Assembly: GCA_036378675.1 (NCBI GenBank) | Contig: DASUWA010000031.1 | Coordinates: 1 to 64,000, forward strand | From: Acidimicrobiales bacterium | Lineage (GTDB): Bacteria > Actinomycetota > Acidimicrobiia > Acidimicrobiales > Palsa-688 | DNA length: 64,000 bases | Direction: 5' to 3' | Shown: positions 1 through 64,000 of the stretch, in pieces | Layout: each line of letters begins with the position of its first letter | How positions within the stretch are numbered: the stretch's first letter is position 1 | Notes under the pieces: generated by a model | What the model was told of the DNA's origin: nothing | Databases searched by the model: none | What the model saw: the letters and a program-made list of their open reading frames with translations, nothing else | Program-made: the position numbers and the translations under genes

Positions 1-580
1 CATCATCGAGAGCCATATCACGTAGTCCTTCGACTCCGAGGAAAGCATACTTGGCCATCTCCCCCAACCCGCTCCGGTACTCACGGGGGGGAAGAGTGGT
101 GAGGGTTTCGGTGTCACAGAGAACCGCGCCTGGTTGCCAGAAGGCACCGACGAGGTTCTTGCCTTCGGGCAGGTTGACCCCAGTCTTCCCGCCAATCGCG
201 GCGTCGACCTGGCCCAACAGAGTCGTAGGGACGTGGATTACGGCCACTCCCCGGTGGTACACCGCAGCGGCGAACCCCGCGACGTCGGTGACAACTCCCC
301 CTCCCACTGCGACGACGACGTCTGCGCGGGTCAACCCCCACGCGGTGAAACCGCGACAAAGCTGCTCGACCGACTCGAGATTCTTTGCCTCCTCACCTTG
401 ATCGAGAGTGAAGGTCCGCTGTTCGATCCCGGAGTCAACTTGCCAGGGGATGGACTCCTGTGTGACTACGGCTGCCCTGTTGGACTTTGGCGGGAGGTAC
501 TCGAGCACGCGGTGGCGGGCGCCCGACCCGACGATGACTGGATAGGAACGGTCACCGAGCTCGACGTTCAGCTCGCGCAT
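1..580 (-). CDS. aroB: 3-dehydroquinate synthase, N-terminal part (cut by window edge)
   Basis: Second step of the shikimate pathway: DAHP is cyclised to 3-dehydroquinate by an NAD+- and metal-dependent cytosolic enzyme. The frame is open from an ATG at 578-580 to the left edge, giving about 193 residues. It shows the NAD-binding glycine-rich stretch AVGGGVVTDVAGF (from residue 91), then PTTLLGQVDAAIGGKTGVN and a GAFWQP block, all typical of AroB. The start lies 13 bases inside aroK, so translation is probably coupled in an aroC-aroK-aroB operon. The C-terminal metal-binding half is outside the window. Confidence 0.93.
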   Translation of the reverse strand, partial: MRELNVELGDRSYPVIVGSGARHRVLEYLPPKSNRAAVVTQESIPWQVDSGIEQRTFTLDQGEEAKNLESVEQLCRGFTAWGLTRADVVVAVGGGVVTDVAGFAAAVYHRGVAVIHVPTTLLGQVDAAIGGKTGVNLPEGKNLVGAFWQPGAVLCDTETLTTLPPREYRSGLGEMAKYAFLGVEGLRDMALDD

Positions 581-1101
581 TGGTGCTCCCTCACCGCCTT
601 GGCAACCCGCCGGGCGACCTCCCGAGGGTTTACCCGGTCGACATCGAAGACCAGGTCGGCGATGCCCTCATAGATCGGGGCCCTGGCCTCGCTGAGCTCG
701 TTTAGCGCTTTTGCGGGGCCTCCCTTCAACAGCGGTCTTCCCCGGCCATCGCCCACCCGCTTGGTAAGGGTGTTCGGGTCGGCGCGTAGCCATACAACAA
801 GCCCCGCGGACTTGATGGCCTCGCGGTTCCTCGGGTCGAGCACCGCGCCTCCACCGAGGGCCACCACCAGCTGGTCCGGCCGGGAAGCCAGGTCGGCGAC
901 GACCTTCACTTCAAGGGAACGGAATCCAGATTCCCCCCCCTGTTCCCAGAGCTCAGCGAAAGGTCGGCCGGCGACCCGGACGACTTCTTCATCGCTGTCG
1001 ATTTGGGGCCACCCAAGGGCTTCAGCCAGCAAACGACCCGCGGTGGTCTTGCCGACTCCCATCATCCCGATCAGGAAGACCTTCTCGACCCGATCGCTCA
1101 C
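568..1101 (-). CDS. aroK: Shikimate kinase
   Basis: Phosphorylates shikimate at O3 with ATP in the chorismate pathway. The 177-residue length is normal for the family. A P-loop GMMGVGKTT (residues 12-20), the DSDEE shikimate/Mg-binding region (from 35) and the GGGAVLD substrate loop are visible. The start is a GTG at 1099-1101 whose last two bases are shared with the aroC stop (GTGA), a typical coupled junction. It sits between aroC and aroB. Confidence 0.96.
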
Positions 1102-2255
1102 CGGCGAAGATGATCTAGGTACGACTCGTGGTTGCGAAGCACTTCCGGCATCGAGTCACCACCGAATTTCCGCAGTGCCTCGCCAGCCAGTACGAGCGAC
1201 ATCATCGTCTCGGCTACCACTCCCATCGCCGGTACGGCAGTCACGTCAGTGCGTTCCTTGAAGGAAACGGTCTCCTCTTTCGTGTCCACGTCTACCGTCT
1301 TGAGGACAGGCCGGTTCAATGTTGCGAGCGGCTTCATGGCCACCCGTGCGACGATCGGCTCGCCGTTGGTCATCCCGCCTTCAATTCCACCGCTTCGATT
1401 AGTGCCACGCCGGTATTCGCCAGCCGGAGCATCCCAACCGATCGCGTCATGGGCCTCCGAACCACGCCGGCCGGCCACATCCATCGCATCACCGATCTCG
1501 ACGCCCTTGACTGCTTGGATGCTCAGCAGGGCCTGAGCCAGTAGCCCGTCGAGCTTGCGGTCCCAATGGACGTGGCTGCCCAGCCCGACGGGTACGCCGT
1601 AGGCGATCACCTCGACGACACCTCCAAGCGAGTCCCCGACCTTGGCCGCTGCCTTGATCTCGGAGATCATCGCCTCTTCCGCCTCTGGGTCGAAGCAGCG
1701 GACCTGGGACTCGTCCACACTGGAAAGATCCTGAGGCAGCGGCCGCTTGGCGGACTTGGAGACCACCGGCCCCATCTGAACGACGTGGCTGACCACCTCG
1801 ACACCGAGTTCCCTCAGAAACGCCTTGGCGACGGCGCCCGCGGCCACTCTCGCCGCGGTTTCCCGGGCCGACGCCCGCTCCAGGACGTCGCGAGCGTCGT
1901 CGAAGCCATACTTCTGCATCCCCGGCAGGTCGGCGTGACCGGGCCTTGGCTGGGTGAGAGGCTTGTCGGTGCGCCCTGGCGCCGGGGACATCTCCTGCTC
2001 CCATTTGGGCCATTCGGTGTTGCCGATCTCAATCGCCACCGGGGAGCCGAGTGTCCGCCCGTGACGAATGCCCCCGATGAGAGTCAGCTGGTCCTGCTCG
2101 AACCGCATTCTCGGTCCTCGCCCGAATCCCAGCCGTCGGCGGGCCAGCTCGTCCTGAATCTGCTCCGTCGTGATCTGGAGGCCGGCGGGCAAGCCTTCGA
2201 GGATCACAACCAGGCCTTGGCCGTGAGATTCGCCGGCGGTTAGGAAGCGGAGCAT
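1098..2255 (-). CDS. aroC: Chorismate synthase
   Basis: Converts 5-enolpyruvylshikimate-3-phosphate to chorismate using reduced FMN. The 385-residue protein starts [12 protein letters not shown] and carries the signature GESHG, the RPGHADL block, and the [18 protein letters not shown] flavin/phosphate region expected for AroC. It is the first of three co-directional shikimate genes (aroC-aroK-aroB); its stop overlaps the aroK GTG by four bases. The pilus locus ends 64 bp upstream with no clear terminator between, so read-through from the pilin genes is possible. Confidence 0.97.
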
Positions 2256-2319
2256 CGCCGACGATCGTACTGGCAGATTCAGATGGATCCCGAGCCAAAT
2301 CGCATTCGGCTGCTGGAAT

Positions 2320-3690
2320 CTAAGGGACGGTGAAGCTCCTCGGATTGATCTGCGAATAACCCGAGATAGACGGCGGGCCGTAGAGTGACGACAGCGCGTT
2401 GTCGTAATAGACCTGGAGGTGCGGACCGCCGTTGCAGGTCAGGGTATTTATCGTGAGCGAACCGTAATACGCGCTCTTGCACCCGTTGCCAACAAGGTTC
2501 GCCTCTGGAGCGTATATCACGCCGCCGAACGTGTACGGGCCGTTGGCGCCTCCGCCGTTCGCACTCCCCATCGTTCCGGTGCTGTTGCTCAGAATCTGGA
2601 GTGCCGAGGCAACCGGGAGAGTGGTGCCAGCGGGTGGAGTCCCGGCGGTACCGTCGAATCCAGTGTTCACGGTTGACCCGCCGGCGATGTTCAGGGTTTG
2701 GACACCGTTGTTTATGAAGGCGTTGTCGGTTGTGGCGTTCAGGATGATGTATAGCGTGACATTGGGCTGGACCAACACTGTTCCTGCGATCGTCACCGCC
2801 GCGTTCTGGCAGAGATAGGTCCCAGCGGGAAGCGAAGAGACACCGTAGGTTGAGCCGAGCTCGTAAATGGTGTCGCCCTTTGCATCAGTCGTTTGAATGC
2901 CCGGGCAGGTGCTGGCGGAACTGGGGGCGGTGGGAACAGGTAAAACGTACTTCGAGCTGTTGGCGATTGGACGTGCGCACGAACTCGCCCCGCCTCCACC
3001 CGTGTAATACACCTCGCCTACGTTCGTTGGAAGCCCGCCGGCGCATTTGATGGGTCCGTTACTCCCTACCTGAATACAAGACGCGTCGTCCGAGTCCCCG
3101 TCATTGTCGCCTCCTAGTGCTCCGCCATTGTCCCCGTCTGAGTCGGAGCAGTCGCCGGTCGCCGTGTCAGGATTCGAGGTAGAGGAAGTGCTCTTGTCGT
3201 TGTATGCGCCAAGGGTGTTGCCACTCTGTCCGTTGAAGTCCAGGCCGCCGTTTCCGAAGATCGCGAAAGGATAGAGAACACTGTAGTTGACAGTCTCCTG
3301 TACTGCGCCCAACACTCCGTTCACGACCGCCTTGGCCTGAAGAGTCCAGCTTGTGCCTCCGGCGTTCGGAGTCGCCACGTAGCTGACTCCGGTGAGACCG
3401 CCCTGCGCCTGGTCACAGGTCGCCGTGCCGACGGTGCCGGTGCCCGTCGCGTCCATGCAGAAAGCGCTCCCGGTAGCGGGCGCCAGCTGGTCAAGTCGGA
3501 AGACCGCATCCGAAAGCCCGGCGTCGGCGGCGGAAACGCTCGAGGCCGCGTTGGACTTGGACACGATGTTCAGTTGGTTGCCCGCTACTTCTACCCCGAT
3601 CGCAGAAACAAGTAGGACCAGTACGAAAATGACTGCTAGGGCGACAACCAGACTTCCGCGCTCGTCACGAGGCTGACGTGTTCGTTTCAT
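2320..3690 (-). CDS. PilX-like minor pilus component with Asp-rich loop
   Basis: Probable membrane-anchored type IV pilus accessory protein, about 456 residues. The N terminus has a short basic leader ending ERG, then a hydrophobic helix ([21 protein letters not shown]) without the Glu5 of classical pilins, as in PilX-type proteins. A large exported region follows, rich in Gly/Ser/Thr/Asn with several Cys. An Asp-rich segment (DSDGDNGG then DNDGDSDD, bases about 3085-3153) resembles DxDxDG calcium loops. The chosen ATG at 3688-3690 overlaps the upstream stop as ATGA; an in-frame start 7 codons earlier would need a longer overlap. Last gene of the three-gene minor pilin operon. Family assignment rests on context and N-terminal architecture. 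Confidence 0.7.
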
Positions 3691-4355
3691 GAGCACGGAA
3701 GTGACCCCCACTGGTTGTCTTGGTCCGTGATGGCGACATCGTTCCCGATCTGGAACGTCGCGACGCCCGAGATGCTCTTCTGGGTACCAACGGTCAGAGA
3801 AACCAAGACTCGAGTGGTACAGGTTTGAAGGCTTGATGGGCTATCAATGGTGGTTATCTCGGATCCGTTGCCCTGGAAATACCTGAAGACTGGGCTTGCC
3901 GAGCCGTTTACGACGTTGACTGGTGTGGTGATGGTCGGGTTAGACACAGTGAACGGCCCCGACGCCGACGATGAGGCGTAGCGGGTGAGTGTGTGCGCAC
4001 CTTGAGTCGTCCCGTTGACTGTTGCAGCTGAGGGCGTATAAACCCACTCGACCCACGTACCAGCCGGTTGGTTCATCTGCAACTCGATCTCTTGAGTGGG
4101 TGAGGGAGACGAGTAGCCCACGAACGTGACCTGGTGGGCGCTACGGATGTCGCGTGACACCTGCGCTAAGACTGTGCTTGCCTGTTGTTCGTCGGTGACA
4201 GTCGTGTCGTTGCGGGTCGCTGTCTGTTGCAGTGAGAACAGGGCTGTACCTGCAATGACCAGCATGATCGACATGAGAAACAGCACGACCGAGAGCTCGA
4301 TCAGTGTCATGCCGACATCGGACTTTCGGCGCGCTAGCAACTCTTGGCGGTGCAT
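3687..4355 (-). CDS. Prepilin-type minor pilin (MTLIE class)
   Basis: 222-residue prepilin-like protein. A basic leader of 15 residues ends in DVG, followed by MTLIELSVVLFLMSIMLVIA: this is a class III signal (cleavage after Gly, Glu at mature position 5) with the hydrophobic polymerisation helix. The remainder is a polar exported domain with Gln/Thr/Ser-rich strands. The ATG at 4353-4355 overlaps the previous gene by 22 bases; a longer frame upstream of it reads through the neighbour's coding region and was discarded. It is probably processed by the prepilin peptidase at 8378-9166 and acts as a minor (initiating) pilin; exact role unknown. Confidence 0.82.
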   Translation of the reverse strand: MHRQELLARRKSDVGMTLIELSVVLFLMSIMLVIAGTALFSLQQTATRNDTTVTDEQQASTVLAQVSRDIRSAHQVTFVGYSSPSPTQEIELQMNQPAGTWVEWVYTPSAATVNGTTQGAHTLTRYASSSASGPFTVSNPTITTPVNVVNGSASPVFRYFQGNGSEITTIDSPSSLQTCTTRVLVSLTVGTQKSISGVATFQIGNDVAITDQDNQWGSLPCS

Positions 4356-5602
4356 GAAATTTGGACCTGTGCGGCATCGGAAGTCTGGGCGCCGCCGACG
4401 TAGAGAGTAAAGACGATCGTGCCGGCCGCCCATTTCGAGGCGGACGTGTTCCAGGTGAGGGACCCGCTTCCAGCGGGCGCGGAGTCGGTTATAGGTTGAT
4501 TCTTGAGTTGCGGATCGTATGACACGTAGATGTTGTTGCATGCACTTGTAACCTGCACCGACACCTGGAAGGCCGAGATGCCGATAAGTGTCTTGCTACT
4601 CCCGATGGAGGCTGTGCTCGGTGAAACGGTGAAGTTTGAGTACGCGCAGCTTTGGGAGGCGCTGGCCGTTGCTTGGCTCACGACTACCGCGGCTCCCGGA
4701 GTTCCGTCGCAGGCGACCTCGAAGACCTGGAACCAATACGTCGTGGTTGCGACCAGGCCATCGACGTTCTGGCGGGGCAGCCCGGTCTGCGAGAACGGAA
4801 TCCATGGACCACTCGGGCCGTTGCTGCTGTAGTTGACCTGATACTGGACCGGCATCACGGATGAGAAAGTCTCTGATCCTTCTGACCAAGTGAGATCGAC
4901 CGTGGAGGTGGGGCTGGTCGGGTCTTGGGAAGCGGCCAGCGACTTCGGTGTGGCGGGCAGCGAGCCGCTATTGGTGCAGGCTGGGGCGCTTGGGTTGTTG
5001 TTGTTGTGTCCCCCCGACCCATATGTGCCCTCGCCTCCTGGATAGATCGCTGACGTCTGACTGACGTGCCATGGGATACCTCCGACACTCCACGACACCC
5101 CCACCCAGGTCAACTTGTAAGCGGCTGAGCTCCCGGTGGAAGCGCTCACCCAGTAGACGCATCGGCTAATTGTGAATGTGACGGGTGAAATCGTCTGGGT
5201 GGTCAGGAGGTTGTTGTTGACGTTATCTAGTGCGGATCCCCCTGTCAGCTTCACCGGTTCTAACCCGGCTCTCGTGTTCCAGGCCGGCGCCGTACCGCCA
5301 GTTTGGAATGTATTGGATGGGGAAACGCAACTGAGCGCGGTGCTGCCGCTGGTGGAGTAATCACCCTGATTCCACCCGATTTGGTAGAAGGGAAATGCTC
5401 TCATCTCCTCGATCGCCCCGACTGCGAGCCCGTTTGCGGTGCTCCGGTAGTTGGCGGCTGCGGTCGCCTTGAGCTCGCCGTAGAAGGCCGGAGCCAGGGC
5501 AACCATCACTATCGCGAGGACAAGCATGGCGATCATCAGCTCGACGATGGTGAAGCCTCGTTCGCGCCCGGCTTTGACCAGCTTGCCCACGGTTGGTGTC
5601 AT
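4334..5602 (-). CDS. Prepilin-type minor pilin with fibronectin type III-like domain
   Basis: 422-residue prepilin-like protein. Leader MTPTVGKLVKAGRERG is followed by FTIVELMIAMLVLAIVMVAL, so prepilin peptidase should cut after Gly16 leaving Phe1 and Glu5. A middle segment reads like a fibronectin type III domain (SLAASQDPTSPTSTVDLTW, later VQYQVNYSSNG and TTTYWFQVFEV), and a beta-rich Ser/Thr C-terminal region follows. The ATG at 5600-5602 has an AAAGG Shine-Dalgarno five bases upstream; an in-frame TTG six codons earlier has none. First gene of the minor pilin operon. A pilin plus Fn3 suggests an adhesive or tip role, which is inference. Confidence 0.8.
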   Translation of the reverse strand: MTPTVGKLVKAGRERGFTIVELMIAMLVLAIVMVALAPAFYGELKATAAANYRSTANGLAVGAIEEMRAFPFYQIGWNQGDYSTSGSTALSCVSPSNTFQTGGTAPAWNTRAGLEPVKLTGGSALDNVNNNLLTTQTISPVTFTISRCVYWVSASTGSSAAYKLTWVGVSWSVGGIPWHVSQTSAIYPGGEGTYGSGGHNNNNPSAPACTNSGSLPATPKSLAASQDPTSPTSTVDLTWSEGSETFSSVMPVQYQVNYSSNGPSGPWIPFSQTGLPRQNVDGLVATTTYWFQVFEVACDGTPGAAVVVSQATASASQSCAYSNFTVSPSTASIGSSKTLIGISAFQVSVQVTSACNNIYVSYDPQLKNQPITDSAPAGSGSLTWNTSASKWAAGTIVFTLYVGGAQTSDAAQVQISCTAKSC

Positions 5603-5647
5603 CGGTCCTTTAGGGAGCAACCTTTACGATTGCCGGGATTGCTTCCT

Positions 5648-5695
5648 AAGTGCGCCGCGGGCACTTTGGCCCTAGCAGGACGGTCCGTAGGACCG
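5648..5695 (-). other. Two perfect hairpins in the leader of the minor pilin operon
   Basis: Two adjacent perfect inverted repeats lie 46 to 93 bp ahead of the minor pilin start: AAGTGC/GCACTT with a 7-base loop (5648-5666) and CGGTCC/GGACCG with a 3-base loop (5681-5695). Neither is followed by a T-tract on the minus strand, so they are not classical intrinsic terminators of the upstream genes. They may be structured leader RNA or processing sites. The rest of the 5603-5831 gap shows nothing I can name. Confidence 0.4.
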
Positions 5696-5831
5696 CGTCA
5701 GATCCACGGGAGGCGAGCAACGAATGCGTTGGCCTGCCCTCGGGCGCTGCAGACGAGGATTTGCCCGATTGGAGCAGTGCCTAACGCGGCGATCGCCGGG
5801 GACCCGAACGGGTTCTCAGAGAGATCGTGTC

Positions 5832-6026
5832 TTACACCGTGCGGGTACCAGGGGCGAATGGTGCTGTGGAGGTGGTTAGCGGAGACAAGGCGTGGACGTG
5901 GACGTCATGGTGGTGTAGCTCCTTCACCCAAATCAACCACGCTGCGACGACTATTGCGGCCAGGAGAAACACCCCCGTAAGGATCCGCTTCCACAAGGGG
6001 CGCGGGCTACGAGAAGCGTCGATCAT
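5832..6026 (-). CDS. Small single-span membrane protein with His cluster
   Basis: Hypothetical 64-residue protein, not recognised as a family. Residues 1-13 are basic, about 14-33 form one hydrophobic segment (ILTGVFLLAAIVVAAWLIWV), and a His-rich stretch KELHHHDVHVHAL follows the membrane. The ATG lies 12 bases after the pilO stop, preceded by GAGG at a good distance, so it looks translated as the last gene of the pilMN-pilO operon. It might be a pilus-specific assembly factor or a metal-binding peptide; function unknown. The alternative is a chance open frame in a GC-rich gap. Confidence 0.5.
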   Translation of the reverse strand: MIDASRSPRPLWKRILTGVFLLAAIVVAAWLIWVKELHHHDVHVHALSPLTTSTAPFAPGTRTV

Positions 6027-6038
6027 GGCCGTCGCACC

Positions 6039-6608
6039 TCAGGGAGAAGGCTGCCCGGCGTAGAAGATACGTGCTGTGATGTTCGCAGCCGAGTTCCCGA
6101 CGCCACTAATCGACACTCTGTCGATCACGACGGTACGAGACATCTTCGAAAGCGCTCCCACGAAAGCTTTGAGCTGATTGAAGGGGCCGATCGCGCTTAT
6201 CGTTAGAGTGACTGCCGGGGGTCCTGACGCCTGCGAGCCAGAACTCGAACTTGAACTCGGCCCCGATCCGCTAGCGGCCTGTGACGGTGTCAGTGTTGCG
6301 ATCGTAACCGCATTCTGAAGTGCCGCCTGGTGCATCAGATTCAGGGTTTGGTCGAGTTGCGGGTTGTCGGGTAACTGTTGTTGAAGTTGGGCGAACGCCG
6401 CATTGTCGGCTGGAATTTGCTTCACCAAGCCCTCTAGCTGCCCAACCTGCGTTTGAAGGTCACTTACCTTCTGGTCAGCTGCAGCGCGGGCCTTGTGGGC
6501 CGACTTGAGGCTTTTGGACTCCGGTGACCAAAGGAGGAAGAACCAAGCAACAACGAGGACGAGGGCGGCCCCTACCGCGATCACGGATATCTTTCGGTTG
6601 GCGGTCAT
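6039..6608 (-). CDS. pilO: Type IV pilus inner-membrane component PilO
   Basis: 189 residues with PilO architecture: short cytoplasmic N terminus, one transmembrane helix (about residues 8-28), a coiled-coil segment (about 35-65, KARAAADQKVSDLQTQVGQL), a Ser/Gly-rich linker and a C-terminal ferredoxin-like domain (AVTLTISAIGPFNQLKAFVG to the end). PilO pairs with PilN and links the PilM ring to the pilus channel. The start overlaps the stop of the pilM-pilN fusion by one base (TAATG), indicating co-translation. No PilP or PilQ gene is seen here, as expected for a cell with one membrane. Confidence 0.82.
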   Translation of the reverse strand: MTANRKISVIAVGAALVLVVAWFFLLWSPESKSLKSAHKARAAADQKVSDLQTQVGQLEGLVKQIPADNAAFAQLQQQLPDNPQLDQTLNLMHQAALQNAVTIATLTPSQAASGSGPSSSSSSGSQASGPPAVTLTISAIGPFNQLKAFVGALSKMSRTVVIDRVSISGVGNSAANITARIFYAGQPSP

Positions 6609-8263
6609 TACGGATTGACACCTCGATCTCTATGGCTTAGTGCATTTGGCGTGAGGCTGGTCGTCGACGCGAAAGTCACCGCACCACCATTGGTCGTTTC
6701 GGCGATTCCGGTCACCCATGTCCCCTGCACCGACGGATCCTTTTGCAAGCCGTCCAGCCAAGCAGCCGTGACGGGAAGTCCACCGTTTCCAGTCAGGGAT
6801 ACTCCAATAGATCCGGTACTCGATCCCGAGCTGGCGGAGCTCGTGGAGCCGCGAGTTCCCGTGAAACTTTCGATCTGGAGGCTTGCGGGCATCGAGTTCT
6901 GTATTCCGGATATGACACTGACCCAATCGACGTCACCCTGTAGCGCAGACTTGACCAGGTGAGCTCGAGCGGCCACCCTGGTATGGATAGCGGTCTCAAC
7001 CTGAAGTTGGGTGACCTTTGCTTGAAGCGAAGCTGCCTTCGCTTGAGCCTCGTGGACTTTCGACCTCTCGAGGTGCACTGCCACGGCTTCCGCGCCGCCG
7101 ACGAAAGCCAGGAGACCCGCGACACCGGCCACGCCCGCCGCTGCGAGAATCGCCAGACGGCGTGTGCGGCGGGCTTCGGCGACATCGCCCGGGAGAACTG
7201 ATAGACGGCGCCCCGGAGCGTCTGCTGTCCAAAGAGCAAGGCCCACCGCAGTAGCGCTAGTTGCACGCGCTCTGCGAAGGGCATCCTCGTCCAGTCCAAG
7301 ATCATCGAGAGTGACGACTGCAAAGGGATCGATTCGCCTGATGTCGACGTCAGTTGTTCCGGCAAGCTCCTCTGCGAGGCCCACCGTCATTGACGCGCCC
7401 CCTGTGATGAGCAAGCGATCGATGGGGCCTCCTACAGCTTGGCTGAGAAAGAAGTCCATGGTTGCTCGGACATCTTCGCCAAGGTCGCGCAGTTCCGAAC
7501 CCATGGCTTTGCGAGCTTGCGCGAGTTGAGGAGTTCCATTAGGGACAGCTCCTCGTTTGAGCGTCTCGGCGATCGCAGGTTCGACGTGCAGCGCCGAAGC
7601 GATTCCAGCCGTCAGCTTGCCTCCACCTATTGCGAGACTACGAATGAAACGAGGTATTCCCGCTTGGCGAACAGCGACCGTGGTCAGCTCAGCCCCGATC
7701 GAGACGATTGCTTCAACGCCTGAGTCTGCCGCGGGCGGGACTACCCGCATCAAGGCGAGCGGTGAAGCGTCAACTGCAACGGCTTCCAGTCCGGCTTGCT
7801 CAAGCGCCGCGAGGTGAGCCTTGAGCATCTCGCGATGGGCAGCAACGATGAGGATCCGCATGGTTGCACGGCCATCGTCGTCGGTGCTATCGCCACGCTC
7901 CAGGATCTGGAAGTCGAAATGAGCATCCTCCATGGGAATGGGAATGAGCTCCTGTGCGTCAAAGCGGAGCGAAGATCGTAGATCCTCTTCGTTCAATGCC
8001 GGAACATCTGCTTGGCGTACGATCAGCCGGTGACCTGAGACGCCCAATACGACTTTTCTCGAGGAGAAGTCGCCCGCGTCCCACAGCCGGCGGAGGGCTT
8101 CCGCCACCACCAGGGGATTGACGACCTCTCCATCGACTACGGCTCCAGACGGAAGCCCGACCTGGGCGTAGCGCCGCAGGCGGCAGTGGTGTCGCTCGAT
8201 CCGTATCTCGGCAGCTCGGACCGCGGATGAGCCGATGTCAAGGCCGATGCTGTTGGCTTCCAT
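6608..8263 (-). CDS. pilM: PilM-PilN fusion, T4P assembly platform protein
   Basis: 551 residues combining two normally separate proteins. Residues 1-350 are an actin-like PilM/FtsA-type ATPase: N-terminal GLDIGSSAVRAAEI phosphate-1 motif, the QELIPIPMEDAHFDF segment characteristic of PilM, and a GGASM motif late in the domain. Residues 352-551 are PilN-like: LSVLPGD (counterpart of the INLLP peptide that docks in PilM), a transmembrane helix (about 368-395), a coiled coil and a periplasm-type C-terminal domain. No stop or frameshift is visible at the junction near base 7216. The start has a GGGGA ribosome site. First gene of a pilMN-pilO-small gene operon. Confidence 0.88.
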   Translation of the reverse strand: MEANSIGLDIGSSAVRAAEIRIERHHCRLRRYAQVGLPSGAVVDGEVVNPLVVAEALRRLWDAGDFSSRKVVLGVSGHRLIVRQADVPALNEEDLRSSLRFDAQELIPIPMEDAHFDFQILERGDSTDDDGRATMRILIVAAHREMLKAHLAALEQAGLEAVAVDASPLALMRVVPPAADSGVEAIVSIGAELTTVAVRQAGIPRFIRSLAIGGGKLTAGIASALHVEPAIAETLKRGAVPNGTPQLAQARKAMGSELRDLGEDVRATMDFFLSQAVGGPIDRLLITGGASMTVGLAEELAGTTDVDIRRIDPFAVVTLDDLGLDEDALRRARATSATAVGLALWTADAPGRRLSVLPGDVAEARRTRRLAILAAAGVAGVAGLLAFVGGAEAVAVHLERSKVHEAQAKAASLQAKVTQLQVETAIHTRVAARAHLVKSALQGDVDWVSVISGIQNSMPASLQIESFTGTRGSTSSASSGSSTGSIGVSLTGNGGLPVTAAWLDGLQKDPSVQGTWVTGIAETTNGGAVTFASTTSLTPNALSHRDRGVNP

Positions 8264-8377
8264 CGTTTCCCCTACGCGCCCGTCGACTTGGTACTCACAG
8301 ATGGAGATATCGGCGCCTGCGGCCCGGGCTTTACCGAGACTCCGGAATATCTCGCGATTGGCCCGCCTATTCCGAGG

Positions 8378-9166
8378 TCAGTGAACGAAATGATTGCTGT
8401 ACCAATGGATGATTGGCGCAGCGAGGAGCACCGCGAAAAGTGAGCCTGCGGCAAGGAAGACGCCGTACGGCAAGGCCGTCTTACGACCGGCTTTCCCAGA
8501 CGCCATAAGAGCGATCCCAACGAGAGCACCCGTGAGGTTGGCGGCCATAAATCCAATGAAAAGGTACCAAGGTCCAAGCCAGCCCAATGCCAGGCCGATC
8601 AGACCGGCCAGACGAACGTCTCCGAAGCCCATCCAAGCAGGCCTTATGAAATTGATAGCGAAGAAGAGCCCGAAGGCGATGACTGCACAAACCACGGCGA
8701 TCCCCAGGCGTCGCCACTCTCCCTGGGCGGCAGCCGCCAGAAGGAGAAGTCCGGCGACGATCGCGGACGTTGGATACAAGATTGCCCGTGGCAAAAGGAA
8801 CCGCTCGAGGTCAACCGCTGCCAAGGCCATTAGGCCCCCGGAAAAGGCAAGCTCCGGTGGCAATGACCAGCTCGGGCCGAACCGCACTGCAACAAGCGTG
8901 AAGATCACCGCCGTCAGAGCTTCCACCACGGGGTATCGGGCTGATATCCGCGCCGAGCATGAACGGCAGCGTCCGCCAAGTATGAGCCAGGACAGGACCG
9001 GAATGTTGTCCCGAGGACTCACCGGTGTGTGACATGACGGACATGCCGAGGCCGGAGACACAATGGACATCCCGGCCGGGACCCGGTAGATCACGACGTT
9101 TAGGAATGAGCCAATCGCGAGACCGAGGAGCGCGGCCGCCAGCACTGTCACGGTAAACATATTCAA
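8378..9166 (-). CDS. pilD: Prepilin peptidase / N-methyltransferase
   Basis: 262-residue multi-span A24 aspartic protease that cleaves prepilin leaders and methylates the new N terminus. The N-terminal zinc-binding methylase part has CPSC and CRSC pairs (around residues 43 and 68); catalytic Asp residues are in AAVDLERFLLP and GFGDVRL. GSFLNVVIYRVP near the N terminus is the family signature. The gene lies between pilA and the pilMN operon on the same strand, 45 bp after a strong hairpin that follows pilA, so part of its transcription may come from pilA read-through. Substrates are presumably pilA and the prepilins at 3687-5602. Confidence 0.95.
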   Translation of the reverse strand: MNMFTVTVLAAALLGLAIGSFLNVVIYRVPAGMSIVSPASACPSCHTPVSPRDNIPVLSWLILGGRCRSCSARISARYPVVEALTAVIFTLVAVRFGPSWSLPPELAFSGGLMALAAVDLERFLLPRAILYPTSAIVAGLLLLAAAAQGEWRRLGIAVVCAVIAFGLFFAINFIRPAWMGFGDVRLAGLIGLALGWLGPWYLFIGFMAANLTGALVGIALMASGKAGRKTALPYGVFLAAGSLFAVLLAAPIIHWYSNHFVH

Positions 9167-9211
9167 ACTCTCAGAGGGTTAGGGCGTAGGCAAGGATAGT
9201 TGCTTTATCCG

Positions 9212-9241
9212 AAAGGGCCCCACCATAAGGTGGGGCCCTTT
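9212..9241 (-). terminator. Long perfect hairpin after pilA
   Basis: A 13-bp perfect stem (AAAGGGCCCCACC with its complement) closes a 4-base loop, starting 27 bases after the pilA stop. The stem ends in A/T pairs but there is no long T-run after it, so it may act as an intrinsic terminator or as a 3' stabiliser of abundant pilA mRNA. Being near symmetric, it would form on either strand. Confidence 0.75.
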
Positions 9242-9268
9242 GCTGTTACAACGGTTGGCTGTGATTGA

Positions 9269-9838
9269 TTAGAAGGCTTGCTCCCAGTTGCCAACTGACT
9301 GATGAGCAGTTGTGGTGCCTGGTCCGCCGCCCGGCGTAGCCGGGGTGGAGCATCCACCGGCGGCGTTCTTGCCGGTCTGGAAGTACTGGGTTCCGGCGGG
9401 AACGCTCGTCGCTGCGCCACCGGCTGGCGTGAAGGTGGCCGGCTGGTCAAGCGCGAAGATCGTATAGCAGTTGTTGTCCTTGCCGAGGCCGGTCAGGAAG
9501 ACGCCGTTGGTGTTGGCGTCGATGGCCACCAAAACGGTGTTCGGCTTGGGGGCCGCCGGCCAGGCGGTCTGCCAGTCGAGGTTCGACTCGATACCGGACA
9601 TGTCAGCCACCACCGCGTCGAATGCCTGGTTGTTCGTCCACTGGGTCTGCTCCGCGGTGAGAGCGTTACGCAGGTTGGACTGGGTCGCCCTGGCGTTGGC
9701 GCTGTTACGGGCCCCGAGGAACGTGGGGATAGCGATCGCCAACAGGATCGCGATGATCAGCACGACAACCATGAGTTCGATAAGGGTGAAGCCCTGCTCG
9801 TCGTCACGGCCGAGGCGCTGCTTGATGGATTCCAGCAT
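9269..9838 (-). CDS. pilA: Major type IV pilin
   Basis: 189-residue prepilin. The leader MLESIKQRLGRDDEQG is followed by FTLIELMVVVLIIAILLAIA, so cleavage after Gly16 leaves Phe1 with Glu5. The helix continues with FLGARNSANARATQSNLRNAL, then a short C-terminal globular domain with two Cys (NNCYT and GGCSTP) that may form the pilin disulfide loop. The ATG at 9836-9838 was chosen because the leader begins there, with AAAGG eight bases upstream; the frame extending further upstream runs through a riboswitch-like leader. A stand-alone, terminator-flanked position is usual for the most expressed pilin. Probably controlled by the c-di-GMP riboswitch at 9930-10005. Confidence 0.95.
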   Translation of the reverse strand: MLESIKQRLGRDDEQGFTLIELMVVVLIIAILLAIAIPTFLGARNSANARATQSNLRNALTAEQTQWTNNQAFDAVVADMSGIESNLDWQTAWPAAPKPNTVLVAIDANTNGVFLTGLGKDNNCYTIFALDQPATFTPAGGAATSVPAGTQYFQTGKNAAGGCSTPATPGGGPGTTTAHQSVGNWEQAF

Positions 9839-9929
9839 GTGTTTGCCTTTCGGGTTCGGTTCATGACAGCGAGCCTGCTTTTGAACCCCTGGCCCCTCCC
9901 CCCGGCAAAAACCCGGTTCAAGTGCTCCA
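9839..9929 (-). promoter_or_regulatory. Probable expression platform between riboswitch and pilA
   Basis: Between the aptamer and the start codon lie an inverted repeat TTGAACC (9921-9915) / GGTTCAA (9887-9881) and a segment GTTTTTGCC (9912-9904) whose TTTGCC can pair with GGCAAA at the ribosome site (9847-9842) or, alternatively, with GGCAAA of the aptamer (10002-9997). This suggests control at translation initiation, since no terminator with a T-tract is seen. The pairing scheme is inference. Confidence 0.45.
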
Positions 9930-10005
9930 GGCAGCCCGGCTGGCCCTCGTCCATGACGTCTGGCCCCGTGGCTTTGCGTCACCGCCTCTCGACGGCTTTG
10001 CCTTT
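9930..10005 (-). promoter_or_regulatory. Class I cyclic-di-GMP riboswitch (GEMM-I) in the pilA leader
   Basis: On the minus strand, about 92 nt before the pilA ATG, the sequence reads GGCAAAGCC (10002-9994), a CCGTC-GAGA-GGCGG stem with GNRA tetraloop, then the hallmark GACGCAAAGCC (9980-9970), a second hairpin, and a closing AGCCGGGCTGCC (9941-9930). Order, tetraloop and the GACGCAAAGCC core match the GEMM-I consensus; GGCA at the 5' end pairs with TGCC at the 3' end (P1). Members of this class commonly precede pilin and motility genes and bind c-di-GMP, a few bind cAMP-GMP. Whether it activates or represses pilA cannot be read with certainty. Confidence 0.9.
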
Positions 10006-10052
10006 TTCTCGAGCGCTGCTCGCACCCACAACATCGGCGCGTGAGGTATCAA

Positions 10053-10135
10053 CCTGAGAAGTTTCTGGGATCCGACCCTGAGAAATGTCTCAATCTGGGA
10101 TCCGACCCTGAGAAATCTCTCAATTTGGACTCGAC
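10053..10135. repeat. Three imperfect ~30-bp tandem repeats upstream of the pilA leader
   Basis: Units at 10053-10076 (short), 10077-10106 and 10107-10135 share CCTGAGAA...GGATCCGAC. The last two contain a TGAGA-N4-TCTCA inverted repeat. They lie between the NlpC/P60 gene and the riboswitch. They could be tandem operators for the pilA promoter, or the multiple terminal binding repeats of a decayed insertion sequence; no transposase remains nearby. The rest of the 314-bp gap (9839-10152) holds the riboswitch and platform. Confidence 0.75.
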
Positions 10136-10152
10136 CATCGCTGACTGCCGCC

Positions 10153-11679
10153 TTACCCCCCCGGCAGGGTCGTGGTACTGCTCACGTTAGAAGCGCTCGT
10201 CGGTACCGTAGTTGTACTAGTAGCCGGCGGCGTCGTGGTAGTTGAGCTTCCAGGACTGGATGAGGGAGTCGTAGTTGACGTCGTCGTGCTGGCGTTTGTG
10301 TTAGATCCGCCATTCCCGGTTCCGTCAACAACTATTGGCGTTGTCGAACCTGGCTGAGGCTGCCAACCAGGAGGGGGCTGCGTCTGGGACGGGACGTTGC
10401 CGGCGGTCGAAACTACTGCGGGAGCTGCCGGTTTTGACGGCGTGGGTGCCAGATGAACGGGCACAGGAACGTTTGCGTCGTGGACACGACCGAAACCAGC
10501 AAGGTCAGACCACCAGATGGAACTGACCCGTACGACATCGCCCGTGTGTGGTGCGTTGATCATCAAGCCGCTGCCGATGTAGATCCCGACGTGATGGATG
10601 TCGCTCTTGCCGAAGAAGACGAGATCTCCGGGAAGAAGCTGCGAAAGCGGAACCGGGACGGTCCAGTTGTCCTGGTCCGCCGCTACTCGGGGAATGTCCA
10701 CGCCCGCCTGGTGCCAGACGAACTGTGTTAACCCTGAACAGTCGAACGTGTCGGGACCTGTGGCGCCCCAGACATACTGCTTGCCGAGCTCGGAGAACAC
10801 CCAGGCGAGCGCGATCGGCGTCGTCGATACCGGCGGCGGCAGGGGTGACGCGGGGGTGAACTCGAGTCCAGCTGTGGAGAGCAGCTCTTGACCGGCCTGG
10901 CCGGCCAGGGCAGTCGTCTCAGCCATCAGCTGGGGACTTGACGCGGCTACCACCGCCGCCAGCTGGGTTTCCAGAGCCGCTTCAGCTGCTCTCTCGGCGG
11001 CCACTGCGACAGCAGCCTGCTGTGCAGCCTGATCGGCTTGCTGCTGCGCCGACTTGGCGACGGCCAATTCCGATTTCCGGATCGACGCGTCGTACTTTCT
11101 GGTCGAGAGGATGCCGCCAGGCGTCAACGCCGTGCTGGCGTAGTCAGAAGCGTAGGCGAGCTTGTCACCGGCCCCGGGGTTGACGCGGACGTATGTCGGA
11201 CCGCTCGTGTACATGAACAGGACTGCGTGCTTCAGCGCGCCGTCGAGGTCTGAGTATGCCCGGGCAGCCGCTTCGGCATGGGACTCGGCGTTAGCGGCTT
11301 CGGAGTCAGCTGCGGCTTCAACCGCGGCCGCCTGGGTGGCTGCTACGGCGTCGGCATCGAGCTGCTTCTGGGTGGCTGCGATCTGGGAGCGAAGCTGAGC
11401 GCTCAACGCGCTGTCGGAGCTCAAGCTCAGGGCCATGGCGTACAGGGACTGGATGGGCTGGCCATCCGTGATGTCAGGCGAGACAGTGGGAAGCGGTGGA
11501 ACCGAGTTCCCCGGCGGGGAGGGCGCCGGAGCTGGAGACGGTGGGGCTGCCGGCGAACTACCTGCGGCGCCCGCGGCTACACGAGGGAGGCCGACCAGGC
11601 AAATGATCGCCACGGTTGCACCACCCGCGCGCAGGCGACCGCCGCTCGCCTTCAACCGCATCGATCGAGATGATTTCAT
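10153..11679 (-). CDS. NlpC/P60 cell-wall endopeptidase with coiled coil and PST-rich tail
   Basis: 508-residue secreted peptidoglycan hydrolase. A basic N terminus and hydrophobic stretch (GGATVAIICLVGLPRVAAGA) form a signal peptide, followed by a Pro-rich linker, an Ala/Gln-rich coiled coil interrupted by a globular segment, then an NlpC/P60 domain with catalytic Cys in FDCSGLTQF and His in DIHHVGIYIG; NAPHTG carries the third polar residue. The C-terminal ~100 residues are Pro/Ser/Thr-rich and probably span the wall. The architecture resembles RipA-type gamma-D-Glu-mDAP hydrolases. The ATG at 11677-11679 precedes the signal peptide. Its place in the pilus locus suggests wall opening for the pilus, but it could serve cell separation. 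Confidence 0.87.
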   Translation of the reverse strand: MKSSRSMRLKASGGRLRAGGATVAIICLVGLPRVAAGAAGSSPAAPPSPAPAPSPPGNSVPPLPTVSPDITDGQPIQSLYAMALSLSSDSALSAQLRSQIAATQKQLDADAVAATQAAAVEAAADSEAANAESHAEAAARAYSDLDGALKHAVLFMYTSGPTYVRVNPGAGDKLAYASDYASTALTPGGILSTRKYDASIRKSELAVAKSAQQQADQAAQQAAVAVAAERAAEAALETQLAAVVAASSPQLMAETTALAGQAGQELLSTAGLEFTPASPLPPPVSTTPIALAWVFSELGKQYVWGATGPDTFDCSGLTQFVWHQAGVDIPRVAADQDNWTVPVPLSQLLPGDLVFFGKSDIHHVGIYIGSGLMINAPHTGDVVRVSSIWWSDLAGFGRVHDANVPVPVHLAPTPSKPAAPAVVSTAGNVPSQTQPPPGWQPQPGSTTPIVVDGTGNGGSNTNASTTTSTTTPSSSPGSSTTTTPPATSTTTVPTSASNVSSTTTLPGG

Positions 11680-11769
11680 ACGTGCCAAAACAGAAATCCC
11701 AGAAACCGCCCAACTGATCGTCAATTCATCGGCCAGCGGTCCCCTGTTCCTGAAGTCGCTACCAGCGAT

Positions 11770-13167
11770 TCATGCGGCCCGAACCGCCGTCACCAGCTTC
11801 GAGAGGGAGTCCTTGGCGTCCCCAAAGAGAAGCACGGTCTTCGGGTCGTAGAGAAGGGCGTTGTCGACCCCCGAGAACCCTGGTCGCATACTTCTCTTCA
11901 TGAACACGACATGCGCTGCCTCGTCGGCGTTCAGTATCGGCATTCCATATAGCGGGCTGCCTGGATCGTCGCGAGCGGCCGGGTTGACCACGTCGTTTGC
12001 GCCGACCACCAGCGCAACGTCCGTACCGGAGAACTTGGCGTTGGCCTCGTCGAGATCGTCGAGGTCTTCGTACGGGACGTTTGCCTCTGCAAGAAGTACG
12101 TTCATATGGCCTGGCATTCTTCCTGCCACCGGATGTATCGCGTACGAGACTTCGACCCCCCTGGTTTCGAGGGCCCTCGCGAGCTCTACGACCGTCTGCT
12201 GTGCCTGCGCGACAGCCAGTCCATATCCCGGCACGATGAGCACCCGTCTGGAGTAGGCCAAGAGGGTGGCGATGTCATCTGCGTCGGCTGACCGGACGCT
12301 TTGAGCCCCCTGTTCCCCTCCGAGCAACTCGGTTGACCCAGCGGTCGTCAAGCCACCGAGAAGGATGTTCGGCAGCGACCGCCCCATCGCGTCACTCATC
12401 ATCTTCGTTAGCAAAGCCCCAGAGGTGCCTACGAGGGTGCCCGCCACGACGAGGATCATGTTTCCCAAGGCGAAGCCATCCGCGGCCACCGCCAGTCCAG
12501 TCAGGGAGTTGAGCAGTGAGATTAGAACGGGTGTATCTGCACCTCCGACCGGAAGGCAGATGTCCACGCCCAAGGCCAGCGCAAACATCGCAAGAAGCAG
12601 AAGCCCTGCGACATGAGGATCGACTACCATCCAGATCCCCAGCGCAAGGAGCGCGACGAAGGGTGCCACATTCGCCTGGGGCTGCCCGGGAAACGTTATT
12701 GGGCGGCCGGTCAAGGTTCCCTGGAGCTTGGCAAACGCAATCAGGCTGCCGGATAACGACACGCACCCAATGACCAACCCGAACGTGATCTCGACCAGGT
12801 GCAAGTCACTCGGACTTGAAGACTGAGTCGAGAGAAAATGGACGACCGATACGAGCGCTGCCGCACCACCCCCAACTCCGTTGAAGATCGCCACAAGCTG
12901 GGGCATTGCGGTCATGTGGACCAGACGGGAGGCGGGAACGCCAATCAGCGTGCCGATCACCATGCCTATCGGAATGATGCCGTAGGGTCCGGCATGACTG
13001 TCGGCCAATGTGAGACCCACGGCGACGGTCATCCCGGCCACGCCGACCAAATTACCTAGCCGTGCCCTTCGAGGGGAACTGAGAGCCTTCAGCGCGACGA
13101 TGAAGCAGACCGCGGAGACGAGGTAACCCCCAACGAGACCGTTGTTGGCGAGAGTGGCGCCGATCAC
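11770..13167 (-). CDS. pntB: NAD(P) transhydrogenase beta subunit
   Basis: 465-residue membrane subunit of the proton-translocating transhydrogenase that transfers hydride between NAD(H) and NADP(H) using the proton gradient. The first ~270 residues contain multiple membrane segments; the C-terminal domain (dIII) has the NADP site: VPGYGLAVAQAQ, HPVAGRMPGHMNVLLAEA, and DVALVVGANDVVNPAA with GMPIL. Length matches the bacterial subunit (~460). Its start overlaps the pntA2 stop by four bases. The pnt operon is placed inside the pilus locus, between pilC and the NlpC/P60 gene. Confidence 0.96.
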   Translation of the reverse strand: MIGATLANNGLVGGYLVSAVCFIVALKALSSPRRARLGNLVGVAGMTVAVGLTLADSHAGPYGIIPIGMVIGTLIGVPASRLVHMTAMPQLVAIFNGVGGGAAALVSVVHFLSTQSSSPSDLHLVEITFGLVIGCVSLSGSLIAFAKLQGTLTGRPITFPGQPQANVAPFVALLALGIWMVVDPHVAGLLLLAMFALALGVDICLPVGGADTPVLISLLNSLTGLAVAADGFALGNMILVVAGTLVGTSGALLTKMMSDAMGRSLPNILLGGLTTAGSTELLGGEQGAQSVRSADADDIATLLAYSRRVLIVPGYGLAVAQAQQTVVELARALETRGVEVSYAIHPVAGRMPGHMNVLLAEANVPYEDLDDLDEANAKFSGTDVALVVGANDVVNPAARDDPGSPLYGMPILNADEAAHVVFMKRSMRPGFSGVDNALLYDPKTVLLFGDAKDSLSKLVTAVRAA

Positions 13168-13481
13168 TTCTCGCCCGATGTGCCCGGCTCGTGCTGTCGG
13201 TCACGACCTTTGAACATCTCAAGCATGCGGTCGGTGACGACCACCCCGCCGACTATGTTCAGCGTCGCAAGGATGACCGCCATTAGCGCGAGGAAGATCT
13301 GCAAACCACCGCGCGCCTCATTCGCGATAACCATCGTCCCCACGAGGATCACTCCGTGAATCGCGTTGCTGCCGGACATCAACGGAGTGTGCAGGATGCT
13401 CGGCACCTTTGATATCACTTCGTAACCGAGGAAGGCGGCGAGGACGAACACGACGAGAAGGTCGAGCCCGGTGTCGATCAT
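13164..13481 (-). CDS. pntA2: NAD(P) transhydrogenase alpha-2 (membrane) subunit
   Basis: 105-residue hydrophobic protein corresponding to the C-terminal membrane part of PntA, separate in many bacteria. It shows LLVVFVLAAFLGYEVISKVP, then TPLMSGSNAIHGVILVGT, a strongly conserved PntA2 stretch, and three to four membrane segments. It overlaps pntA1 and pntB by four bases each, fitting equimolar expression of the three-subunit complex. Confidence 0.95.
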   Translation of the reverse strand: MIDTGLDLLVVFVLAAFLGYEVISKVPSILHTPLMSGSNAIHGVILVGTMVIANEARGGLQIFLALMAVILATLNIVGGVVVTDRMLEMFKGRDRQHEPGTSGEK

Positions 13482-14635
13482 TCTGCAGTCCCTTCCATTG
13501 CCGCCCTGGTCGGCTCGTGCTGCACTCTTCCCGCTCCGGTCAGTCGCATTCCGACGAGAACCTCATCGTCGGATTCACTGACGATGTCACCGTCGCGAAT
13601 CAATAGAGCAAGGAAGTTCGACACGTTCCGCGAGTAGAGCGCACTTGATGAAGTTGCAACGTCCGATGCCAAGTTCCCCGCACCAATCACTAACACTCCG
13701 TTGTGTTCCACTTCCTCGCCGTCACGCGTCAGTTCGCAGTTACCACCTGATGCGGCGGCCATATCTACTATGACCGCTCCTTGGCGCATTCGCTCGACGG
13801 TCGCTCTGGTAATGAGCCGTGGTGCAGGCCTACCAGGGACTGCCGCGGTTGTTATCACTGCGTCCGACTCGGAGACCCTGATAGCCACTAGCTCTTGCTG
13901 TCGGGCCAGAAACTCCTGGCTCTGCTCAGCTGCGTACCCGCCAGTGCCTTGAGCGGCGTCGAGTTCTAACTGCACGAATCTGGCACCCAGGCTACGCACC
14001 TCTTCGGCGGCCTCGGGCCGGATGTCGTAACCGGACACTGACGCCCCGAGCCTTCGCGCAGTGGCGATGGCCTGCAGGCCTGCCACCCCCGCGCCCAGCA
14101 CGAGCACCTTCGCGGGCGGAACGGTGCCTGCAGCGGTCATTAGAATTGGAAACATCCGCCCAAGGCGCCTAGCCGCAAAAATCGCAGCCTCGTACCCCGC
14201 GGCGCTCGCCTGTGAGCTGAGGGCGTCGACCGACTGGGCGCGGCTGATCCTTGGTACGAGATCGAAGGAGAAGGTTGTTATGCCCCGATCCCGGAGCCGC
14301 CCGACGATTCTCAAGTGAGTGGCGGGCGGGAGGAAGCAAAGCAGCGTGGAGTGCTGCGGCAGGTTGGCCACCTCCGACTCACTCGGCGGCCTAACCTTCA
14401 CAAGCACACCAGCTGCCTTGTCCAGAGCTCCCGGGAGGGACGCGACAGCCGCGCCGGCAAGTTCGTATTCCGAGTCTGGGTGTCCGGCTGGATCTCCGGC
14501 CCCGCTCTCGACAACCACCTCGAGGCCCAGGTTGGCCAGCCGGGTCAAGTCCGCTGGTACGAGGGCAACCCTCCGTTCGCCAGGCTCGGTCTCCCTGAGT
14601 ACGACGAGTCTCGTCACCGCATCGAATCCTGCCAT
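13478..14635 (-). CDS. pntA1: NAD(P) transhydrogenase alpha-1 (NAD-binding) subunit
   Basis: 385-residue soluble dI domain binding NAD(H), related to alanine dehydrogenase. Recognised by RETEPGERRVALVPADLTRL at the N terminus, the Rossmann motif VLGAGVAGLQAIATARRLGA, YDIRPEAAEEV, and PGRPAPRLITRATVERMRQG. It stops at the dI boundary, the membrane helices being encoded by the next gene. First gene of pntA1-pntA2-pntB; 39 bp separate it from the pilC stop, so it might be co-transcribed with the upstream motor genes. Confidence 0.95.
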   Translation of the reverse strand: MAGFDAVTRLVVLRETEPGERRVALVPADLTRLANLGLEVVVESGAGDPAGHPDSEYELAGAAVASLPGALDKAAGVLVKVRPPSESEVANLPQHSTLLCFLPPATHLRIVGRLRDRGITTFSFDLVPRISRAQSVDALSSQASAAGYEAAIFAARRLGRMFPILMTAAGTVPPAKVLVLGAGVAGLQAIATARRLGASVSGYDIRPEAAEEVRSLGARFVQLELDAAQGTGGYAAEQSQEFLARQQELVAIRVSESDAVITTAAVPGRPAPRLITRATVERMRQGAVIVDMAAASGGNCELTRDGEEVEHNGVLVIGAGNLASDVATSSSALYSRNVSNFLALLIRDGDIVSESDDEVLVGMRLTGAGRVQHEPTRAAMEGTAE

Positions 14636-14674
14636 GCGGACCGCAATCAGCCGCGCATGCTCTGAAGTCAGCGG

Positions 14675-15904
14675 TTAACCGTTATTTCCGACGAGTTTGA
14701 TGATGTCGAACATGGGCAGGTAGAGAGACACGACCATCGCGCCGACAGCGCCACCCAGAACAACAATCAGGAGAGGCTCCAGAAGCGACGTGAGCGCCTC
14801 CACGGTCCGCGCTACCTCCTGCTCGTAGAAGGTCGCAATCTTTCGCAGAAGAGTGTCCAACGCGCCGGTCTCCTCTCCGACTGCCATCATCTGCGTAACC
14901 ATCGGAGGGAACACCGGATGCTCTTCCAGAGGCCGTGTCATCGCCTCGCCCTTTTTGGCTCCCTCTGCGATGGCGCGAACCCCATCGGCGACGACAACGT
15001 TCCCGACGGTATCGGCGGTGATCTCGAGAGACTCGAGCACCGGTACACCCGATGAAAGCAATGTCGCGAGTGTGCTGGAGAATCTCGTCATGGCAGTTTT
15101 TCGGACCAATCCGCCGAAGATCGGCACCCGGAGAAGCACGCGGTCGCGCGCCTGACGACCGGTAGCCGTGCGCACCCAACGACGATATGCATAAACAACT
15201 CCCGCGACTGTGAGGATGACGAAGGGGAAAGCATGCACGAAGATGTTCGAGATGCCGACAAGCATCCGGGTCGGGAGGGGAAGCGTTCCCTTGAGAGAGT
15301 CGTACATCTTTTTGAAGATCGGCACAATGAACAAGAGCATCGCAGTAAGGATGCAACAGACGAGAGCGAGGACCATCGCCGGGTAGGCCAACGCCGAACG
15401 AATCTTCCCACGAAGCTCGACCTGCTTCTCAATAGTGGTCGCCAATTCGTTCAGGGTGATGTCAAGGTTGCCGCCTGTTTCACCCGCGCGAACCATCGCA
15501 ACATACAGCCGGTTGAATTGTTTCGGGTGTCTGGACATCGCCTGCGAGAGGGAGGATCCGGACTGGATGTCCGCTCGGAGCGAATCGATTACGGTCGAGA
15601 AGTACTGGCTCTCGGTTTGCACCACCAGAATCGACAACGCCCGGAGCAAGGTCAAGCCCGAGTTGATCATGGTGGAAAACTGCCGGCTAAAGATTGCGAT
15701 GTCTTTTAGCTTTACCCGATTGGAAAACCCCGGGATCTGCAAGTCTTTCTTGACGCCGGCGCCCGCCTTCTTGTCGATCGCGATGGGCACGTAGCCCATC
15801 TGGCGGAGGCGGTTTGCTACAAGCGCAGTGTTATCGGCGTCGATCGTGCCTGAGAGGACCTTCCCGGACCTGTCCCGAACCTTGTATGCGTACGTTGTGG
15901 ACAT
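14675..15904 (-). CDS. pilC: Type IV pilus inner-membrane platform protein
   Basis: 409-residue GspF/PilC family protein. The N-terminal cytoplasmic part (MSTTYAYKVRDRSGKVLSGT) is followed by two T2SF repeats, the first with FSRQFSTMINSGLTLLRAL and the second with RFSSTLATLLSSGVPVLESL, and three transmembrane helices (around residues 170-195, 220-240 and 375-400). It couples the PilB/PilT motors to pilin assembly. Its start shares one base with the stop of the PilT-type gene, so motor and platform are translated together. Confidence 0.96.
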   Translation of the reverse strand: MSTTYAYKVRDRSGKVLSGTIDADNTALVANRLRQMGYVPIAIDKKAGAGVKKDLQIPGFSNRVKLKDIAIFSRQFSTMINSGLTLLRALSILVVQTESQYFSTVIDSLRADIQSGSSLSQAMSRHPKQFNRLYVAMVRAGETGGNLDITLNELATTIEKQVELRGKIRSALAYPAMVLALVCCILTAMLLFIVPIFKKMYDSLKGTLPLPTRMLVGISNIFVHAFPFVILTVAGVVYAYRRWVRTATGRQARDRVLLRVPIFGGLVRKTAMTRFSSTLATLLSSGVPVLESLEITADTVGNVVVADGVRAIAEGAKKGEAMTRPLEEHPVFPPMVTQMMAVGEETGALDTLLRKIATFYEQEVARTVEALTSLLEPLLIVVLGGAVGAMVVSLYLPMFDIIKLVGNNG

Positions 15905-17463
15905 CAGCGAGCTCCTGCGACTAGCCGGCGTAGTTCGTCCTCGTGGTGGCAGCGCTCTAGGGCTACCTCGAGAGAGATTTTTGAGCCGCGGACCAAATCG
16001 GCGAGGGATTGGTCCATGGTCTGCATCCCGAACTTCCCACCGCCCTGCATGGCGCTGTAGATCTGGTGAACTTTGCCCTCACGAATCATGTTCCGGATGG
16101 CGGGCGTGGCAATGAGAACTTCGCAAGCCACCCCTCGACCCTTGCCACCGAGCCGTGGAAGGAGCTGCTGACAGACCACCGCCTGCAGTGCCGCCGCCAG
16201 CTGGACACGAATCTGTTGCTGCTGGTGGGCCGGGAAGACGTCGATCACGCGGTCAATCGACTGCGGTGCGTCCTGGGTGTGAAGGGTGCCGAACACCAGG
16301 TGGCCAGTTTCTGCCGCCGTAAGGGCGGTGGAGATGGTTTCGAGGTCCCGCATTTCGCCCACCAGAATCACGTCCGGGTCCTGCCGAAGGACGTGCTTGA
16401 GGGCGGCTGCGAACGATTTGGTGTCTTCGCCAACCTCTCGCTGGTTAACAACCGATCGCTTGCTGGTGTGAACGAACTCGATCGGATCCTCGACGGTCAT
16501 GATGTGGTCGGGTCGGGTCGTATTGACGATGTCAACTACAGACGCCAACGTGGTCGACTTGCCGGAACCAGTTGGCCCACAAACTAGAACGAGACCTCGC
16601 GGAAGGTTGGCCAGGTCACCGACGACCGCGGGGACCCCTAGCTTGTCCAGCGGGACGATCTTGAACGGAATAGCACGGAGGACCGCACCAACCGAGTCCT
16701 TCTGGAGGAAGACGTTGAGCCGGAACCGACCTGCGTTTGGCACCGAATGAGAGGTGTCGAGCTCGAGTTCTTCCTCGAACTTCTCACGCTGGCGTTGGGC
16801 GAGGATCCCGTAAACGAGGCGCCTTGTTTCCGATGGGGTTAGTACGTCGTAGCCCTCCATCGGTCGCAAATGCCCATCAACGCGGATGCACGGAGGCAGA
16901 CCGGCGCTTATGTGAAGGTCGGAGGCGCCCGAGGCCACCATTTCGGCAAGCAACACGTTCAGATGAAGCTCCGCTGGAGGGGGCTCCTCCCCCACCGCGA
17001 CATCTGGCTTGGCGGCGGCCGGCGCATCATCGACGTTGTACAGAACTTCTATCGCGAGAGAAATATCCGCCGCGGCCGCGAGTACGGCCTCGACCGTCCA
17101 GCCGGTCTCACGGGATATCTGATCTATTGCCGACTGGTCGGTCGGGTTCTCCATCGCGACACGTAGCAGCGTGGTGTTCATTCCCACCGCGACGGCCCGT
17201 AAGCGCTGAGCCATCGCCAGTGGAAGCATGCCAGCGACCATGCTTGGGATGGGGTCACGGTCAGGATCCCACACCGGAATGCCGAGGTGGGCGCCGATGG
17301 CGGCGATCAGGTCACGCTCACCGACGAGGCCCTCAGAGGCGAGGAGCTTTGTAAGAGGAATGCCGGTCTCCGCCTCACGGACCAGCGACTCCTCGAGAAC
17401 ATCGCGGGAGAGGACCTTGCGGGATACGAGGAACTCCCCCACCACCCTGGATGCGGCGATCAT
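15904..17463 (-). CDS. pilT: PilT-type retraction ATPase with N-terminal MshEN-like domain
   Basis: 519 residues against about 350 for usual PilT. Residues ~170-519 form a PilT ATPase: Walker A GPTGSGKST, Asp box, Walker B ILVGEMRDLET, His box AETGHLVFGTLHT, and AIRNMIREGK, the PilT hallmark (AIRNLIRE) that argues for retraction rather than extension. Residues ~1-150 look like the GspE/PilB N-terminal domain (VVGEFLVSRKVLSRDVLEES, then LLASEGLVGERDLIAAIGAH), a fold that binds c-di-GMP in MshE. The neighbouring pilB lies 51 bp upstream. A second, ordinary pilT is not in the window. An accessory PilT/PilU-like role is possible. Confidence 0.88.
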   Translation of the reverse strand: MIAASRVVGEFLVSRKVLSRDVLEESLVREAETGIPLTKLLASEGLVGERDLIAAIGAHLGIPVWDPDRDPIPSMVAGMLPLAMAQRLRAVAVGMNTTLLRVAMENPTDQSAIDQISRETGWTVEAVLAAAADISLAIEVLYNVDDAPAAAKPDVAVGEEPPPAELHLNVLLAEMVASGASDLHISAGLPPCIRVDGHLRPMEGYDVLTPSETRRLVYGILAQRQREKFEEELELDTSHSVPNAGRFRLNVFLQKDSVGAVLRAIPFKIVPLDKLGVPAVVGDLANLPRGLVLVCGPTGSGKSTTLASVVDIVNTTRPDHIMTVEDPIEFVHTSKRSVVNQREVGEDTKSFAAALKHVLRQDPDVILVGEMRDLETISTALTAAETGHLVFGTLHTQDAPQSIDRVIDVFPAHQQQQIRVQLAAALQAVVCQQLLPRLGGKGRGVACEVLIATPAIRNMIREGKVHQIYSAMQGGGKFGMQTMDQSLADLVRGSKISLEVALERCHHEDELRRLVAGAR

Positions 17464-17514
17464 GACTATCCCTTCGGAATGAAATGGTCGGGGCTGTAGC
17501 GGATGCTGACCCGC

Positions 17515-19242
17515 TCAGGCGACGACCCGGAGGATCTCTTCGATCGAAGTGCCGCCCTGGCTCACGGCCACTAAACCGGCCTGCCGAAGGGTGAGCATCC
17601 CCTGGCCAATAGCGAGCTTGCGGATGTCATCGGAATGCCCTCGTTCGACGATCAGCCGTTCGACTTCCTCGGAGATTGGGAGGACCTCGTGAACCGCGAA
17701 GCGTCCGTGAAAACCGGTTCCGCCACAGGCTCCGCAACCGTGAGACCGAAAGATCTCGGTCGACTTGTCGATCTCCCCCAGGCGCTCGACGTCCCATCCA
17801 ACGGACACGAGTTCTGACATCTCAGGCTTGTACGCCTTCTTGCACTTGTCGCAGAGCCGGCGAGCCAGGCGCTGAGCCACTACACAATCGAGCGCGCTGC
17901 CCACCAGGAACGGCTCGACGCCCATCTCGATCAAACGTGATGGAGTGGATGCCGCATCGTTGGTGTGGAGCGTGGAGAGGACGAGGTGCCCGGTCAGAGC
18001 GGCCTCGATACCGATAATCGCTGTCTCGCGGTCGCGGATCTCCCCGACGAGAACGATGTCGGGGTCCGAACGCAGAATGCTTCTCAGTGCGGCCGCAAAC
18101 GTGAGGCCGGCCTTGGAGTTCACCTGCACCTGGTTGATACCGGGGAGCTGGTATTCGACAGGATCCTCGACCGTGATGACGTTCTTCGACTCGTCGTTCA
18201 GAATGTTCAGCGTCGCGTAGAGGGTCGTGGATTTCCCTGACCCGGTGGGCCCCGTCACGAGAATCGTCCCGTACGGCTTTCGATAGGACTCCTCGTATCG
18301 GGACATGTTCTCGGGGAGAAATCCGAGGTCCGACAGTCTGAGCAATGCGGTTGACTTGTCGAGCACGCGCATGACGACCTTCTCGCCGTGCACGGTGGGA
18401 AGCGTCGCTACGCGTAAGTCGACGTGGCGTCCGTCGATCATCGTGGTGATCCGCCCGTCTTGCGGGATCCGTCGCTCGGCGATGTTGATGTCAGCCATCA
18501 CCTTGAGGCGACTGACGATCCCGGATTGGATGCGTTTGGGAGGGCGCATCACCTCGTGGAGCACACCGTCGATGCGGTACCTGACACGAACATCGTCCTC
18601 GCCGGGCTCTATGTGGATGTCCGAGGCCCGGTCATTGATCGCCTGGGTGACCAAGAGGTTGACCAACTTGACGATCGGCGAGTCCTCGGTGATCTCACGG
18701 ACCCTGGAAAGGTCTGCCTCACCCTCGAAGGTGCTCGCCGCCTCTGCGCTGACGTCCTCGGCTTCGCTGTCGACTCTGTGGAAGCGACCTATGGCGGCCA
18801 CGACCGAGCCCGCCGTTGCCACGGCGATGCGGATCTCTGCACCGGTGACCGTACGGATGTCGTCGACAGCAAAAACGTTCGACGGGTCGGCCATCGCCAC
18901 GATCAGCCGGCCCTCGTACCACCCGATCGGAAGAGCCATGTAGCGCCTGGCCATCGAGTCGCCGATCAACCGGGCCGCGGCAGCGTCGACCGGATACTCG
19001 GTGAGGTCGACGAACTCGAGCTTCAGGTGCCTGGCGAGCGTGGCGACCAGATCGGTCTCGCTTACCAGCGAATCGTCTATGAGGATCCTTGCAAGATCCT
19101 GGCCACGCTCAGTCCGTACAGAAAGTGCCTTCTGGCACGCCTCCTCCGTGAGCAGGCCCGCGTCGACGAGGAGCTTGCCGAGAAGCTCATCGTCTGTGGG
19201 GGCGGCAGGTTCCACCCCCAGGGAAGGGGCAGCCATCGTCAC
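17515..19242 (-). CDS. pilB: Type IV pilus extension ATPase
   Basis: 575-residue GspE/PilB family motor powering pilus assembly. An N-terminal MshEN-like domain (LLGKLLVDAGLLTEEACQKA, then ILIDDSLVSETDLVATLARH) precedes the ATPase with GPTGSGKSTTLYATL, an Asp box, Walker B IVLVGEIRDRETA and His box LTGHLVLSTLHTND. Two Cys pairs (CDKCKK and CGACGG, around residues 474-510) form the zinc site of PilB/GspE. It follows the DUF4388 gene by 13 bp and precedes the PilT-type gene. Normal length for the family. Confidence 0.96.
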   Translation of the reverse strand: MTMAAPSLGVEPAAPTDDELLGKLLVDAGLLTEEACQKALSVRTERGQDLARILIDDSLVSETDLVATLARHLKLEFVDLTEYPVDAAAARLIGDSMARRYMALPIGWYEGRLIVAMADPSNVFAVDDIRTVTGAEIRIAVATAGSVVAAIGRFHRVDSEAEDVSAEAASTFEGEADLSRVREITEDSPIVKLVNLLVTQAINDRASDIHIEPGEDDVRVRYRIDGVLHEVMRPPKRIQSGIVSRLKVMADINIAERRIPQDGRITTMIDGRHVDLRVATLPTVHGEKVVMRVLDKSTALLRLSDLGFLPENMSRYEESYRKPYGTILVTGPTGSGKSTTLYATLNILNDESKNVITVEDPVEYQLPGINQVQVNSKAGLTFAAALRSILRSDPDIVLVGEIRDRETAIIGIEAALTGHLVLSTLHTNDAASTPSRLIEMGVEPFLVGSALDCVVAQRLARRLCDKCKKAYKPEMSELVSVGWDVERLGEIDKSTEIFRSHGCGACGGTGFHGRFAVHEVLPISEEVERLIVERGHSDDIRKLAIGQGMLTLRQAGLVAVSQGGTSIEEILRVVA

Positions 19243-19255
19243 GGAAGGAACCGTT

Positions 19256-20563
19256 CTACGAGCGGACCGACGAGAGGAACTTCAGGAGCAGACCACGGTT
19301 GACCTGTTCCGGCTTGTGTTCGGCCTCTTCTTCCTCGTCGGACTCGTCTACCGACTCGGAATCGACCGCTTCGTAGTCGTGGGCCGCCGCGTCGTGGCCG
19401 GCCGCTGAAGCGACTTCGGGTGCTTCGACGTCGTACGGGGCGTGGGAGGAGGTCACCTCGAACGACCCCCAGGAAGTCGTCTCCTGATGCTGTTCCTCCT
19501 CGTGCCACGTGCTCATGTGGGCGAGTTCGTTCGACGTCCATGGCCCGCGGTCGGCGAGACCGTCTGGAAGTTCGTGCGGGGTCTCGCTTTCTTGATCGTC
19601 CGCCGGGATCTCGGCGATCAAGGCCTCGAGAGCCGCCCTGGCGTCGTGCGACTCGCTGGCCTCGGCATCGTCGTGAGTCTCGGGATACGGCACAGGCTGG
19701 GGCACGTAGTCCGTGTCGTCGGACCCGTTGGCGGGCGAATCGTCGAGCGCGACGCTCCACGGGGCTAGTTCCTCGCCGGTTTCCTCAGTGTACGTTGGCT
19801 CCGTTGCCGTGGAGGCGCTGAAGACGTACTCATGGGGATCGAGCGGGGCCTCGTAAGTCTCATAAGCGGGCACGTCGGTGACTTCGGCAGAAGGCGCGGC
19901 CTCAAAGGCAACTGGAACTTCGCTCTCCTCGGCGACGGGATCTTCGACTTCGGGAACCTCCTCGACGACCTCGGCAACGTCTGCCACCGGATCCTCGACG
20001 ATCGCAACTACGGGCTCCACAACGGTCGCCAGGCCGGTGTCGACCAGGGTCTTGAGCGACTTGCAGCCGTCGAACTCGGGCAGCGAGCCCCGACCCAGGA
20101 TTTCCTGGACCGGACGGCCCTCTCCGATGGCGACGATGAGAGCCCATTGCGCTGCGTCTAGGTGAAGCCGTGCCCGCGGCGCCTCGTCGGCGAGACGGAC
20201 CACGTGCTCGAGCGAGGGCACCACGGCGATGATCTCGGTCCACTCCGCGAGGCGGGCCTGAGCTACCTCCAGGACCGGACGGACCTCTCCATCCTCGTCG
20301 TCAACTTGGTGGGCATCCTCTGGGCGCTCGGCGTCTGCCTCGAACTCGAACCTGCCCTCGCGGTTGCGCAGCAGGTCGAAAAGGGCATCGGCCGCCTGGT
20401 CGGTGCCGGCTACCTGAAAGCCGCTCAGCCGCCCCTGGCCGAACCAGAGCCTTCCGTCGCCCCTGTCGCCGCGAACGAGCAGCTCACCGGTCTTGGACGT
20501 GTCGGACAGCAGTTGTAGCACCTCAGGTAGCGCAACTGTCTCAAGAGAGCCTTCGAGTGACAC
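19256..20563 (-). CDS. DUF4388 (PATAN-like) domain protein with acidic tail
   Basis: About 435 residues. The N-terminal ~100 residues match the DUF4388 pattern (SLEGSLETVALPEVLQLLS, TGELLVRGDRGDGRLWFGQG, then a hydrophobic core with ADALFDLLRNREGRFEFE), a domain often found in response regulators and gliding/pilus proteins. A helical middle (AEWTEIIAVVPSLEHVVRL onwards) resembles the DUF4388-associated winged-helix region. The last ~220 residues are Glu/Asp/Val-rich and low complexity, ending with RGLLLKFLSSVRS. A GTG at 20561-20563 was chosen: GGAGG lies five bases upstream, while the GTG 13 codons earlier has no ribosome site. It heads the pilB-pilT-pilC operon and is a likely regulator or scaffold of the motors. 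Confidence 0.72.
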   Translation of the reverse strand: MSLEGSLETVALPEVLQLLSDTSKTGELLVRGDRGDGRLWFGQGRLSGFQVAGTDQAADALFDLLRNREGRFEFEADAERPEDAHQVDDEDGEVRPVLEVAQARLAEWTEIIAVVPSLEHVVRLADEAPRARLHLDAAQWALIVAIGEGRPVQEILGRGSLPEFDGCKSLKTLVDTGLATVVEPVVAIVEDPVADVAEVVEEVPEVEDPVAEESEVPVAFEAAPSAEVTDVPAYETYEAPLDPHEYVFSASTATEPTYTEETGEELAPWSVALDDSPANGSDDTDYVPQPVPYPETHDDAEASESHDARAALEALIAEIPADDQESETPHELPDGLADRGPWTSNELAHMSTWHEEEQHQETTSWGSFEVTSSHAPYDVEAPEVASAAGHDAAAHDYEAVDSESVDESDEEEEAEHKPEQVNRGLLLKFLSSVRS

Positions 20564-20568
20564 GGGAA

Positions 20569-20594
20569 CCTCCGAAGCTGATGGTGATATATCA
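20569..20594 (-). promoter_or_regulatory. Ribosome site and palindrome ahead of the DUF4388-pilB operon
   Basis: GGAGG at 20573-20569 sets the GTG start at 20563. Ten to twenty bases further upstream a perfect 10-bp palindrome TGATATATCA (20585-20594) stands out in a GC-rich setting and may overlap a promoter -10 region or an operator. The gap to aroE (20603-20696) shows only a weak GGGG-ACT-CCCC hairpin. Confidence 0.4.
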
Positions 20595-20696
20595 ATCGGC
20601 ACGGATCCCGCCCAACCTGAATCTCTTCGCGGACTTCGCGCCTATGCCGCTCCCTTGGGCTAGCGGGGACTCCCCAGAACTAGGCCTCTGAGCTGG

Positions 20697-21587
20697 TTAT
20701 CGGCGTGAAAGCGCAGCTAGCGCTGCCGCCGACAGCACATCGAGGGGGGCTACGCGGCCGGTCCAGATTTCGATCTGGCAGGCAGCCTGATGGATCAGCA
20801 TGCCGAGCCCATTTGAGGCCAATGCTCCCTTTTCGCGGGCCGCCGCGAGCAGTGGTGTCGTCGCCGGAAGGTAGATGAGGTCGACGATCACCTGATTCGG
20901 GTGAAACCAGGCCGGCTGCAGGTCGAACGGCAGGCCGTCGCCGGAGGCCATGCCGACGGGGCTGGCGTTGACGATGAGGTCGGCTTCTCGTGCGGCCTCC
21001 TCTAACAGCCCGGGTATCGGCTCGACCGATGCTCCCGCTTCGCCCGCCAACTCAGCGCTGGCAGCGGCCGCCTCGCGCCGGCGCCCGACGACTCCGACGT
21101 GTGAAGCTCCTGCCTGGGCGAGGGCGAGGGCGACGGAGCGCCCAGCGCCACCCGATCCAAGGACGAGGCACCTCTTGCCCAGCGGGTCGAATCCATCGTC
21201 CTGGGTGAGGGCGGATAGGAAGCCGGTCCCGTCGGTGCTGTCGCCGACGAGCTCGAAACCCTCCTCTGCAGGGCGTCGGGTGATCGTGTTCACAACCCCG
21301 AGCCTGGCCGAGGCGTGTTCGAGCCGATCGAGGCGTTCTACGACTGCGGCCTTGTGCGGCATGGTGACGGACAACCCGGCGAGGCCGAGGACTCTCATCG
21401 CGTCGACGGCGGATGCGCCTTGCCCGGCGGGGACCGGGAACGCGACGTATACCCAGTCAACACCGAGCGCTCGGTAAGCGGCGTTGTGGATCGCCGGCGA
21501 GATGGAATGGCGCACAGGGTCACCGATTATCCCGGCGACCTCAGTAGCGCCGGTCGGCCTGATTAACAGAGCTTGGCGGCCCGGCAC
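20697..21587 (-). CDS. aroE: Shikimate dehydrogenase
   Basis: 296-residue NADP-dependent enzyme reducing 3-dehydroshikimate to shikimate. It has the substrate motif GIIGDPVRHSISPAIHNAAY, the catalytic Lys in SVTMPHKAAVVERLD, NSTDGTGFL-like DSTDGTGFLSAL, and Rossmann motif VLGSGGAGRSVALAL. It overlaps mltG by 25 bases, the last gene of alaS-ruvX-mltG-aroE, a common actinobacterial order. The other shikimate genes are ~18 kb away on the far side of the pilus locus, suggesting that locus interrupts a formerly contiguous aro cluster. Confidence 0.95.
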   Translation of the reverse strand: MPGRQALLIRPTGATEVAGIIGDPVRHSISPAIHNAAYRALGVDWVYVAFPVPAGQGASAVDAMRVLGLAGLSVTMPHKAAVVERLDRLEHASARLGVVNTITRRPAEEGFELVGDSTDGTGFLSALTQDDGFDPLGKRCLVLGSGGAGRSVALALAQAGASHVGVVGRRREAAAASAELAGEAGASVEPIPGLLEEAAREADLIVNASPVGMASGDGLPFDLQPAWFHPNQVIVDLIYLPATTPLLAAAREKGALASNGLGMLIHQAACQIEIWTGRVAPLDVLSAAALAALSRR

Positions 21588-22696
21588 TGCTTCTGGAGTT
21601 GTACGAATCCGGACGATGTCGATGCGAACCCAATTTGGCCGTCGGGGTTGATTTCAACGAAATACAGATAGCTCGTGGACGGCGGCGAGATCGCGGCTTG
21701 CAGTGAGGGCAAGCCTGGACTCGCAATCGGTGTGGGCGGCAACCCTTTGTTGAGTCGTGTGTTGTATGGACTGGCGAGATTGTCCTGGCGGGCGGTCGGG
21801 TTTACACCGGGTTGGGTCAGGCGCAGGTAGTAGGCCTGGGTGGAGTCGGCTCCGAGCGGCATCCCGGCGTGCAGCCGGTTGTAAAGGACGCTCGCGACAT
21901 TCGGACGGTCGGGATCTCGTTTGGCTTCACGTTCGACGATCGACGCGAGGGTGATGACCTGGTAGGGGTTGAGGCCCATCGCGGAAGCCGCCTGGTCGAT
22001 GCCGAGGCTCGCCGCATGATCGTCGAACGATCCGATCATCTGTTCGAGCAGGTCGAGCTCGCTCTCCCCCTTCCGCACGTCGTAGGTCGCCGGAAAGAGC
22101 AACCCTTCGAGATTGTTCGAACCTGCAGGTTCGTACGGGCTTCGAACCGTTCCGCTCGACGCCGCTTCGAGGAACTTCTGAGCGGAAAGCCCGACCCCCG
22201 GAAGGGCTCCAACCGCGTCGGCGATTTGCTGGACGGTGAACCCTTCTGGCACGACAAGCTTGTCGACGAGGATCTTGGGCCCCGCCTCGAGGGCTTTGAT
22301 GGCCGAGTGGTAGCTAGAATTCTTGGGAAGGTTGTACTGACCCGGGAGCAACGGGCCGTCGCCGCTGAGCTTCACGTACACGGAGAACAGGAAGCCTTCG
22401 TGTATGACGCCCGCATGAGCGAGGATCGAGCCGATCCGCGAGGTCGAAGCCCCTTTCGGAATTTCGACGCTCACCAGCTTTCCTGCCTTGCCCGGGTTGA
22501 TCTGCGCGTTGGCCCAGACCAGGCCGACAGCAGCGAGAACGACCAGGATCGCGGCGATGGCGGCGAGGCGCTTGAGCAGGCGGTTTCGCGGCGCTCTCCG
22601 GCGGCGGCGGTGCGCGGGACCCGTCTCGAAAGCCGAGCCCTCTTGTTCGTATCCAGAGGAAAGCAGATCTTGCTCACCCTGAAGTCCGTCGCTCAC
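21563..22696 (-). CDS. mltG: Endolytic murein transglycosylase
   Basis: 377-residue YceG/MltG protein that cleaves nascent peptidoglycan at the membrane. A cytoplasmic basic N terminus (RRRRRAPRNRLLKR) precedes one transmembrane helix (about 44-66), a LysM-like region (VSVEIPKGASTSRIGSIL, VVPEGFTVQQIADAV) and the catalytic domain with the conserved ASIVEREAKRDPDRPNVASV block and PLGADSTQAYYL. It overlaps ruvX by four bases. Length normal. Confidence 0.94.
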   Translation of the reverse strand: MSDGLQGEQDLLSSGYEQEGSAFETGPAHRRRRRAPRNRLLKRLAAIAAILVVLAAVGLVWANAQINPGKAGKLVSVEIPKGASTSRIGSILAHAGVIHEGFLFSVYVKLSGDGPLLPGQYNLPKNSSYHSAIKALEAGPKILVDKLVVPEGFTVQQIADAVGALPGVGLSAQKFLEAASSGTVRSPYEPAGSNNLEGLLFPATYDVRKGESELDLLEQMIGSFDDHAASLGIDQAASAMGLNPYQVITLASIVEREAKRDPDRPNVASVLYNRLHAGMPLGADSTQAYYLRLTQPGVNPTARQDNLASPYNTRLNKGLPPTPIASPGLPSLQAAISPPSTSYLYFVEINPDGQIGFASTSSGFVQLQKQCRAAKLC

Positions 22697-23130
22697 GCGA
22701 GGGGCGCCTTCCTACGCTCGAGCCATGTTTGGAGCAGCTCAGCGGCCGCGAACTGATCGATCAACTCACGCTGCTTGCGAGAGTCCCGTCCGGAGGCTCG
22801 CAGAGTCCCTGCCGCCGCTGTTGTTGTGAACCGTTCGTCTACGGTTTCCACTTCGACGTTCAGCCTGGATCTCAGCTCATCGACCTCCTCCAACACGGCC
22901 TGTGCGGCGGGGCCCACCTCGCCCGAAAGCGACACAGGGACTCCCACAACCGTGCCTATCGCACCGTACTCGTCGACCACGCCGGCGATGGCGCGATGGT
23001 CTTGCTCCACGGTTCGACCTCGGCGGAGAGTGGTTACCGGTGTGGCAACCGACTGGCCCGTATCGCTGATGGCAATGCCGATGCGTCGCGACCCAAGGTC
23101 AACGCCGACGACCCTCCCCTCGGGAATCAT
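22693..23130 (-). CDS. ruvX: Putative Holliday junction resolvase / pre-16S rRNA nuclease
   Basis: 145-residue YqgF/RuvX RNase H-fold nuclease. Motifs VVGVDLGSRRIGIAISD (first catalytic Asp), VVGVPVSLSG, ETVDERFTTTAA (Glu) and LIDQFAAAELLQTWL (last Asp) are complete. The family matures 16S rRNA ends in E. coli and has also been called a Holliday junction resolvase. Four-base overlaps join it to alaS and mltG. Confidence 0.94.
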   Translation of the reverse strand: MIPEGRVVGVDLGSRRIGIAISDTGQSVATPVTTLRRGRTVEQDHRAIAGVVDEYGAIGTVVGVPVSLSGEVGPAAQAVLEEVDELRSRLNVEVETVDERFTTTAAAGTLRASGRDSRKQRELIDQFAAAELLQTWLERRKAPLA

Positions 23131-25718
23131 CCGGCGTCTCTCAGCAGCTCCCGCACCTGCTCCAGTGCCTCGTCGAGTTTGGAAGCATCCCGACCGCCTG
23201 CACTCGCCTGCTCCGGGTTCTTCCCACCGCCGCCCCCACCTACGGTCCTCGCGGCATCCGCAATGAGATCCGGAGCGCTCGGGCTCTCGCCCTTCGCTAC
23301 GAGCGCCACGAGAGCGGCCTTCTCACCGTCCGGGGTTCCCCCGAGCACGACTGTGTTGAGCGAACCCAGTTGCCGTACCTGATTCGCCAGCTCTCTCAGC
23401 AGGTCTGGGGCCAGACCGTCGGCACGAGCAACCAGCCAACCATTCGAGGCTTCCGAAGCAAGCGAACGAGCCCGGTTAGTCAACGCCGCCTGCTCCGCCG
23501 ACCTCAAGCGGCTTTCGGCCTCCCTCAACTCCGAGAGCTTCCGTTCCACCGCCGAGGTCAGCTCGTCTGGGCGCACCCGCAGCAGTGCTGACGCGTTGGC
23601 AACCCGCCGCTCGGCGTCGCGAAGGCGTTCGAGCGTCGCTGTTCCGGTGGTCGCTTCGAGTCGCCTCAGGTTCGAACCGATCGACCCCTCCGAGACGATC
23701 TCGAAGGGACCGATCTGTCCGAGACGACTGACGTGGGTGCCGCCGCAAAGTTCCATCGATTCGGAGCCTGCTCGCACGACCCGGACCTCATCGCCGTACT
23801 TTTCGTCGAAGAACGCGATCGCGCCGGCGGTGTCGGCCTCCTGCTTGGTCATCATCGAAGTGGTGACGTCTTCATCCGCCAGGATTTGCGCATTCACCAG
23901 ATCCTCGACTCGAGCGATCTCGTCCTCCGACATCGGGTTGTAATGGGTGAAGTCGAAACGGAGGCGATCCGGGGCGACGAGGGAACCCTGCTGCTTTACG
24001 TGATCGCCCAGGACGGACCGGAGCGCCCAGTGCAGGAGATGGGTTCCGGTGTGGTTGCGCCTTATGGCGGTGCGCCGGTCGGCGTCGATCGTCGCCGACG
24101 CGGCCTGACCCGCGTGGATCGTTCCGTCCTCGATGCGAGCGAGGTGCCTGGTAAGTCCGGGTAGTGCAGCCGTGGTGTCGACGACGCGCGCTGTTCCGGT
24201 GTCGGTCTCGATCACGCCGTTGTCCCCTACTTGGCCGCCACCTTCGGCGTAGAACGGGGTGACGTCGAGGAAGATCTCAACTTGCCCGTCCCCTGCGTCC
24301 AGCACCTCGAGCACTTGACTGGTCGAACTAACATCCGCGTATCCGCTGAACTTGGTCGGACCGTAGCGGTCGAGGACCTCCCGGTAAGCCTGGACGCGGT
24401 CTACCCCGCCCCCTTCCTGACCCCTTCCAGCTTGGCGCGACTGCTCCCGCTGACGGCTCATCGCCGCCTCGAAAGCGGGGTCGTCAACCGTGGCATTGCG
24501 TTCCGCGGCTATCTCTCGGGTGAGTTCGATCGGAAATCCGTGCGTGTCGTGGAGCCGGAAGGCCACATCACCGGAAACGGTCCCGTTACCGCTCGCCAAC
24601 TCGGCTTCGAGCATGGCCAGCCCGGAACGCAGGGTCGAACGAAACCGGGATTCCTCTTTGTCGGCCACCTCGGCGACGAAGCCGGAGTTGCGCACCAGGT
24701 CCGGGTAGGCCTCGCCCATCACGTCGGCAGTCGCGGCGACAAGTTCGGCGGCAACCGGGCGCTCCACCCCGAGGGTGTAGGCCTGGCGGACCGCGCGACG
24801 TATGAGGCGGCGAAGCACGTAGCCGCGGTCCTCGTTGCTGGGGAAGACCCCGTCCGAAATGAGGAAGGACATCGACCTCGCATGATCGGCGAGAATGCGA
24901 AGCGCCACGTCCACCTCGGGGTCGTCGCCGTAGGTCCGTCCGGTCAGCTGTTCCGCCCTGGCGATGATCGGCCGGATGACGTCCGTCTCCCAGATCGAAG
25001 GGGTGTCCTGGAGGACCATCAGCACGCGCTCCAGGCCGAGCCCGGTGTCGATGTTGGGCCTCGGCAGCGGCTTGAGGGATCCGTCCAATTGCCTGTCGTA
25101 CTGCATGAAAACGAGGTTCCACAGCTCGACGAACCTCTCCTCGCCTCCGCCGCCTCCTGGGCCGCCGTCAGGACCCCACTCGGGTCCACGGTCGAAGTAG
25201 ATCTCGGAGCACGGCCCCGACGGGCCGGTGTCGCCCATCTCCCAGAAGTTGTCTTCATCCAGGCGCTGGATCCTGGAGATCGGAACCCCGACCTGCTGGC
25301 TCCAGATCTCCTCCGCTTCATCGTCGTCCCGGTAGATGCTCACCCACAGGCGGTCGCCATCGAGCTTGTAGACGGTAGTTAGCAGCTCCCAGGCCAGAGC
25401 AATCGCTTTCTCTTTGAAGTAGTCGCCGAAGCTGAAGTTCCCCAGCATCTCGAAGAAGGTGAGGTGCCGGGTGGTGCGCCCGACCAGGTTGATGTCGTCG
25501 TGCTTGCCACGCACTCTCACGCATTTCTGGATGCTCGTCGCCCTCGGGTACGGCGGGCGCTCCTCGCCGATGAGATAGGGGATGAACTGGTTCATCCCCG
25601 CATTGGTAAAAAGGGGCGCCAACGGGTGGTGCGGGATCAACCCGGCCGATGCGACCGCAGTGTGATCACGCTCCACGAAAAACCGTGTAAAGGCGCGACG
25701 AACAGCGTTGGCGTCCAT
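23127..25718 (-). CDS. alaS: Alanyl-tRNA synthetase
   Basis: 863-residue class II synthetase. The N terminus (VRRAFTRFFVERDHTAV, then PLFTNAGMNQFIPYL) and the aminoacylation core are typical; the editing domain has the zinc ligands NHTGTHLLHWALR and CGGTHVSRLG; the C-terminal DHHA1 domain ends GGGGGGKNPEQASAGG. It charges tRNA-Ala and hydrolyses Ser/Gly mischarges. It heads the ruvX-mltG-aroE run; no T-box or tRNA-like leader is seen in the 31 bp upstream. Confidence 0.97.
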   Translation of the reverse strand: MDANAVRRAFTRFFVERDHTAVASAGLIPHHPLAPLFTNAGMNQFIPYLIGEERPPYPRATSIQKCVRVRGKHDDINLVGRTTRHLTFFEMLGNFSFGDYFKEKAIALAWELLTTVYKLDGDRLWVSIYRDDDEAEEIWSQQVGVPISRIQRLDEDNFWEMGDTGPSGPCSEIYFDRGPEWGPDGGPGGGGGEERFVELWNLVFMQYDRQLDGSLKPLPRPNIDTGLGLERVLMVLQDTPSIWETDVIRPIIARAEQLTGRTYGDDPEVDVALRILADHARSMSFLISDGVFPSNEDRGYVLRRLIRRAVRQAYTLGVERPVAAELVAATADVMGEAYPDLVRNSGFVAEVADKEESRFRSTLRSGLAMLEAELASGNGTVSGDVAFRLHDTHGFPIELTREIAAERNATVDDPAFEAAMSRQREQSRQAGRGQEGGGVDRVQAYREVLDRYGPTKFSGYADVSSTSQVLEVLDAGDGQVEIFLDVTPFYAEGGGQVGDNGVIETDTGTARVVDTTAALPGLTRHLARIEDGTIHAGQAASATIDADRRTAIRRNHTGTHLLHWALRSVLGDHVKQQGSLVAPDRLRFDFTHYNPMSEDEIARVEDLVNAQILADEDVTTSMMTKQEADTAGAIAFFDEKYGDEVRVVRAGSESMELCGGTHVSRLGQIGPFEIVSEGSIGSNLRRLEATTGTATLERLRDAERRVANASALLRVRPDELTSAVERKLSELREAESRLRSAEQAALTNRARSLASEASNGWLVARADGLAPDLLRELANQVRQLGSLNTVVLGGTPDGEKAALVALVAKGESPSAPDLIADAARTVGGGGGGKNPEQASAGGRDASKLDEALEQVRELLRDAG

Positions 25719-25749
25719 GTGCCTCCAGCCTAGTTAGTGCTTGGACGGT

Positions 25750-26007
25750 TCAACGGTGGCGGTGACGCCTTGTCGGGCGAAGGTGATTGCGGCGAAGCTC
25801 GGCCTCTCGCTGGCGCATCGCCTCCCGACCCTCCGCGAACGCATCCCGGATATCCCCCGGAAGCGAGATCGCACGGTCGACCGCGTCCCCCGCTCTACCG
25901 ACCGGCTTGTAGCGGTCGGCGACGTCGTGGACCTTGCGCTGAGCCCAGAGCACCGCGCCCGCCCCCAGCGCTGCTCCGGCGCCGATCCAGCGCGCCCGCC
26001 TGAACAC
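25750..26007 (-). CDS. Small DUF6167-like membrane-anchored protein
   Basis: 85 residues starting at a GTG that directly follows the stop of the DUF948 gene. A short N-terminal hydrophobic stretch (WIGAGAALGAGAVLWAQ) precedes a charged helix (DAFAEGREAMRQREAELRR) and a basic tail. In many actinobacteria a protein of this size and pattern (DUF6167) sits between the DUF948 gene and alaS, exactly as here. Function unknown; a role at the membrane is inferred from the hydrophobic N terminus. Confidence 0.7.
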   Translation of the reverse strand: MFRRARWIGAGAALGAGAVLWAQRKVHDVADRYKPVGRAGDAVDRAISLPGDIRDAFAEGREAMRQREAELRRNHLRPTRRHRHR

Positions 26008-26427
26008 CTATCCAGCCCTCCGTACCCGGCTTAGCCTGCGACTTCGCTCGGGTTCCGGGCGCCCCCGTAGCCGCCTGCCCGCCCGTGCGGTACCGGCACC
26101 GAGCGCCATCAGCTTGATGAGCGGGGCCGACATCGCCGCGTGGGCCAGCCTGCTCGCGGAGCCGACGGTGTCGGACAGGACCTCTGCGGACCCCACCAGG
26201 TCGTCCACGCGATCGAGCTCCTCACGGGCTCTGGCGACAGTGACTTCCACATCGGAGAGTACCGCTCCCGCGTGTTCGCTCAGCTCCTCCGCCAAGGCGC
26301 GAAGCTCCGAAGCAGTCCTGGATAGGGAAACCGCAGAAGCGATCAACACCGCGATCACGACCGTCACCGCTACTGCGGCGAAGATGGGCCAGACCGAACT
26401 CGAGGCGCTCGCGATCAAGGCGAACAA
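26008..26427 (-). CDS. DUF948-like membrane protein
   Basis: 139 residues: an N-terminal transmembrane helix (about 12-34, PIFAAVAVTVVIAVLIASAV), then a long amphipathic coiled coil (SELRALAEELSEHAGAVLSDVEVT) and a basic C terminus. The pattern matches DUF948 proteins, which in actinobacteria precede the DUF6167 gene and alaS. The annotated start is a TTG two bases after rarA with a poorly spaced AAGG, so the start is not certain. Function unknown, perhaps envelope-associated. Confidence 0.7.
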   Translation of the reverse strand: MFALIASASSSVWPIFAAVAVTVVIAVLIASAVSLSRTASELRALAEELSEHAGAVLSDVEVTVARAREELDRVDDLVGSAEVLSDTVGSASRLAHAAMSAPLIKLMALGAGTARAGRRLRGRPEPERSRRLSRVRRAG

Positions 26428-26429
26428 CC

Positions 26430-27743
26430 TTAGCTAGGTGGCCGCCTGCGATCGCGGAGCCACTCTTGGAACCGTTCGGGTTCTTCACCGTGGTTCGACG
26501 GGCGGTAGTACGCGCGGCCCTCGAGGTGGTCCGGCCGGTACTGCTGATCGACCCATCCCTCGTCCTCGTCGTGGGGGTAGCGATACCCGACGCCGTGGCC
26601 CAGTCGCGATGCGCTGCGGTAGTGGGAGTCGCGGAGGTGGGGCGGGACGTGGCCGGCTGGCTGCGACGTCACGTCGTTCATCGCAGAACCAAGCGCGCCG
26701 ATGACCGAGTTGGACTTGGGAGCGCTCGCCAGATAGATGACCGCGTGGGCGAGATTCAGCTGCGCCTCGGGCAGCCCGACGAACTCCACCGCTCGCGCCG
26801 CGGCGTCCGCCACCAGCAGACCCCTAGGGTCGGCCATTCCCACGTCCTCGCTCGCCAGAATCACCAATCGCCTGGCGATGAAGCGTGCGTCCTCCCCCGC
26901 GGCAAGCATCCGGGCGAGCCAGTACAGGCCGGCGTCAACGTCGGAGCCGCGTATCGACTTGATGAACGCGCTGATGACGTCGTAGTGGTCGTCTTCCTCG
27001 TAGCGAATGATCCTGGCGTTGCGCGCCGCCTCGATGTGATCAGGCGTGAGTTCGGCTCCGTCGGCGATTGCCAACGCGACCTCGAGCGTCGTGAGCGCAG
27101 CTCGGGCATCCCCGTCAACCAAGGCGACGATCGCGCCGATCGCCTCGGCCTTTGCCTCGGCTCCTTCGTGCTTCAGCGCCCTTTGAACGAGCTCGGCTAC
27201 GTCGGCGTCGGAAAGCGGCTCCAGCCGGAACAGGGTTGAACGGCTGAGAAGGGGCGCGTTGACCGAGAAGTAGGGATTTTCGGTAGTCGCACCGATCAGG
27301 ATGAGCGTTCCATCCTCGACAGAAGGGAGGAGGGCGTCTTGCTGTGCCCGGTTGAACCGGTGAACCTCGTCGAGAAACAGGATCGTCCCCTTGTCCTGCT
27401 CGGCGAGGTGTTGTCGAGCGGCTGCGACCGCGTCGCGGACATCCTTCACTCCAGCAGTAACCGCGGAAAGGGGAATGAACTGCTTGTGAGTCGAACCGGC
27501 GATCAGGCGCGCCAGCGTCGTCTTGCCCGTTCCCGGTGGCCCCCACAGGATCACCGATGAAAGGCGGTCCGCCTCGATTAGCGCCCGTAGTGGGCGACCC
27601 GGGCCCAGCAGCTGCTGCTGCCCAACCATCTCGTCGAGCGTGCGGGGCCGCATTCGCGAAGCGAGTGGTGCTTGAGCGGCGAGACGTTCTTCGAGAGCCG
27701 AGGAGAAAAGATCGTCGCCGGCATCGTCTCGCGGCTTCGCCAC
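26430..27743 (-). CDS. rarA: Replication-associated recombination ATPase RarA (MgsA)
   Basis: 437-residue AAA+ clamp-loader-like ATPase acting at stalled replication forks. Features: RMRPRTLDEMVGQQQLLGPG, Walker A LWGPPGTGKTTLARLIA, Walker B ILFLDEVHRFNRAQQD, sensor 1 LIGATTENPYF, and the C-terminal tetramerisation part with KSIRGSDVDAGLYWLARML and DVGMADPRGL. Two bases separate it from hisS. Length and motifs are complete. Confidence 0.95.
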   Translation of the reverse strand: MAKPRDDAGDDLFSSALEERLAAQAPLASRMRPRTLDEMVGQQQLLGPGRPLRALIEADRLSSVILWGPPGTGKTTLARLIAGSTHKQFIPLSAVTAGVKDVRDAVAAARQHLAEQDKGTILFLDEVHRFNRAQQDALLPSVEDGTLILIGATTENPYFSVNAPLLSRSTLFRLEPLSDADVAELVQRALKHEGAEAKAEAIGAIVALVDGDARAALTTLEVALAIADGAELTPDHIEAARNARIIRYEEDDHYDVISAFIKSIRGSDVDAGLYWLARMLAAGEDARFIARRLVILASEDVGMADPRGLLVADAAARAVEFVGLPEAQLNLAHAVIYLASAPKSNSVIGALGSAMNDVTSQPAGHVPPHLRDSHYRSASRLGHGVGYRYPHDEDEGWVDQQYRPDHLEGRAYYRPSNHGEEPERFQEWLRDRRRPPS

Positions 27744-27745
27744 TT

Positions 27746-29008
27746 CTACCTACCGAGAATGCTGAGGACCTCTTTGACGACGTCCTCGCTTTCAACGGAG
27801 AGCTGCTCGGCGTCGCTGCCAAGGTCTTTGATTCCGACCTTGCCGGACTGGAGCTCGTCTGGCCCGATCACCAGCGCCAACCTCGCGCCAGAGCGATCGG
27901 CAGCCTTGAACTGCGCCTTCGGTGACCGCCCGTCGAAAGCCCGGTCGGACCGAATTCCGGCGGAGCGCAGCTTCGCCGTGAGATCTCGGGCTGCTTCCCC
28001 TCCGGCGAAGTCGACGACGAACACGTCGATCCCGCGGCCGCCTAAGAGTTCTTCGGTGGCACCTTCAGCTTCGACGGCTAGCAGTATCCGCTCGATTCCC
28101 AGTGCGAAGCCGATGCCCGGAGTGTCTTTACCGCCCAAGGCGGAAACGAGACCGTCGTACCGACCTCCGCCGCCGAGCGCGTTCTGAGCGGACTCCAGCG
28201 CAAGGCCGGCGTATTCGAACGTCGTGCGCGTGTAGTAGTCCAAGCCCCGCACGAGAAGCGGCGCGATGGTGTATTGGATGCCGAGCGCCTCCAGCCCGGA
28301 TTTCACCCGGTCCAGGTGCCGTTGGCAAGGCTCGCACAGATGGTCGATCTGCAACGGGGCGCCGGCGACGACCGCTTGGCAGGAAGGCCGTTTGCAGTCA
28401 AGGACGCGTAACGGGTTCTCCTCTAGCCGGTTCCGGTGATCGTCGCAGAGCTCGTCGCGATGTTCTCGCAGGTACTGCAGAAGCAGTTCGCGGTAGGCGG
28501 GTCGGCAGTTCCCGTCTCCTAGTGAGTTCAGCAACAGCTCGACCCGCGTGATGCCGAGCTTCTGGAAGTACTCCAGACCGAGCGCGATCACCTCAACGTC
28601 GAGATCGGGGTCCTCCGTCCCGAACGCCTCGATGTCGAGCTGGTGGAACTCCCGGTAGCGCCCTGCCTGGGGCCTCTCGAAGCGGAAATTCGAGCCCGCA
28701 GACCATGCCTTCCACGGCAGCGGAGGCCTGTGCTGGATGTACGCCCGGGCGATCGCAGCAGTCAACTCTGGACGTAATGCGACATGACGGCCACCCTTGT
28801 CCTCGAAGTCGTACATCTCCTTCCGGACGACGTCCGTCGACTCCCCCACCCGATGGAACACCGCGATGTCCTCGAACGTCGGAGTGATGATCAGCCCGTA
28901 GCCCGCCGCCTCCACCACCTGGGCGAAGATGGCCAGCATCGCTTCCCAGGGAGCAGAATCCGCGGGCATGACGTCGAAGGTGCCGGGTGGGTTACGCAGC
29001 TCAGACAC
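27746..29008 (-). CDS. hisS: Histidyl-tRNA synthetase
   Basis: 420-residue class II synthetase. Motif 1 region with PTFEDIAVFHRVGESTDVV, motif 2 FRFERPQAGRYREFHQLDIE, the histidine-specific signatures LVRGLDYYTRTTFE and a motif 3 region GIGFALGIERIL, and a C-terminal anticodon-binding domain. It precedes rarA by two bases. A single complete copy is seen. Confidence 0.97.
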   Translation of the reverse strand: MSELRNPPGTFDVMPADSAPWEAMLAIFAQVVEAAGYGLIITPTFEDIAVFHRVGESTDVVRKEMYDFEDKGGRHVALRPELTAAIARAYIQHRPPLPWKAWSAGSNFRFERPQAGRYREFHQLDIEAFGTEDPDLDVEVIALGLEYFQKLGITRVELLLNSLGDGNCRPAYRELLLQYLREHRDELCDDHRNRLEENPLRVLDCKRPSCQAVVAGAPLQIDHLCEPCQRHLDRVKSGLEALGIQYTIAPLLVRGLDYYTRTTFEYAGLALESAQNALGGGGRYDGLVSALGGKDTPGIGFALGIERILLAVEAEGATEELLGGRGIDVFVVDFAGGEAARDLTAKLRSAGIRSDRAFDGRSPKAQFKAADRSGARLALVIGPDELQSGKVGIKDLGSDAEQLSVESEDVVKEVLSILGR

Positions 29009-29057
29009 GGTCGTTCGAGGGTACCCGCAGGGGCTCCCTACCCAGAGGACCGGTTTG

Positions 29058-29765
29058 CTAGGTCAGGTAGATCCAGAACCAAACCGCAACTGAGATCGGG
29101 GCCAACACCGCCGAGGCGCTGATGCCAACTATCGATTGGAGCCTTCCCTTGCGCCACGGCTGGACCGACAGGTACCGGAGGGACCTGACCCCGAGAACGA
29201 TGCTCGGAACGGCCAGCACGGGGAGGAACAGGCTGAAGAGCCCGAGGATCATGGAGCCCGTCGCACGGGGGTTTTCCACCCCCGACCGTGAGTCTTGCTC
29301 CCAGGATTGCCATCTCTCGACTACCGAACGCGCCCTCTGCACCCAGGAATGCGCCAGAACGACCCTCACCCAGTCCTTGGAGTGATCTTTGGGCAGCTCC
29401 GGAGGTGGGAAGTCCAGCTGAGGCATCGCCGTTGCTTCGTCAGTCGCGTAAAACTCAGGCTGCGAGGGCGGCGACGACTCTCGGATCCGCTTCCCGTTCA
29501 ACGGCGGAGACACCACCGGAGCAGACGGCACGGGAACGACCGGCACGGACGGCTGCGGGCTCGGCGCGGGAAGCGCCGCGATCGGCTCCGCGCTCGCGGC
29601 GTTCGGTGCTTGGCGGCCGCGAAAGTCGGACAGGAAGTCCATCAACATGCCCGTCGTCGCGCAGACGCAGGTTCTCTCGTCCCCCCCGCATTCCGCACAG
29701 ATCACTTCGTAACGTGTCGGCAGTGATGGCGCCGCCTGAAAGGCTCCGCCGTGAACGAGCAACAA
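29058..29765 (-). CDS. Zinc-ribbon-like protein with C-terminal DUF4190-like membrane domain
   Basis: Up to 235 residues, function unknown. Near the N terminus is a Cys cluster (ICAECGGDERTCVCA, residues ~22-36) suggesting a small metal-binding motif. A Pro/Ala/Ser-rich cytoplasmic linker follows, then two hydrophobic helices near the C terminus (SMILGLFSLFLPVLAVPSIV and ISASAVLAPISVAVWFWIYL) like DUF4190 proteins. The start is uncertain: the TTG at 29763-29765 has no ribosome site, and a GTG at 29703-29705 would begin right before the Cys cluster. It lies between hisS and the repeat-bearing gap ahead of rel. Confidence 0.6.
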   Translation of the reverse strand: MLLVHGGAFQAAPSLPTRYEVICAECGGDERTCVCATTGMLMDFLSDFRGRQAPNAASAEPIAALPAPSPQPSVPVVPVPSAPVVSPPLNGKRIRESSPPSQPEFYATDEATAMPQLDFPPPELPKDHSKDWVRVVLAHSWVQRARSVVERWQSWEQDSRSGVENPRATGSMILGLFSLFLPVLAVPSIVLGVRSLRYLSVQPWRKGRLQSIVGISASAVLAPISVAVWFWIYLT

Positions 29766-30077
29766 GCGAATAATCGGCCAAACAAGCAGGTCGACCTGCG
29801 CTCACTACCATCATTCCCAAACGGCTGGTCGCGCCTACGCCGTTTCTTCGGGACATCTGGCATCTGTGTGACAGAACAGCGAGGGTGATGTCGCACTGGT
29901 CCCACAGAATCCAAATGTCCGAGAAAAACCCGCCTCGCCCGGCATCGCTTCCAGATCATCGGGCGAAACCAGACGACCAACGGCGGCGATCGCCAAAGCA
30001 GGCGAGGGGCCTACGAATCACGGGGGCCGGGTCGTTTTGCCGAAGGGGGACGCCCGGCCAAGTGAGCCGTAAGCCGA
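29766..30077. other. 312-bp gap with a dispersed repeat copy (29886-30065)
   Basis: No convincing gene. The right two thirds are one copy of a repeat shared with 50771-50901: a GATGTCGC...CCAAATGTCC segment near its left end and a GGCCGGG...CCCGGCC hairpin arm pair (30036-30060) at its right end. It directly follows the rel stop on the minus strand. It may be a decayed mobile-element fragment or a structured RNA element. The left 120 bases show nothing specific. Confidence 0.6.
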
Positions 30078-32345
30078 TCAGCCTCCCTTGTTCGGCAGCA
30101 CGCGATAGGCGTCGTAGACGCTGTCGATCCGCTTGAGCGAGGCGAGCAACGAGTCGAGGTGGGCGGGGTCGGCCATCTCGAACTCGAAGCGCATGCGGCT
30201 GACACGGTCGGGCCCGGTGATCGAGTCGCTGCGGACGATGTTCAGGTGGTTGTCGGAAATGACCTTCCAGACGTCGACGCCAAGGCGGGTGCGATCGAGG
30301 GCCTTCAGCTCGACGGCGGCGATGAAGCTGCCGGCGCTTCCCCGGTCCCACTCGACCTCGATCATGCGACCGACCTCGTCGGCGGACAACGCCGCCGCAT
30401 TCGAGCAGTCGCTTCTGTGGACGCTCACGCCTCGGCCGCGGGTCACAAAGCCAATGATCTCGTCACCCGGCACGGGCGTGCAGCACCGTGAAAGCCGCAC
30501 CATGACGTCGTCGAGTCCCTCGACGTGCACGCCGATGCCCTGCCTGGCTCCCACACGGCGGGGCTGCCGGGCCGTGCTCGGCAGCTGGACCTCGAGCTCC
30601 CCGCCGCGAAGTTCCCGGGCGACTCGCTGCGCAATCGACTGGGCCGAGACGTGGTTCTCCCCAATCGCGGCGTAGAGCGCGTCGAGATCGGAGTAGTTCA
30701 TCGTCTCTGCGATCCGGACGAGGTCCTGCGATCCGGTGAGCTTCTGCACCGGAAGGCCTTCCTTGCGCAGCGCCTTGGTGAGCTCCTCCCGCCCGTTCTC
30801 GATGGCGTCCTCGCGGCGCTCCCTGCTGAACCATTGCCGGATCTTGTTGCGGGCACGCGGGCTGACGACGATCTTCAGCCAGTCCCTGCTCGGGCCGGCC
30901 GACGGAACCTTCGACGTGAAGATCTCGACGCTGTCGCCCGAAGTCAGGTGCGAATCCAGGGGCACCAGCCGCCCGTTCACCCGCGCTCCGATGCAACGGT
31001 GACCGACCTCGGTGTGAATGGCGTACGCGAAGTCGATCGGCGTCGAGCGCGCCGGGAGCGTGATCACGTCTCCCTTGGGAGTGAAAACGAATACCTCGTC
31101 GGTCTCAAGGTCCAGCTTCAGGGTCTCGAGGAACTCGGCGGGATCGGTGCTGTCGGCGGACCAGTCGACGATCCGCTGCAACCAGGCGACGTCAGAGGCA
31201 GACGCCTTCTCCTTGTAGCCCCAGTGCGCGGCGATCCCCCACTCGGCGCGGCGGTGCATCTCGACGGTCCGGATCTGCGCCTCGATGGTCTTCCCTTGAG
31301 GGCCGACAACCGTCGTATGCAACGACTGGTACAGATTGAACTTGGGGGTGTTCACGTAGTCCTTGAACCGGCCCTGCACCGGGGTCCACGCGCCGTGGAT
31401 CGCTCCGAGCGCCGCCCAGCAGTCTTTTACCGACTCAACTAGCACGCGTACCCCGACGAGGTCGTAGATCTCGTCGAACTCCTTGCCCTTGACGATCATC
31501 TTCTCGTAGATCGAATACAGGTGCTTCGGCCGGCCGGTCACCTGAGCTTCGATCCGGGCGGCACCCAGCCGGTCGTTCACCTGGGCGATCACCTGGGCGA
31601 GGTAGATGTCCCGCTCTGGCGCTCGGGTGGCCACCATCTGCTCGATCTCGGCGTAGCGGCGCGGGTGCAGAGCGGCGAACGCGAGGTCTTCGAGCTGCCA
31701 CTTCATGTCCTGGATCCCGAATCGGTGGGCCAAAGGCGCGTAGATGTCGAGGGTCTCCTGCGCGCTGCGCTTCTGCTTCCATTCGGGCATCGCAGCGATG
31801 GTCTGCATGTTGTGCAGGCGGTCGACCAGCTTGATCAGAAGGACCCTGGGATCCTTGGCCATTGCCACGAGCATCTTGCGCATGGTGGCGGCCTGCTGAG
31901 CCTGGCGGGAGTCGAACCGGACCCGGTCGAGCTTGGTGACCCCATCCACGATCGAGGCCACGTCTGAGCCGAACTCCGTTTCGATCTCCTCAAGACCGAA
32001 CCCGGTGTCCTCGACCGCGTCGTGGAGGAGCGCGGCGGCGATGGTCACATCGTCGAGGCCTAGGCCGGCGAGGATCGTCGCGACCGACAGCGGGTGCGAT
32101 ATGTACGCTTCGCCTGAGTTGCGGAGCTGCCCGTGATGCGCACCGGCCGCGGCCTCGTAGGCCTGGACGATCAGTGCGGTTTCGTCCTTCGGGTGGCGTT
32201 CCCGGAAGGCGCTCAGAAGCGGGCGGAGGGCGTCGTCGGTCTGAACCTGGCGGCGCCATGGGAGTACGCGCTCGACCGTCGCGACGGCTCGTGCCCGGCT
32301 CGGGCCTTCCGTGCGGGTCAAGGTTTGTACTCCTTTCTCACTCAT
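30078..32345 (-). CDS. rel: Bifunctional (p)ppGpp synthetase/hydrolase
   Basis: 755-residue Rel/RelA/SpoT protein that makes and degrades the stringent alarmone (p)ppGpp. N-terminal HD hydrolase: GEAYISHPLSVATIL, LLHDAVEDTG and VDGVTKLDRV with complete metal ligands. Synthetase domain: YSIYEKMIVKGK, VQGRFKDYVNTPKFNLYQSL (the RxKD form of bifunctional Rel), AEWGIAAHWGYKE. TGS domain VFTPKGDVITLPARSTPIDF, then zinc-finger/ACT region. The ATG overlaps apt by 8 bases; a TTG at 32319-32321 has a better-spaced AAAGGAG and may be the true start (747 aa). apt upstream and secF-secD beyond give the usual actinobacterial order. Confidence 0.95.
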   Translation of the reverse strand: MSEKGVQTLTRTEGPSRARAVATVERVLPWRRQVQTDDALRPLLSAFRERHPKDETALIVQAYEAAAGAHHGQLRNSGEAYISHPLSVATILAGLGLDDVTIAAALLHDAVEDTGFGLEEIETEFGSDVASIVDGVTKLDRVRFDSRQAQQAATMRKMLVAMAKDPRVLLIKLVDRLHNMQTIAAMPEWKQKRSAQETLDIYAPLAHRFGIQDMKWQLEDLAFAALHPRRYAEIEQMVATRAPERDIYLAQVIAQVNDRLGAARIEAQVTGRPKHLYSIYEKMIVKGKEFDEIYDLVGVRVLVESVKDCWAALGAIHGAWTPVQGRFKDYVNTPKFNLYQSLHTTVVGPQGKTIEAQIRTVEMHRRAEWGIAAHWGYKEKASASDVAWLQRIVDWSADSTDPAEFLETLKLDLETDEVFVFTPKGDVITLPARSTPIDFAYAIHTEVGHRCIGARVNGRLVPLDSHLTSGDSVEIFTSKVPSAGPSRDWLKIVVSPRARNKIRQWFSRERREDAIENGREELTKALRKEGLPVQKLTGSQDLVRIAETMNYSDLDALYAAIGENHVSAQSIAQRVARELRGGELEVQLPSTARQPRRVGARQGIGVHVEGLDDVMVRLSRCCTPVPGDEIIGFVTRGRGVSVHRSDCSNAAALSADEVGRMIEVEWDRGSAGSFIAAVELKALDRTRLGVDVWKVISDNHLNIVRSDSITGPDRVSRMRFEFEMADPAHLDSLLASLKRIDSVYDAYRVLPNKGG

Positions 32346-32868
32346 ACCTCAACAATGAAACAGCATCGAGGTCGCCAAGCTTCCCTCGCCCTCCCAGGAA
32401 GGCCAGCTCGATCACGCACCCGAAACCGACTGTCTCGGCTCCGACGCTGGATACGAGCCGAGCGGTCGCTGCGGCCGTTCCGCCAGTGGCGAGGACGTCG
32501 TCGAGGATCAGAACTCGCTCGCCCTTCGAGATCGCGTCGCTGTGGATCTCTAGCGAATCCGTCCCGTATTCCAGCTGGTACTGCTCGCGTTGGACCTTCC
32601 AAGGGAGCTTTCCAGCCTTGCGGACCGGCACGAAGCCAGCTCCGAGACTGACCGCTACCGGCGCGGCGACGATGAAGCCCCGCGCTTCGATGCCGATGAC
32701 CTTGTCGACCGGGTGGTCGCAGAAGGCGGCGGAAAGCGATTCGACGCAGCTGGCTAGCGCGTCTCCGTCAGCCAGGAGGGGTGTGATGTCCTTGAACACC
32801 ACGCCGGGCTGGGGGAAGTCCGGGATGTCACGGATGTAATCCTTCAGCCAGCCGAGACCTTCCTCCAT
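32338..32868 (-). CDS. apt: Adenine phosphoribosyltransferase
   Basis: 176-residue purine salvage enzyme converting adenine and PRPP to AMP. It has DIPDFPQPGVVFKDITPLL at the N terminus, GIEARGFIVAAPVA, FVPVRKAGKLP, and the PRPP motif VLILDDVLATGGTA. Length normal. Its 3' end overlaps the rel reading frame; the 207 bp between it and secF contain two identical 60-bp repeats. Confidence 0.96.
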   Translation of the reverse strand: MEEGLGWLKDYIRDIPDFPQPGVVFKDITPLLADGDALASCVESLSAAFCDHPVDKVIGIEARGFIVAAPVAVSLGAGFVPVRKAGKLPWKVQREQYQLEYGTDSLEIHSDAISKGERVLILDDVLATGGTAAATARLVSSVGAETVGFGCVIELAFLGGRGKLGDLDAVSLLRYE

Positions 32869-32942
32869 ACTTCCAAGGTAGTGCTTGCACGGTGCGGACC
32901 CGGTGCACTGACAGGCAGTGTCACGGCCGGGCGGCGGGTTGA

Positions 32943-33077
32943 GGTCCCCACGCTTCCGGAGGAGCCTGGGGTTGGGGCCCCAGGCGGGACCGTGTCACCG
33001 TCTGGGCGTGGGGTTGGGGTCCCCACGCTTCCGGAGGAGCCTGGGGTTGGGGCCCCAGGCGGGACCGTGTCACCGTC
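32943..33077. repeat. Two identical 60-bp direct repeats, 75-bp period
   Basis: Copies at 32943-33002 and 33018-33077 begin GGTCCCCACGCTTCCGGAGG and end ACCGTGTCACCGTC with no differences seen. Each contains a CCTGGGG/CCCCAGG inverted repeat. The second copy ends on the secF stop codon. The 15-base spacer differs from the flanks. Two copies only, so not a CRISPR; it may stem from a tandem duplication and could form strong hairpins after secF mRNA. Confidence 0.9.
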
Positions 33078-34362
33078 AGCGCCGGCGGCCCTTCTTCCTC
33101 GGCCGTGGAGGCGGCCGGTTGCCGGAGCGCGGCGGGATCGACGCGGACGCCGGGGTCGGCGGGGGCGGCGCAGGCGCTCCGATCCCGCCGCGGGCGTCGT
33201 CATCCCCTAAGTGGTCCTCTGGTTCTCGGCCACCGTCGCCTGTGGGAACCTGAGCGCGACCTTCCTGTTCGTCGCGAGCATCCGCGCCGACTCGGACTGG
33301 CTGGGCGACGGGAGCCGTGACCGCTCCGGTTGCCGCAGCGGCGGGAGTGAGGCGGCGGGACGCGGCTGCGCCGGCACTCGGCTGGCTCTGGAGGCGCCGG
33401 CGGATCTCGGCGTAGCGCGGTTCCCTTTCTTTAAGGAGCGCCAGCAACGGCGAGGCGATGAAGATCGACGAGTAGGCGCCGGACGTGAGACCGACGAAGA
33501 GGGCGAGTCCGAAAGTCTGCAGGCCGGTCGCGCCGAGTATCCACGCCCCGATAACGAGAACCGCGGTGATCGGCAGGATCGCGACCAGGGAGGTGTTCAA
33601 GGACCGCGCCAGCACCTGGTTCATCGAGAGGTTCACCGTGTCGGTGTAGGTGAGCCGGTTGGTGGAGGCCAAGCCGCGGGTGTTCTCCTGCACACGGTCG
33701 AAGACAACGATGGTGTCGTACAGCGAGTAGCCGAGGATGGTCAGGAAGGCGATGACCGTGTCGGGGCTGACTTCGAACCCGGTCAACGAGTAGATGCCGG
33801 CAGTGACCAGGATGTCGTGAACGAGCGCGACGAGCGCGGCGACCGCCATCTTCCCTTCGAACCGGAGCCAGATGTAGCCCGAAACGACGACCAGGAAAAC
33901 GATGACCGCGACTATCGCCTTGTGGGTGATGTCGGATCCCCAGGACGGGCCGATCGCTTGAACGGTCACGTCGTTGGTCGACACGTTGCCCATCTTCGCC
34001 AGTGCATCGGTGACCGCGGAGATCTTCGCGGACTGGCCTGCGAACTTCGCAGGGGCGGCGACCTTGATGGTCCGCTGATGGGTCTGGGTGTTGGTGAGGA
34101 CCTCGATGGTGGCCTGCCCGAACCCAGGCACTGCACCGTCGACAACCGACCGGGCTTTGGAGACGCTTGCGGTCGACGGCACCTCCCAGACGGTCCCGCC
34201 TTTGAAGTCGATGGAGAAATTCATGCCCCGGACACCGAACGAAACCAGGCCGGCGAGGATGATCACCCCTGAGATCGCGAACCAGGTCCTCCACCTGCCT
34301 GCGAAGTCGTAGGAGGTTTCACCTCGGAACAGGCGGGCGAAGGCGGCGCGGGGATGAGCCAT
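33076..34362 (-). CDS. secF: Protein translocase subunit SecF with long C-terminal tail
   Basis: 428 residues. The first ~320 form a normal SecF: helix 1 near residues 28-50, GMNFSIDFKGGTVWEV, the periplasmic domain, then five helices with FLTILGYSLYDTIVVFDRVQEN and TSLVAILPITAVLVIGAWILG. It works with SecD to complete secretion using the proton gradient. The last ~108 residues are a low-complexity Pro/Ala/acidic tail ending KKGRRR, not part of the core. The ATG at 34360-34362 follows the secD stop by one base; a longer frame would overlap secD. Confidence 0.95.
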   Translation of the reverse strand: MAHPRAAFARLFRGETSYDFAGRWRTWFAISGVIILAGLVSFGVRGMNFSIDFKGGTVWEVPSTASVSKARSVVDGAVPGFGQATIEVLTNTQTHQRTIKVAAPAKFAGQSAKISAVTDALAKMGNVSTNDVTVQAIGPSWGSDITHKAIVAVIVFLVVVSGYIWLRFEGKMAVAALVALVHDILVTAGIYSLTGFEVSPDTVIAFLTILGYSLYDTIVVFDRVQENTRGLASTNRLTYTDTVNLSMNQVLARSLNTSLVAILPITAVLVIGAWILGATGLQTFGLALFVGLTSGAYSSIFIASPLLALLKEREPRYAEIRRRLQSQPSAGAAASRRLTPAAAATGAVTAPVAQPVRVGADARDEQEGRAQVPTGDGGREPEDHLGDDDARGGIGAPAPPPPTPASASIPPRSGNRPPPRPRKKGRRR

Positions 34363-34363
34363 C

Positions 34364-36037
34364 TCAGGCCTCCCTCGTGGCGGCCCGAGCACCGAGCCCG
34401 CGAGCCACGCCCAGATAGCGCGCCTCGGTGAACGCCCGCCGGCGCCCGACGAAGATGACCATCGGCCGGATGAACAGGTACGCGGTCACCACGTCGAGGA
34501 TGGTCGACAGCCCGAGCATGAAGGCGAACCCTCGAACGTCACCGACGGTGAGTGCCCAGAGGATGAGCGCGGCCATGAACGCCACCAGGTCCGCAGTTAG
34601 GACGGTCCTGAAGGCGCGGTTGAAGCTTCGTTCCACCGACTGCCGAATACTTCGCCCTGCGCGGACTTCATCTTTTAATCGCTCGAAGTAGACGACGTAC
34701 GAGTCGACGGTGATGCCCACCGAAACAATGATGCCAACCACGCCGGCGAGAGTCAGGGTCAAGTGGTAACTGCTGTGGCTCAAGCCGGTAATGATCGAGT
34801 ACAGCAGCGACCCGCCGACTGCCAGACCGAAAACCACGACGAGCCCGAGAAGCCGGTAGTAGAGGATCATGTACAGAAGCACCACGACGATCCCGCCGAT
34901 ACCGGCAGCGATGCCCGCGTGGAGCGAGTCCTTACCGATCGTGGCGGACACGGTCTGCAGTGACTGCGGGACGAAGCGAAGCGGCAACGATCCGTACTTC
35001 ATCGCCACGGCCAGGTCGTTGGCCTGCTTGTAGCTGAACGGGGCGCTGGTGGAGCCGCTGATCACCGCGGTTCCGTTGAAGCTCTGCGCCTGGATCGTGG
35101 GAGCCGAGTACACGGTGCCGTCGAGCTCGAACGCTTCGAGGCTCTGGTAGGGCGGGTTGGACTTGTTCTGCGCGTAGAACGGGTAGCGCTGCGAGGCGAT
35201 CTTGTCGAACTCGCTCGAGCCCTTCCCGGTGAATTGGAGCTGCACCTGGTACTGCCCGGTTTGGTCCACGATGACGTTCGCGGTCGACACACCCGAGCCG
35301 CTCATGTCCGCCGGCCCCAGAACGTACCGAGGGCTCTGCGACGGGCTCAGGTAGAAGGGAAGGATGACTGCCGAGGTCGAGGTGTCGTTTTCGACCGGGG
35401 TGGAAGGGATCTGCGCCGAGTTGGACGCGCTGCAAGTCGCCTGCGAGGGCGGGCTGTTCACCGGAACCGGGGACCCGCCCGAGCTCTGACTGGGAACGAT
35501 CGTGGTCGCCGGCGTCGAAGTGGTCGGTGGTGTCGTCGCCTGGGAAGGCGGAGACAGCCCGGACGCGGGCATCTCGGCTGAGTCCAGCCGGTAGTCCGGG
35601 GCGGCGCCTATCGCCTTCGGGGTGGTGCTGCCCCCCGACGGCACAGTCGAGCTCGGGCTGGCCGAGCTGCTGGACCCGCCGGCGTACGGCGCGATCTCGC
35701 ACAGGACCGGGCGGAAGAACGCCTGCGCGGTTTGGCCCAGCTGGGAGAAAGCCTGCGCGGAGTTCTTGACACCGGGCAGGCTGATGACGATGTCGTTACC
35801 TTGACGGGTGACGCTGGAGTTGGAAACGCCGAGGCCGTTCACCCGGCGGTCGATGATCGACACCGATTGGGTCAGCGCGCCACTGGTGACGTGACCTTGC
35901 GGGCGGAGGACGACTGACAACCCGCCGCGAAGATCCAGTCCGAGAAGCGGCGTCGCCCCGACAGCCACCGTCACGGCGAGGGACACGATGGCCGCCCCGA
36001 TGATCAGTACCAAAGACCAGACCAGGCCTCGGCGCAT
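34364..36037 (-). CDS. secD: Protein translocase subunit SecD
   Basis: 557-residue SecD. Helix 1 (LVLIIGAAIVSLAVTVAVGA) is followed by LLGLDLRGGLSVVLRP, a periplasmic P1 domain containing a long Ser/Thr/Pro low-complexity insert (about residues 120-210), then the membrane part with GIIVSVGITVDSYVVYFERL and SVERSFNRAFRTVLTADLVA. It forms the SecDF complex with the next gene. Two bases after yajC, which belongs to the same complex. Confidence 0.96.
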   Translation of the reverse strand: MRRGLVWSLVLIIGAAIVSLAVTVAVGATPLLGLDLRGGLSVVLRPQGHVTSGALTQSVSIIDRRVNGLGVSNSSVTRQGNDIVISLPGVKNSAQAFSQLGQTAQAFFRPVLCEIAPYAGGSSSSASPSSTVPSGGSTTPKAIGAAPDYRLDSAEMPASGLSPPSQATTPPTTSTPATTIVPSQSSGGSPVPVNSPPSQATCSASNSAQIPSTPVENDTSTSAVILPFYLSPSQSPRYVLGPADMSGSGVSTANVIVDQTGQYQVQLQFTGKGSSEFDKIASQRYPFYAQNKSNPPYQSLEAFELDGTVYSAPTIQAQSFNGTAVISGSTSAPFSYKQANDLAVAMKYGSLPLRFVPQSLQTVSATIGKDSLHAGIAAGIGGIVVVLLYMILYYRLLGLVVVFGLAVGGSLLYSIITGLSHSSYHLTLTLAGVVGIIVSVGITVDSYVVYFERLKDEVRAGRSIRQSVERSFNRAFRTVLTADLVAFMAALILWALTVGDVRGFAFMLGLSTILDVVTAYLFIRPMVIFVGRRRAFTEARYLGVARGLGARAATREA

Positions 36038-36039
36038 GG

Positions 36040-36627
36040 CTAGCCCGCGGCTCCGCCGGCGCCGCTCGGGCGGTCCTGTTCGTCAGGACCAGCCTCGTTC
36101 TCACCTTCTGCATTGTGGGCGGGACCTTCATCCGTCACACCGCCATCTGGCACATCGTGGGCGCCGGCGGATGGGTTGCTGATGTCCGTCGAGCTCGTCG
36201 AAATAGAGGAGTTGCCCGCGGAGCCGGTCGACGAGGCTGAGCCGGTCGAGGAAGCGGGGCCGGTCGAGGAGGCGGGGCCGGCCGATCCCGGACGCGCGCT
36301 TATCGCCCGTTTGAGGAACGTCAGCACCACGCCGGGTGCCACCTCCACATCGGCCAGGTCGTCGTGCAAGGAGACCAGCTTCCCGTGGATGCCGCCCGCG
36401 CTCACCACTTCGTCCCCGACTTCGAGTTGCCGCGCCGCAGCCTGCTGCTGGCGCAGCCTCTGCTGGCGGGGCCGGATGAACAGCAGGTACACCGCCGCGA
36501 AAAGAACGATGATCAACAACAGCGTGTAGCTGCCGCTGGTGGACTTTTTGCTTTTGGCCACTGTCGTCGTGGTCTGAGCGAGGATGGAGAGAGCCAGGTG
36601 CATGAAGAGGGGCCGATCCTGTCCCAC
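36040..36627 (-). CDS. yajC: Preprotein translocase accessory subunit YajC
   Basis: 195 residues. One membrane helix (TLLLIIVLFAAVYLLFIRPR, about 34-53), then the cytoplasmic YajC core (GDEVVSAGGIHGKLVSLHDD, VEVAPGVVLTFLKRAI). The C-terminal ~85 residues are an extra low-complexity tail with repeated SSTG-type units and an acidic end. Start may be at M1 or at M9 (MHLALS). Forms yajC-secD-secF with the genes below it. Confidence 0.93.
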   Translation of the reverse strand: MGQDRPLFMHLALSILAQTTTTVAKSKKSTSGSYTLLLIIVLFAAVYLLFIRPRQQRLRQQQAAARQLEVGDEVVSAGGIHGKLVSLHDDLADVEVAPGVVLTFLKRAISARPGSAGPASSTGPASSTGSASSTGSAGNSSISTSSTDISNPSAGAHDVPDGGVTDEGPAHNAEGENEAGPDEQDRPSGAGGAAG

Positions 36628-36649
36628 CCGGGACTGGGACCGGGAGACA

Positions 36650-37762
36650 TTAGCGCAGGGAGCCCGGCTCCCAGATAGCAGCGACGCGTTCTCGCAGGTC
36701 AGAAAGGGTGCCCGATTCGATCGCTGCGCGGATCCGCTCGACGAACCTGAGCAGCCACCAGAGGTTGTGCACGGTAAGTAGTCGCCCGCCGGTCGGCTCC
36801 CCTATCACCAGCAGATGCCTGATGTACCCGCGGCTGAAACGCCCGCAGACCAGGCACCCGCAGCCCGGATCGACGGGGTTTGGATCGTCGGCGTAGCGGG
36901 CGCCCTTCAGCTGGAACCGGCCGGCCTCGGTCAGCGCGGTGCCGTGTCGAGCCAGCCGGGTCGGCAGGACGCAGTCGAACATGTCGACGCCCAGAGCCAC
37001 TGATTCGACGATGGAGACGGGATCACCGACGCCCATCAAGTACCGGGGCCGATCCCCCGGGAGCTCGGCGATCGCCGACGCGAGCGCGGGGAGCATCTGC
37101 TCGCGGGGCTCGCCAACCGACAGACCGCCGATCCCGTAACCGTCGAAGTCCAGCGCAGCGGTCTGCGCTGCGTTCTCCGCCCGAAGATCCAGCGAGACCC
37201 CGCCTTGCACGATCCCGAAGAGGCTCTGATCGTTTCGCGTGTGAGTGTCGCGGGCTCGGGCGGCCCAGGCGAGTGTGCGTTTTGTGGCGAGCCGGACTTC
37301 TTCGTCCGGTGCGGGCAGGCCGGTGCAGATGTCGAGCACCATCTGAATATCGGCGCCGAGCGTCTCCTGCAACCGGACGGCGGATTCGGGGGTCAGTCGT
37401 TGGGTCGACCCGTCGTAGGTGGAACGGAACGTGACGCCTTCCTCGTCGACGTCAGGGCTCAGGGAGAACACCTGGAAACCACCGGAGTCGGTGAGAATGT
37501 GCCCGTCCCATCCGGTGAACCTGTGAAGCCCGCCGAGCGCGGCGACCGTTCCGGCGCCCGGCCGCAGCATGAGGTGGTACGTGTTGGCGAGGACGATCTG
37601 GGGGCCGAGGGCTTCGAGGTCGCGGGCATCGAGCAGCCGCACAGTTCCCCTTGTTCCGACGGGCATGAATGCGGGAGTTGAAAAAGTCCCACGGGCGGTG
37701 CTCACCCGCCCAACCCGGGCAGGACCGTCGGTTGCTTCGACATTCAGATGGGCGGGGTTCAA
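36650..37762 (-). CDS. tgt: Queuine/preQ1 tRNA-ribosyltransferase
   Basis: Exchanges guanine-34 for preQ1 in GUN-anticodon tRNAs. About 370 residues: TFSTPAFMPVGTRGTVR, the catalytic region LTDSGGFQVFSL, GIVQGG, DMFDCVLPTRLARHGTAL and the zinc site CGCLVCGRFSRGYIRHLL. A TTG at 37760-37762 was chosen since it overlaps the queA stop by four bases (TTGA) and begins just before conserved sequence (NPAHLNVEATDG); a further-upstream start would overlap queA by ~95 bases. queA-tgt form the queuosine pair; the rest of the pathway is not in the window. Confidence 0.95.
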   Translation of the reverse strand: MNPAHLNVEATDGPARVGRVSTARGTFSTPAFMPVGTRGTVRLLDARDLEALGPQIVLANTYHLMLRPGAGTVAALGGLHRFTGWDGHILTDSGGFQVFSLSPDVDEEGVTFRSTYDGSTQRLTPESAVRLQETLGADIQMVLDICTGLPAPDEEVRLATKRTLAWAARARDTHTRNDQSLFGIVQGGVSLDLRAENAAQTAALDFDGYGIGGLSVGEPREQMLPALASAIAELPGDRPRYLMGVGDPVSIVESVALGVDMFDCVLPTRLARHGTALTEAGRFQLKGARYADDPNPVDPGCGCLVCGRFSRGYIRHLLVIGEPTGGRLLTVHNLWWLLRFVERIRAAIESGTLSDLRERVAAIWEPGSLR

Positions 37763-38772
37763 CGCCGGCCCGCAATCATCGCATCGCCAAAGGAGAGGAA
37801 CCGATAACCGGAATCGAGCGCAAGGCGGTAGAGATCCCGCCATCTCGGTCCGCAAAACGACTCGATCAGCAACAGCAGCGACGACCTCGGCATGTGAAAG
37901 TTGGTGAGCAGAACGTCGACGACACGGAAGCGAAAATCCCCGCGGATGTACAGGCGGCTCTCTCCTTCCAGGTCTCCGCTCGCGGCGGCGCTTTCAAGAG
38001 CGCGAACGGTCGTCGTCCCGACAGCGATCACCCGGTCGGCGTGCTCGCAAGCCTTCATGGTCTCCTCGGGTACGCGGTATCTCTCCGAGTGCATGACGTG
38101 CGCGTCCGCGTCACTCGTCGCGATCGGCTTGAAAGTGGCGAGCCCCACGGCAAGGTCCACCGCGGCAACCGAGGCCCCTTTTTCCCGACAACGATCTAGC
38201 AGCGCGTGGGTCAAGTGCAGCCCCGCGGTGGGAGCGGCGACCGACCCGGGGTCCTCTGCGTAAACCGTCTGGTAGCGGTCGAGGTTCTCGAGCGGCTCGT
38301 GGATATAGGGCGGGAGCGCCACGGTTCCGGTCTGCTCCATTATCTCGGCCTCGTCGCCGAGAATCGTGATGTAGCGGCGGGCGTCGTCGGATTGAGGGTC
38401 GACTTGTTTTCCGATCTCGAGCACCGGCGGACCGTAAGGTTCAGGATGCAGTTTCGTGCCGGGAGGCAGGCGGCGGCCCGGGCGCACGAGCGCGGTCCAC
38501 GCACCGGGGCCGTGGACCGGCTCGGGTCCGAGGAGCAGCACTTCGGCGGCCCCGCCGGTCTCCTTGAACAGGCGCAGACGAGCCGGCATGACCCTCGACG
38601 TGTTGACGACCAGCAGATCTCCTGGGCGGAGTATCTCGGGGAGGTGGCGGACCTGGCGGTGCACGATCCGGCCGGATCGGTCGGTCGCGTCGAGTAGCCG
38701 CGCTGAGTCCCTCGGCTCCGCGGGATGCTGCGCGATGGCGCGCTCGGGCAGGTCGTACTCGGGCACTTCCAC
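37759..38772 (-). CDS. queA: S-adenosylmethionine:tRNA ribosyltransferase-isomerase
   Basis: 337-residue enzyme making epoxyqueuosine from preQ1 in tRNA with SAM. Motifs: YDLPERAIAQHPAEPRDSAR, LLVVNTSRVMPARL, APTAGLHLTHALLD, VAVDLAVGLATFKPI, HSERYRVPEET, and FHMPRSSLLLLIESFCG. Length normal. It is followed by tgt with a four-base overlap and sits 15 bp after ruvB. Confidence 0.96.
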   Translation of the reverse strand: MEVPEYDLPERAIAQHPAEPRDSARLLDATDRSGRIVHRQVRHLPEILRPGDLLVVNTSRVMPARLRLFKETGGAAEVLLLGPEPVHGPGAWTALVRPGRRLPPGTKLHPEPYGPPVLEIGKQVDPQSDDARRYITILGDEAEIMEQTGTVALPPYIHEPLENLDRYQTVYAEDPGSVAAPTAGLHLTHALLDRCREKGASVAAVDLAVGLATFKPIATSDADAHVMHSERYRVPEETMKACEHADRVIAVGTTTVRALESAAASGDLEGESRLYIRGDFRFRVVDVLLTNFHMPRSSLLLLIESFCGPRWRDLYRLALDSGYRFLSFGDAMIAGRR

Positions 38773-38787
38773 TGCGGAGGGTCTAGT

Positions 38788-39837
38788 TCAGAACAGGCTC
38801 TCGCCGGCGGCGCCCTGTCCCGGGGTGACCGGCGGGGGGTCGAGGCCGAGGTGCTGCCAGGCCAGCGGCATCGCGACTCGGCCGCGGGGCGTGCGGGCGA
38901 TCATCCCGATCTGAAGGAGGTAGGGCTCGTAGACGTCTTCGACGGTTTCACTTTCCTCTCCGACGCTCACTGCGATCGTGGAAAGTCCGACCGGACCACC
39001 CCCGAATCGCTTGCACAGTGCGTCGAGGATCGCCCGGTCAACCTTGTCGAGTCCTCTTTCGTCGACGCCGAACAACTCGAGTCCCTCGCGCGCAGACCTG
39101 AGATCGATCGCACCGTCGCCGCGCACTTCGGCGAAGTCGCGGACGCGCTTCAGCAACCGGTTGGCGATCCGGGGAGTTCCGCGGGAGCGGCCGGCGATCT
39201 CCTTCGCTCCCTGGGCGTCGACGGTCACGTCGAGGATGCCTGCTGCGCGGCGGATGATCGCCTCGAGGTCGCCCGCGCTGTAGTAGTCGAGCCGGGCGAC
39301 AAAGCCGAAGCGGTCGCGCAGCGGCCCTGTGATCAGCCCGGTCCGAGTGGTCGCTCCTACAAGCGTGAAGCGAGGAAGCTCGAGACGGATGGTGCGTGCG
39401 CTGGGTCCTTTGCCGAGGACGATGTCGAGCTGGAAGTCCTCCATCGCCGGGTAGAGGATCTCCTCGACCGCCCGGCCTAGCCGGTGGATCTCGTCGACGA
39501 ACAGGACGTCACCCTCGACGAGGTTGGTGAGTATCGCGGCCAGGTCGCCCGCCCTCACCAACGCCGGCCCCGACGTGACCCGAAGGCCCGCACCCATCTC
39601 GTTGGCGACGATCCCGGCCATGGACGTCTTCCCCAACCCCGGGGGCCCGGCGAACAGCAGATGGTCGGCGGGCTGACCGCGCCGGCGGGCGGCCTCCAGC
39701 ATGATCTCGAGGTGCTGCTTCAGCTGGGGTTGGCCGACGAACTCGCCGAGCCGGCGGGGTCGGAGGGTGACCTCCTCGGCGGCTTCGATCGGATCCGCCG
39801 AAGGCGTGATCGGCCGGTCCAGGCCCTCCTCTCTCAT
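38788..39837 (-). CDS. ruvB: Holliday junction branch migration helicase RuvB
   Basis: 349-residue AAA+ motor of the RuvAB complex. Motifs: [20 protein letters not shown], Walker [14 protein letters not shown], Walker [16 protein letters not shown], sensor 1 [20 protein letters not shown], arginine [18 protein letters not shown], and a C-terminal winged helix ([20 protein letters not shown]). Last of ruvC-ruvA-ruvB. Confidence 0.97.
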
Positions 39838-39861
39838 GGGGCTTCTCTCATTGGGCCTGCC

Positions 39862-40530
39862 TCATCGGGCAACGGCGAGATCGCGCAGTGCGAACCGGAT
39901 GCAGTCCTCGACGGATCCGCCTTCCGGCAAGCGGGACAATGCCTGGCGGATCTCGTCGGCGGCGTAGCCGAGACCCGCGAGAGCCGCTCTCACCTCCTGC
40001 CGGATCGCGGCCGGATCCGGCGCGTCTTGGTCGCCGTTGCCGTTCCCCTTGCCGTTGCCAGCGGATCCGTTGCCGCCGCCGGTGACCACGTGGAGATCCG
40101 GCCCGTCCGCGTCCGCCTCGAACCGGGACTTCAACTCCATCAGCAAACGCACCGCGGTCTTCTTGCCGATACCGGGCACCAGCATGAGGGCGTCTGAATC
40201 CTCGTGGGCGACGGCGCGCCGGAGTGCGACCGGCGAGTGGACCGAGAGCAACGCCAGAGCGACAGCAGGCCCGACTCCATGCGCCCCGATCAACATCTCG
40301 AAACACGCCCGTTCGTCGCGCGTCGGGAACCCGAACAGGATGATCGCGTCCTCTCTGACGTGCGTGTGGACGTGGAGGAACACCGGTTCGCCCGGCTCGG
40401 GGATCTGCGACAAGGCGCCGGCCGGGACCACGGCCCGGTAACCCACGCCGGCCACCTCCACGAGGACGTCCCCCGACTGCGCGTTGCGTGCGGCCCGTTC
40501 GAGGACCACCCCCCTGAGCGACCCGATCAT
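39862..40530 (-). CDS. ruvA: Holliday junction DNA helicase subunit RuvA
   Basis: 222 residues: OB-fold N terminus (MIGSLRGVVLERA, VGYRAVVPAG), helix-hairpin-helix pair with GVGPAVALALLS and VPGIGKKTAVRLLMELK, a Gly/Asn-rich flexible linker (GGGNGSAGNGKGNGNGD) and domain III (VRAALAGLGYAADEIRQAL) that binds RuvB. The ATG at 40528-40530 overlaps the ruvC stop as ATGA; a longer frame starting in ruvC was rejected. Confidence 0.96.
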   Translation of the reverse strand: MIGSLRGVVLERAARNAQSGDVLVEVAGVGYRAVVPAGALSQIPEPGEPVFLHVHTHVREDAIILFGFPTRDERACFEMLIGAHGVGPAVALALLSVHSPVALRRAVAHEDSDALMLVPGIGKKTAVRLLMELKSRFEADADGPDLHVVTGGGNGSAGNGKGNGNGDQDAPDPAAIRQEVRAALAGLGYAADEIRQALSRLPEGGSVEDCIRFALRDLAVAR

Positions 40531-41021
40531 GGAACGCCGGCTTTCGCACGCAGACCGGCACCGCTCAGGTGACATACCGCGAGAGCGAGAGCGTCGGCCC
40601 GGTCAGCGGGCCGCGGTGCCTCGGGCAGGTCCAGCAACACCTTCACCATCTCTTGTACCTGCTCCTTGGTCGCGGATCCGTAACCGGTGACAGCGAGCTT
40701 GACTTCGTTGGGGCTGTACTGCACGACCGGGCGACCGGCGCGCGCCGCAGCCGCAAGAGCGAGACCGCTGGCCTGACCCACCGACATCGCCGTGCGCGCG
40801 TTGACCTGGAACAGCACCCGCTCCACCACCATCACGTCCGGCTTCAGGTCGTCGATTAGCGAGTGGAGATCGTCCCAGAGCATCGCCAGCCTCTCGGCCA
40901 GGGGAAGCTCACGGGGCGTGGTCAGATGGCCGAACGCTTCCGCTCGAAGTGCTCCGTTCTGGCTTCGCACCGCGCCGTAACCGCAGCGCGACAAACCAGG
41001 GTCTACACCTAGGGCGAACAC
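40527..41021 (-). CDS. ruvC: Holliday junction endonuclease RuvC
   Basis: 164-residue resolvase. The four acidic catalytic residues are in FALGVDPGLSRCGYGAV (Asp), VVERVLFQVN (Glu), and PADRADALALAVCHL (two Asp). YSPNEVKLAVTGYGSATKEQ is also typical. Normal length. Heads ruvC-ruvA-ruvB, which follows yebC as in most actinobacteria. Confidence 0.96.
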   Translation of the reverse strand: MFALGVDPGLSRCGYGAVRSQNGALRAEAFGHLTTPRELPLAERLAMLWDDLHSLIDDLKPDVMVVERVLFQVNARTAMSVGQASGLALAAAARAGRPVVQYSPNEVKLAVTGYGSATKEQVQEMVKVLLDLPEAPRPADRADALALAVCHLSGAGLRAKAGVP

Positions 41022-41067
41022 CAGTTCGAACGTAGCAGGGTCGCCGCCGTAGTTGGTGGACCGGGTG

Positions 41068-41832
41068 CTAGGCCTCTACGAGTTCGAGTATGCGATCCGG
41101 AATGTCGAAATTCGCGTACACGTTCTGCACGTCGTCGTGGTCTTCGAGGAGATCGATGACACGCAGCACCTGGCGGGCGTCGCCCTCGCTCTCGAGCGGC
41201 ACGCTCGTGGTCGAGACCAGCGTGACGTCGGCCGAGTCAACCGACATTCCTGCTCCTTCTACCGCGCTTCGGACCGCCGGGAGATCGTGCGGTTGGGTGG
41301 TGACCTGCCACTGATCGCCGGCGTCGGTGATGTCCTCGGCACCCGCGTCGAGTGCAGCGAGCATCAGGTCGTCTTCGGTCACCTCACCGGACGTCCCCTT
41401 CTTGGCGACGAGCATCACGCCCCTTCGCTCGAACTGCCACGACACCGCGCCCGGTTCCGCCATCGAGCCGCCGTGCTTCGAGAAGATCGACCGGATGTCG
41501 GAACCGGTTCGATTGCGGTTGTCGGTGAGGCACTCGACGATCACCGCAACGCCGTGGGGCGCGTAACCCTCGTACGACACCTGCTCGTACCGGACGCCTT
41601 CCAGCTCGCCCGTGCCGCGCTTGATGGCCCGCTCGATGGTGTCCATCGGCACCGATGCTTCACGCGCCTTCTGGAACATCGTTCGCAGGGTCGGGTTCGC
41701 ATCCGGGTCCCCGCCTCCCTCCCGGGCAGCAACTTCAACCTGGCGGATCAGCTTGGCGAACAACTTCCCCCGCGCCTTGTCCGCTGCGCCCTTCTTGTGC
41801 TTGATGGTCGCCCACTTGCTGTGACCTGACAT
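41068..41832 (-). CDS. yebC: YebC/TACO1-family regulator
   Basis: 254-residue YebC protein, a family of transcriptional regulators also implicated in translation of proline-rich stretches. It begins MSGHSKWATIKHKKGAADKA and shows FQKAREASVPMDTIERAIKR, VEGYAPHGVAVIVE-like YEGYAPHGVAVIVECLTDNR and GSMAEPGAVSWQFERRG. Sits between pdxT and ruvC, a very common neighbourhood. Confidence 0.96.
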   Translation of the reverse strand: MSGHSKWATIKHKKGAADKARGKLFAKLIRQVEVAAREGGGDPDANPTLRTMFQKAREASVPMDTIERAIKRGTGELEGVRYEQVSYEGYAPHGVAVIVECLTDNRNRTGSDIRSIFSKHGGSMAEPGAVSWQFERRGVMLVAKKGTSGEVTEDDLMLAALDAGAEDITDAGDQWQVTTQPHDLPAVRSAVEGAGMSVDSADVTLVSTTSVPLESEGDARQVLRVIDLLEDHDDVQNVYANFDIPDRILELVEA

Positions 41833-41856
41833 CGCTCGAATCGCCTCCTTGCCGGC

Positions 41857-42471
41857 CTAACAGGGCATCGGGGCGGCCAGGAATTCCTGGTGCAGCCTCA
41901 GATCGCCCGACAACTCAGGATGGAACGCCGCCACGATCACCGGCCCTTGGCGGCACACGACCGGCCGCTCTTGGCCGTCTTTGCCCGTGACTGTGGCGAG
42001 GACCTCGACATCCGGACCGACCCATTCGACTATGGGCGCCCGGATGAACACCGCGTGCAGCGGTCGATCGAAACCCTGAACGTCGAGCTCGGTCTCGAAC
42101 GAGTCCACCTGGCGGCCGAACGCGTTCCGCCTCACGCCGATGTCGATAGCGCCGAAACAGCGCTGGTCCGCTCGGCCGTCCACGACCTCAGACGCTAGGA
42201 GGATCATTCCCGCGCATGTGCCGAAGGCCGGCATCCCGAGCTGCAAGCGCTCGCGGACCGGCTCGAGCAAGCCGGAAGACTCGAGGAGAAGCGACATGGT
42301 CGTCGACTCACCCCCGGGCAGGATGAGGGCGTCGACCTTCCCGAGGTCGCCAGGGGTCCGGACCTCTACCGGTACAGAACCGAGCTCGGCGACCGACCGG
42401 GCATGCTCACGGACGTCGCCTTGGAGCGCGAGGATCCCGACCCGCTCGGGGCGTGACGCCGCAACGTTCAC
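41857..42471 (-). CDS. pdxT: Pyridoxal 5'-phosphate synthase glutaminase subunit
   Basis: 204-residue class I glutamine amidotransferase that feeds ammonia to PdxS. Catalytic triad: Cys in FGTCAGMILLA, His and Glu in AAFHPELSGD. LPGGESTTMSLLL and the PIVEWVG segment match PdxT. 44 bp after pdxS, same strand. Confidence 0.96.
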   Translation of the reverse strand: MNVAASRPERVGILALQGDVREHARSVAELGSVPVEVRTPGDLGKVDALILPGGESTTMSLLLESSGLLEPVRERLQLGMPAFGTCAGMILLASEVVDGRADQRCFGAIDIGVRRNAFGRQVDSFETELDVQGFDRPLHAVFIRAPIVEWVGPDVEVLATVTGKDGQERPVVCRQGPVIVAAFHPELSGDLRLHQEFLAAPMPC

Positions 42472-42515
42472 CTGGGGGGACCTTTCGCACCGCGCTATTT
42501 TACCCGCGCCGCCGG

Positions 42516-43421
42516 CTACCAGCCCCGCTCGGACAGCCGGGTCTCGACCTCGTTGGCCTCCTGCCCGCGCATGGCGTCGCCGAGGCCGCGACTCACCTTG
42601 GCCACGATCTGCGGGTCCTTGTAGTGGGTGGTCGCCTCGACGATCGCGCGGGCGAAGCGCGGCGGGTCGGAGCTCTTGAAGATCCCGCTACCAACGAAGC
42701 AAGCCTCCGCCCCGAGCTGCATGACCAGCGCCGCATCCGCCGGCGTGGCGATCCCGCCGGCGCAGAACAAAGGCACCGGCAGGCTTCCCGTCTCCGCCAG
42801 CTCCTGCACCAACGTCACCGGCGCCTGGAGCTGCTTGGCCCAGCCGTAGACCTCCGCCGAGTCGGCCTGGGTGATCTTGTTGATGTCGCCGCGGATCGAG
42901 CGGAGATGCCGCACCGCCTCCTTGATGTCGCCCGTCCCCGCCTCTCCCTTGGACCGGATCATCGCGGCGCCCTCGGAAATCCGGCGCAGCGCCTCACCGA
43001 GGTTGGTGGCGCCGCAGACGAACGGAATAGTGAACTTCCATTTGTCGATGTGGTGCGCCTCATCCGCGGGCGTGAGCACCTCGCTCTCGTCGACGTAGTC
43101 CACGCCGAGAGCCTCGAGCACCTGAGCCTCCGCGAAATGGCCGATCCGAGCCTTGGCCATGACCGGGATGGTCACAGCCGACTTGATCCCCTCGATCAGG
43201 GCGGGGTCGCTCATGCGCGCCACTCCCCCGTCGCGGCGAATGTCGGCCGGGACCCGCTCCAGCGCCATGACTGCAACCGCGCCGGCGTCCTCGGCGATCT
43301 TTGCCTGCTCGGCGGTGACGACGTCCATGATCACGCCGCCTCGCAGCATTTCGGCCAGGCCGCGCTTAACAAGATCGGTTCCGGTGCGACGGGTGTTGTC
43401 GGTGGCTGCCATACGACTCAA
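42516..43421 (-). CDS. pdxS: Pyridoxal 5'-phosphate synthase PdxS
   Basis: 301-residue lyase subunit making PLP from ribose 5-phosphate, glyceraldehyde 3-phosphate and ammonia. Motifs: [42 protein letters not shown] (first Lys), [32 protein letters not shown] and [16 protein letters not shown]. Very conserved and complete. Forms pdxS-pdxT with the following gene. Confidence 0.98.
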
Positions 43422-43465
43422 GTCTACGGCGGCACGGGTCGGAGGCCGGTGGGATTACGCAGGCA

Positions 43466-44557
43466 TCAGGGGTTCAGGGCTGGGACGTTGCCGATCGGAA
43501 GCAGCTCGACCCAAGTCTTCCCGGGGAGGAGCGTGATCGCCTGGCCGGCGCTGTCGGTGTAGACCGCCTGGGTGTTGATGCTCGAGCGATTCCAGGTCCC
43601 CTTGACGACCTGGTTGCCGCTCAGGACCCACGCTTGACCGGTGCCGGTCATGATCGCCGCCGGGATCGGCTGGGGCCCGACTCCTTCTCCGGCGACTATC
43701 CCTGATGTGAAGTAGTTGACGAACAGCACGACCACGTTCGGCGCTGCGAGTTGGGTGCGCGTCGAATCAACATCTGCGGTGCCGTTCTGACCGCGCATCC
43801 ACAACCCCGACTGAGGGTTGAAGTCCCACGTGACGGAGGCCCCGGGCAAACCGATCCCCAAGTGGCTGGCGGACGCTGCGCCGGCGCCGGTCATCGGCGT
43901 TCCAGCCGATCGGTACTGGAACAGCGGGGACGGCGGCTGATGGACCGAGTCGAGCTTGGCGACCGACGCGACGTTGGTGTACTCGTTGTGGGGGGCGATC
44001 CCCGCACCGCGGTAGAACTGCTCGCCGTGGTTGTTGCCGTCGACGTCGGTCCACGGCTGCGCACGAAGCTGGGGCAGGAACACCGCGTTGGTGCCCGACA
44101 TGACGTAGACGGGGTGGTTCAGGTCGTCGCCGATGCCCTCGTCGGTGAGCCGGCCTGAGCGGACCGGCCCGACCGTGGTCGGGTAGCTCGACTGGAAGAT
44201 GGCGGCGAGACGGGTGAGCCCGCCTTCCACTTCTTCCTCATACACGACGTCTGCCGCGGCGATGCCAGTTTGGGGACGGGCCTGGTCGATGTTGTCGATC
44301 TTCACCAGGACGGCCGAGGCTTGCATCTGGTTGGCGTCCGATGCGGGCAGCCCGGTCAGTGGGTACACCGGCGGGACAGTCGTGGTCGTGGTGGCGGGGA
44401 CCGTCGTTGAGGTGGTGGTGGGCGGTGCCGCCTTGACGTGGTGCCCTCCGCACCCTGCGAGCAGGGACACGCCGGCCGCGCCGGCCGCCAAACCCGCCAT
44501 GCGTGCGTTGCGCCCGCGCTTGCCAAGACCGGTGCTCGTCGACTTCGAAGACATCAA
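43466..44557 (-). CDS. DUF3048 (YerB-like) lipoprotein
   Basis: 363 residues. N-terminal basic region and LLAGC lipobox (Cys about 36) mark a lipoprotein; a Thr/Pro-rich linker follows (PATTTTTVPP), then a DUF3048-type domain: YPLTGLPASD, VKIDNIDQARPQTGIAAADV, VEGGLTRLAAIFQSSYP, VGPVRSGRLTDEGI, and HLGIGLPGASVTWDFNP with GTWNRSSINT near the end. DUF3048 proteins are secreted and of unknown function. Sits between pdxS and the HtpX-like gene. Confidence 0.85.
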   Translation of the reverse strand: MMSSKSTSTGLGKRGRNARMAGLAAGAAGVSLLAGCGGHHVKAAPPTTTSTTVPATTTTTVPPVYPLTGLPASDANQMQASAVLVKIDNIDQARPQTGIAAADVVYEEEVEGGLTRLAAIFQSSYPTTVGPVRSGRLTDEGIGDDLNHPVYVMSGTNAVFLPQLRAQPWTDVDGNNHGEQFYRGAGIAPHNEYTNVASVAKLDSVHQPPSPLFQYRSAGTPMTGAGAASASHLGIGLPGASVTWDFNPQSGLWMRGQNGTADVDSTRTQLAAPNVVVLFVNYFTSGIVAGEGVGPQPIPAAIMTGTGQAWVLSGNQVVKGTWNRSSINTQAVYTDSAGQAITLLPGKTWVELLPIGNVPALNP

Positions 44558-44574
44558 CTACTACTTCCGTTCGT

Positions 44575-45303
44575 TCACAGCTCGCGCAGAGCCTCGATTC
44601 GTTCGCTGAGCGGCAACCGCCCGGCGTCTTGGGGCACCCCAGGACGTGGATCGGCCAGCCAGAGCGAAGCCATGTATGCAGGCTGCCCCGGGACCTCCCA
44701 ACCCTTGGCCTCGACCTTTTCGAGCGCCGAAGCCAACGCCGGCGGGTACCTCGTCAGGGTAACCGCCGCTTGATCGGCGAGGGCGTCGCGATCGCTGGCA
44801 ATCGCCAGGCGGCGGCCGAGCCCGAAAGTCGCCACCGCCACCGTTGGCGCGACCGTGTCACCACGGCGGATCTGGCTCATCGCCTCGGCGAGCACCGCTT
44901 CGAGCTCGATTCGGTCCAGCTCGGCCAGGAGACCGCTGGTGACCGCGACCACGGCCTTAGAAGCGCTTGTTCCGGCTGCCAGCGCGTTCAGGCCTGCGGC
45001 TTCGACCACGAGCAGTCGGGGCTGGCGCACACCCGCGTTCATGCTGAGCCCCTCCACCATGTTCGCCAGCCGAGCGTCGCGGACAGGGTCGGCCTCTCGG
45101 GCGCCTAGCGACGACAACGTGGCAGCCACCCGCCGGTCGCCCCACGTCAGGGCCCACCAGGTCAGGGCTCCAGCGACAACCACGAACACGACTGCGGCGG
45201 CGACAAGGCCGCCCGCCACCCAGGCGACCAGCGCCAGCGCCACGGCCGGCGCCGCGGCGAAACCCGCTGTGATACGCGCCACCCTGGCCGAAGAAGAGTT
45301 CAC
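44575..45303 (-). CDS. HtpX/M48-like membrane protein lacking the zinc motif
   Basis: 242 residues. Two membrane helices (about residues 13-52) and an M48-like body: LNALAAGTSASKAVVAVTSG, then LEAVLAEAMSQIRRGD where active HtpX has AHELSHIRNRD, then LTRYPPALASALEKVE. The HExxH motif is EAMSQ (residues 140-144) so both zinc His and the catalytic Glu are gone, and the usual downstream Glu ligand is Asp (DALAD). It is thus most likely a non-proteolytic homologue retained for another role. No frameshift or stop is seen. Located between the DUF3048 lipoprotein and pimA. Confidence 0.8.
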   Translation of the reverse strand: MNSSSARVARITAGFAAAPAVALALVAWVAGGLVAAAVVFVVVAGALTWWALTWGDRRVAATLSSLGAREADPVRDARLANMVEGLSMNAGVRQPRLLVVEAAGLNALAAGTSASKAVVAVTSGLLAELDRIELEAVLAEAMSQIRRGDTVAPTVAVATFGLGRRLAIASDRDALADQAAVTLTRYPPALASALEKVEAKGWEVPGQPAYMASLWLADPRPGVPQDAGRLPLSERIEALREL

Positions 45304-45332
45304 GGGCCCGCCCGGTCCATAAGCGATGAATG

Positions 45333-46454
45333 CTAGAGGAGCCGTCGCCTCCGGCGGTGGACACCCCCGGTCGTGCCGGTCGCAGCCGCGAGAGCCCTGG
45401 CGTACATGTTGGCGTAGTGCTCCGCGAGGCTGTCGAGCGAGAACTGGGCGGATCTCTCCAACCCGTTTTCCACCATGTTCTTGATGTCCGGCCCGCCGTC
45501 GAGCGCGATCCTCAGAGCGCCGGCGAGGGCCTCAGCGTCGCCGGGAGGCGCGGTGAGAGCGTCAACACCCGGGCGGGCGACCCGCCGGTAACCCTGCAAT
45601 TCACTCGCTACGACCGGAGTCCCTGCTGCCATGCCCTCGAGCAGGATGACCCCGAAGCTCTCGCCGTGCAGCGAGGGAGCGCAGAGAACGTCGGCTGCAC
45701 GCATCCGCCGGATTTTTTCCTGCTCGCTGATCATGCCCAGCCATTCGAATCTCGGTTCAGATGCAGTCGCATGGCGAAGCCGTGCGGTTTCGGGGCCTTC
45801 GCCGGCGATCCATACCTTCACGTCGGGGCCGACCAGGCGCATCGCTTCGATGAGCACGGCCAGACCCTTGCGAGGCTCGTGCCGTCCCACGAACATCACG
45901 ACGTTGTCCTCGCTGGGCCAGGGCTTGGCTCCCTGGTAGAGGTCGATGTCAATGCCGTTCCAGACCAGCTCGTAGGTGCCGCCGAGCGCCCGTTGAGCGG
46001 TGTCGAGGGCCTCCTCGGAGACGGCCGCCCGGATGGTGAGGTGGTTGGCCCGCCAACGGATCAGCGGTTTGAGCACCTCGTACCAGCCGCTGTCGCCGGA
46101 GCGGTGAAAAGTGCCGACCATCGTTCCGTAGTTGAACAGCAGAGCCGTCAGAGTCGGGCCGGGTGCGAGCGGCTCGTGGATGTGAACCACGTCGAACTGC
46201 TCGTCGCGCAGCGCCCGGATGGTCCGGAGCGCGGCGGAAGGGTCAGGGGCGATCGCAGCCATCGAACCGTTGGAGGCGGTCGGAATGGAGTTGCCGAGCG
46301 GGGTGACGGCCGTGTCCGGCGGGGGGCCGTCGCAGGGCGCGAGGATCCTGGCGTCGATGCCCAGCCGCCGGAGCGCTCTGCCCAGACCGAGAACCTGCCC
46401 CTGCACGCCGCCGGGAAGGCTCAGGCTGTACGGGCAGACCAGTCCGATCCGCAC
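45333..46454 (-). CDS. pimA: Phosphatidylinositol alpha-mannosyltransferase
   Basis: 373-residue GT4 glycosyltransferase that adds the first mannose to phosphatidylinositol. N terminus MRIGLVCPYSLSLPGGVQGQ is diagnostic; VVHIHEPLAPG, GTFHRSG, FVGRHEPRKGL and APSLHGESFGVILLEGMAAG (donor site with the Glu of EX7E) complete the picture. pgsA and patA precede it, giving a PI mannoside cassette in the same order as in Mycobacterium. Confidence 0.93.
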   Translation of the reverse strand: MRIGLVCPYSLSLPGGVQGQVLGLGRALRRLGIDARILAPCDGPPPDTAVTPLGNSIPTASNGSMAAIAPDPSAALRTIRALRDEQFDVVHIHEPLAPGPTLTALLFNYGTMVGTFHRSGDSGWYEVLKPLIRWRANHLTIRAAVSEEALDTAQRALGGTYELVWNGIDIDLYQGAKPWPSEDNVVMFVGRHEPRKGLAVLIEAMRLVGPDVKVWIAGEGPETARLRHATASEPRFEWLGMISEQEKIRRMRAADVLCAPSLHGESFGVILLEGMAAGTPVVASELQGYRRVARPGVDALTAPPGDAEALAGALRIALDGGPDIKNMVENGLERSAQFSLDSLAEHYANMYARALAAATGTTGGVHRRRRRLL

Positions 46455-46463
46455 CGTTAGAGG

Positions 46464-47432
46464 CTACTTCACCAAATGCGTGTCGCTCGCGGAGCTCTCC
46501 GGCGCGGCCCGGCCGGGGGGCGTGAACCCCGGGTCGCTGGGCCAGTTGGGCTGCATCAGGTGCCACTGGGACGGCGCCCGCCGAACCAGCCCTTCGAGCT
46601 CCGCCGCCAGCAGCTGGGTGCCCGCGGTCACGTCGCCTCGGAGTCGCCCGGTGCGCTTCAGCGGCAGCGCCGGTCTGACCACGCCGAGGTGACCGTGCGA
46701 GCGGCCGTCGAAGAAGACGCCGGCCGGGATGAGTGCCGCCCCGGTCCGGAGTGCGAGCGTGGCGGGGCCGCCGGGGAGCAGGGTCCGTTCTCCGAAGAAC
46801 TCGACCTCCACGCCGGCGACGCCTCCGACGACGCGGTCACAGAGCAGGCAAAGCACTCCGTTGTCGGCCAGCGCCGCGGCGCACTGGGACGCGGCCTGCG
46901 GCCCCACCGGGATCACCTTCATGCCGAGCGACTCCCGGAAGGATACGAACCACTCGAACACGTCTGGGGGCTGGAGCGGCTCGACGACGACGTTCATTTT
47001 CAGGCCGTACTGGGCCAGGTGGGTTCCCGCCCACTCCCACCCGCCGAGATGGGGCAGGGCGAGGATGACCCCTTTGCCCGCGTCGAGCCCGTTGAGAATG
47101 CCGGGAAGGTTGTCGTAGCGGATGCCCGCGGCGACCTGGTCGACGCTCAGCGACGGCAGCTCGAGACTCTCGGCCCAGTAACGGGCGTAGTAGGCGAAGA
47201 CCTGGTCGACGAGCCGCACCCTTTCGATCCGCCCCAGCGGCCGCCCGTACACCCGCTCGAGATGCTTGGTGACGATCGCACGCCTGCGGGCCATGCCACC
47301 GAGGCGGCCCGGCGCCGGCGGGATCCTGGCCGCAGTCACCCCCGCGGTGCGGGCGATCATGGCGGCGACGGGTGTGGGCAGAGCCTTGGCGGCAAGGGCG
47401 CCGGCCTTGAAGGCGCGAAGCGTGTTGCTCAT
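46464..47432 (-). CDS. patA: Phosphatidylinositol mannoside acyltransferase (LpxL/HtrB family)
   Basis: 322 residues. The catalytic HX4E motif is in LPHLGGWEWAG; LCLLCDRVVGGVAGVEVEFFG and LLPGGPATLALRTGAALIPA match the LpxL/PatA fold. In actinobacteria the homologue between pgsA and pimA acylates the mannose of PIM1/PIM2. It starts ATG after a 69-bp gap from pgsA and ends 10 bp before pimA. Confidence 0.88.
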   Translation of the reverse strand: MSNTLRAFKAGALAAKALPTPVAAMIARTAGVTAARIPPAPGRLGGMARRRAIVTKHLERVYGRPLGRIERVRLVDQVFAYYARYWAESLELPSLSVDQVAAGIRYDNLPGILNGLDAGKGVILALPHLGGWEWAGTHLAQYGLKMNVVVEPLQPPDVFEWFVSFRESLGMKVIPVGPQAASQCAAALADNGVLCLLCDRVVGGVAGVEVEFFGERTLLPGGPATLALRTGAALIPAGVFFDGRSHGHLGVVRPALPLKRTGRLRGDVTAGTQLLAAELEGLVRRAPSQWHLMQPNWPSDPGFTPPGRAAPESSASDTHLVK

Positions 47433-47501
47433 CGGTTAGCCCGTCGGCTCGATCGGCCGGATCGGCTGGATTGGGTGGCGCGGCTGCCCCGGGTCCGCCA
47501 C

Positions 47502-48494
47502 TCAGGGCCGGCGCGGGCCGCTGCCGCGGCGGGCCGGCGACGACGCGTCGGTCTGGTCGTACGGAATGCGGCCCCGGCGCGCCAAGCGGGCCTGGCGGCG
47601 CTCGTGCCAGCGTGAGGTCGCGCTACCCGGGCGAGACGTCTCTGTGTAGCGAGCCCAAAGCGTCGGTCGATCGGACCGTGCCGCCCGGGTGTTCGCCTCT
47701 CTCCACGCACGCCAGCGTGCTCCCACGGCGGTGATCTCGCCCTCGCGGCCTTCGCGGCCTTCGCGGCCCTCGCCGCCCTCCCGCCCCTCTCGGCCCTCGC
47801 GCCCCTCTCGGCTGCGCGCACCGTGGAAGTAGCTCGCCCGGCGGACGAGGATCGGCCGCTCCGCCGGCGGTGGCCCGTCGCCAGCAGCCGTCGCCTGCCG
47901 CCACACCTTCACGAAACGCTGGATCGCGGTCACCGACGTCAGCGCCAGCATCAGCCACAACAACGGAACCATCACAAAGCTGAACGCCAGCGCCGCACAG
48001 GTCACCACCACGCGCTCCGCCCGTTCCATCAGGCCGCCCTTCGCCTGGTAGCCCAGCGCCTCGGCCTTCGCCCTCTCGTATGAGATCAGGAAGGAAGTGC
48101 CGAGAATCGCAAACGGCAGCAGGGCGACATGCCCCCGATGATGGTCGAGCAGGTACCAAGCCAGCGCCCCGAGGATCAGCGTGTCGGTCACCCTGTCGGC
48201 GACGGAGTCGAAGAACGCGCCGCGAACGCTCGACCTTCCTGACGCCTTGGCGACCGCGCCGTCGAGCAGGTCCGGGACCGCCGAGGCGATCAGGAGGCCA
48301 AGCCCCAAGCCGAGCCGGCCGGAAGCAATTGCCCACGCTGCGGGAATCGCCAGAAGGAGCCCGAGCCCTGTCAGATGGTCGGGCGAAGCACCCGTCCGCT
48401 GGAGGGCGCCACCCACGGGCTGTACCGCCCGGTCAACGCCCGAACGGAATCGTCCGTCGAACACTCGCTGTCGGCTCCTGAAACACCGGTCCAA
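47502..48494 (-). CDS. pgsA: CDP-alcohol phosphatidyltransferase, phosphatidylinositol phosphate synthase type
   Basis: Probable PIP synthase (CDP-diacylglycerol plus inositol phosphate). Core residues 1-210: LTPD-like ASPDHLTGLGLLLA, then the family motif PDLLDGAVAKASGRSS with RGAFFDSVADRVTD (four Asp present; the usual Arg after the Ala is Lys), and several membrane helices. The remaining ~120 residues are an unusual basic tail beginning with a Glu-Gly-Arg microsatellite (47738-47813). The annotated TTG has no ribosome site; a GTG at 48462-48464 preceded by AGGAG is at least as likely. Followed by patA and pimA. Confidence 0.85.
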   Translation of the reverse strand: MDRCFRSRQRVFDGRFRSGVDRAVQPVGGALQRTGASPDHLTGLGLLLAIPAAWAIASGRLGLGLGLLIASAVPDLLDGAVAKASGRSSVRGAFFDSVADRVTDTLILGALAWYLLDHHRGHVALLPFAILGTSFLISYERAKAEALGYQAKGGLMERAERVVVTCAALAFSFVMVPLLWLMLALTSVTAIQRFVKVWRQATAAGDGPPPAERPILVRRASYFHGARSREGREGREGREGGEGREGREGREGEITAVGARWRAWREANTRAARSDRPTLWARYTETSRPGSATSRWHERRQARLARRGRIPYDQTDASSPARRGSGPRRP

Positions 48495-48602
48495 AAGAAC
48501 GGGGCGACTCCCCGGCTCCGGGCCGTTCCTCCACTTCAGGCTACCACCGGCGGCGGTTACTCTGGCTGTTCAAGCGGTAGCCGGCGGGGGCCGGACACCC
48601 AG

Positions 48603-48610
48603 GGAGGAGG
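48603..48610 (+). promoter_or_regulatory. Strong Shine-Dalgarno fixing a TTG start of the EF-G-like gene
   Basis: GGAGGAGG ends four bases before TTG 48615-48617. The frame is open a further 80 codons upstream, but that part has no conserved sequence and overlaps the divergent pgsA, so the TTG is the best start. Confidence 0.8.
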
Positions 48611-48614
48611 ACCA

Positions 48615-50681
48615 TTGAAGGCCTACCCACCGGCTGCGATCCGCAACGTTGCGTTGGTCGGCCACGGCGGCGCCGGCAAGACCACCCTCACCGAGGCGCT
48701 GCTGCACTGCGCCGGCGCCATCGGCCGACCGGGGCGGGTGGAGGACGGTTCGACGGTCTCCGATTTCGAGCCGGAGGAACAGAAACGGGCCCTGTCCATT
48801 TCGGTGTCCGTCGCCCCGATCGAATGGGAGGGCCACAAGATCAACATCCTCGACTGCCCGGGCTACGCCGACTTCGCCCAAGAGGCGCTGGCTGCGTTGC
48901 GGGTGGCGGACATGGCGGTCTTCGTCGTCAGCGCGGTCGAGGGCGTCGAGGTCCAGACCGAGGTGATGTGGAAGGCCGCGGCCGGGCTGGGGTTGCCGCG
49001 CATGGTCTTCGTCAACAAGCTCGACCGGGAGCGCGCGTCGTTCGACAGAACGCTCGATCAGCTGCGCGAGATCTTCGGCGCCGGCGTTGCCCCGCTCGAA
49101 CTGCCGATCGGTGAGGAGGCGTCGTTCTCGGGAGTGGCCGATCTGTTGTCCGACACGGCGATCACCTACGACGGCGGGAAGGCGACCACGGGGGCGATTC
49201 CCGACGAGATGGCGGTGACCGAGCATTCGGTTCACGACGCCCTCGTGGAGGGGATCGTCGTGGCCGACGACGAGCTCATGGAGAAGTACCTCGAGGGCGA
49301 GATACCAACGGTCAAGCAGCTCGAGGAGACGCTGGCTCACGGCGTCGCATCAGGTCAGGTCTTCCCCGTAGTTTGCGGGTCGGCGGCCAAGGAGATCGCC
49401 GTCGACCGTCTAGCCACGTTCATCTGCGAGATCGGGCCCTCGCCGCTCGACGGTCGTCCGATCACCGTCCAGGCCGGAGACAAGACGACCGAGGTCACGC
49501 CGACCGACGGCGGGCAACCACTGGCCTGGGTCTGGAAGACGATCGCCGATCGTCACGTCGGCAAGATCAGCCTGTTCAAGGTGCTGTCCGGCAAGATCAT
49601 GCCCGACGACACCTTGGTCAACTCGAGGACCCACTCCGACGAACGGCTTCACGCCCCGTTCACCCTTCGGGGAAAGGAGCAGATCCCGGTCGACCACCTC
49701 CCCGTCGGAGACATCGGCGCCGTCGCCAAGCTGGCCGACGTCGAGACCGGCGACACCCTTGCGCCAAAGGGCACTCCGGTAAGCGTGCTTCATCCGCCGG
49801 CGCCTGAACCGGTGATCACCATCGGCATCCGGCCGAAGTCCAAGGGCGACGAGGACAAGTTGATGACGGCCCTCCACCGCCTGCAGGAGGAGGATCCGGT
49901 GCTCTCGGTCCGCCGTGACGACGAGACCCACCAGACGTTGCTCGGCGGGATGGGCGAGACCCACCTGGGTATCGCGACCGAACGGCTGTCCCGGAAGTTC
50001 GGGGTCGAGGTCGAGACCGAGCCCGTGATCGTCCCTTACCGGGAGTCGATCACCAAACAAGCCGAGGCCGAAGGCAAGTACAAGAAGCAGACCGGCGGGC
50101 ACGGCCAGTTCGGTGTCGCCAACATCAGGATGGAACCGCTCGACCGCGGCTCGGGGTTCGAGTTCGTCGACCAGATTGTCGGCGGCGCGATCCCCCGCCA
50201 GTTCATCCCTGCCGTCCAGAAGGGAATCGAAGAGGCGATGGCGTCGGGCGGCGTCCACGGCTGGCCGGTCATGGATGTGAAGGTCACCCTCTTCGACGGG
50301 AAGTTCCACTCGGTCGACTCGTCGGAGATGAGCTTCAAGATGGCTGGGTCGCTTGGTTTTCGGGAGGCGATGGAAAAAGCCGGCCCTGTCATCCTCGAGC
50401 CGATCTCCAAGGTGGAGGTCACGGTTCCGAACGCCTATCAGGGTGACGTGATGGGCGACCTCAACAGCCGGCGTGGTCGGGTGCAGGGAACTGAATCCGG
50501 CAACGACGGGGAGTCGATCATCACCGCCCTCGTCCCGACGTCGGAGATCCTTCGCTACTCCATCGACTTGCGCTCGATGACCGGCGGGAGGGGGCGCTTC
50601 TCCGCCGAGCACGACCACTACGACGTGCTGCCCCAGAACCTGTGGGGCGCGGTGTCGCGGGATACGGCGTCGTCGGGCTGA
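48615..50681 (+). CDS. fusA2: Elongation factor G-like GTPase (EF-G2 type)
   Basis: About 688 residues from the TTG. GTPase motifs: G1 GHGGAGKT (16-23), G3 DCPGYADF (80-87), G4 NKLD. In canonical EF-G the G3 motif is DTPGHVDF, and its catalytic His is here Tyr84. Later EF-G domains are present: IPVDHLPVGDIGAVAKL (domain II), a domain III/IV stretch with KKQTGGHGQFGVANI and PRQFIPAVQKGIEEAM, and a C-terminal NAYQGDVMGDLNSRRGRVQG. It belongs to the actinobacterial EF-G-like paralogues; not the main EF-G, which normally sits with rpsL-rpsG-tuf. Only plus-strand gene in this block, with its own terminator. Confidence 0.9.
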   Translation: MKAYPPAAIRNVALVGHGGAGKTTLTEALLHCAGAIGRPGRVEDGSTVSDFEPEEQKRALSISVSVAPIEWEGHKINILDCPGYADFAQEALAALRVADMAVFVVSAVEGVEVQTEVMWKAAAGLGLPRMVFVNKLDRERASFDRTLDQLREIFGAGVAPLELPIGEEASFSGVADLLSDTAITYDGGKATTGAIPDEMAVTEHSVHDALVEGIVVADDELMEKYLEGEIPTVKQLEETLAHGVASGQVFPVVCGSAAKEIAVDRLATFICEIGPSPLDGRPITVQAGDKTTEVTPTDGGQPLAWVWKTIADRHVGKISLFKVLSGKIMPDDTLVNSRTHSDERLHAPFTLRGKEQIPVDHLPVGDIGAVAKLADVETGDTLAPKGTPVSVLHPPAPEPVITIGIRPKSKGDEDKLMTALHRLQEEDPVLSVRRDDETHQTLLGGMGETHLGIATERLSRKFGVEVETEPVIVPYRESITKQAEAEGKYKKQTGGHGQFGVANIRMEPLDRGSGFEFVDQIVGGAIPRQFIPAVQKGIEEAMASGGVHGWPVMDVKVTLFDGKFHSVDSSEMSFKMAGSLGFREAMEKAGPVILEPISKVEVTVPNAYQGDVMGDLNSRRGRVQGTESGNDGESIITALVPTSEILRYSIDLRSMTGGRGRFSAEHDHYDVLPQNLWGAVSRDTASSG

Positions 50682-50716
50682 GCCGCGAGCCTTACTTTCT
50701 CGGTGACTCGGCAACC

Positions 50717-50735
50717 CGAGGTCGCCTCGTTTTTT
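50717..50735 (+). terminator. Intrinsic terminator of the EF-G-like gene
   Basis: CGAGG-TCG-CCTCG hairpin followed by six T, 36 bases after the stop codon. A competing CTCGG/CCGAG hairpin (50707-50720) overlaps its left arm. Fits termination before the convergent HIT gene. Confidence 0.8.
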
Positions 50736-50770
50736 CCGGTACGAATGAGTTCTGCGAGACAAAACGACGT

Positions 50771-50901
50771 GCTGATGTCGCGGTTGCACCGGAGAAACCA
50801 AATGTCCCAGAGAAACGAGCGGGCACAAAGCCGGCGGGGGTCGAGGGCGGTCGCAGCGCATGGGCCGGATCGTTTTCCCGAAGGGGACGTCCGGCCGATG
50901 T
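50771..50901. repeat. Second copy of the dispersed intergenic repeat
   Basis: Shares with 29886-30065 the left part (TGATGTCGC, CCAAATGTCC, AGAAAC) and the right hairpin: GGCCGGA (50863-50869) pairs with TCCGGCC (50890-50896), the pair at the seventh stem position being A-T here and G-C in the other copy. The central part is about 50 bases shorter. It lies between the convergent ends of the EF-G-like and HIT genes. Confidence 0.7.
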
Positions 50902-50926
50902 GTCGCGGATCGGACCTCGACCCGAC

Positions 50927-51451
50927 TCAGGCTCTGGGCCAGGCCTCCCGCACCTTCTTGGCGGTCACCGGCAACGCCTCTGGGAGAACCCGGGCGTCGG
51001 CTACCGAGGTCATGAAGTTCGTATCGCCATACCAGCGGGGAAGCGCATGGATGTGGAAGTGCCCCGGAACGCCGGCGCCGGCGGAGCGTCCCAGGTTCGC
51101 GCCGACGTTCAAGCCGTCAGGGCCGTAGGCGGTCTTCAATGCGACGACCGATTGGCTGAGTCCTTGCCATAAGGCGGCGGATTCTTCGACGGTGAGAGCC
51201 TCGAGTTCGCCGACGTGGCGGGTCGGCATCACCATCAGGTGGCCGGTCGAGTACGGATAGGCGTTGAGGATCGCGAACGCCAGCCCTCCGGGGTGTCGCC
51301 ACATGATGTGGGTCACCTCGTCGGGCTCGCCGCTGTTGAGGATCCTGCAGAAGACGCAGTCGTCCGGTTCGCTTTTGCCCGCCGGCTTTCCGCTGACCGA
51401 TTCGATGTACTCGCTGCGCCAACCGGCCCACAGCCGCTCGAGCGAGCTCAC
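50927..51451 (-). CDS. HIT-family hydrolase (Ap4A phosphorylase-like)
   Basis: 174 residues. CVFCRIL near residue 43 is a structural Cys pair, and the HIT triad is in GHFHIHALPRWYGD. The homologue in Mycobacterium at this position (between thrS and pgsA) is an Ap4A phosphorylase, so degradation of dinucleoside polyphosphates made by aminoacyl-tRNA synthetases is likely. The GTG at 51449-51451 overlaps the thrS stop by four bases (GTGA); the longer open frame upstream is out-of-frame thrS sequence. Confidence 0.92.
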   Translation of the reverse strand: MSSLERLWAGWRSEYIESVSGKPAGKSEPDDCVFCRILNSGEPDEVTHIMWRHPGGLAFAILNAYPYSTGHLMVMPTRHVGELEALTVEESAALWQGLSQSVVALKTAYGPDGLNVGANLGRSAGAGVPGHFHIHALPRWYGDTNFMTSVADARVLPEALPVTAKKVREAWPRA

Positions 51452-53418
51452 GTTGAGGAGGGCGACAAGCCGTGCGCCTCGACCTCGGCAACCACCGAGG
51501 ACAGAAAGGCATCGAGGGGCACGCCGCGATCCGGCCGTTCTTTGTCCCTCGAATTCACGCCCACAGTGCGCGCAGCGACATCCTCGTCGCCGACCACGAG
51601 CACGTACGGGATCTTCTCCAGCTTCGCTTTGCGAACCCGCCCGTTGAGCGGCTCGTCGGCAGGCAGGACCTCGACTCTCAGGCCGGCGGAACGGAGGGCT
51701 GCAGCAACCTCCGCCGCGTACTCCTCGTGGTCGTCGCGCACCGGCAGGACCGAGACCTGCACCGGTGACAACCACGTCGGCAGCGCGCCGGCGAAGTGCT
51801 CGATGAGGATGCCAAAGAAGCGCTCTATCGATCCGAACAGCGCGCGGTGGATCATGTACGGCCGGTGCCGGGCATTGTCGGCGCCGACGTACTCCATGTC
51901 GAACCGCTGCGGTTCCTGGAGGTCGACCTGCAGGGTGGAAACCTGCCAGCGCCGTCCGATCGCGTCGCGCACGTGCACGTCGATCTTCGGCGCGTAGAAA
52001 GCCCCCTCGCCCTCGGCGACGACGTACGGGATTTCCGCGGCTCCGAGCGCGTGGCGGAGAGCATCGGTGGCGATGTCCCACTCCTCCGGCTCGCCGACGA
52101 ACTTCTCCGGGCGCGTCGCCAGCTCCGCCTCGAACTCGGTGAGACCAAAAGCGCGGAGGATGCGAAGGACGAACGCGAGCAGATCGGCGAGCTCCGGCGC
52201 GAGCTGCTCCGGGGTGCAGAAGATGTGGGAGTCGTCCTGGGTTATCCCCCGGACGCGGAGGAGACCGTTGAGCACTCCGGAACGTTCGAACCGGTACACG
52301 GTCCCGAACTCGAACAACCTGATCGGCAGCTCGCGGTAGGAATGCTGGCGCGCCTTGTAGATCAGGATGTGCATCGGGCAGTTCATCGGCTTGAGGTAGT
52401 AGGTGGCACCCTCCATTTCCATTGGGGGGTACATGCCGTCCTTGTACCAGGCGAGGTGGCCGGAGGTTTCATAAAGGTTGGACTTGGCGAGGTGAGGCGT
52501 CCAGACGAACTGGTAGCCGGCCTTCTCGTGCTCCTCCCGGCTGTAGTCCTCCATCAGCTTTCGGATGAGCCCGCCCTTCGGATGGAACACCGGCAGCCCG
52601 CCGCCGATTTCGGGCGGGAAGTGGAACAGGTCGAGTTCTGCGCCCAGCCGGCGGTGGTCACGCTTCTCGGCTTCCTCGAGGCGGTGCAAGTGGTCCTCGA
52701 GCGCGGCCTTCGACTCCCAGGCGGTGCCGTAGATGCGCTGGAGTTGGGGCCTTTTCTCGTCCCCGCGCCAGTACGCCGCGGCAACCTTCATGAGCTTGAA
52801 GTTGCCGAGCCGCCCGGTCGACGGGACGTGAGGACCGCGGCAGAGGTCGACGAACTTCTCGTTGTTGCGGTACGCAGAGACTGCGCTGGCGCTCACGCCC
52901 TCCTCGGCGTCGGCCGGGTCGACCGCTTCGATGATCTCGCGCTTGTAGGGCTGATCGGCGAAGATCTCGAGCCCCTCGTCGACGCTGTGCTCCTCGCGGA
53001 CGAATGGCTGATCTTCCTTGATGATCTCGCGCATCCGTTGATCGATCCTCTCGAGGTCGTCAGCGCTGAAGTGCGCTCCACCGGGAAGTTCGAAGTCGTA
53101 GTAGAAGCCGTCCTCGATCGGCGGGCCGATCGCGTATTTCGCCCCGGGCCAAAGGTCCGTCACCGCTTGCGCGAGGACGTGAGCGGTGGAGTGGCGCAAG
53201 ACGTGGCGGCCGGCCTCGGTGCTATCGGTGATGACGGAGAGGTGGTCGCCGTTCTTGAGAGGCCGGTTGAGGTCGGCTTCGGCTCCATCGATCTCTACTG
53301 CCACCGCCGCCTTGGCCAGCCCGCGCCCGATGGATGCGGCCAGGTCGGCGCCCGTGGAGCCGGCGGGCAACTCTTTTGAGGAACCGTCGGGAAGGGTGAC
53401 TGTTATCTGGTCGGCCAT
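51448..53418 (-). CDS. thrS: Threonyl-tRNA synthetase
   Basis: 656-residue class II synthetase. TGS domain (VTLPDGSSKELPAGSTGADL), editing domain with HSTAHVLAQAV and a second zinc motif, core with MNCPMHILIYKARQHSYREL, VRGITQDDSHIFCTPEQ, and a C-terminal anticodon domain (VSVLPVRDDHEEYAAEVAAA, YVLVVGDEDVAART). Length typical. Coupled to the HIT gene downstream. Confidence 0.97.
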   Translation of the reverse strand: MADQITVTLPDGSSKELPAGSTGADLAASIGRGLAKAAVAVEIDGAEADLNRPLKNGDHLSVITDSTEAGRHVLRHSTAHVLAQAVTDLWPGAKYAIGPPIEDGFYYDFELPGGAHFSADDLERIDQRMREIIKEDQPFVREEHSVDEGLEIFADQPYKREIIEAVDPADAEEGVSASAVSAYRNNEKFVDLCRGPHVPSTGRLGNFKLMKVAAAYWRGDEKRPQLQRIYGTAWESKAALEDHLHRLEEAEKRDHRRLGAELDLFHFPPEIGGGLPVFHPKGGLIRKLMEDYSREEHEKAGYQFVWTPHLAKSNLYETSGHLAWYKDGMYPPMEMEGATYYLKPMNCPMHILIYKARQHSYRELPIRLFEFGTVYRFERSGVLNGLLRVRGITQDDSHIFCTPEQLAPELADLLAFVLRILRAFGLTEFEAELATRPEKFVGEPEEWDIATDALRHALGAAEIPYVVAEGEGAFYAPKIDVHVRDAIGRRWQVSTLQVDLQEPQRFDMEYVGADNARHRPYMIHRALFGSIERFFGILIEHFAGALPTWLSPVQVSVLPVRDDHEEYAAEVAAALRSAGLRVEVLPADEPLNGRVRKAKLEKIPYVLVVGDEDVAARTVGVNSRDKERPDRGVPLDAFLSSVVAEVEAHGLSPSST

Positions 53419-53487
53419 GGCCTCACGAGATTACGGGAGCGGCTGGTGAGTACCGGTCTGTTTCCATCGGGTTCGATCTGAGCCTTG

Positions 53488-54618
53488 CTAACGATCTCCG
53501 TTCGGCTTGAGCGTGATGCCGAGGAGCTCCGCTGGCTCGGATACACCCCTTCCCGACGAGGCCGCCGAATCGATCGCCGCTATCGCCGCCGGAGTGTCGA
53601 GGTCGTTGTCGAGCGCTGCTCGCACCTCCTCGAGAGCAGCGTCGCCTGCGCCGGCAGCCCGCCAGCGCTCGATCCGGTCGGTCGCTTCACGCATGAGTCC
53701 GTCGTCCCAGTCCCATTCGTCTCGGTAGTGGTGGGAGCTCACCGCGAGACGGATCGCCTGCGGAGCCCAGTCCTTCAAGAGGTCGTGGACGAACACCAGG
53801 TTGCCGAGCGACTTGGACATCTTCACCCCATCCAGGCGGACCAGCCCGACGTGCATCCAGTGCCGAACGAAACGCGAACCTGTCGCTGCTTCCGACTGCG
53901 CGGCCTCGCACTCGTGGTGCGGGAAGATAAGGTCGCATCCCCCACCGTGCAGATCGATCGTCTCCCCGAGCTCGCGCAACGCCAGCGCGGAGCACTCGAT
54001 GTGCCAACCCGGCCGGCCCGGACCCCACAACGACTGCCACTCCGGCTCGCCCGGCGCCGACGGCTGCCAAAGCACGAAATCGAGAGGGTCACGTTTGTGA
54101 GGATCGTCAGGGTTGCCCCCGCGCTCGGCAGCAAGCTCGAGCATCGTGGAGCGGTCGAGATGGCTCACCTGCCCGAACCGGGAGAACGACGACACGTCGA
54201 AGTAGACACCGCCCCCAGCCTGGTAGGCGTGACCGGATTCGAGGACCATTCCGATGAAACCGAGGATGTCGGGGATTGCCGACGTTGCTCGGGGCTCGGA
54301 GAATGCAGGCAGCAGTCCCAGGGCGGTCATGTCGGCGTCGAACCTGCTGACCTCCTCGGCGGCAAGATCGAGATAGTGGACGCCTAGCTCCTTGGCCTTG
54401 CGCAGAATGTCGTCGTCGACGTCGGTCACGTTGCGCACGCAGCGTGTCTCGTGGCCGAGGTCCCGCAGCCTCCGTTGCAGGATGTCGTACGCAATGTAGG
54501 TGGCGGCGTGTCCCAGGTGCGCGGAGTCGTACGGGGTGATGCCGCACGTGTACATGCGGACGACGTGTCCCGGTTCGAAATCGACTACTTCGGCCCTCGC
54601 CGTGTCATAAAGGCGCAC
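53488..54618 (-). CDS. mshC: Cysteine-GlcN-inositol ligase of mycothiol synthesis
   Basis: 376 residues, related to cysteinyl-tRNA synthetase but with MshC hallmarks: MYTCGITPYDSAHLGHAATY (HIGH-like site), FPHHECEAAQSEAATG, and KMSKSLGNLVFVHDLLKDWA. No C-terminal anticodon domain, as in MshC. It joins cysteine to GlcN-Ins, the third step of mycothiol synthesis, so the cell likely uses mycothiol as its main thiol. Its start overlaps nothing; the F420 oxidoreductase-like gene ends 7 bp upstream. A true cysS would be longer (~460 aa). Confidence 0.9.
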   Translation of the reverse strand: MRLYDTARAEVVDFEPGHVVRMYTCGITPYDSAHLGHAATYIAYDILQRRLRDLGHETRCVRNVTDVDDDILRKAKELGVHYLDLAAEEVSRFDADMTALGLLPAFSEPRATSAIPDILGFIGMVLESGHAYQAGGGVYFDVSSFSRFGQVSHLDRSTMLELAAERGGNPDDPHKRDPLDFVLWQPSAPGEPEWQSLWGPGRPGWHIECSALALRELGETIDLHGGGCDLIFPHHECEAAQSEAATGSRFVRHWMHVGLVRLDGVKMSKSLGNLVFVHDLLKDWAPQAIRLAVSSHHYRDEWDWDDGLMREATDRIERWRAAGAGDAALEEVRAALDNDLDTPAAIAAIDSAASSGRGVSEPAELLGITLKPNGDR

Positions 54619-54625
54619 GGGTCCG

Positions 54626-55324
54626 TCAACCTCCCGGGGTGAGCGCCTGTTCCCGACCGGGAAGGTCGCGTTCCGGGAGGCCCGTGATCCGGATGGCAGC
54701 GTGGGTCTTGTAGTGCCGGTTCACCTCGAGCAACGCCGGAGTGAGAGCCTCGATCGCCAGCGCACTGGAGGCGCCGCCTGAGTCGACACCGCGTAAACCC
54801 GGCAGCTGGTCGATCAGGCCGATCACCGTCGCGGCTGCGTCGCGGTCGTCCGAGCAGACCATGACGTCGGCTTCGAGAGGGTGGTCGAGGTCGCTCCAGG
54901 GACCGGCAGGTAGATGGTGAAAGGCGCCCACCACCCTCGATCGGGGCAGCGCCCGGACGACGGCAACGGTCACCGAACCGGTAGGAGGAAGGAGCGGCAC
55001 CATCTCCTTGCCCCATCTGGTGAGGGCGTTGGCCATGGTTATGACGATCTTCCCAGCGAGCTTGGATTCGTGGGCGGTAACGGTGGCGAGGATCCCTTCC
55101 CAGGGTGTGGCGACGATGACGAGTTCGGCGTCGGCGGCGGTGTCGTTGTCCGCCGGGACCAGACGCAGGTCCCGATCCTGCCACCGGTCGCGCAAGTCGC
55201 GAACCGTCTCCTCAGCCCGCTCGAGCGCTCTCGATCCGACCAGGACCTCGTGCCCGGCGCCGGCGAACTGCACAACCGCCGCGTGTCCTGCCGGTCCGGT
55301 CGCTCCCAAAACTCCGATCTGCAC
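54626..55324 (-). CDS. NADPH:F420 oxidoreductase-like protein
   Basis: 232 residues of the F420-dependent NADP reductase family. Rossmann motif QIGVLGATGPAGHAAVVQFA, VGSRALERAEE (NADP phosphate site), VIVATPWEGILATV, GKIVITMANAL, RVVGAFHHLPAG, DVMVCSDDRDAAATVIGLI, and a C-terminal EALTPALLEVNRHYKTHAAI. It would balance F420H2 and NADPH. Many actinobacterial members are annotated npdG/fno without proof. Followed by mshC in the same direction. Confidence 0.85.
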   Translation of the reverse strand: MQIGVLGATGPAGHAAVVQFAGAGHEVLVGSRALERAEETVRDLRDRWQDRDLRLVPADNDTAADAELVIVATPWEGILATVTAHESKLAGKIVITMANALTRWGKEMVPLLPPTGSVTVAVVRALPRSRVVGAFHHLPAGPWSDLDHPLEADVMVCSDDRDAAATVIGLIDQLPGLRGVDSGGASSALAIEALTPALLEVNRHYKTHAAIRITGLPERDLPGREQALTPGG

Positions 55325-55418
55325 CCGGGCAGACTTGCACGGGAGGGCCGGACGGGTCGATTCGACGCATCCGACCCTCCGACCAGCTGGACATCGTTTT
55401 CGCCGTTAGCGTTGGAAG

Positions 55419-55886
55419 GTGGCACTTGTCGATTCGCTGCGATCCAGACTACGACGGGCCGTTACTACTCCTCGGGTTCCTCGGGTAGTCGGCGGCGACT
55501 TGCGGAGCCGGCCTCTGCCGCCCGGGTCGCCGGCTCCGGCGATATCAGGAGTGTCGCCGAACGGCTCGCCGGTGGGAGTGGAGACAAATGTCGCCAACTT
55601 GAGGGTGGTCTTCCTCACCGCCGAGTGCAAAGAATGTCAGGAGTCATGGCGGTGCTTGTCGGCGGAGCCAAGCGCCGCCACGATCGTGGTGACACCGGGA
55701 CCGGAAACCGAAAGCTCCCGCAGGATCGCTGACTTGTCCCGGTCCAAGCCGCCGATCACCGCACCGGGACAACCGTTACGAGTCGTGATGTCATCTGCCA
55801 CCTGGCATGCCTACGGGGTCACGAAGGCACCGTGGCGGGTGGAGATAGAGGCTGGGAGGGTCGCCAGTAGCAAGCCGCTCGAGTAG
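55419..55886 (+). CDS. Thioredoxin-like hypothetical protein
   Basis: 155 residues, GTG start with GGAAG directly adjacent (poor spacing; a stop codon three codons further up leaves no other upstream start). A peroxiredoxin/thioredoxin-like beginning (GSPAPAISGVSPNGSPVGVE, then RVVFLTAECKECQESWRCL) places a CKEC pair where the redox CxxC would be. The rest is short for a full thioredoxin fold. No signal peptide seen. Divergent from the F420 oxidoreductase-like gene. Identity uncertain. Confidence 0.6.
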   Translation: MALVDSLRSRLRRAVTTPRVPRVVGGDLRSRPLPPGSPAPAISGVSPNGSPVGVETNVANLRVVFLTAECKECQESWRCLSAEPSAATIVVTPGPETESSRRIADLSRSKPPITAPGQPLRVVMSSATWHAYGVTKAPWRVEIEAGRVASSKPLE

Positions 55887-55899
55887 CGGAAAACCTTCC

Positions 55900-57132
55900 T
55901 TAGCTCACCCGAGGCCGGCCTTCAGCGCTTCGTTCCAAATCGCCGCCGAGCAGATGCTCAATCCGCTCGACCGCGTCGAACACATCAACGAAACGGGTAT
56001 ACGCCGCCGCCGGCCCCAGTCGGATCGTGTCGGGCACCCGGAAGTCGGGCACCACCAAATCCCGCGCGATCAGGGAGCTACAGATCGGCCACGCCTCCGG
56101 GTGGATCAGCGACACATGGGCCCCTCGCCTCGACGGGTCGGCCGGCGACCCGAGCCGAACACCAAGCGGCTCGAGGCGTTCGGCGACCAGATCGACCAGC
56201 CTTTCGGTCAGGGCCTGCGACTTCTCCCACAGCCTGTCGAGGCCCGCCTCCAGCAGGACCGAGACGGCCGCGTCCACTGCTATAAGACCGAGCACAGGCG
56301 GCGAGCCAGCCGCAAAACGACCCACCCCCTCCACCGGCTCGAACACCTGCCCCATCTCGAACTGGTCCCGCTGGGCAAACCAGCCCGAAATCGGCGAGCG
56401 CAGCCGAGACTGCAGATCGCGCCGCACGTAGAGAAACGCCGGTGCGCCGGGCCCGGCGTTGAGGTATTTGTAGGTGCACCCGACGGCCAAATCCGCCTCT
56501 CCACCATCGAGGTCGACAGGAACCGCGCCGGCGCTGTGGCAGAGGTCCCACAGCATCACGGCGCCTCGGCTGTGAACCAACGAGGTGACCTCGGCAATGT
56601 CGAGGCGCGCAGCGGAGCGGTAGTTGACATGCGAGAGGCACACAAGAGCGGTTTGGTCGTCCACGGCTGAATCGAGATCTGCGACGTCGACTCCCTCGAT
56701 TGGATCAGACCGGATCTGTCGAAGTTCGGTTCCTCGGAGGCCTGCTAAGACGTAACGGTCGGTCGGAAACTCGTTCTCGTCGCAGACGATCACCGAACGG
56801 CCCGACTGGAGCGAGAGCGTCGCGCTGGCGAGCTTGTACAGGTTCACGGTCGTGGAGTCGCCCACCATCACCTGACCTGGCGCTGCCCCGATCAGCTGCC
56901 CAACCTGGTCCCCGACCGCGAAAGGTAGTTCGACCCATTCGTGCCACCCGCCGACCACCTTCGAGCGCCACTCCCCCATGCCCGAGCTCAACGCATCCGC
57001 TACCCGCCGCGACAACCTTCCCAAGGAGTTGCCGTCCATGTATATCGGGCCGCTCTCGTCGATGAAGAACTCGTCACGAAGAGACGCGAGCGGGTCCGAC
57101 CGGTCCAGCGCCTCCGCCCGCGCTCGGTCCAC
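55900..57132 (-). CDS. kynU: Kynureninase
   Basis: 410-residue PLP enzyme of tryptophan catabolism converting kynurenine to anthranilate and alanine. Motifs: IYMDGNSLGRLSRRV, VGDSTTVNLYKLASATL, CLSHVNYRSAARLDI, and the PLP-Lys region VGCTYKYLNAGPGAPAFLYV. Fully conserved in length. Other kyn or NAD synthesis genes are not nearby. Thirteen bp from the convergent thioredoxin-like gene. Confidence 0.94.
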   Translation of the reverse strand: MDRARAEALDRSDPLASLRDEFFIDESGPIYMDGNSLGRLSRRVADALSSGMGEWRSKVVGGWHEWVELPFAVGDQVGQLIGAAPGQVMVGDSTTVNLYKLASATLSLQSGRSVIVCDENEFPTDRYVLAGLRGTELRQIRSDPIEGVDVADLDSAVDDQTALVCLSHVNYRSAARLDIAEVTSLVHSRGAVMLWDLCHSAGAVPVDLDGGEADLAVGCTYKYLNAGPGAPAFLYVRRDLQSRLRSPISGWFAQRDQFEMGQVFEPVEGVGRFAAGSPPVLGLIAVDAAVSVLLEAGLDRLWEKSQALTERLVDLVAERLEPLGVRLGSPADPSRRGAHVSLIHPEAWPICSSLIARDLVVPDFRVPDTIRLGPAAAYTRFVDVFDAVERIEHLLGGDLERSAEGRPRVS

Positions 57133-57152
57133 GCCTCCAGACGGTTCCTCTT

Positions 57153-57737
57153 TCAGCGGCGGCCGGCGCGTTCCGACTCGATCGACGAGATGATGTCGTC
57201 GAACACCTTCTCGACCGGCTGCTGTCCGTCGATGTCGACGACCAGGCCCCTGCCGGCGTAGTAGCCCAACAACGGCTCGGTCTCGTTGTCGAAAACGTCG
57301 AGCCGGTGCTCGATGATCTCGATCGTGTCATCGGTTCGACCTTCCGCTTCGGCGCGAGCGAGCAGACGTCGAAGCAGCTCGTCGCGGCTGACGATCAGAT
57401 GAACCACGGCCTGGAGCTCCACGCCCTCGACCTGCATGGCCCACGCGTACGCCTCCTCCGCCTGGCGCAAGGTGCGCGGGAACCCGTCGAGCACGTATCC
57501 ACCCGCCCGCGCGGCGCGCAGCACCGGGCCGGCGAGCATTTGCATCACCAGATCGTCGGGAACGAGGTCGCCGCGCTTCAGGTAAGCCGCTGCAATCCGT
57601 CCGATTGGCGTGCCGGCCGCGACTTCTTTACGAAAAAGGTCCCCGCTCGACAGGTGAGCGACCCCGTAGTGGGAGGCAAGCTTTGCAGCTTGAGTCCCCT
57701 TGCCCGCACCCGGCGGAGCCACCATCAACAAGCGCAT
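57153..57737 (-). CDS. adk: Adenylate kinase
   Basis: 194-residue nucleotide kinase: P-loop APPGAGKGTQAAKL, SSGDLFRKEVAAGTPIG, VLDGFPRTLRQAEE, RRLLARAEAEGRTDDTIE. The LID is the short form without zinc Cys, as in many actinobacteria. Stands between kynU and the chelatase gene rather than in the usual secY-adk-map ribosomal protein cluster, so it may be an additional or relocated copy. Confidence 0.92.
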   Translation of the reverse strand: MRLLMVAPPGAGKGTQAAKLASHYGVAHLSSGDLFRKEVAAGTPIGRIAAAYLKRGDLVPDDLVMQMLAGPVLRAARAGGYVLDGFPRTLRQAEEAYAWAMQVEGVELQAVVHLIVSRDELLRRLLARAEAEGRTDDTIEIIEHRLDVFDNETEPLLGYYAGRGLVVDIDGQQPVEKVFDDIISSIESERAGRR

Positions 57738-57802
57738 GCGACACCATACAAGCGGGCTCGCGGAAGCGGGGCTGCCGGGAGCGACCCACTCGATGGCAAC
57801 AC

Positions 57803-59638
57803 TCAGGCCACCGGCCCGGTCCGTTCGCGCGCCACGCGCTCGACCGTGCCGGCCGGGTTGTCGCTGAACGCGCCGGCAGGAACATGTTGCGCTCCCATGC
57901 GTTCGGCCAGCTGCCTGGCGAGCCCGAGAATCGGGCCGCCCCCGGCTCCTTCCACGTCCACGATGACGGAGTCCACGCCCGCCCGACGGATCGCATCCGC
58001 GGCGCTCGTGGCCGCCTCGAGCGGGTCCAGCCCGTCGGGGGCGAAGGTCGCCCGGCCGTCGGTGATCACAACGAGCAGCGGTCGATGCGTCGACGCCTTC
58101 GTCTTGGCGATTTCTAGCGCACGGGTAAGTCCCGCATGCAGAGGTGTGCGTCCGCCTGTCGGTAGAACCTGGAGCCGCGCTCTTGCCACCTCCACGCTGG
58201 ACGTCGGGCGCAGCAGCAGCTCGGCCCCCTCACCCCGGAAGCTGACGAGCGACACGAGATCGCGGCGCTGGTAGGCGTCGACCAGGAGCCCGAGGACGGC
58301 AGAGCGGGCAGCTTCGACCCGCTGGGGGGCGCCCATAGATCCCGAGGCGTCGACCGCAACGACGACGTGATGAGCCTGGCTGTGCTCCCTCACCGCCTCA
58401 CGCACATCTCCCTCTGCCACGAGGGGCTGATCCGGTTCTGCAATCGCCGAACGGCGTGCTGCCGCCGCGCGCACGGTGGCACCAACCGCGACCGAGGCGA
58501 TCGGGCCGCGTGGAACCCGGTCGCCTATGAGCCGCCCGCGAGAGGCCCGAGCTTTGCTGCCCCCGCCGGCGGCGGAGGTGCGCGGCCCATTCCCTCGGGA
58601 AGGCAAGGGGATCAGGCCCGGACGGGGTTCCCTCGGCTCCGCACCATCACTGGCCTCTCGGCGATCACTGGCCTCAGGGTGATCCCTGAGCTCTCCATGA
58701 TCTCCGGCGGCCGTTTCCTCGCCCGCCCCGAGGTGCTCGTCCATAGCCGAATCGAGCTCATCATGATCGATCCCTGCTGGATCGAGGGGATCCCGCCGAG
58801 CGCGGTGCACCAGCGCCATCGGAGCTACCCGACGCACATCCTCGGAGGTCGTTGCGTCCCTTCCCTCCCAGCCGGCGAGCGCGGCCGCCGCGCGGCAGAT
58901 GGTCAGGTCCGCTCGGAGTCCCTCGGCTCCGACCGACGCGCACAACGCGCTGATGCTCGCGACGAGTTCGTCGCAAAGCGTCGCCGGCGTCGCAGCCGAA
59001 AGCCGCTTTGCGAGCGCGGCCTGTGCCCCGGCGAAGTCTTTCTTCACAGCCTCTGGATCGGCGTCGAACTCCAACCGCCGGCGCACTGCCGTCGCCCGGT
59101 CATCGGGCGCCGTCGAGGAGCGAACATCCACGGCCAAACCGAAGCGGTCCAGCAGCTGCGGGCGCAGGTCTCCCTCTTCGGGGTTCATGGACCCGACCAG
59201 CAAGAAACGGCTGCGGTGCGAATGGGAGATGCCCTCTCTTTCGACGAAGTTGACCCCGCTCGCCGCTACATCCAGAAGGACGTCGACGAGATGGTCGGGC
59301 AGCAGGTTGACCTCGTCGACATAGAGGACTCCGCCGTCGGCAAGCGCGAGCAGGCCCGGATCGAACCGCTTCTCTCCGCCGGTGAGAGCAGCCGCCAGGT
59401 GGATCGTTCCGACGACGCGGTCCTCGGTCGCTCCCACGGGCAGCTCCACGAACGGTGACGACCCGGGAAGCAGGTCCGCCAGCCCCCGCGCGAGAGTTGA
59501 CTTCGCGCTGCCCTTTTCCCCTCGTAGGAGAACGCCACCGATCTTCGGGTCGACTGCGTTCAGCAAAAGCGCGAGCTTCGCTTCCTCCTGGCCCACAACT
59601 GCCGAAAAGGGCAGCAAGTTCACCTCGACTCCTCCCAA
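57803..59638 (-). CDS. Fused ChlI/ChlD-type chelatase subunit for CobN
   Basis: 611 residues: an AAA+ ChlI/BchI-like domain (Walker [16 protein letters not shown], Walker [39 protein letters not shown]), a charged linker (about 300-400), and a VWA domain with MIDAS motif [11 protein letters not shown], later [15 protein letters not shown] and VITDGRATF. Such ChlI-ChlD fusions accompany CobN in actinobacteria and probably power cobalt insertion into hydrogenobyrinic acid diamide in place of CobS/CobT. It overlaps cobN by 19 bases. Confidence 0.9.
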
Positions 59639-62600
59639 CCCTCAGCTTCGAGCACGGCGCCGCGGAGCGTTTCGAGCGCGCCAGATGAGGCAGCCCACAT
59701 TCCACGGTCGGCGGCTTCGAGAAGGCGCTCTGCCATCGATCGGAGCGCCCACGGATTCGATTGCTCCAAGAACTTCCTGACCTCCGGGTCTCCCACATAA
59801 GCGTCGGTAACCCGCTCGTACATCCAGTCCCGAACGATCCCGGCCGTCGCGTCGTAGCCGAACAGGTAGTCGACCGTCGCGGCCATTTCGAATGCTCCCT
59901 TATAGCCGTGGCGCATCATCGCCGAGATCCACTTCGGGTTGAGGACGCGAGTGCGCACCACTCGCGCGGCCTCCTCTTCCAACGTCCGGACCCTCGGTCG
60001 GGCCGGATCGGCGGAATCTCCGAACACCGCCGCCGGCGCACGACCGGTGAGAGCGCGGACGGTCGCGATCATCCCGCCGTGATCTTGCAAGTAGTCGTCG
60101 GAGTCGAAGATGTCGTGCTCGCGGTTGTCCTGGTTCTTGACCGCGACGTTGATGGCGGCGAAGCGTCTGCGCATCGCTTCTTCGGCCGGAAGGCCGAGAC
60201 CACGACGGCCGTAGGAGTAACCGCTCCAAGCCATGTACACCGCGGCCAGATCCTCGTCGGTCCGCCAGTCACGGCTCTCGAGCAACGGCAGTATCCCCGA
60301 ACCGTACGCGCCCGGCTTGGCCCCGAAGATCCGGGGATCGCCGTCGGCAAATCCGGCCAACTCGACCGCTTCGTCGAGCAGGGCGATGAGGTGCGGGAAC
60401 GCGTCGCGGAAGAACCCGGAGATCCTGAGCACGACGTCGATGCGAGGCCGCCCAAGTTCTTCGTCGGTTATCAGCTCCACGCCGGTCACCCTGCCCGACT
60501 CGTCCTGCCATACCGGTCGAACGCCGAGCAGCGCGAGCGCCTCTGCGATGTCGTCGCCACCTGTCCTCATTGCGGAAGTTCCCCAGACGACGAGCCCGAC
60601 GCTTTCCGGGTACCGACCCTCGTCGGCCAGGTACCTGTCTAGGAGGCGATCTGCGAGGCCGCGCCCGACCTCCCAGGCCAGCTTCGACGGAAGGGCCTTC
60701 GGATCGACGGAATAGAAGTTCCGTCCGGTCGGGAGGACATGCGCCATGCCCCGGGTTGGAGCGCCACTCGGTCCGGGCGGCACCCACCGGCCGTCAAGAG
60801 CAGCGAGAACGTTGTCTATCTCCTCGGGCGTCCGGTCGAGGGCCGGCGTGGCGAATTCGTCGACCCATTCCAGGACTGCGCGTTCACCATCGGATCGTGG
60901 TTCCGCTTCGCGGGTCAGAAGACGCCGGCACTCCAGTTCGACTGCATCGACGTCCTCGCGAGATGAGCTCTCGCCAAGTTCGGCTCCGAGCCGTTCCGCG
61001 ACGGCGGTTCTGAGCGAGGGAACGGAGCCTTGAGGCAGGCGGGTCAACGCCGCAAGGAGGTCGATGCGAGCTTCGGCGGCGGGCGGGTGACCGAGAACGT
61101 GGAGTCCCCCACGAATCTGCGCGTCCTTCAGCTCGCAAAGGTACCCGTCGATGTGGTTGACCAGCTCGTCGAACGAGTCGCCTTCCGGCGGCCGGTCAAC
61201 GCCGAGGTCACTGTGGAGGTCGGCGGAGACGACGAGGTCCCACACCTTTTCCCGGATGGCGGGGAGCTTCGAGGGGTCGAGCGCGGCGACCTGAGCGTGC
61301 TCGTCGAGCAGCTGCTCCAAACGGGCGATCTCGTCGTAGGTGTCGGCGCGGGTCATCGGAGGTACCAGGTGGTCGACCACCGTGGCGTGGGCGCGGCGCT
61401 TGGCCTGGGTGCCTTCGCCGGGATCGTTGACGACGAACGGATAGACGAGTGGCATGTCGCCCAGAGCCGCGTCGGGGTAGCAGGCCGCCGAGAGGCCGAC
61501 GCCTTTGCCGGGCAGCCATTCGAGGGTGCCGTGCTTTCCTACATGGACGATCGCGTCGCCTTTCCAGACAGCGTCGAGCCACCGGTAGAAGCCGAGATAG
61601 TGATGGGTCGGCGGGAGGTCAGGCGAGTGGTAGATGGCCACCGGCTGATCACCGAATCCCCGCGGTGGTTGGACCGTCACCAATACGCCGCCGAGGTCGA
61701 GTCCGGCGAATGCGAGATCGCCGGTGACCGGGTCGCGGTAGGCGGTACCGGGGGCGTCGCCCCAGTAGCCCTCGACATCGGAGCGGAGTGCGGTCGGGAG
61801 GGTGGACCACCAGGAGAGGTAGTCCTCTTCGGGTAGCCGGCCGGGGGCGTTCGCAAGCTGGGTCGTCGTCATGGCGTCCCGTTCGTAGGTGAACGCTTCG
61901 ATCAGCTCAGCCATCAGGGCGTCGCCATTCTCGGGTATGCGGTCCACTCGGTAGCCGGCGCCTCGAAACGCGCGAAGCAGGGCGATGACAGATGCCGGCG
62001 TATCGAGCGCGACGGCGTTCCCGATGCGGCTTCGCTTGGTCGGGTAGGCCGAAAGGACGAGCGCGATCCTGCGATTGCTGGGCGGCGTGTGGCGGAGCTG
62101 CGCCAGACGGACGGCGAGCCCGGCGACACGTGCGACCCGATCGGGCACGGTGCGGTAGGCGTTTACCGGTATGCCGAGGCTGTCACCGTCGTCGACCTCC
62201 TCGTTGAAGGAGAACGGGGCAGAGACGATCCGCCCGTCGAATTCCGGGATCGCGACTCGCATGGCGACGTCGATCGGGGAAAGCCCGGTGGATGCGAGTT
62301 CCCATTCCGCTCTAGATGTCGTTGCGGTCACCGCTTGCACCACCGGGACGCCGAGGGATCCGATCGCCGTCGCGTCCCACGACAAACCGTCGCCCGCCGA
62401 GCCGCCCGAAACAAGGACGGTGGTGATCACGCAGTCGGGCTTGTTTTCCCGGACCAGTTCGAGGGCGGGCACGAAGCCGGCCGCGTCGGGGCGCAGCGTG
62501 TAGCACCAGATCGCGGTGACCTGCGCGCCCTTGCTCTCGAGTTCCGCACACATGTCGTCCACGAACCTCGTGTTACCGGCAATGAGATGGGCCCGGTAGA

Positions 62601-63120
62601 AGAGGACTATTACATGGGGATGGTCTGGGACATGGGGATGGTGTGCCACGTCCTGCAACTCGGGCGTGGTCGTCGAGCGGTAGTACACGCCCGTCGCCGG
62701 AACCTCTGACGGAGGCTCGAAGCCGTACCCCGACATGAGGACGGTGTCTGAGAGGAACAGCAGGAAGTTCTCCAGGTTGGCGAGGCCTCCGTGCACCAGA
62801 TACTCGAACGCTTGAGCAACGGTGGCGCTCGGCACGGTCGACGCAGCGGTCATCTGCGCGTCGGGAGCCGCTTCTCCGCTAAAGCTCACGAACGGGACGT
62901 CCAACCGAACGCAGGAGTTCCGAAACTCGGCGAACGCCGGCCACGCGGTTGCGCCCCCGAGAAGCCGCACCACCACAAGTGAAACCCCTTCGAGGCTCGG
63001 GACTGCTTGCATGACCGACGGGTTGGCGGCTCTCACGTCGGGAAAGTCGTCCGGTAGACCTTCGACGATCGAGCGCAGCGCGAGGATCTCGGTCGGCGCG
63101 TTGGTGAGGAAGAGGATCAT
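59620..63120 (-). CDS. cobN: Cobaltochelatase subunit CobN
   Basis: 1166-residue large chelatase subunit. Conserved CobN regions: [92 protein letters not shown], and [20 protein letters not shown]. Inserts cobalt into the corrin ring in the oxygen-dependent B12 pathway. Four-base overlap with cobQ (ATGA) and 19-base overlap with the chelatase ATPase gene: cobQ-cobN-chlID operon. Length slightly below the usual ~1200-1270. Confidence 0.95.
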
Positions 63121-64000
63121 GAGCCGGTGTGACCTTCACCTATGGACGCTTCCTTGATCAGCCGCTCGACAGTTGCGACGTCGAGGTGCTCTTCCACAGC
63201 GTCCGCGATCCGGTCGTAACGCGCTTGCCGTGCGGCGTTGAACGACACGCGGGTGGGTGTCCGGGTCCTTCCGGCGCGGCCAGCTATATCGGCGAGGAAC
63301 GCGTGCCGGAAGGCATCGGATTCGAGGAGACCGTGAAGGCTGGTACCGAGGATCCTTCGGTCGCGGGTGCTGCTGCCTTCGTGCCGCGGGTTGCCTCCCG
63401 TATCGCCGAGCCTGATCCACGGTTCGCTCGAAGCCGTCCTGCCGTGATGGATCTCGTAACCCGTAACCGTTTGGCCGAACGCGATCCCTGCTTGCCGCTC
63501 GGTGATCTTCGTCGGCTGGAAGATCGTGGAGACGGGCAGGAGCCCGAGTCCAGCTGCGACACGAGGCTTTGGTGACTCGACGGCATCCTCGATCCGTTCC
63601 CCAAGCATCTGGTAACCGCCACATATGCCGAGGACGACCGGCGGGTTTGAACCCTGACCGACGAGTTCAGTGATCGCACCGGCCAGCCCGGTTTCCTTCA
63701 GCCAGTCCAGATCGGCGAGCGTCGACTTGGTACCCGGCAGGACCAACAAGTCCGGTTGCCGGAGGTCGCCCGGGTGTTCGACCAACCGGACATTCACGTC
63801 GGGCTCGAGTGCGAGCGCATCGAGATCGGTGAAGTTGGAGATGTGTGGGAATGCGATCGCTGCGACATCGACCACCGAACCTTCTCGCCGCGCGTGAATC
63901 TCGCGGTGTAGACGCCGCAGCGCCAAGGAATCCTCCGAGTCGAAGTCGACGCCTTCGAGCCACGGAAGAACCCCGAGTGTGGGGACTCCAGTGCGGTGCT
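63117..64000 (-). CDS. cobQ: Cobyric acid synthase, C-terminal part (cut by window edge)
   Basis: Glutamine-dependent amidase adding four amides to adenosyl-cobyrinic acid a,c-diamide. About 294 residues are visible, in frame to the right edge, beginning within PTLGVLPWLEGVDFDSEDSL. The class I-like amidotransferase domain has VLPGTKSTLADLDWLKETG, the nucleophile Cys in LGICGGYQMLGERI, YEIHHGRTASSEPW and GTSLHGLLESDAFRHAFL with the catalytic His. The N-terminal ATP-binding half lies outside the window. Coupled to cobN. Confidence 0.95.
   Translation of the reverse strand, partial: HRTGVPTLGVLPWLEGVDFDSEDSLALRRLHREIHARREGSVVDVAAIAFPHISNFTDLDALALEPDVNVRLVEHPGDLRQPDLLVLPGTKSTLADLDWLKETGLAGAITELVGQGSNPPVVLGICGGYQMLGERIEDAVESPKPRVAAGLGLLPVSTIFQPTKITERQAGIAFGQTVTGYEIHHGRTASSEPWIRLGDTGGNPRHEGSSTRDRRILGTSLHGLLESDAFRHAFLADIAGRAGRTRTPTRVSFNAARQARYDRIADAVEEHLDVATVERLIKEASIGEGHTGS

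Follow-up and report, generated by a model that had tools for sequence, protein, structure and literature searches.

It appears likely, at a probability that we put at about 0.68, that c-di-GMP acts twice on pilA, the major pilin gene of this Acidimicrobiales bacterium: once at a WhiG-type promoter and once more through a canonical c-di-GMP class I aptamer in the leader of the message. Under this scenario, transcription of pilA would start at a sigma28/WhiG-type promoter, and the resulting message would open with the aptamer. At the promoter step, RsiG loaded with c-di-GMP would hold WhiG back, and at the leader step, binding of c-di-GMP would close the P1 helix of the aptamer and so change the access to the ribosome binding site. 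Should the leader be turned ON by the ligand, then, combined with repression via RsiG at high c-di-GMP, pilin synthesis would be highest at intermediate levels of c-di-GMP. For one second messenger to act on the same message both through an anti-sigma factor and through a riboswitch would be unusual, and such a circuit could give a sharp or band-limited response. We infer ligand binding, the use of the promoter by WhiG and the translational control of pilA from the sequence. The relevant features of the window, by which we mean the entire 64-kb stretch of DNA analyzed, are the following.

10032..10057, minus strand: putative sigma28/WhiG-type promoter, TCAG-N15-GCCGATG (-35, -10), with 1 mismatch to TMAR-N15-GCCGATA, conserved in place
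10018..10023, minus strand: 5' strand (GCGAGC) of the putative P0 helix, near the predicted transcript start at ~10026 (consensus fold of 21 leaders with RNAalifold)
9926..10012, minus strand: c-di-GMP class I aptamer (P1-P2-P3), RF03167 67.4 bits, RF01051 72 bits
10002, minus strand: equivalent of G20, a ligand contact in Vc2 (cmscan alignment; role from PMC4744006)
9975, minus strand: equivalent of A47, which is A here and G in the RF03167 consensus (cmscan alignment; role from PMC4744006)
9931, minus strand: equivalent of C92 (cmscan alignment; role from PMC4744006)
9869..9874, minus strand: 3' strand (GCTCGC) of the putative P0 helix, from the same consensus of 21 leaders, in the expression platform ~30 nt before the start codon
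9846..9850, minus strand: Shine-Dalgarno-like AAAGG, 7 nt before the pilA ATG, from the sequence
9269..9838, minus strand: pilA, type IV prepilin of 189 aa (MLESIKQRLGRDDEQG/FTLIELMVV...), PF07963 38.1 bits (cut-off 21.2), TIGR02532 32.1 bits (cut-off 16.3)
8308..8333, minus strand: perfect TAAA-N15-GCCGATA site (0 mismatches) in the gap between pilD and pilM, just upstream of pilM
6608..8263, minus strand: pilM, PF11104 162.9 bits, with the ATG at 8263

The riboswitch in the pilA leader is convincing as a predicted c-di-GMP class I aptamer, and this assignment is supported by two covariance models; the riboswitch class itself is already known. The Rfam model RF03167 (c-di-GMP-I-GGC) matches positions 9926-10011 of the minus strand along its full length (1-80; 67.4 bits, E 8.9e-14, cut-off 59), and in the cmscan search of the 64-kb window against Rfam, this is the sole site with a match above any gathering cut-off. 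The model of the ordinary c-di-GMP-I riboswitches, RF01051, scores 72 bits at 9927-10012 (cut-off 35). Both models detect the same single copy in the 4.1-Mb genome, 14 control genomes contain zero copies of the c-di-GMP-I aptamer, and a 35-nt core pattern that allows up to 3 mismatches has a chance expectation of 0.00. A GEMM-I riboswitch had been proposed by a sequence-only reading of the window, and the passing scores of both models bear this proposal out. The elements that it named are all present on the minus strand, namely, GGCAAAGCC at 10002-9994, a GAGA (GNRA) tetraloop, GACGCAAAGCC at 9980-9970 and GCCGGGCTGCC ending at 9930. Its coordinates, 9930-10005, mark the right site and slightly truncate the aptamer, the P1 of which reaches to ~10014 and ~9924. 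Its distance of ~92 nt to the start codon is correct from its own end point and becomes 87 nt when measured from the model-based end of the aptamer to the pilA ATG (9838-9836). The identification of the downstream gene as a type IV major pilin also stands, with PF07963 and TIGR02532 both above cut-off and with pilD, pilM and pilO nearby. Absent from that reading were the sigma28/WhiG-type promoter, the outer helix P0 and the GGC variant as the top label in Rfam.

So what could drive the transcription of a message that opens with this aptamer? No sigma70-type promoter was found before it. In the relatives, a motif consisting of CTCAAG or CTAAAG, 14-16 nt and G[CG]CGATA is located ~20 nt upstream of the aptamer, and when the leaders are aligned on the -35 alone, a CCGA-type -10 emerges. 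The flagellar/WhiG promoter consensus is TAAA and GCCGATAA (PMC8325347); the pilM site matches this consensus in full, and the pilA site is near-consensus and conserved. We scored the pattern T[AC]A[AG]-N14-16-G[CG]CGATA with a threshold of at least 10 of the 11 positions, which the imperfect pilA motif of the window reaches with 10/11 matches. The motif is present in 13/15 pilin leaders (shuffles expect 0.08) and in 23/30 c-di-GMP-I matches from many families across the phylum, counts that do not represent independent events given that related sequences share ancestry, as well as in 25 of the 68 other c-di-GMP-I matches of the order (shuffles expect 0.5). Because the pattern was devised after the pilin leaders had been viewed, these 68 matches and the 30 from the phylum provide the fairer test. 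Upstream of cobalamin riboswitches from the same order, the motif was found in 0/27 cases; the enrichment relative to this set yields Fisher p values, which ignore shared ancestry, of 1.4e-6 for the order and 4e-10 for the phylum. Genome-wide, TMAR-N15-GCCGATA with at most 1 mismatch is barely enriched (168 sites vs 136 for the reversed control), so that an isolated site means little and the case for the promoter rests on conservation and position. Immediately upstream of the pilA promoter, at 10064-10123, there are two tandem 30-nt copies that are 97% alike; a third, partial copy (TTCTCAGG, minus strand) includes the -35 box, as if DNA flanking the promoter had been duplicated.

Both protein components of the proposed promoter step are encoded in the genome. 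WhiG (G000:C7:138751-139422, between dprA-like and rpsB-like genes) scores 272.8 bits with TIGR02479, as the sole FliA/WhiG-type sigma factor above the cut-off, and in the PDB it is matched best by the sigma factor in the entries of the RsiG-WhiG complex (6pfv/6pfj; E 1.5e-97), ahead of FliA (5e-48). RsiG, a protein of 175 residues (G000:C41:27514-28041; L149 1315-1842), was found via a search for the motif E(X)3S(X)2R(X)3[Q/H](X)3D, of which the first instance, ETGLSYLRRIVQGRLD, is exact and the second, EREISGLRRSVFDVLD, has F where Q or H is expected; PF22802 matches the protein in two stretches (75.1 bits), and the comparison with chain T of 6pfj gives an E of 2.6e-14. In the sample of the order, with phylogeny not corrected for, RsiG is present in 32/34 riboswitch genomes vs 118/214 others; the two riboswitch genomes that lack it are 70% and 85% complete.

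The most serious competitor of the double-control scenario holds that only the RNA senses c-di-GMP, as an ordinary c-di-GMP-I riboswitch, and that the sigma28-like promoter is coincidental or belongs to another sigma factor. The aptamer alone is certain at the sequence level, the genome encodes several more proteins of the sigma-70 family, and chance alone makes the bare motif common across the genome; however, such an explanation leaves aside the constant position of the motif in front of c-di-GMP-I aptamers in many families and its absence before cobalamin riboswitches, and we consider it unlikely, while taking it more seriously than any other alternative. With regard to the double control of pilA, a broader proposition suggests itself, namely that sigma28/WhiG-type promoters generally drive the transcription of c-di-GMP-I messages in Actinomycetota, with the signal gating first the sigma factor (via RsiG) and then the leader RNA. 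We advance this generalization tentatively, at somewhat less than even odds; if it is true, surface proteins are governed by a two-lock or band-pass circuit, of which pilA would be the type case. The association between promoter and riboswitch seems to be a standing feature in Actinomycetota, and as such would be more interesting than the aptamer alone. In literature searches that covered few subscription papers, the pairing of a c-di-GMP-I riboswitch with a WhiG-type promoter was undescribed. The association also suggests that the regulon could be listed by a joint search for WhiG-type sites and c-di-GMP-I aptamers.

As for the ligand, the nucleotides that contact it in Vc2 are G20, A47 and C92 (PMC4744006; also cited on this question, PMC9049102). 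All three are canonical in the window RNA, and c-di-GMP is therefore the expected ligand of the pilA aptamer, as opposed to cAMP-GMP or the ligand of the GGC variant. The organism very probably makes c-di-GMP, judging from the 20 GGDEF and 15 EAL domain matches in its genome. The top-ranking Rfam label might nevertheless be taken to imply a true GGC variant that senses a ligand other than c-di-GMP, given that RF03167 gives a lower E-value and wins the clan competition in cmscan. The GGC in that name presumably denotes G20, G47 and C92, and on this reading, the window RNA is canonical because it carries A rather than G at the A47 position (GACGC-A-AA vs GACGC-G-AA in the RF03167 consensus); thus, the G that, from the consensus together with the family name, we infer to define the variant is missing. 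The same A is found in 82/82 scorable aptamers of the order (all matches by RF03167, window included, apart from one further match, L147, that was unscorable), and in bits, RF01051 outscores RF03167. A GGC variant is, accordingly, a very improbable identity for this RNA, and the c-di-GMP-I-GGC label in this group is not to be taken as a sign of a different ligand.

The arrangement extends beyond the window. Orthologous pilins of the family and the order also have this aptamer in front of them, at a similar distance (L034, L035, L037, L038, L039, L042, L004, L006, L010, L014, L016, L020, L093, L098, L099, L101, L105, L106, L111 and L112). Tandem pilin genes are seen in L014, L095, L112 (G007:C51) and L020 (G066), and G007 possesses three successive aptamer-pilin units in tandem, ~0.8 kb apart, each with its own aptamer. 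Elsewhere in the order (L097, L100, L103, L104, L113-L145), many other c-di-GMP-I aptamers precede genes for secreted proteins that look CAP/SCP-domain-like (SHNP motif) or otherwise exported, and several lineages harbor 4-7 c-di-GMP-I aptamers per genome.

How the leader would transmit the signal can be stated with less assurance. No intrinsic terminator was found in the pilA leader on the minus strand, which makes translation or Rho the likely step, and the leader probably acts on translation. The outer helix P0 is moderately supported as a prediction: 85.5% of the cells are paired and two-sided changes occur at 4/8 pairs, a pair count for which the strands were picked by eye and in which 18-29 of 500 shuffles attain the main measures. 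In single-sequence folds, P0 is seldom formed. When the aptamer was forced to form in the 21 leaders, no consistent change in Shine-Dalgarno access was found (mean 0.43 to 0.47; 6 up, 1 down, 14 flat), and the whole-leader fold of the window alone was no better than shuffles (z -0.39), in a method that leaves tertiary contacts and the ligand outside. The 5' strand of P1 is among several segments of the leader with the best match to the Shine-Dalgarno region, and this observation weakly suggests, with odds slightly better than even, that the ligand switches the leader ON. A mutually exclusive swap of the P0 and P1 strands, based on GAGC/GCUC repeats in the window, was dropped as it is not kept in L010, and the UUUGCC anti-Shine-Dalgarno of the window lacks conservation among the relatives.

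The lack of a clear switching structure in the folding models, along with the presence of a single copy in the genome, could be construed as pointing to a decayed aptamer that no longer has a regulatory function. This is highly implausible in view of the full-length alignment in which all contacts are intact and no non-standard pairs are flagged, and of the retention of the position, the promoter and the outer helix in the relatives. Variants that sense cAMP-GMP (GEMM-Ib) carry A at position 20. With G at this position (10002), a cAMP-GMP sensor is the least credible of all the readings, even if the scaffold is identical and c-AMP-GMP-sensing c-di-GMP-I variants are known (PMC7266159), and the GEMM-Ib and GGC ligands are both rejected on contact residues.

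Compared with known systems, the pilA leader shares with Vc2/Vc1 of V. cholerae (RF01051) the secondary structure, the core sequence, G20/A47/C92 and the location before a surface-structure gene, but differs in being GC-rich and actinobacterial, in its putative outer P0, in having no intrinsic terminator and in its pairing with a sigma28/WhiG-type promoter. To RF03167, its highest-ranking Rfam model, it is very similar in peripheral sequence, without the consensus G at the A47 position. In Rubrobacter, type IV pili are under WhiG-RsiG control, as backed by mapped transcript starts (PMC8325347). The genome analyzed here likewise encodes WhiG and RsiG and has WhiG-type sites before pilA and pilM; in contrast to Rubrobacter, its RsiG is of the twin-motif kind and its sites are predicted from sequence, and a riboswitch is unmentioned in the Rubrobacter paper (PMC8325347). 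Double control of pilA would thus extend the Rubrobacter WhiG-RsiG switch of type IV pili to another actinobacterial order. The merRNA/FliA attack-phase program of Bdellovibrio (PMC3627812) similarly combines a c-di-GMP riboswitch RNA with a global sigma28 program in one organism; however, the gene downstream of merRNA is not conserved, and the list of FliA sites does not include one for this RNA (PMC3627812).

In the window, pilA belongs to a cluster with pilB, a PilT-like ATPase, pilC, pilD, pilM, pilO and minor pilins. The two pilus ATPases, PilB-like (17515-19242, minus strand) and PilT-like (15904-17463, minus strand), each contain an MshEN domain (67.3 and 52.8 bits, respectively). In MshE, this domain binds c-di-GMP, and the MshEN domains of the pilus ATPases might possibly represent a third level of control by c-di-GMP. 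Embedded in the pilus cluster between pilC and pilA, at 11770-14635 on the minus strand, are three genes resembling those of proton-translocating NAD(P) transhydrogenase.
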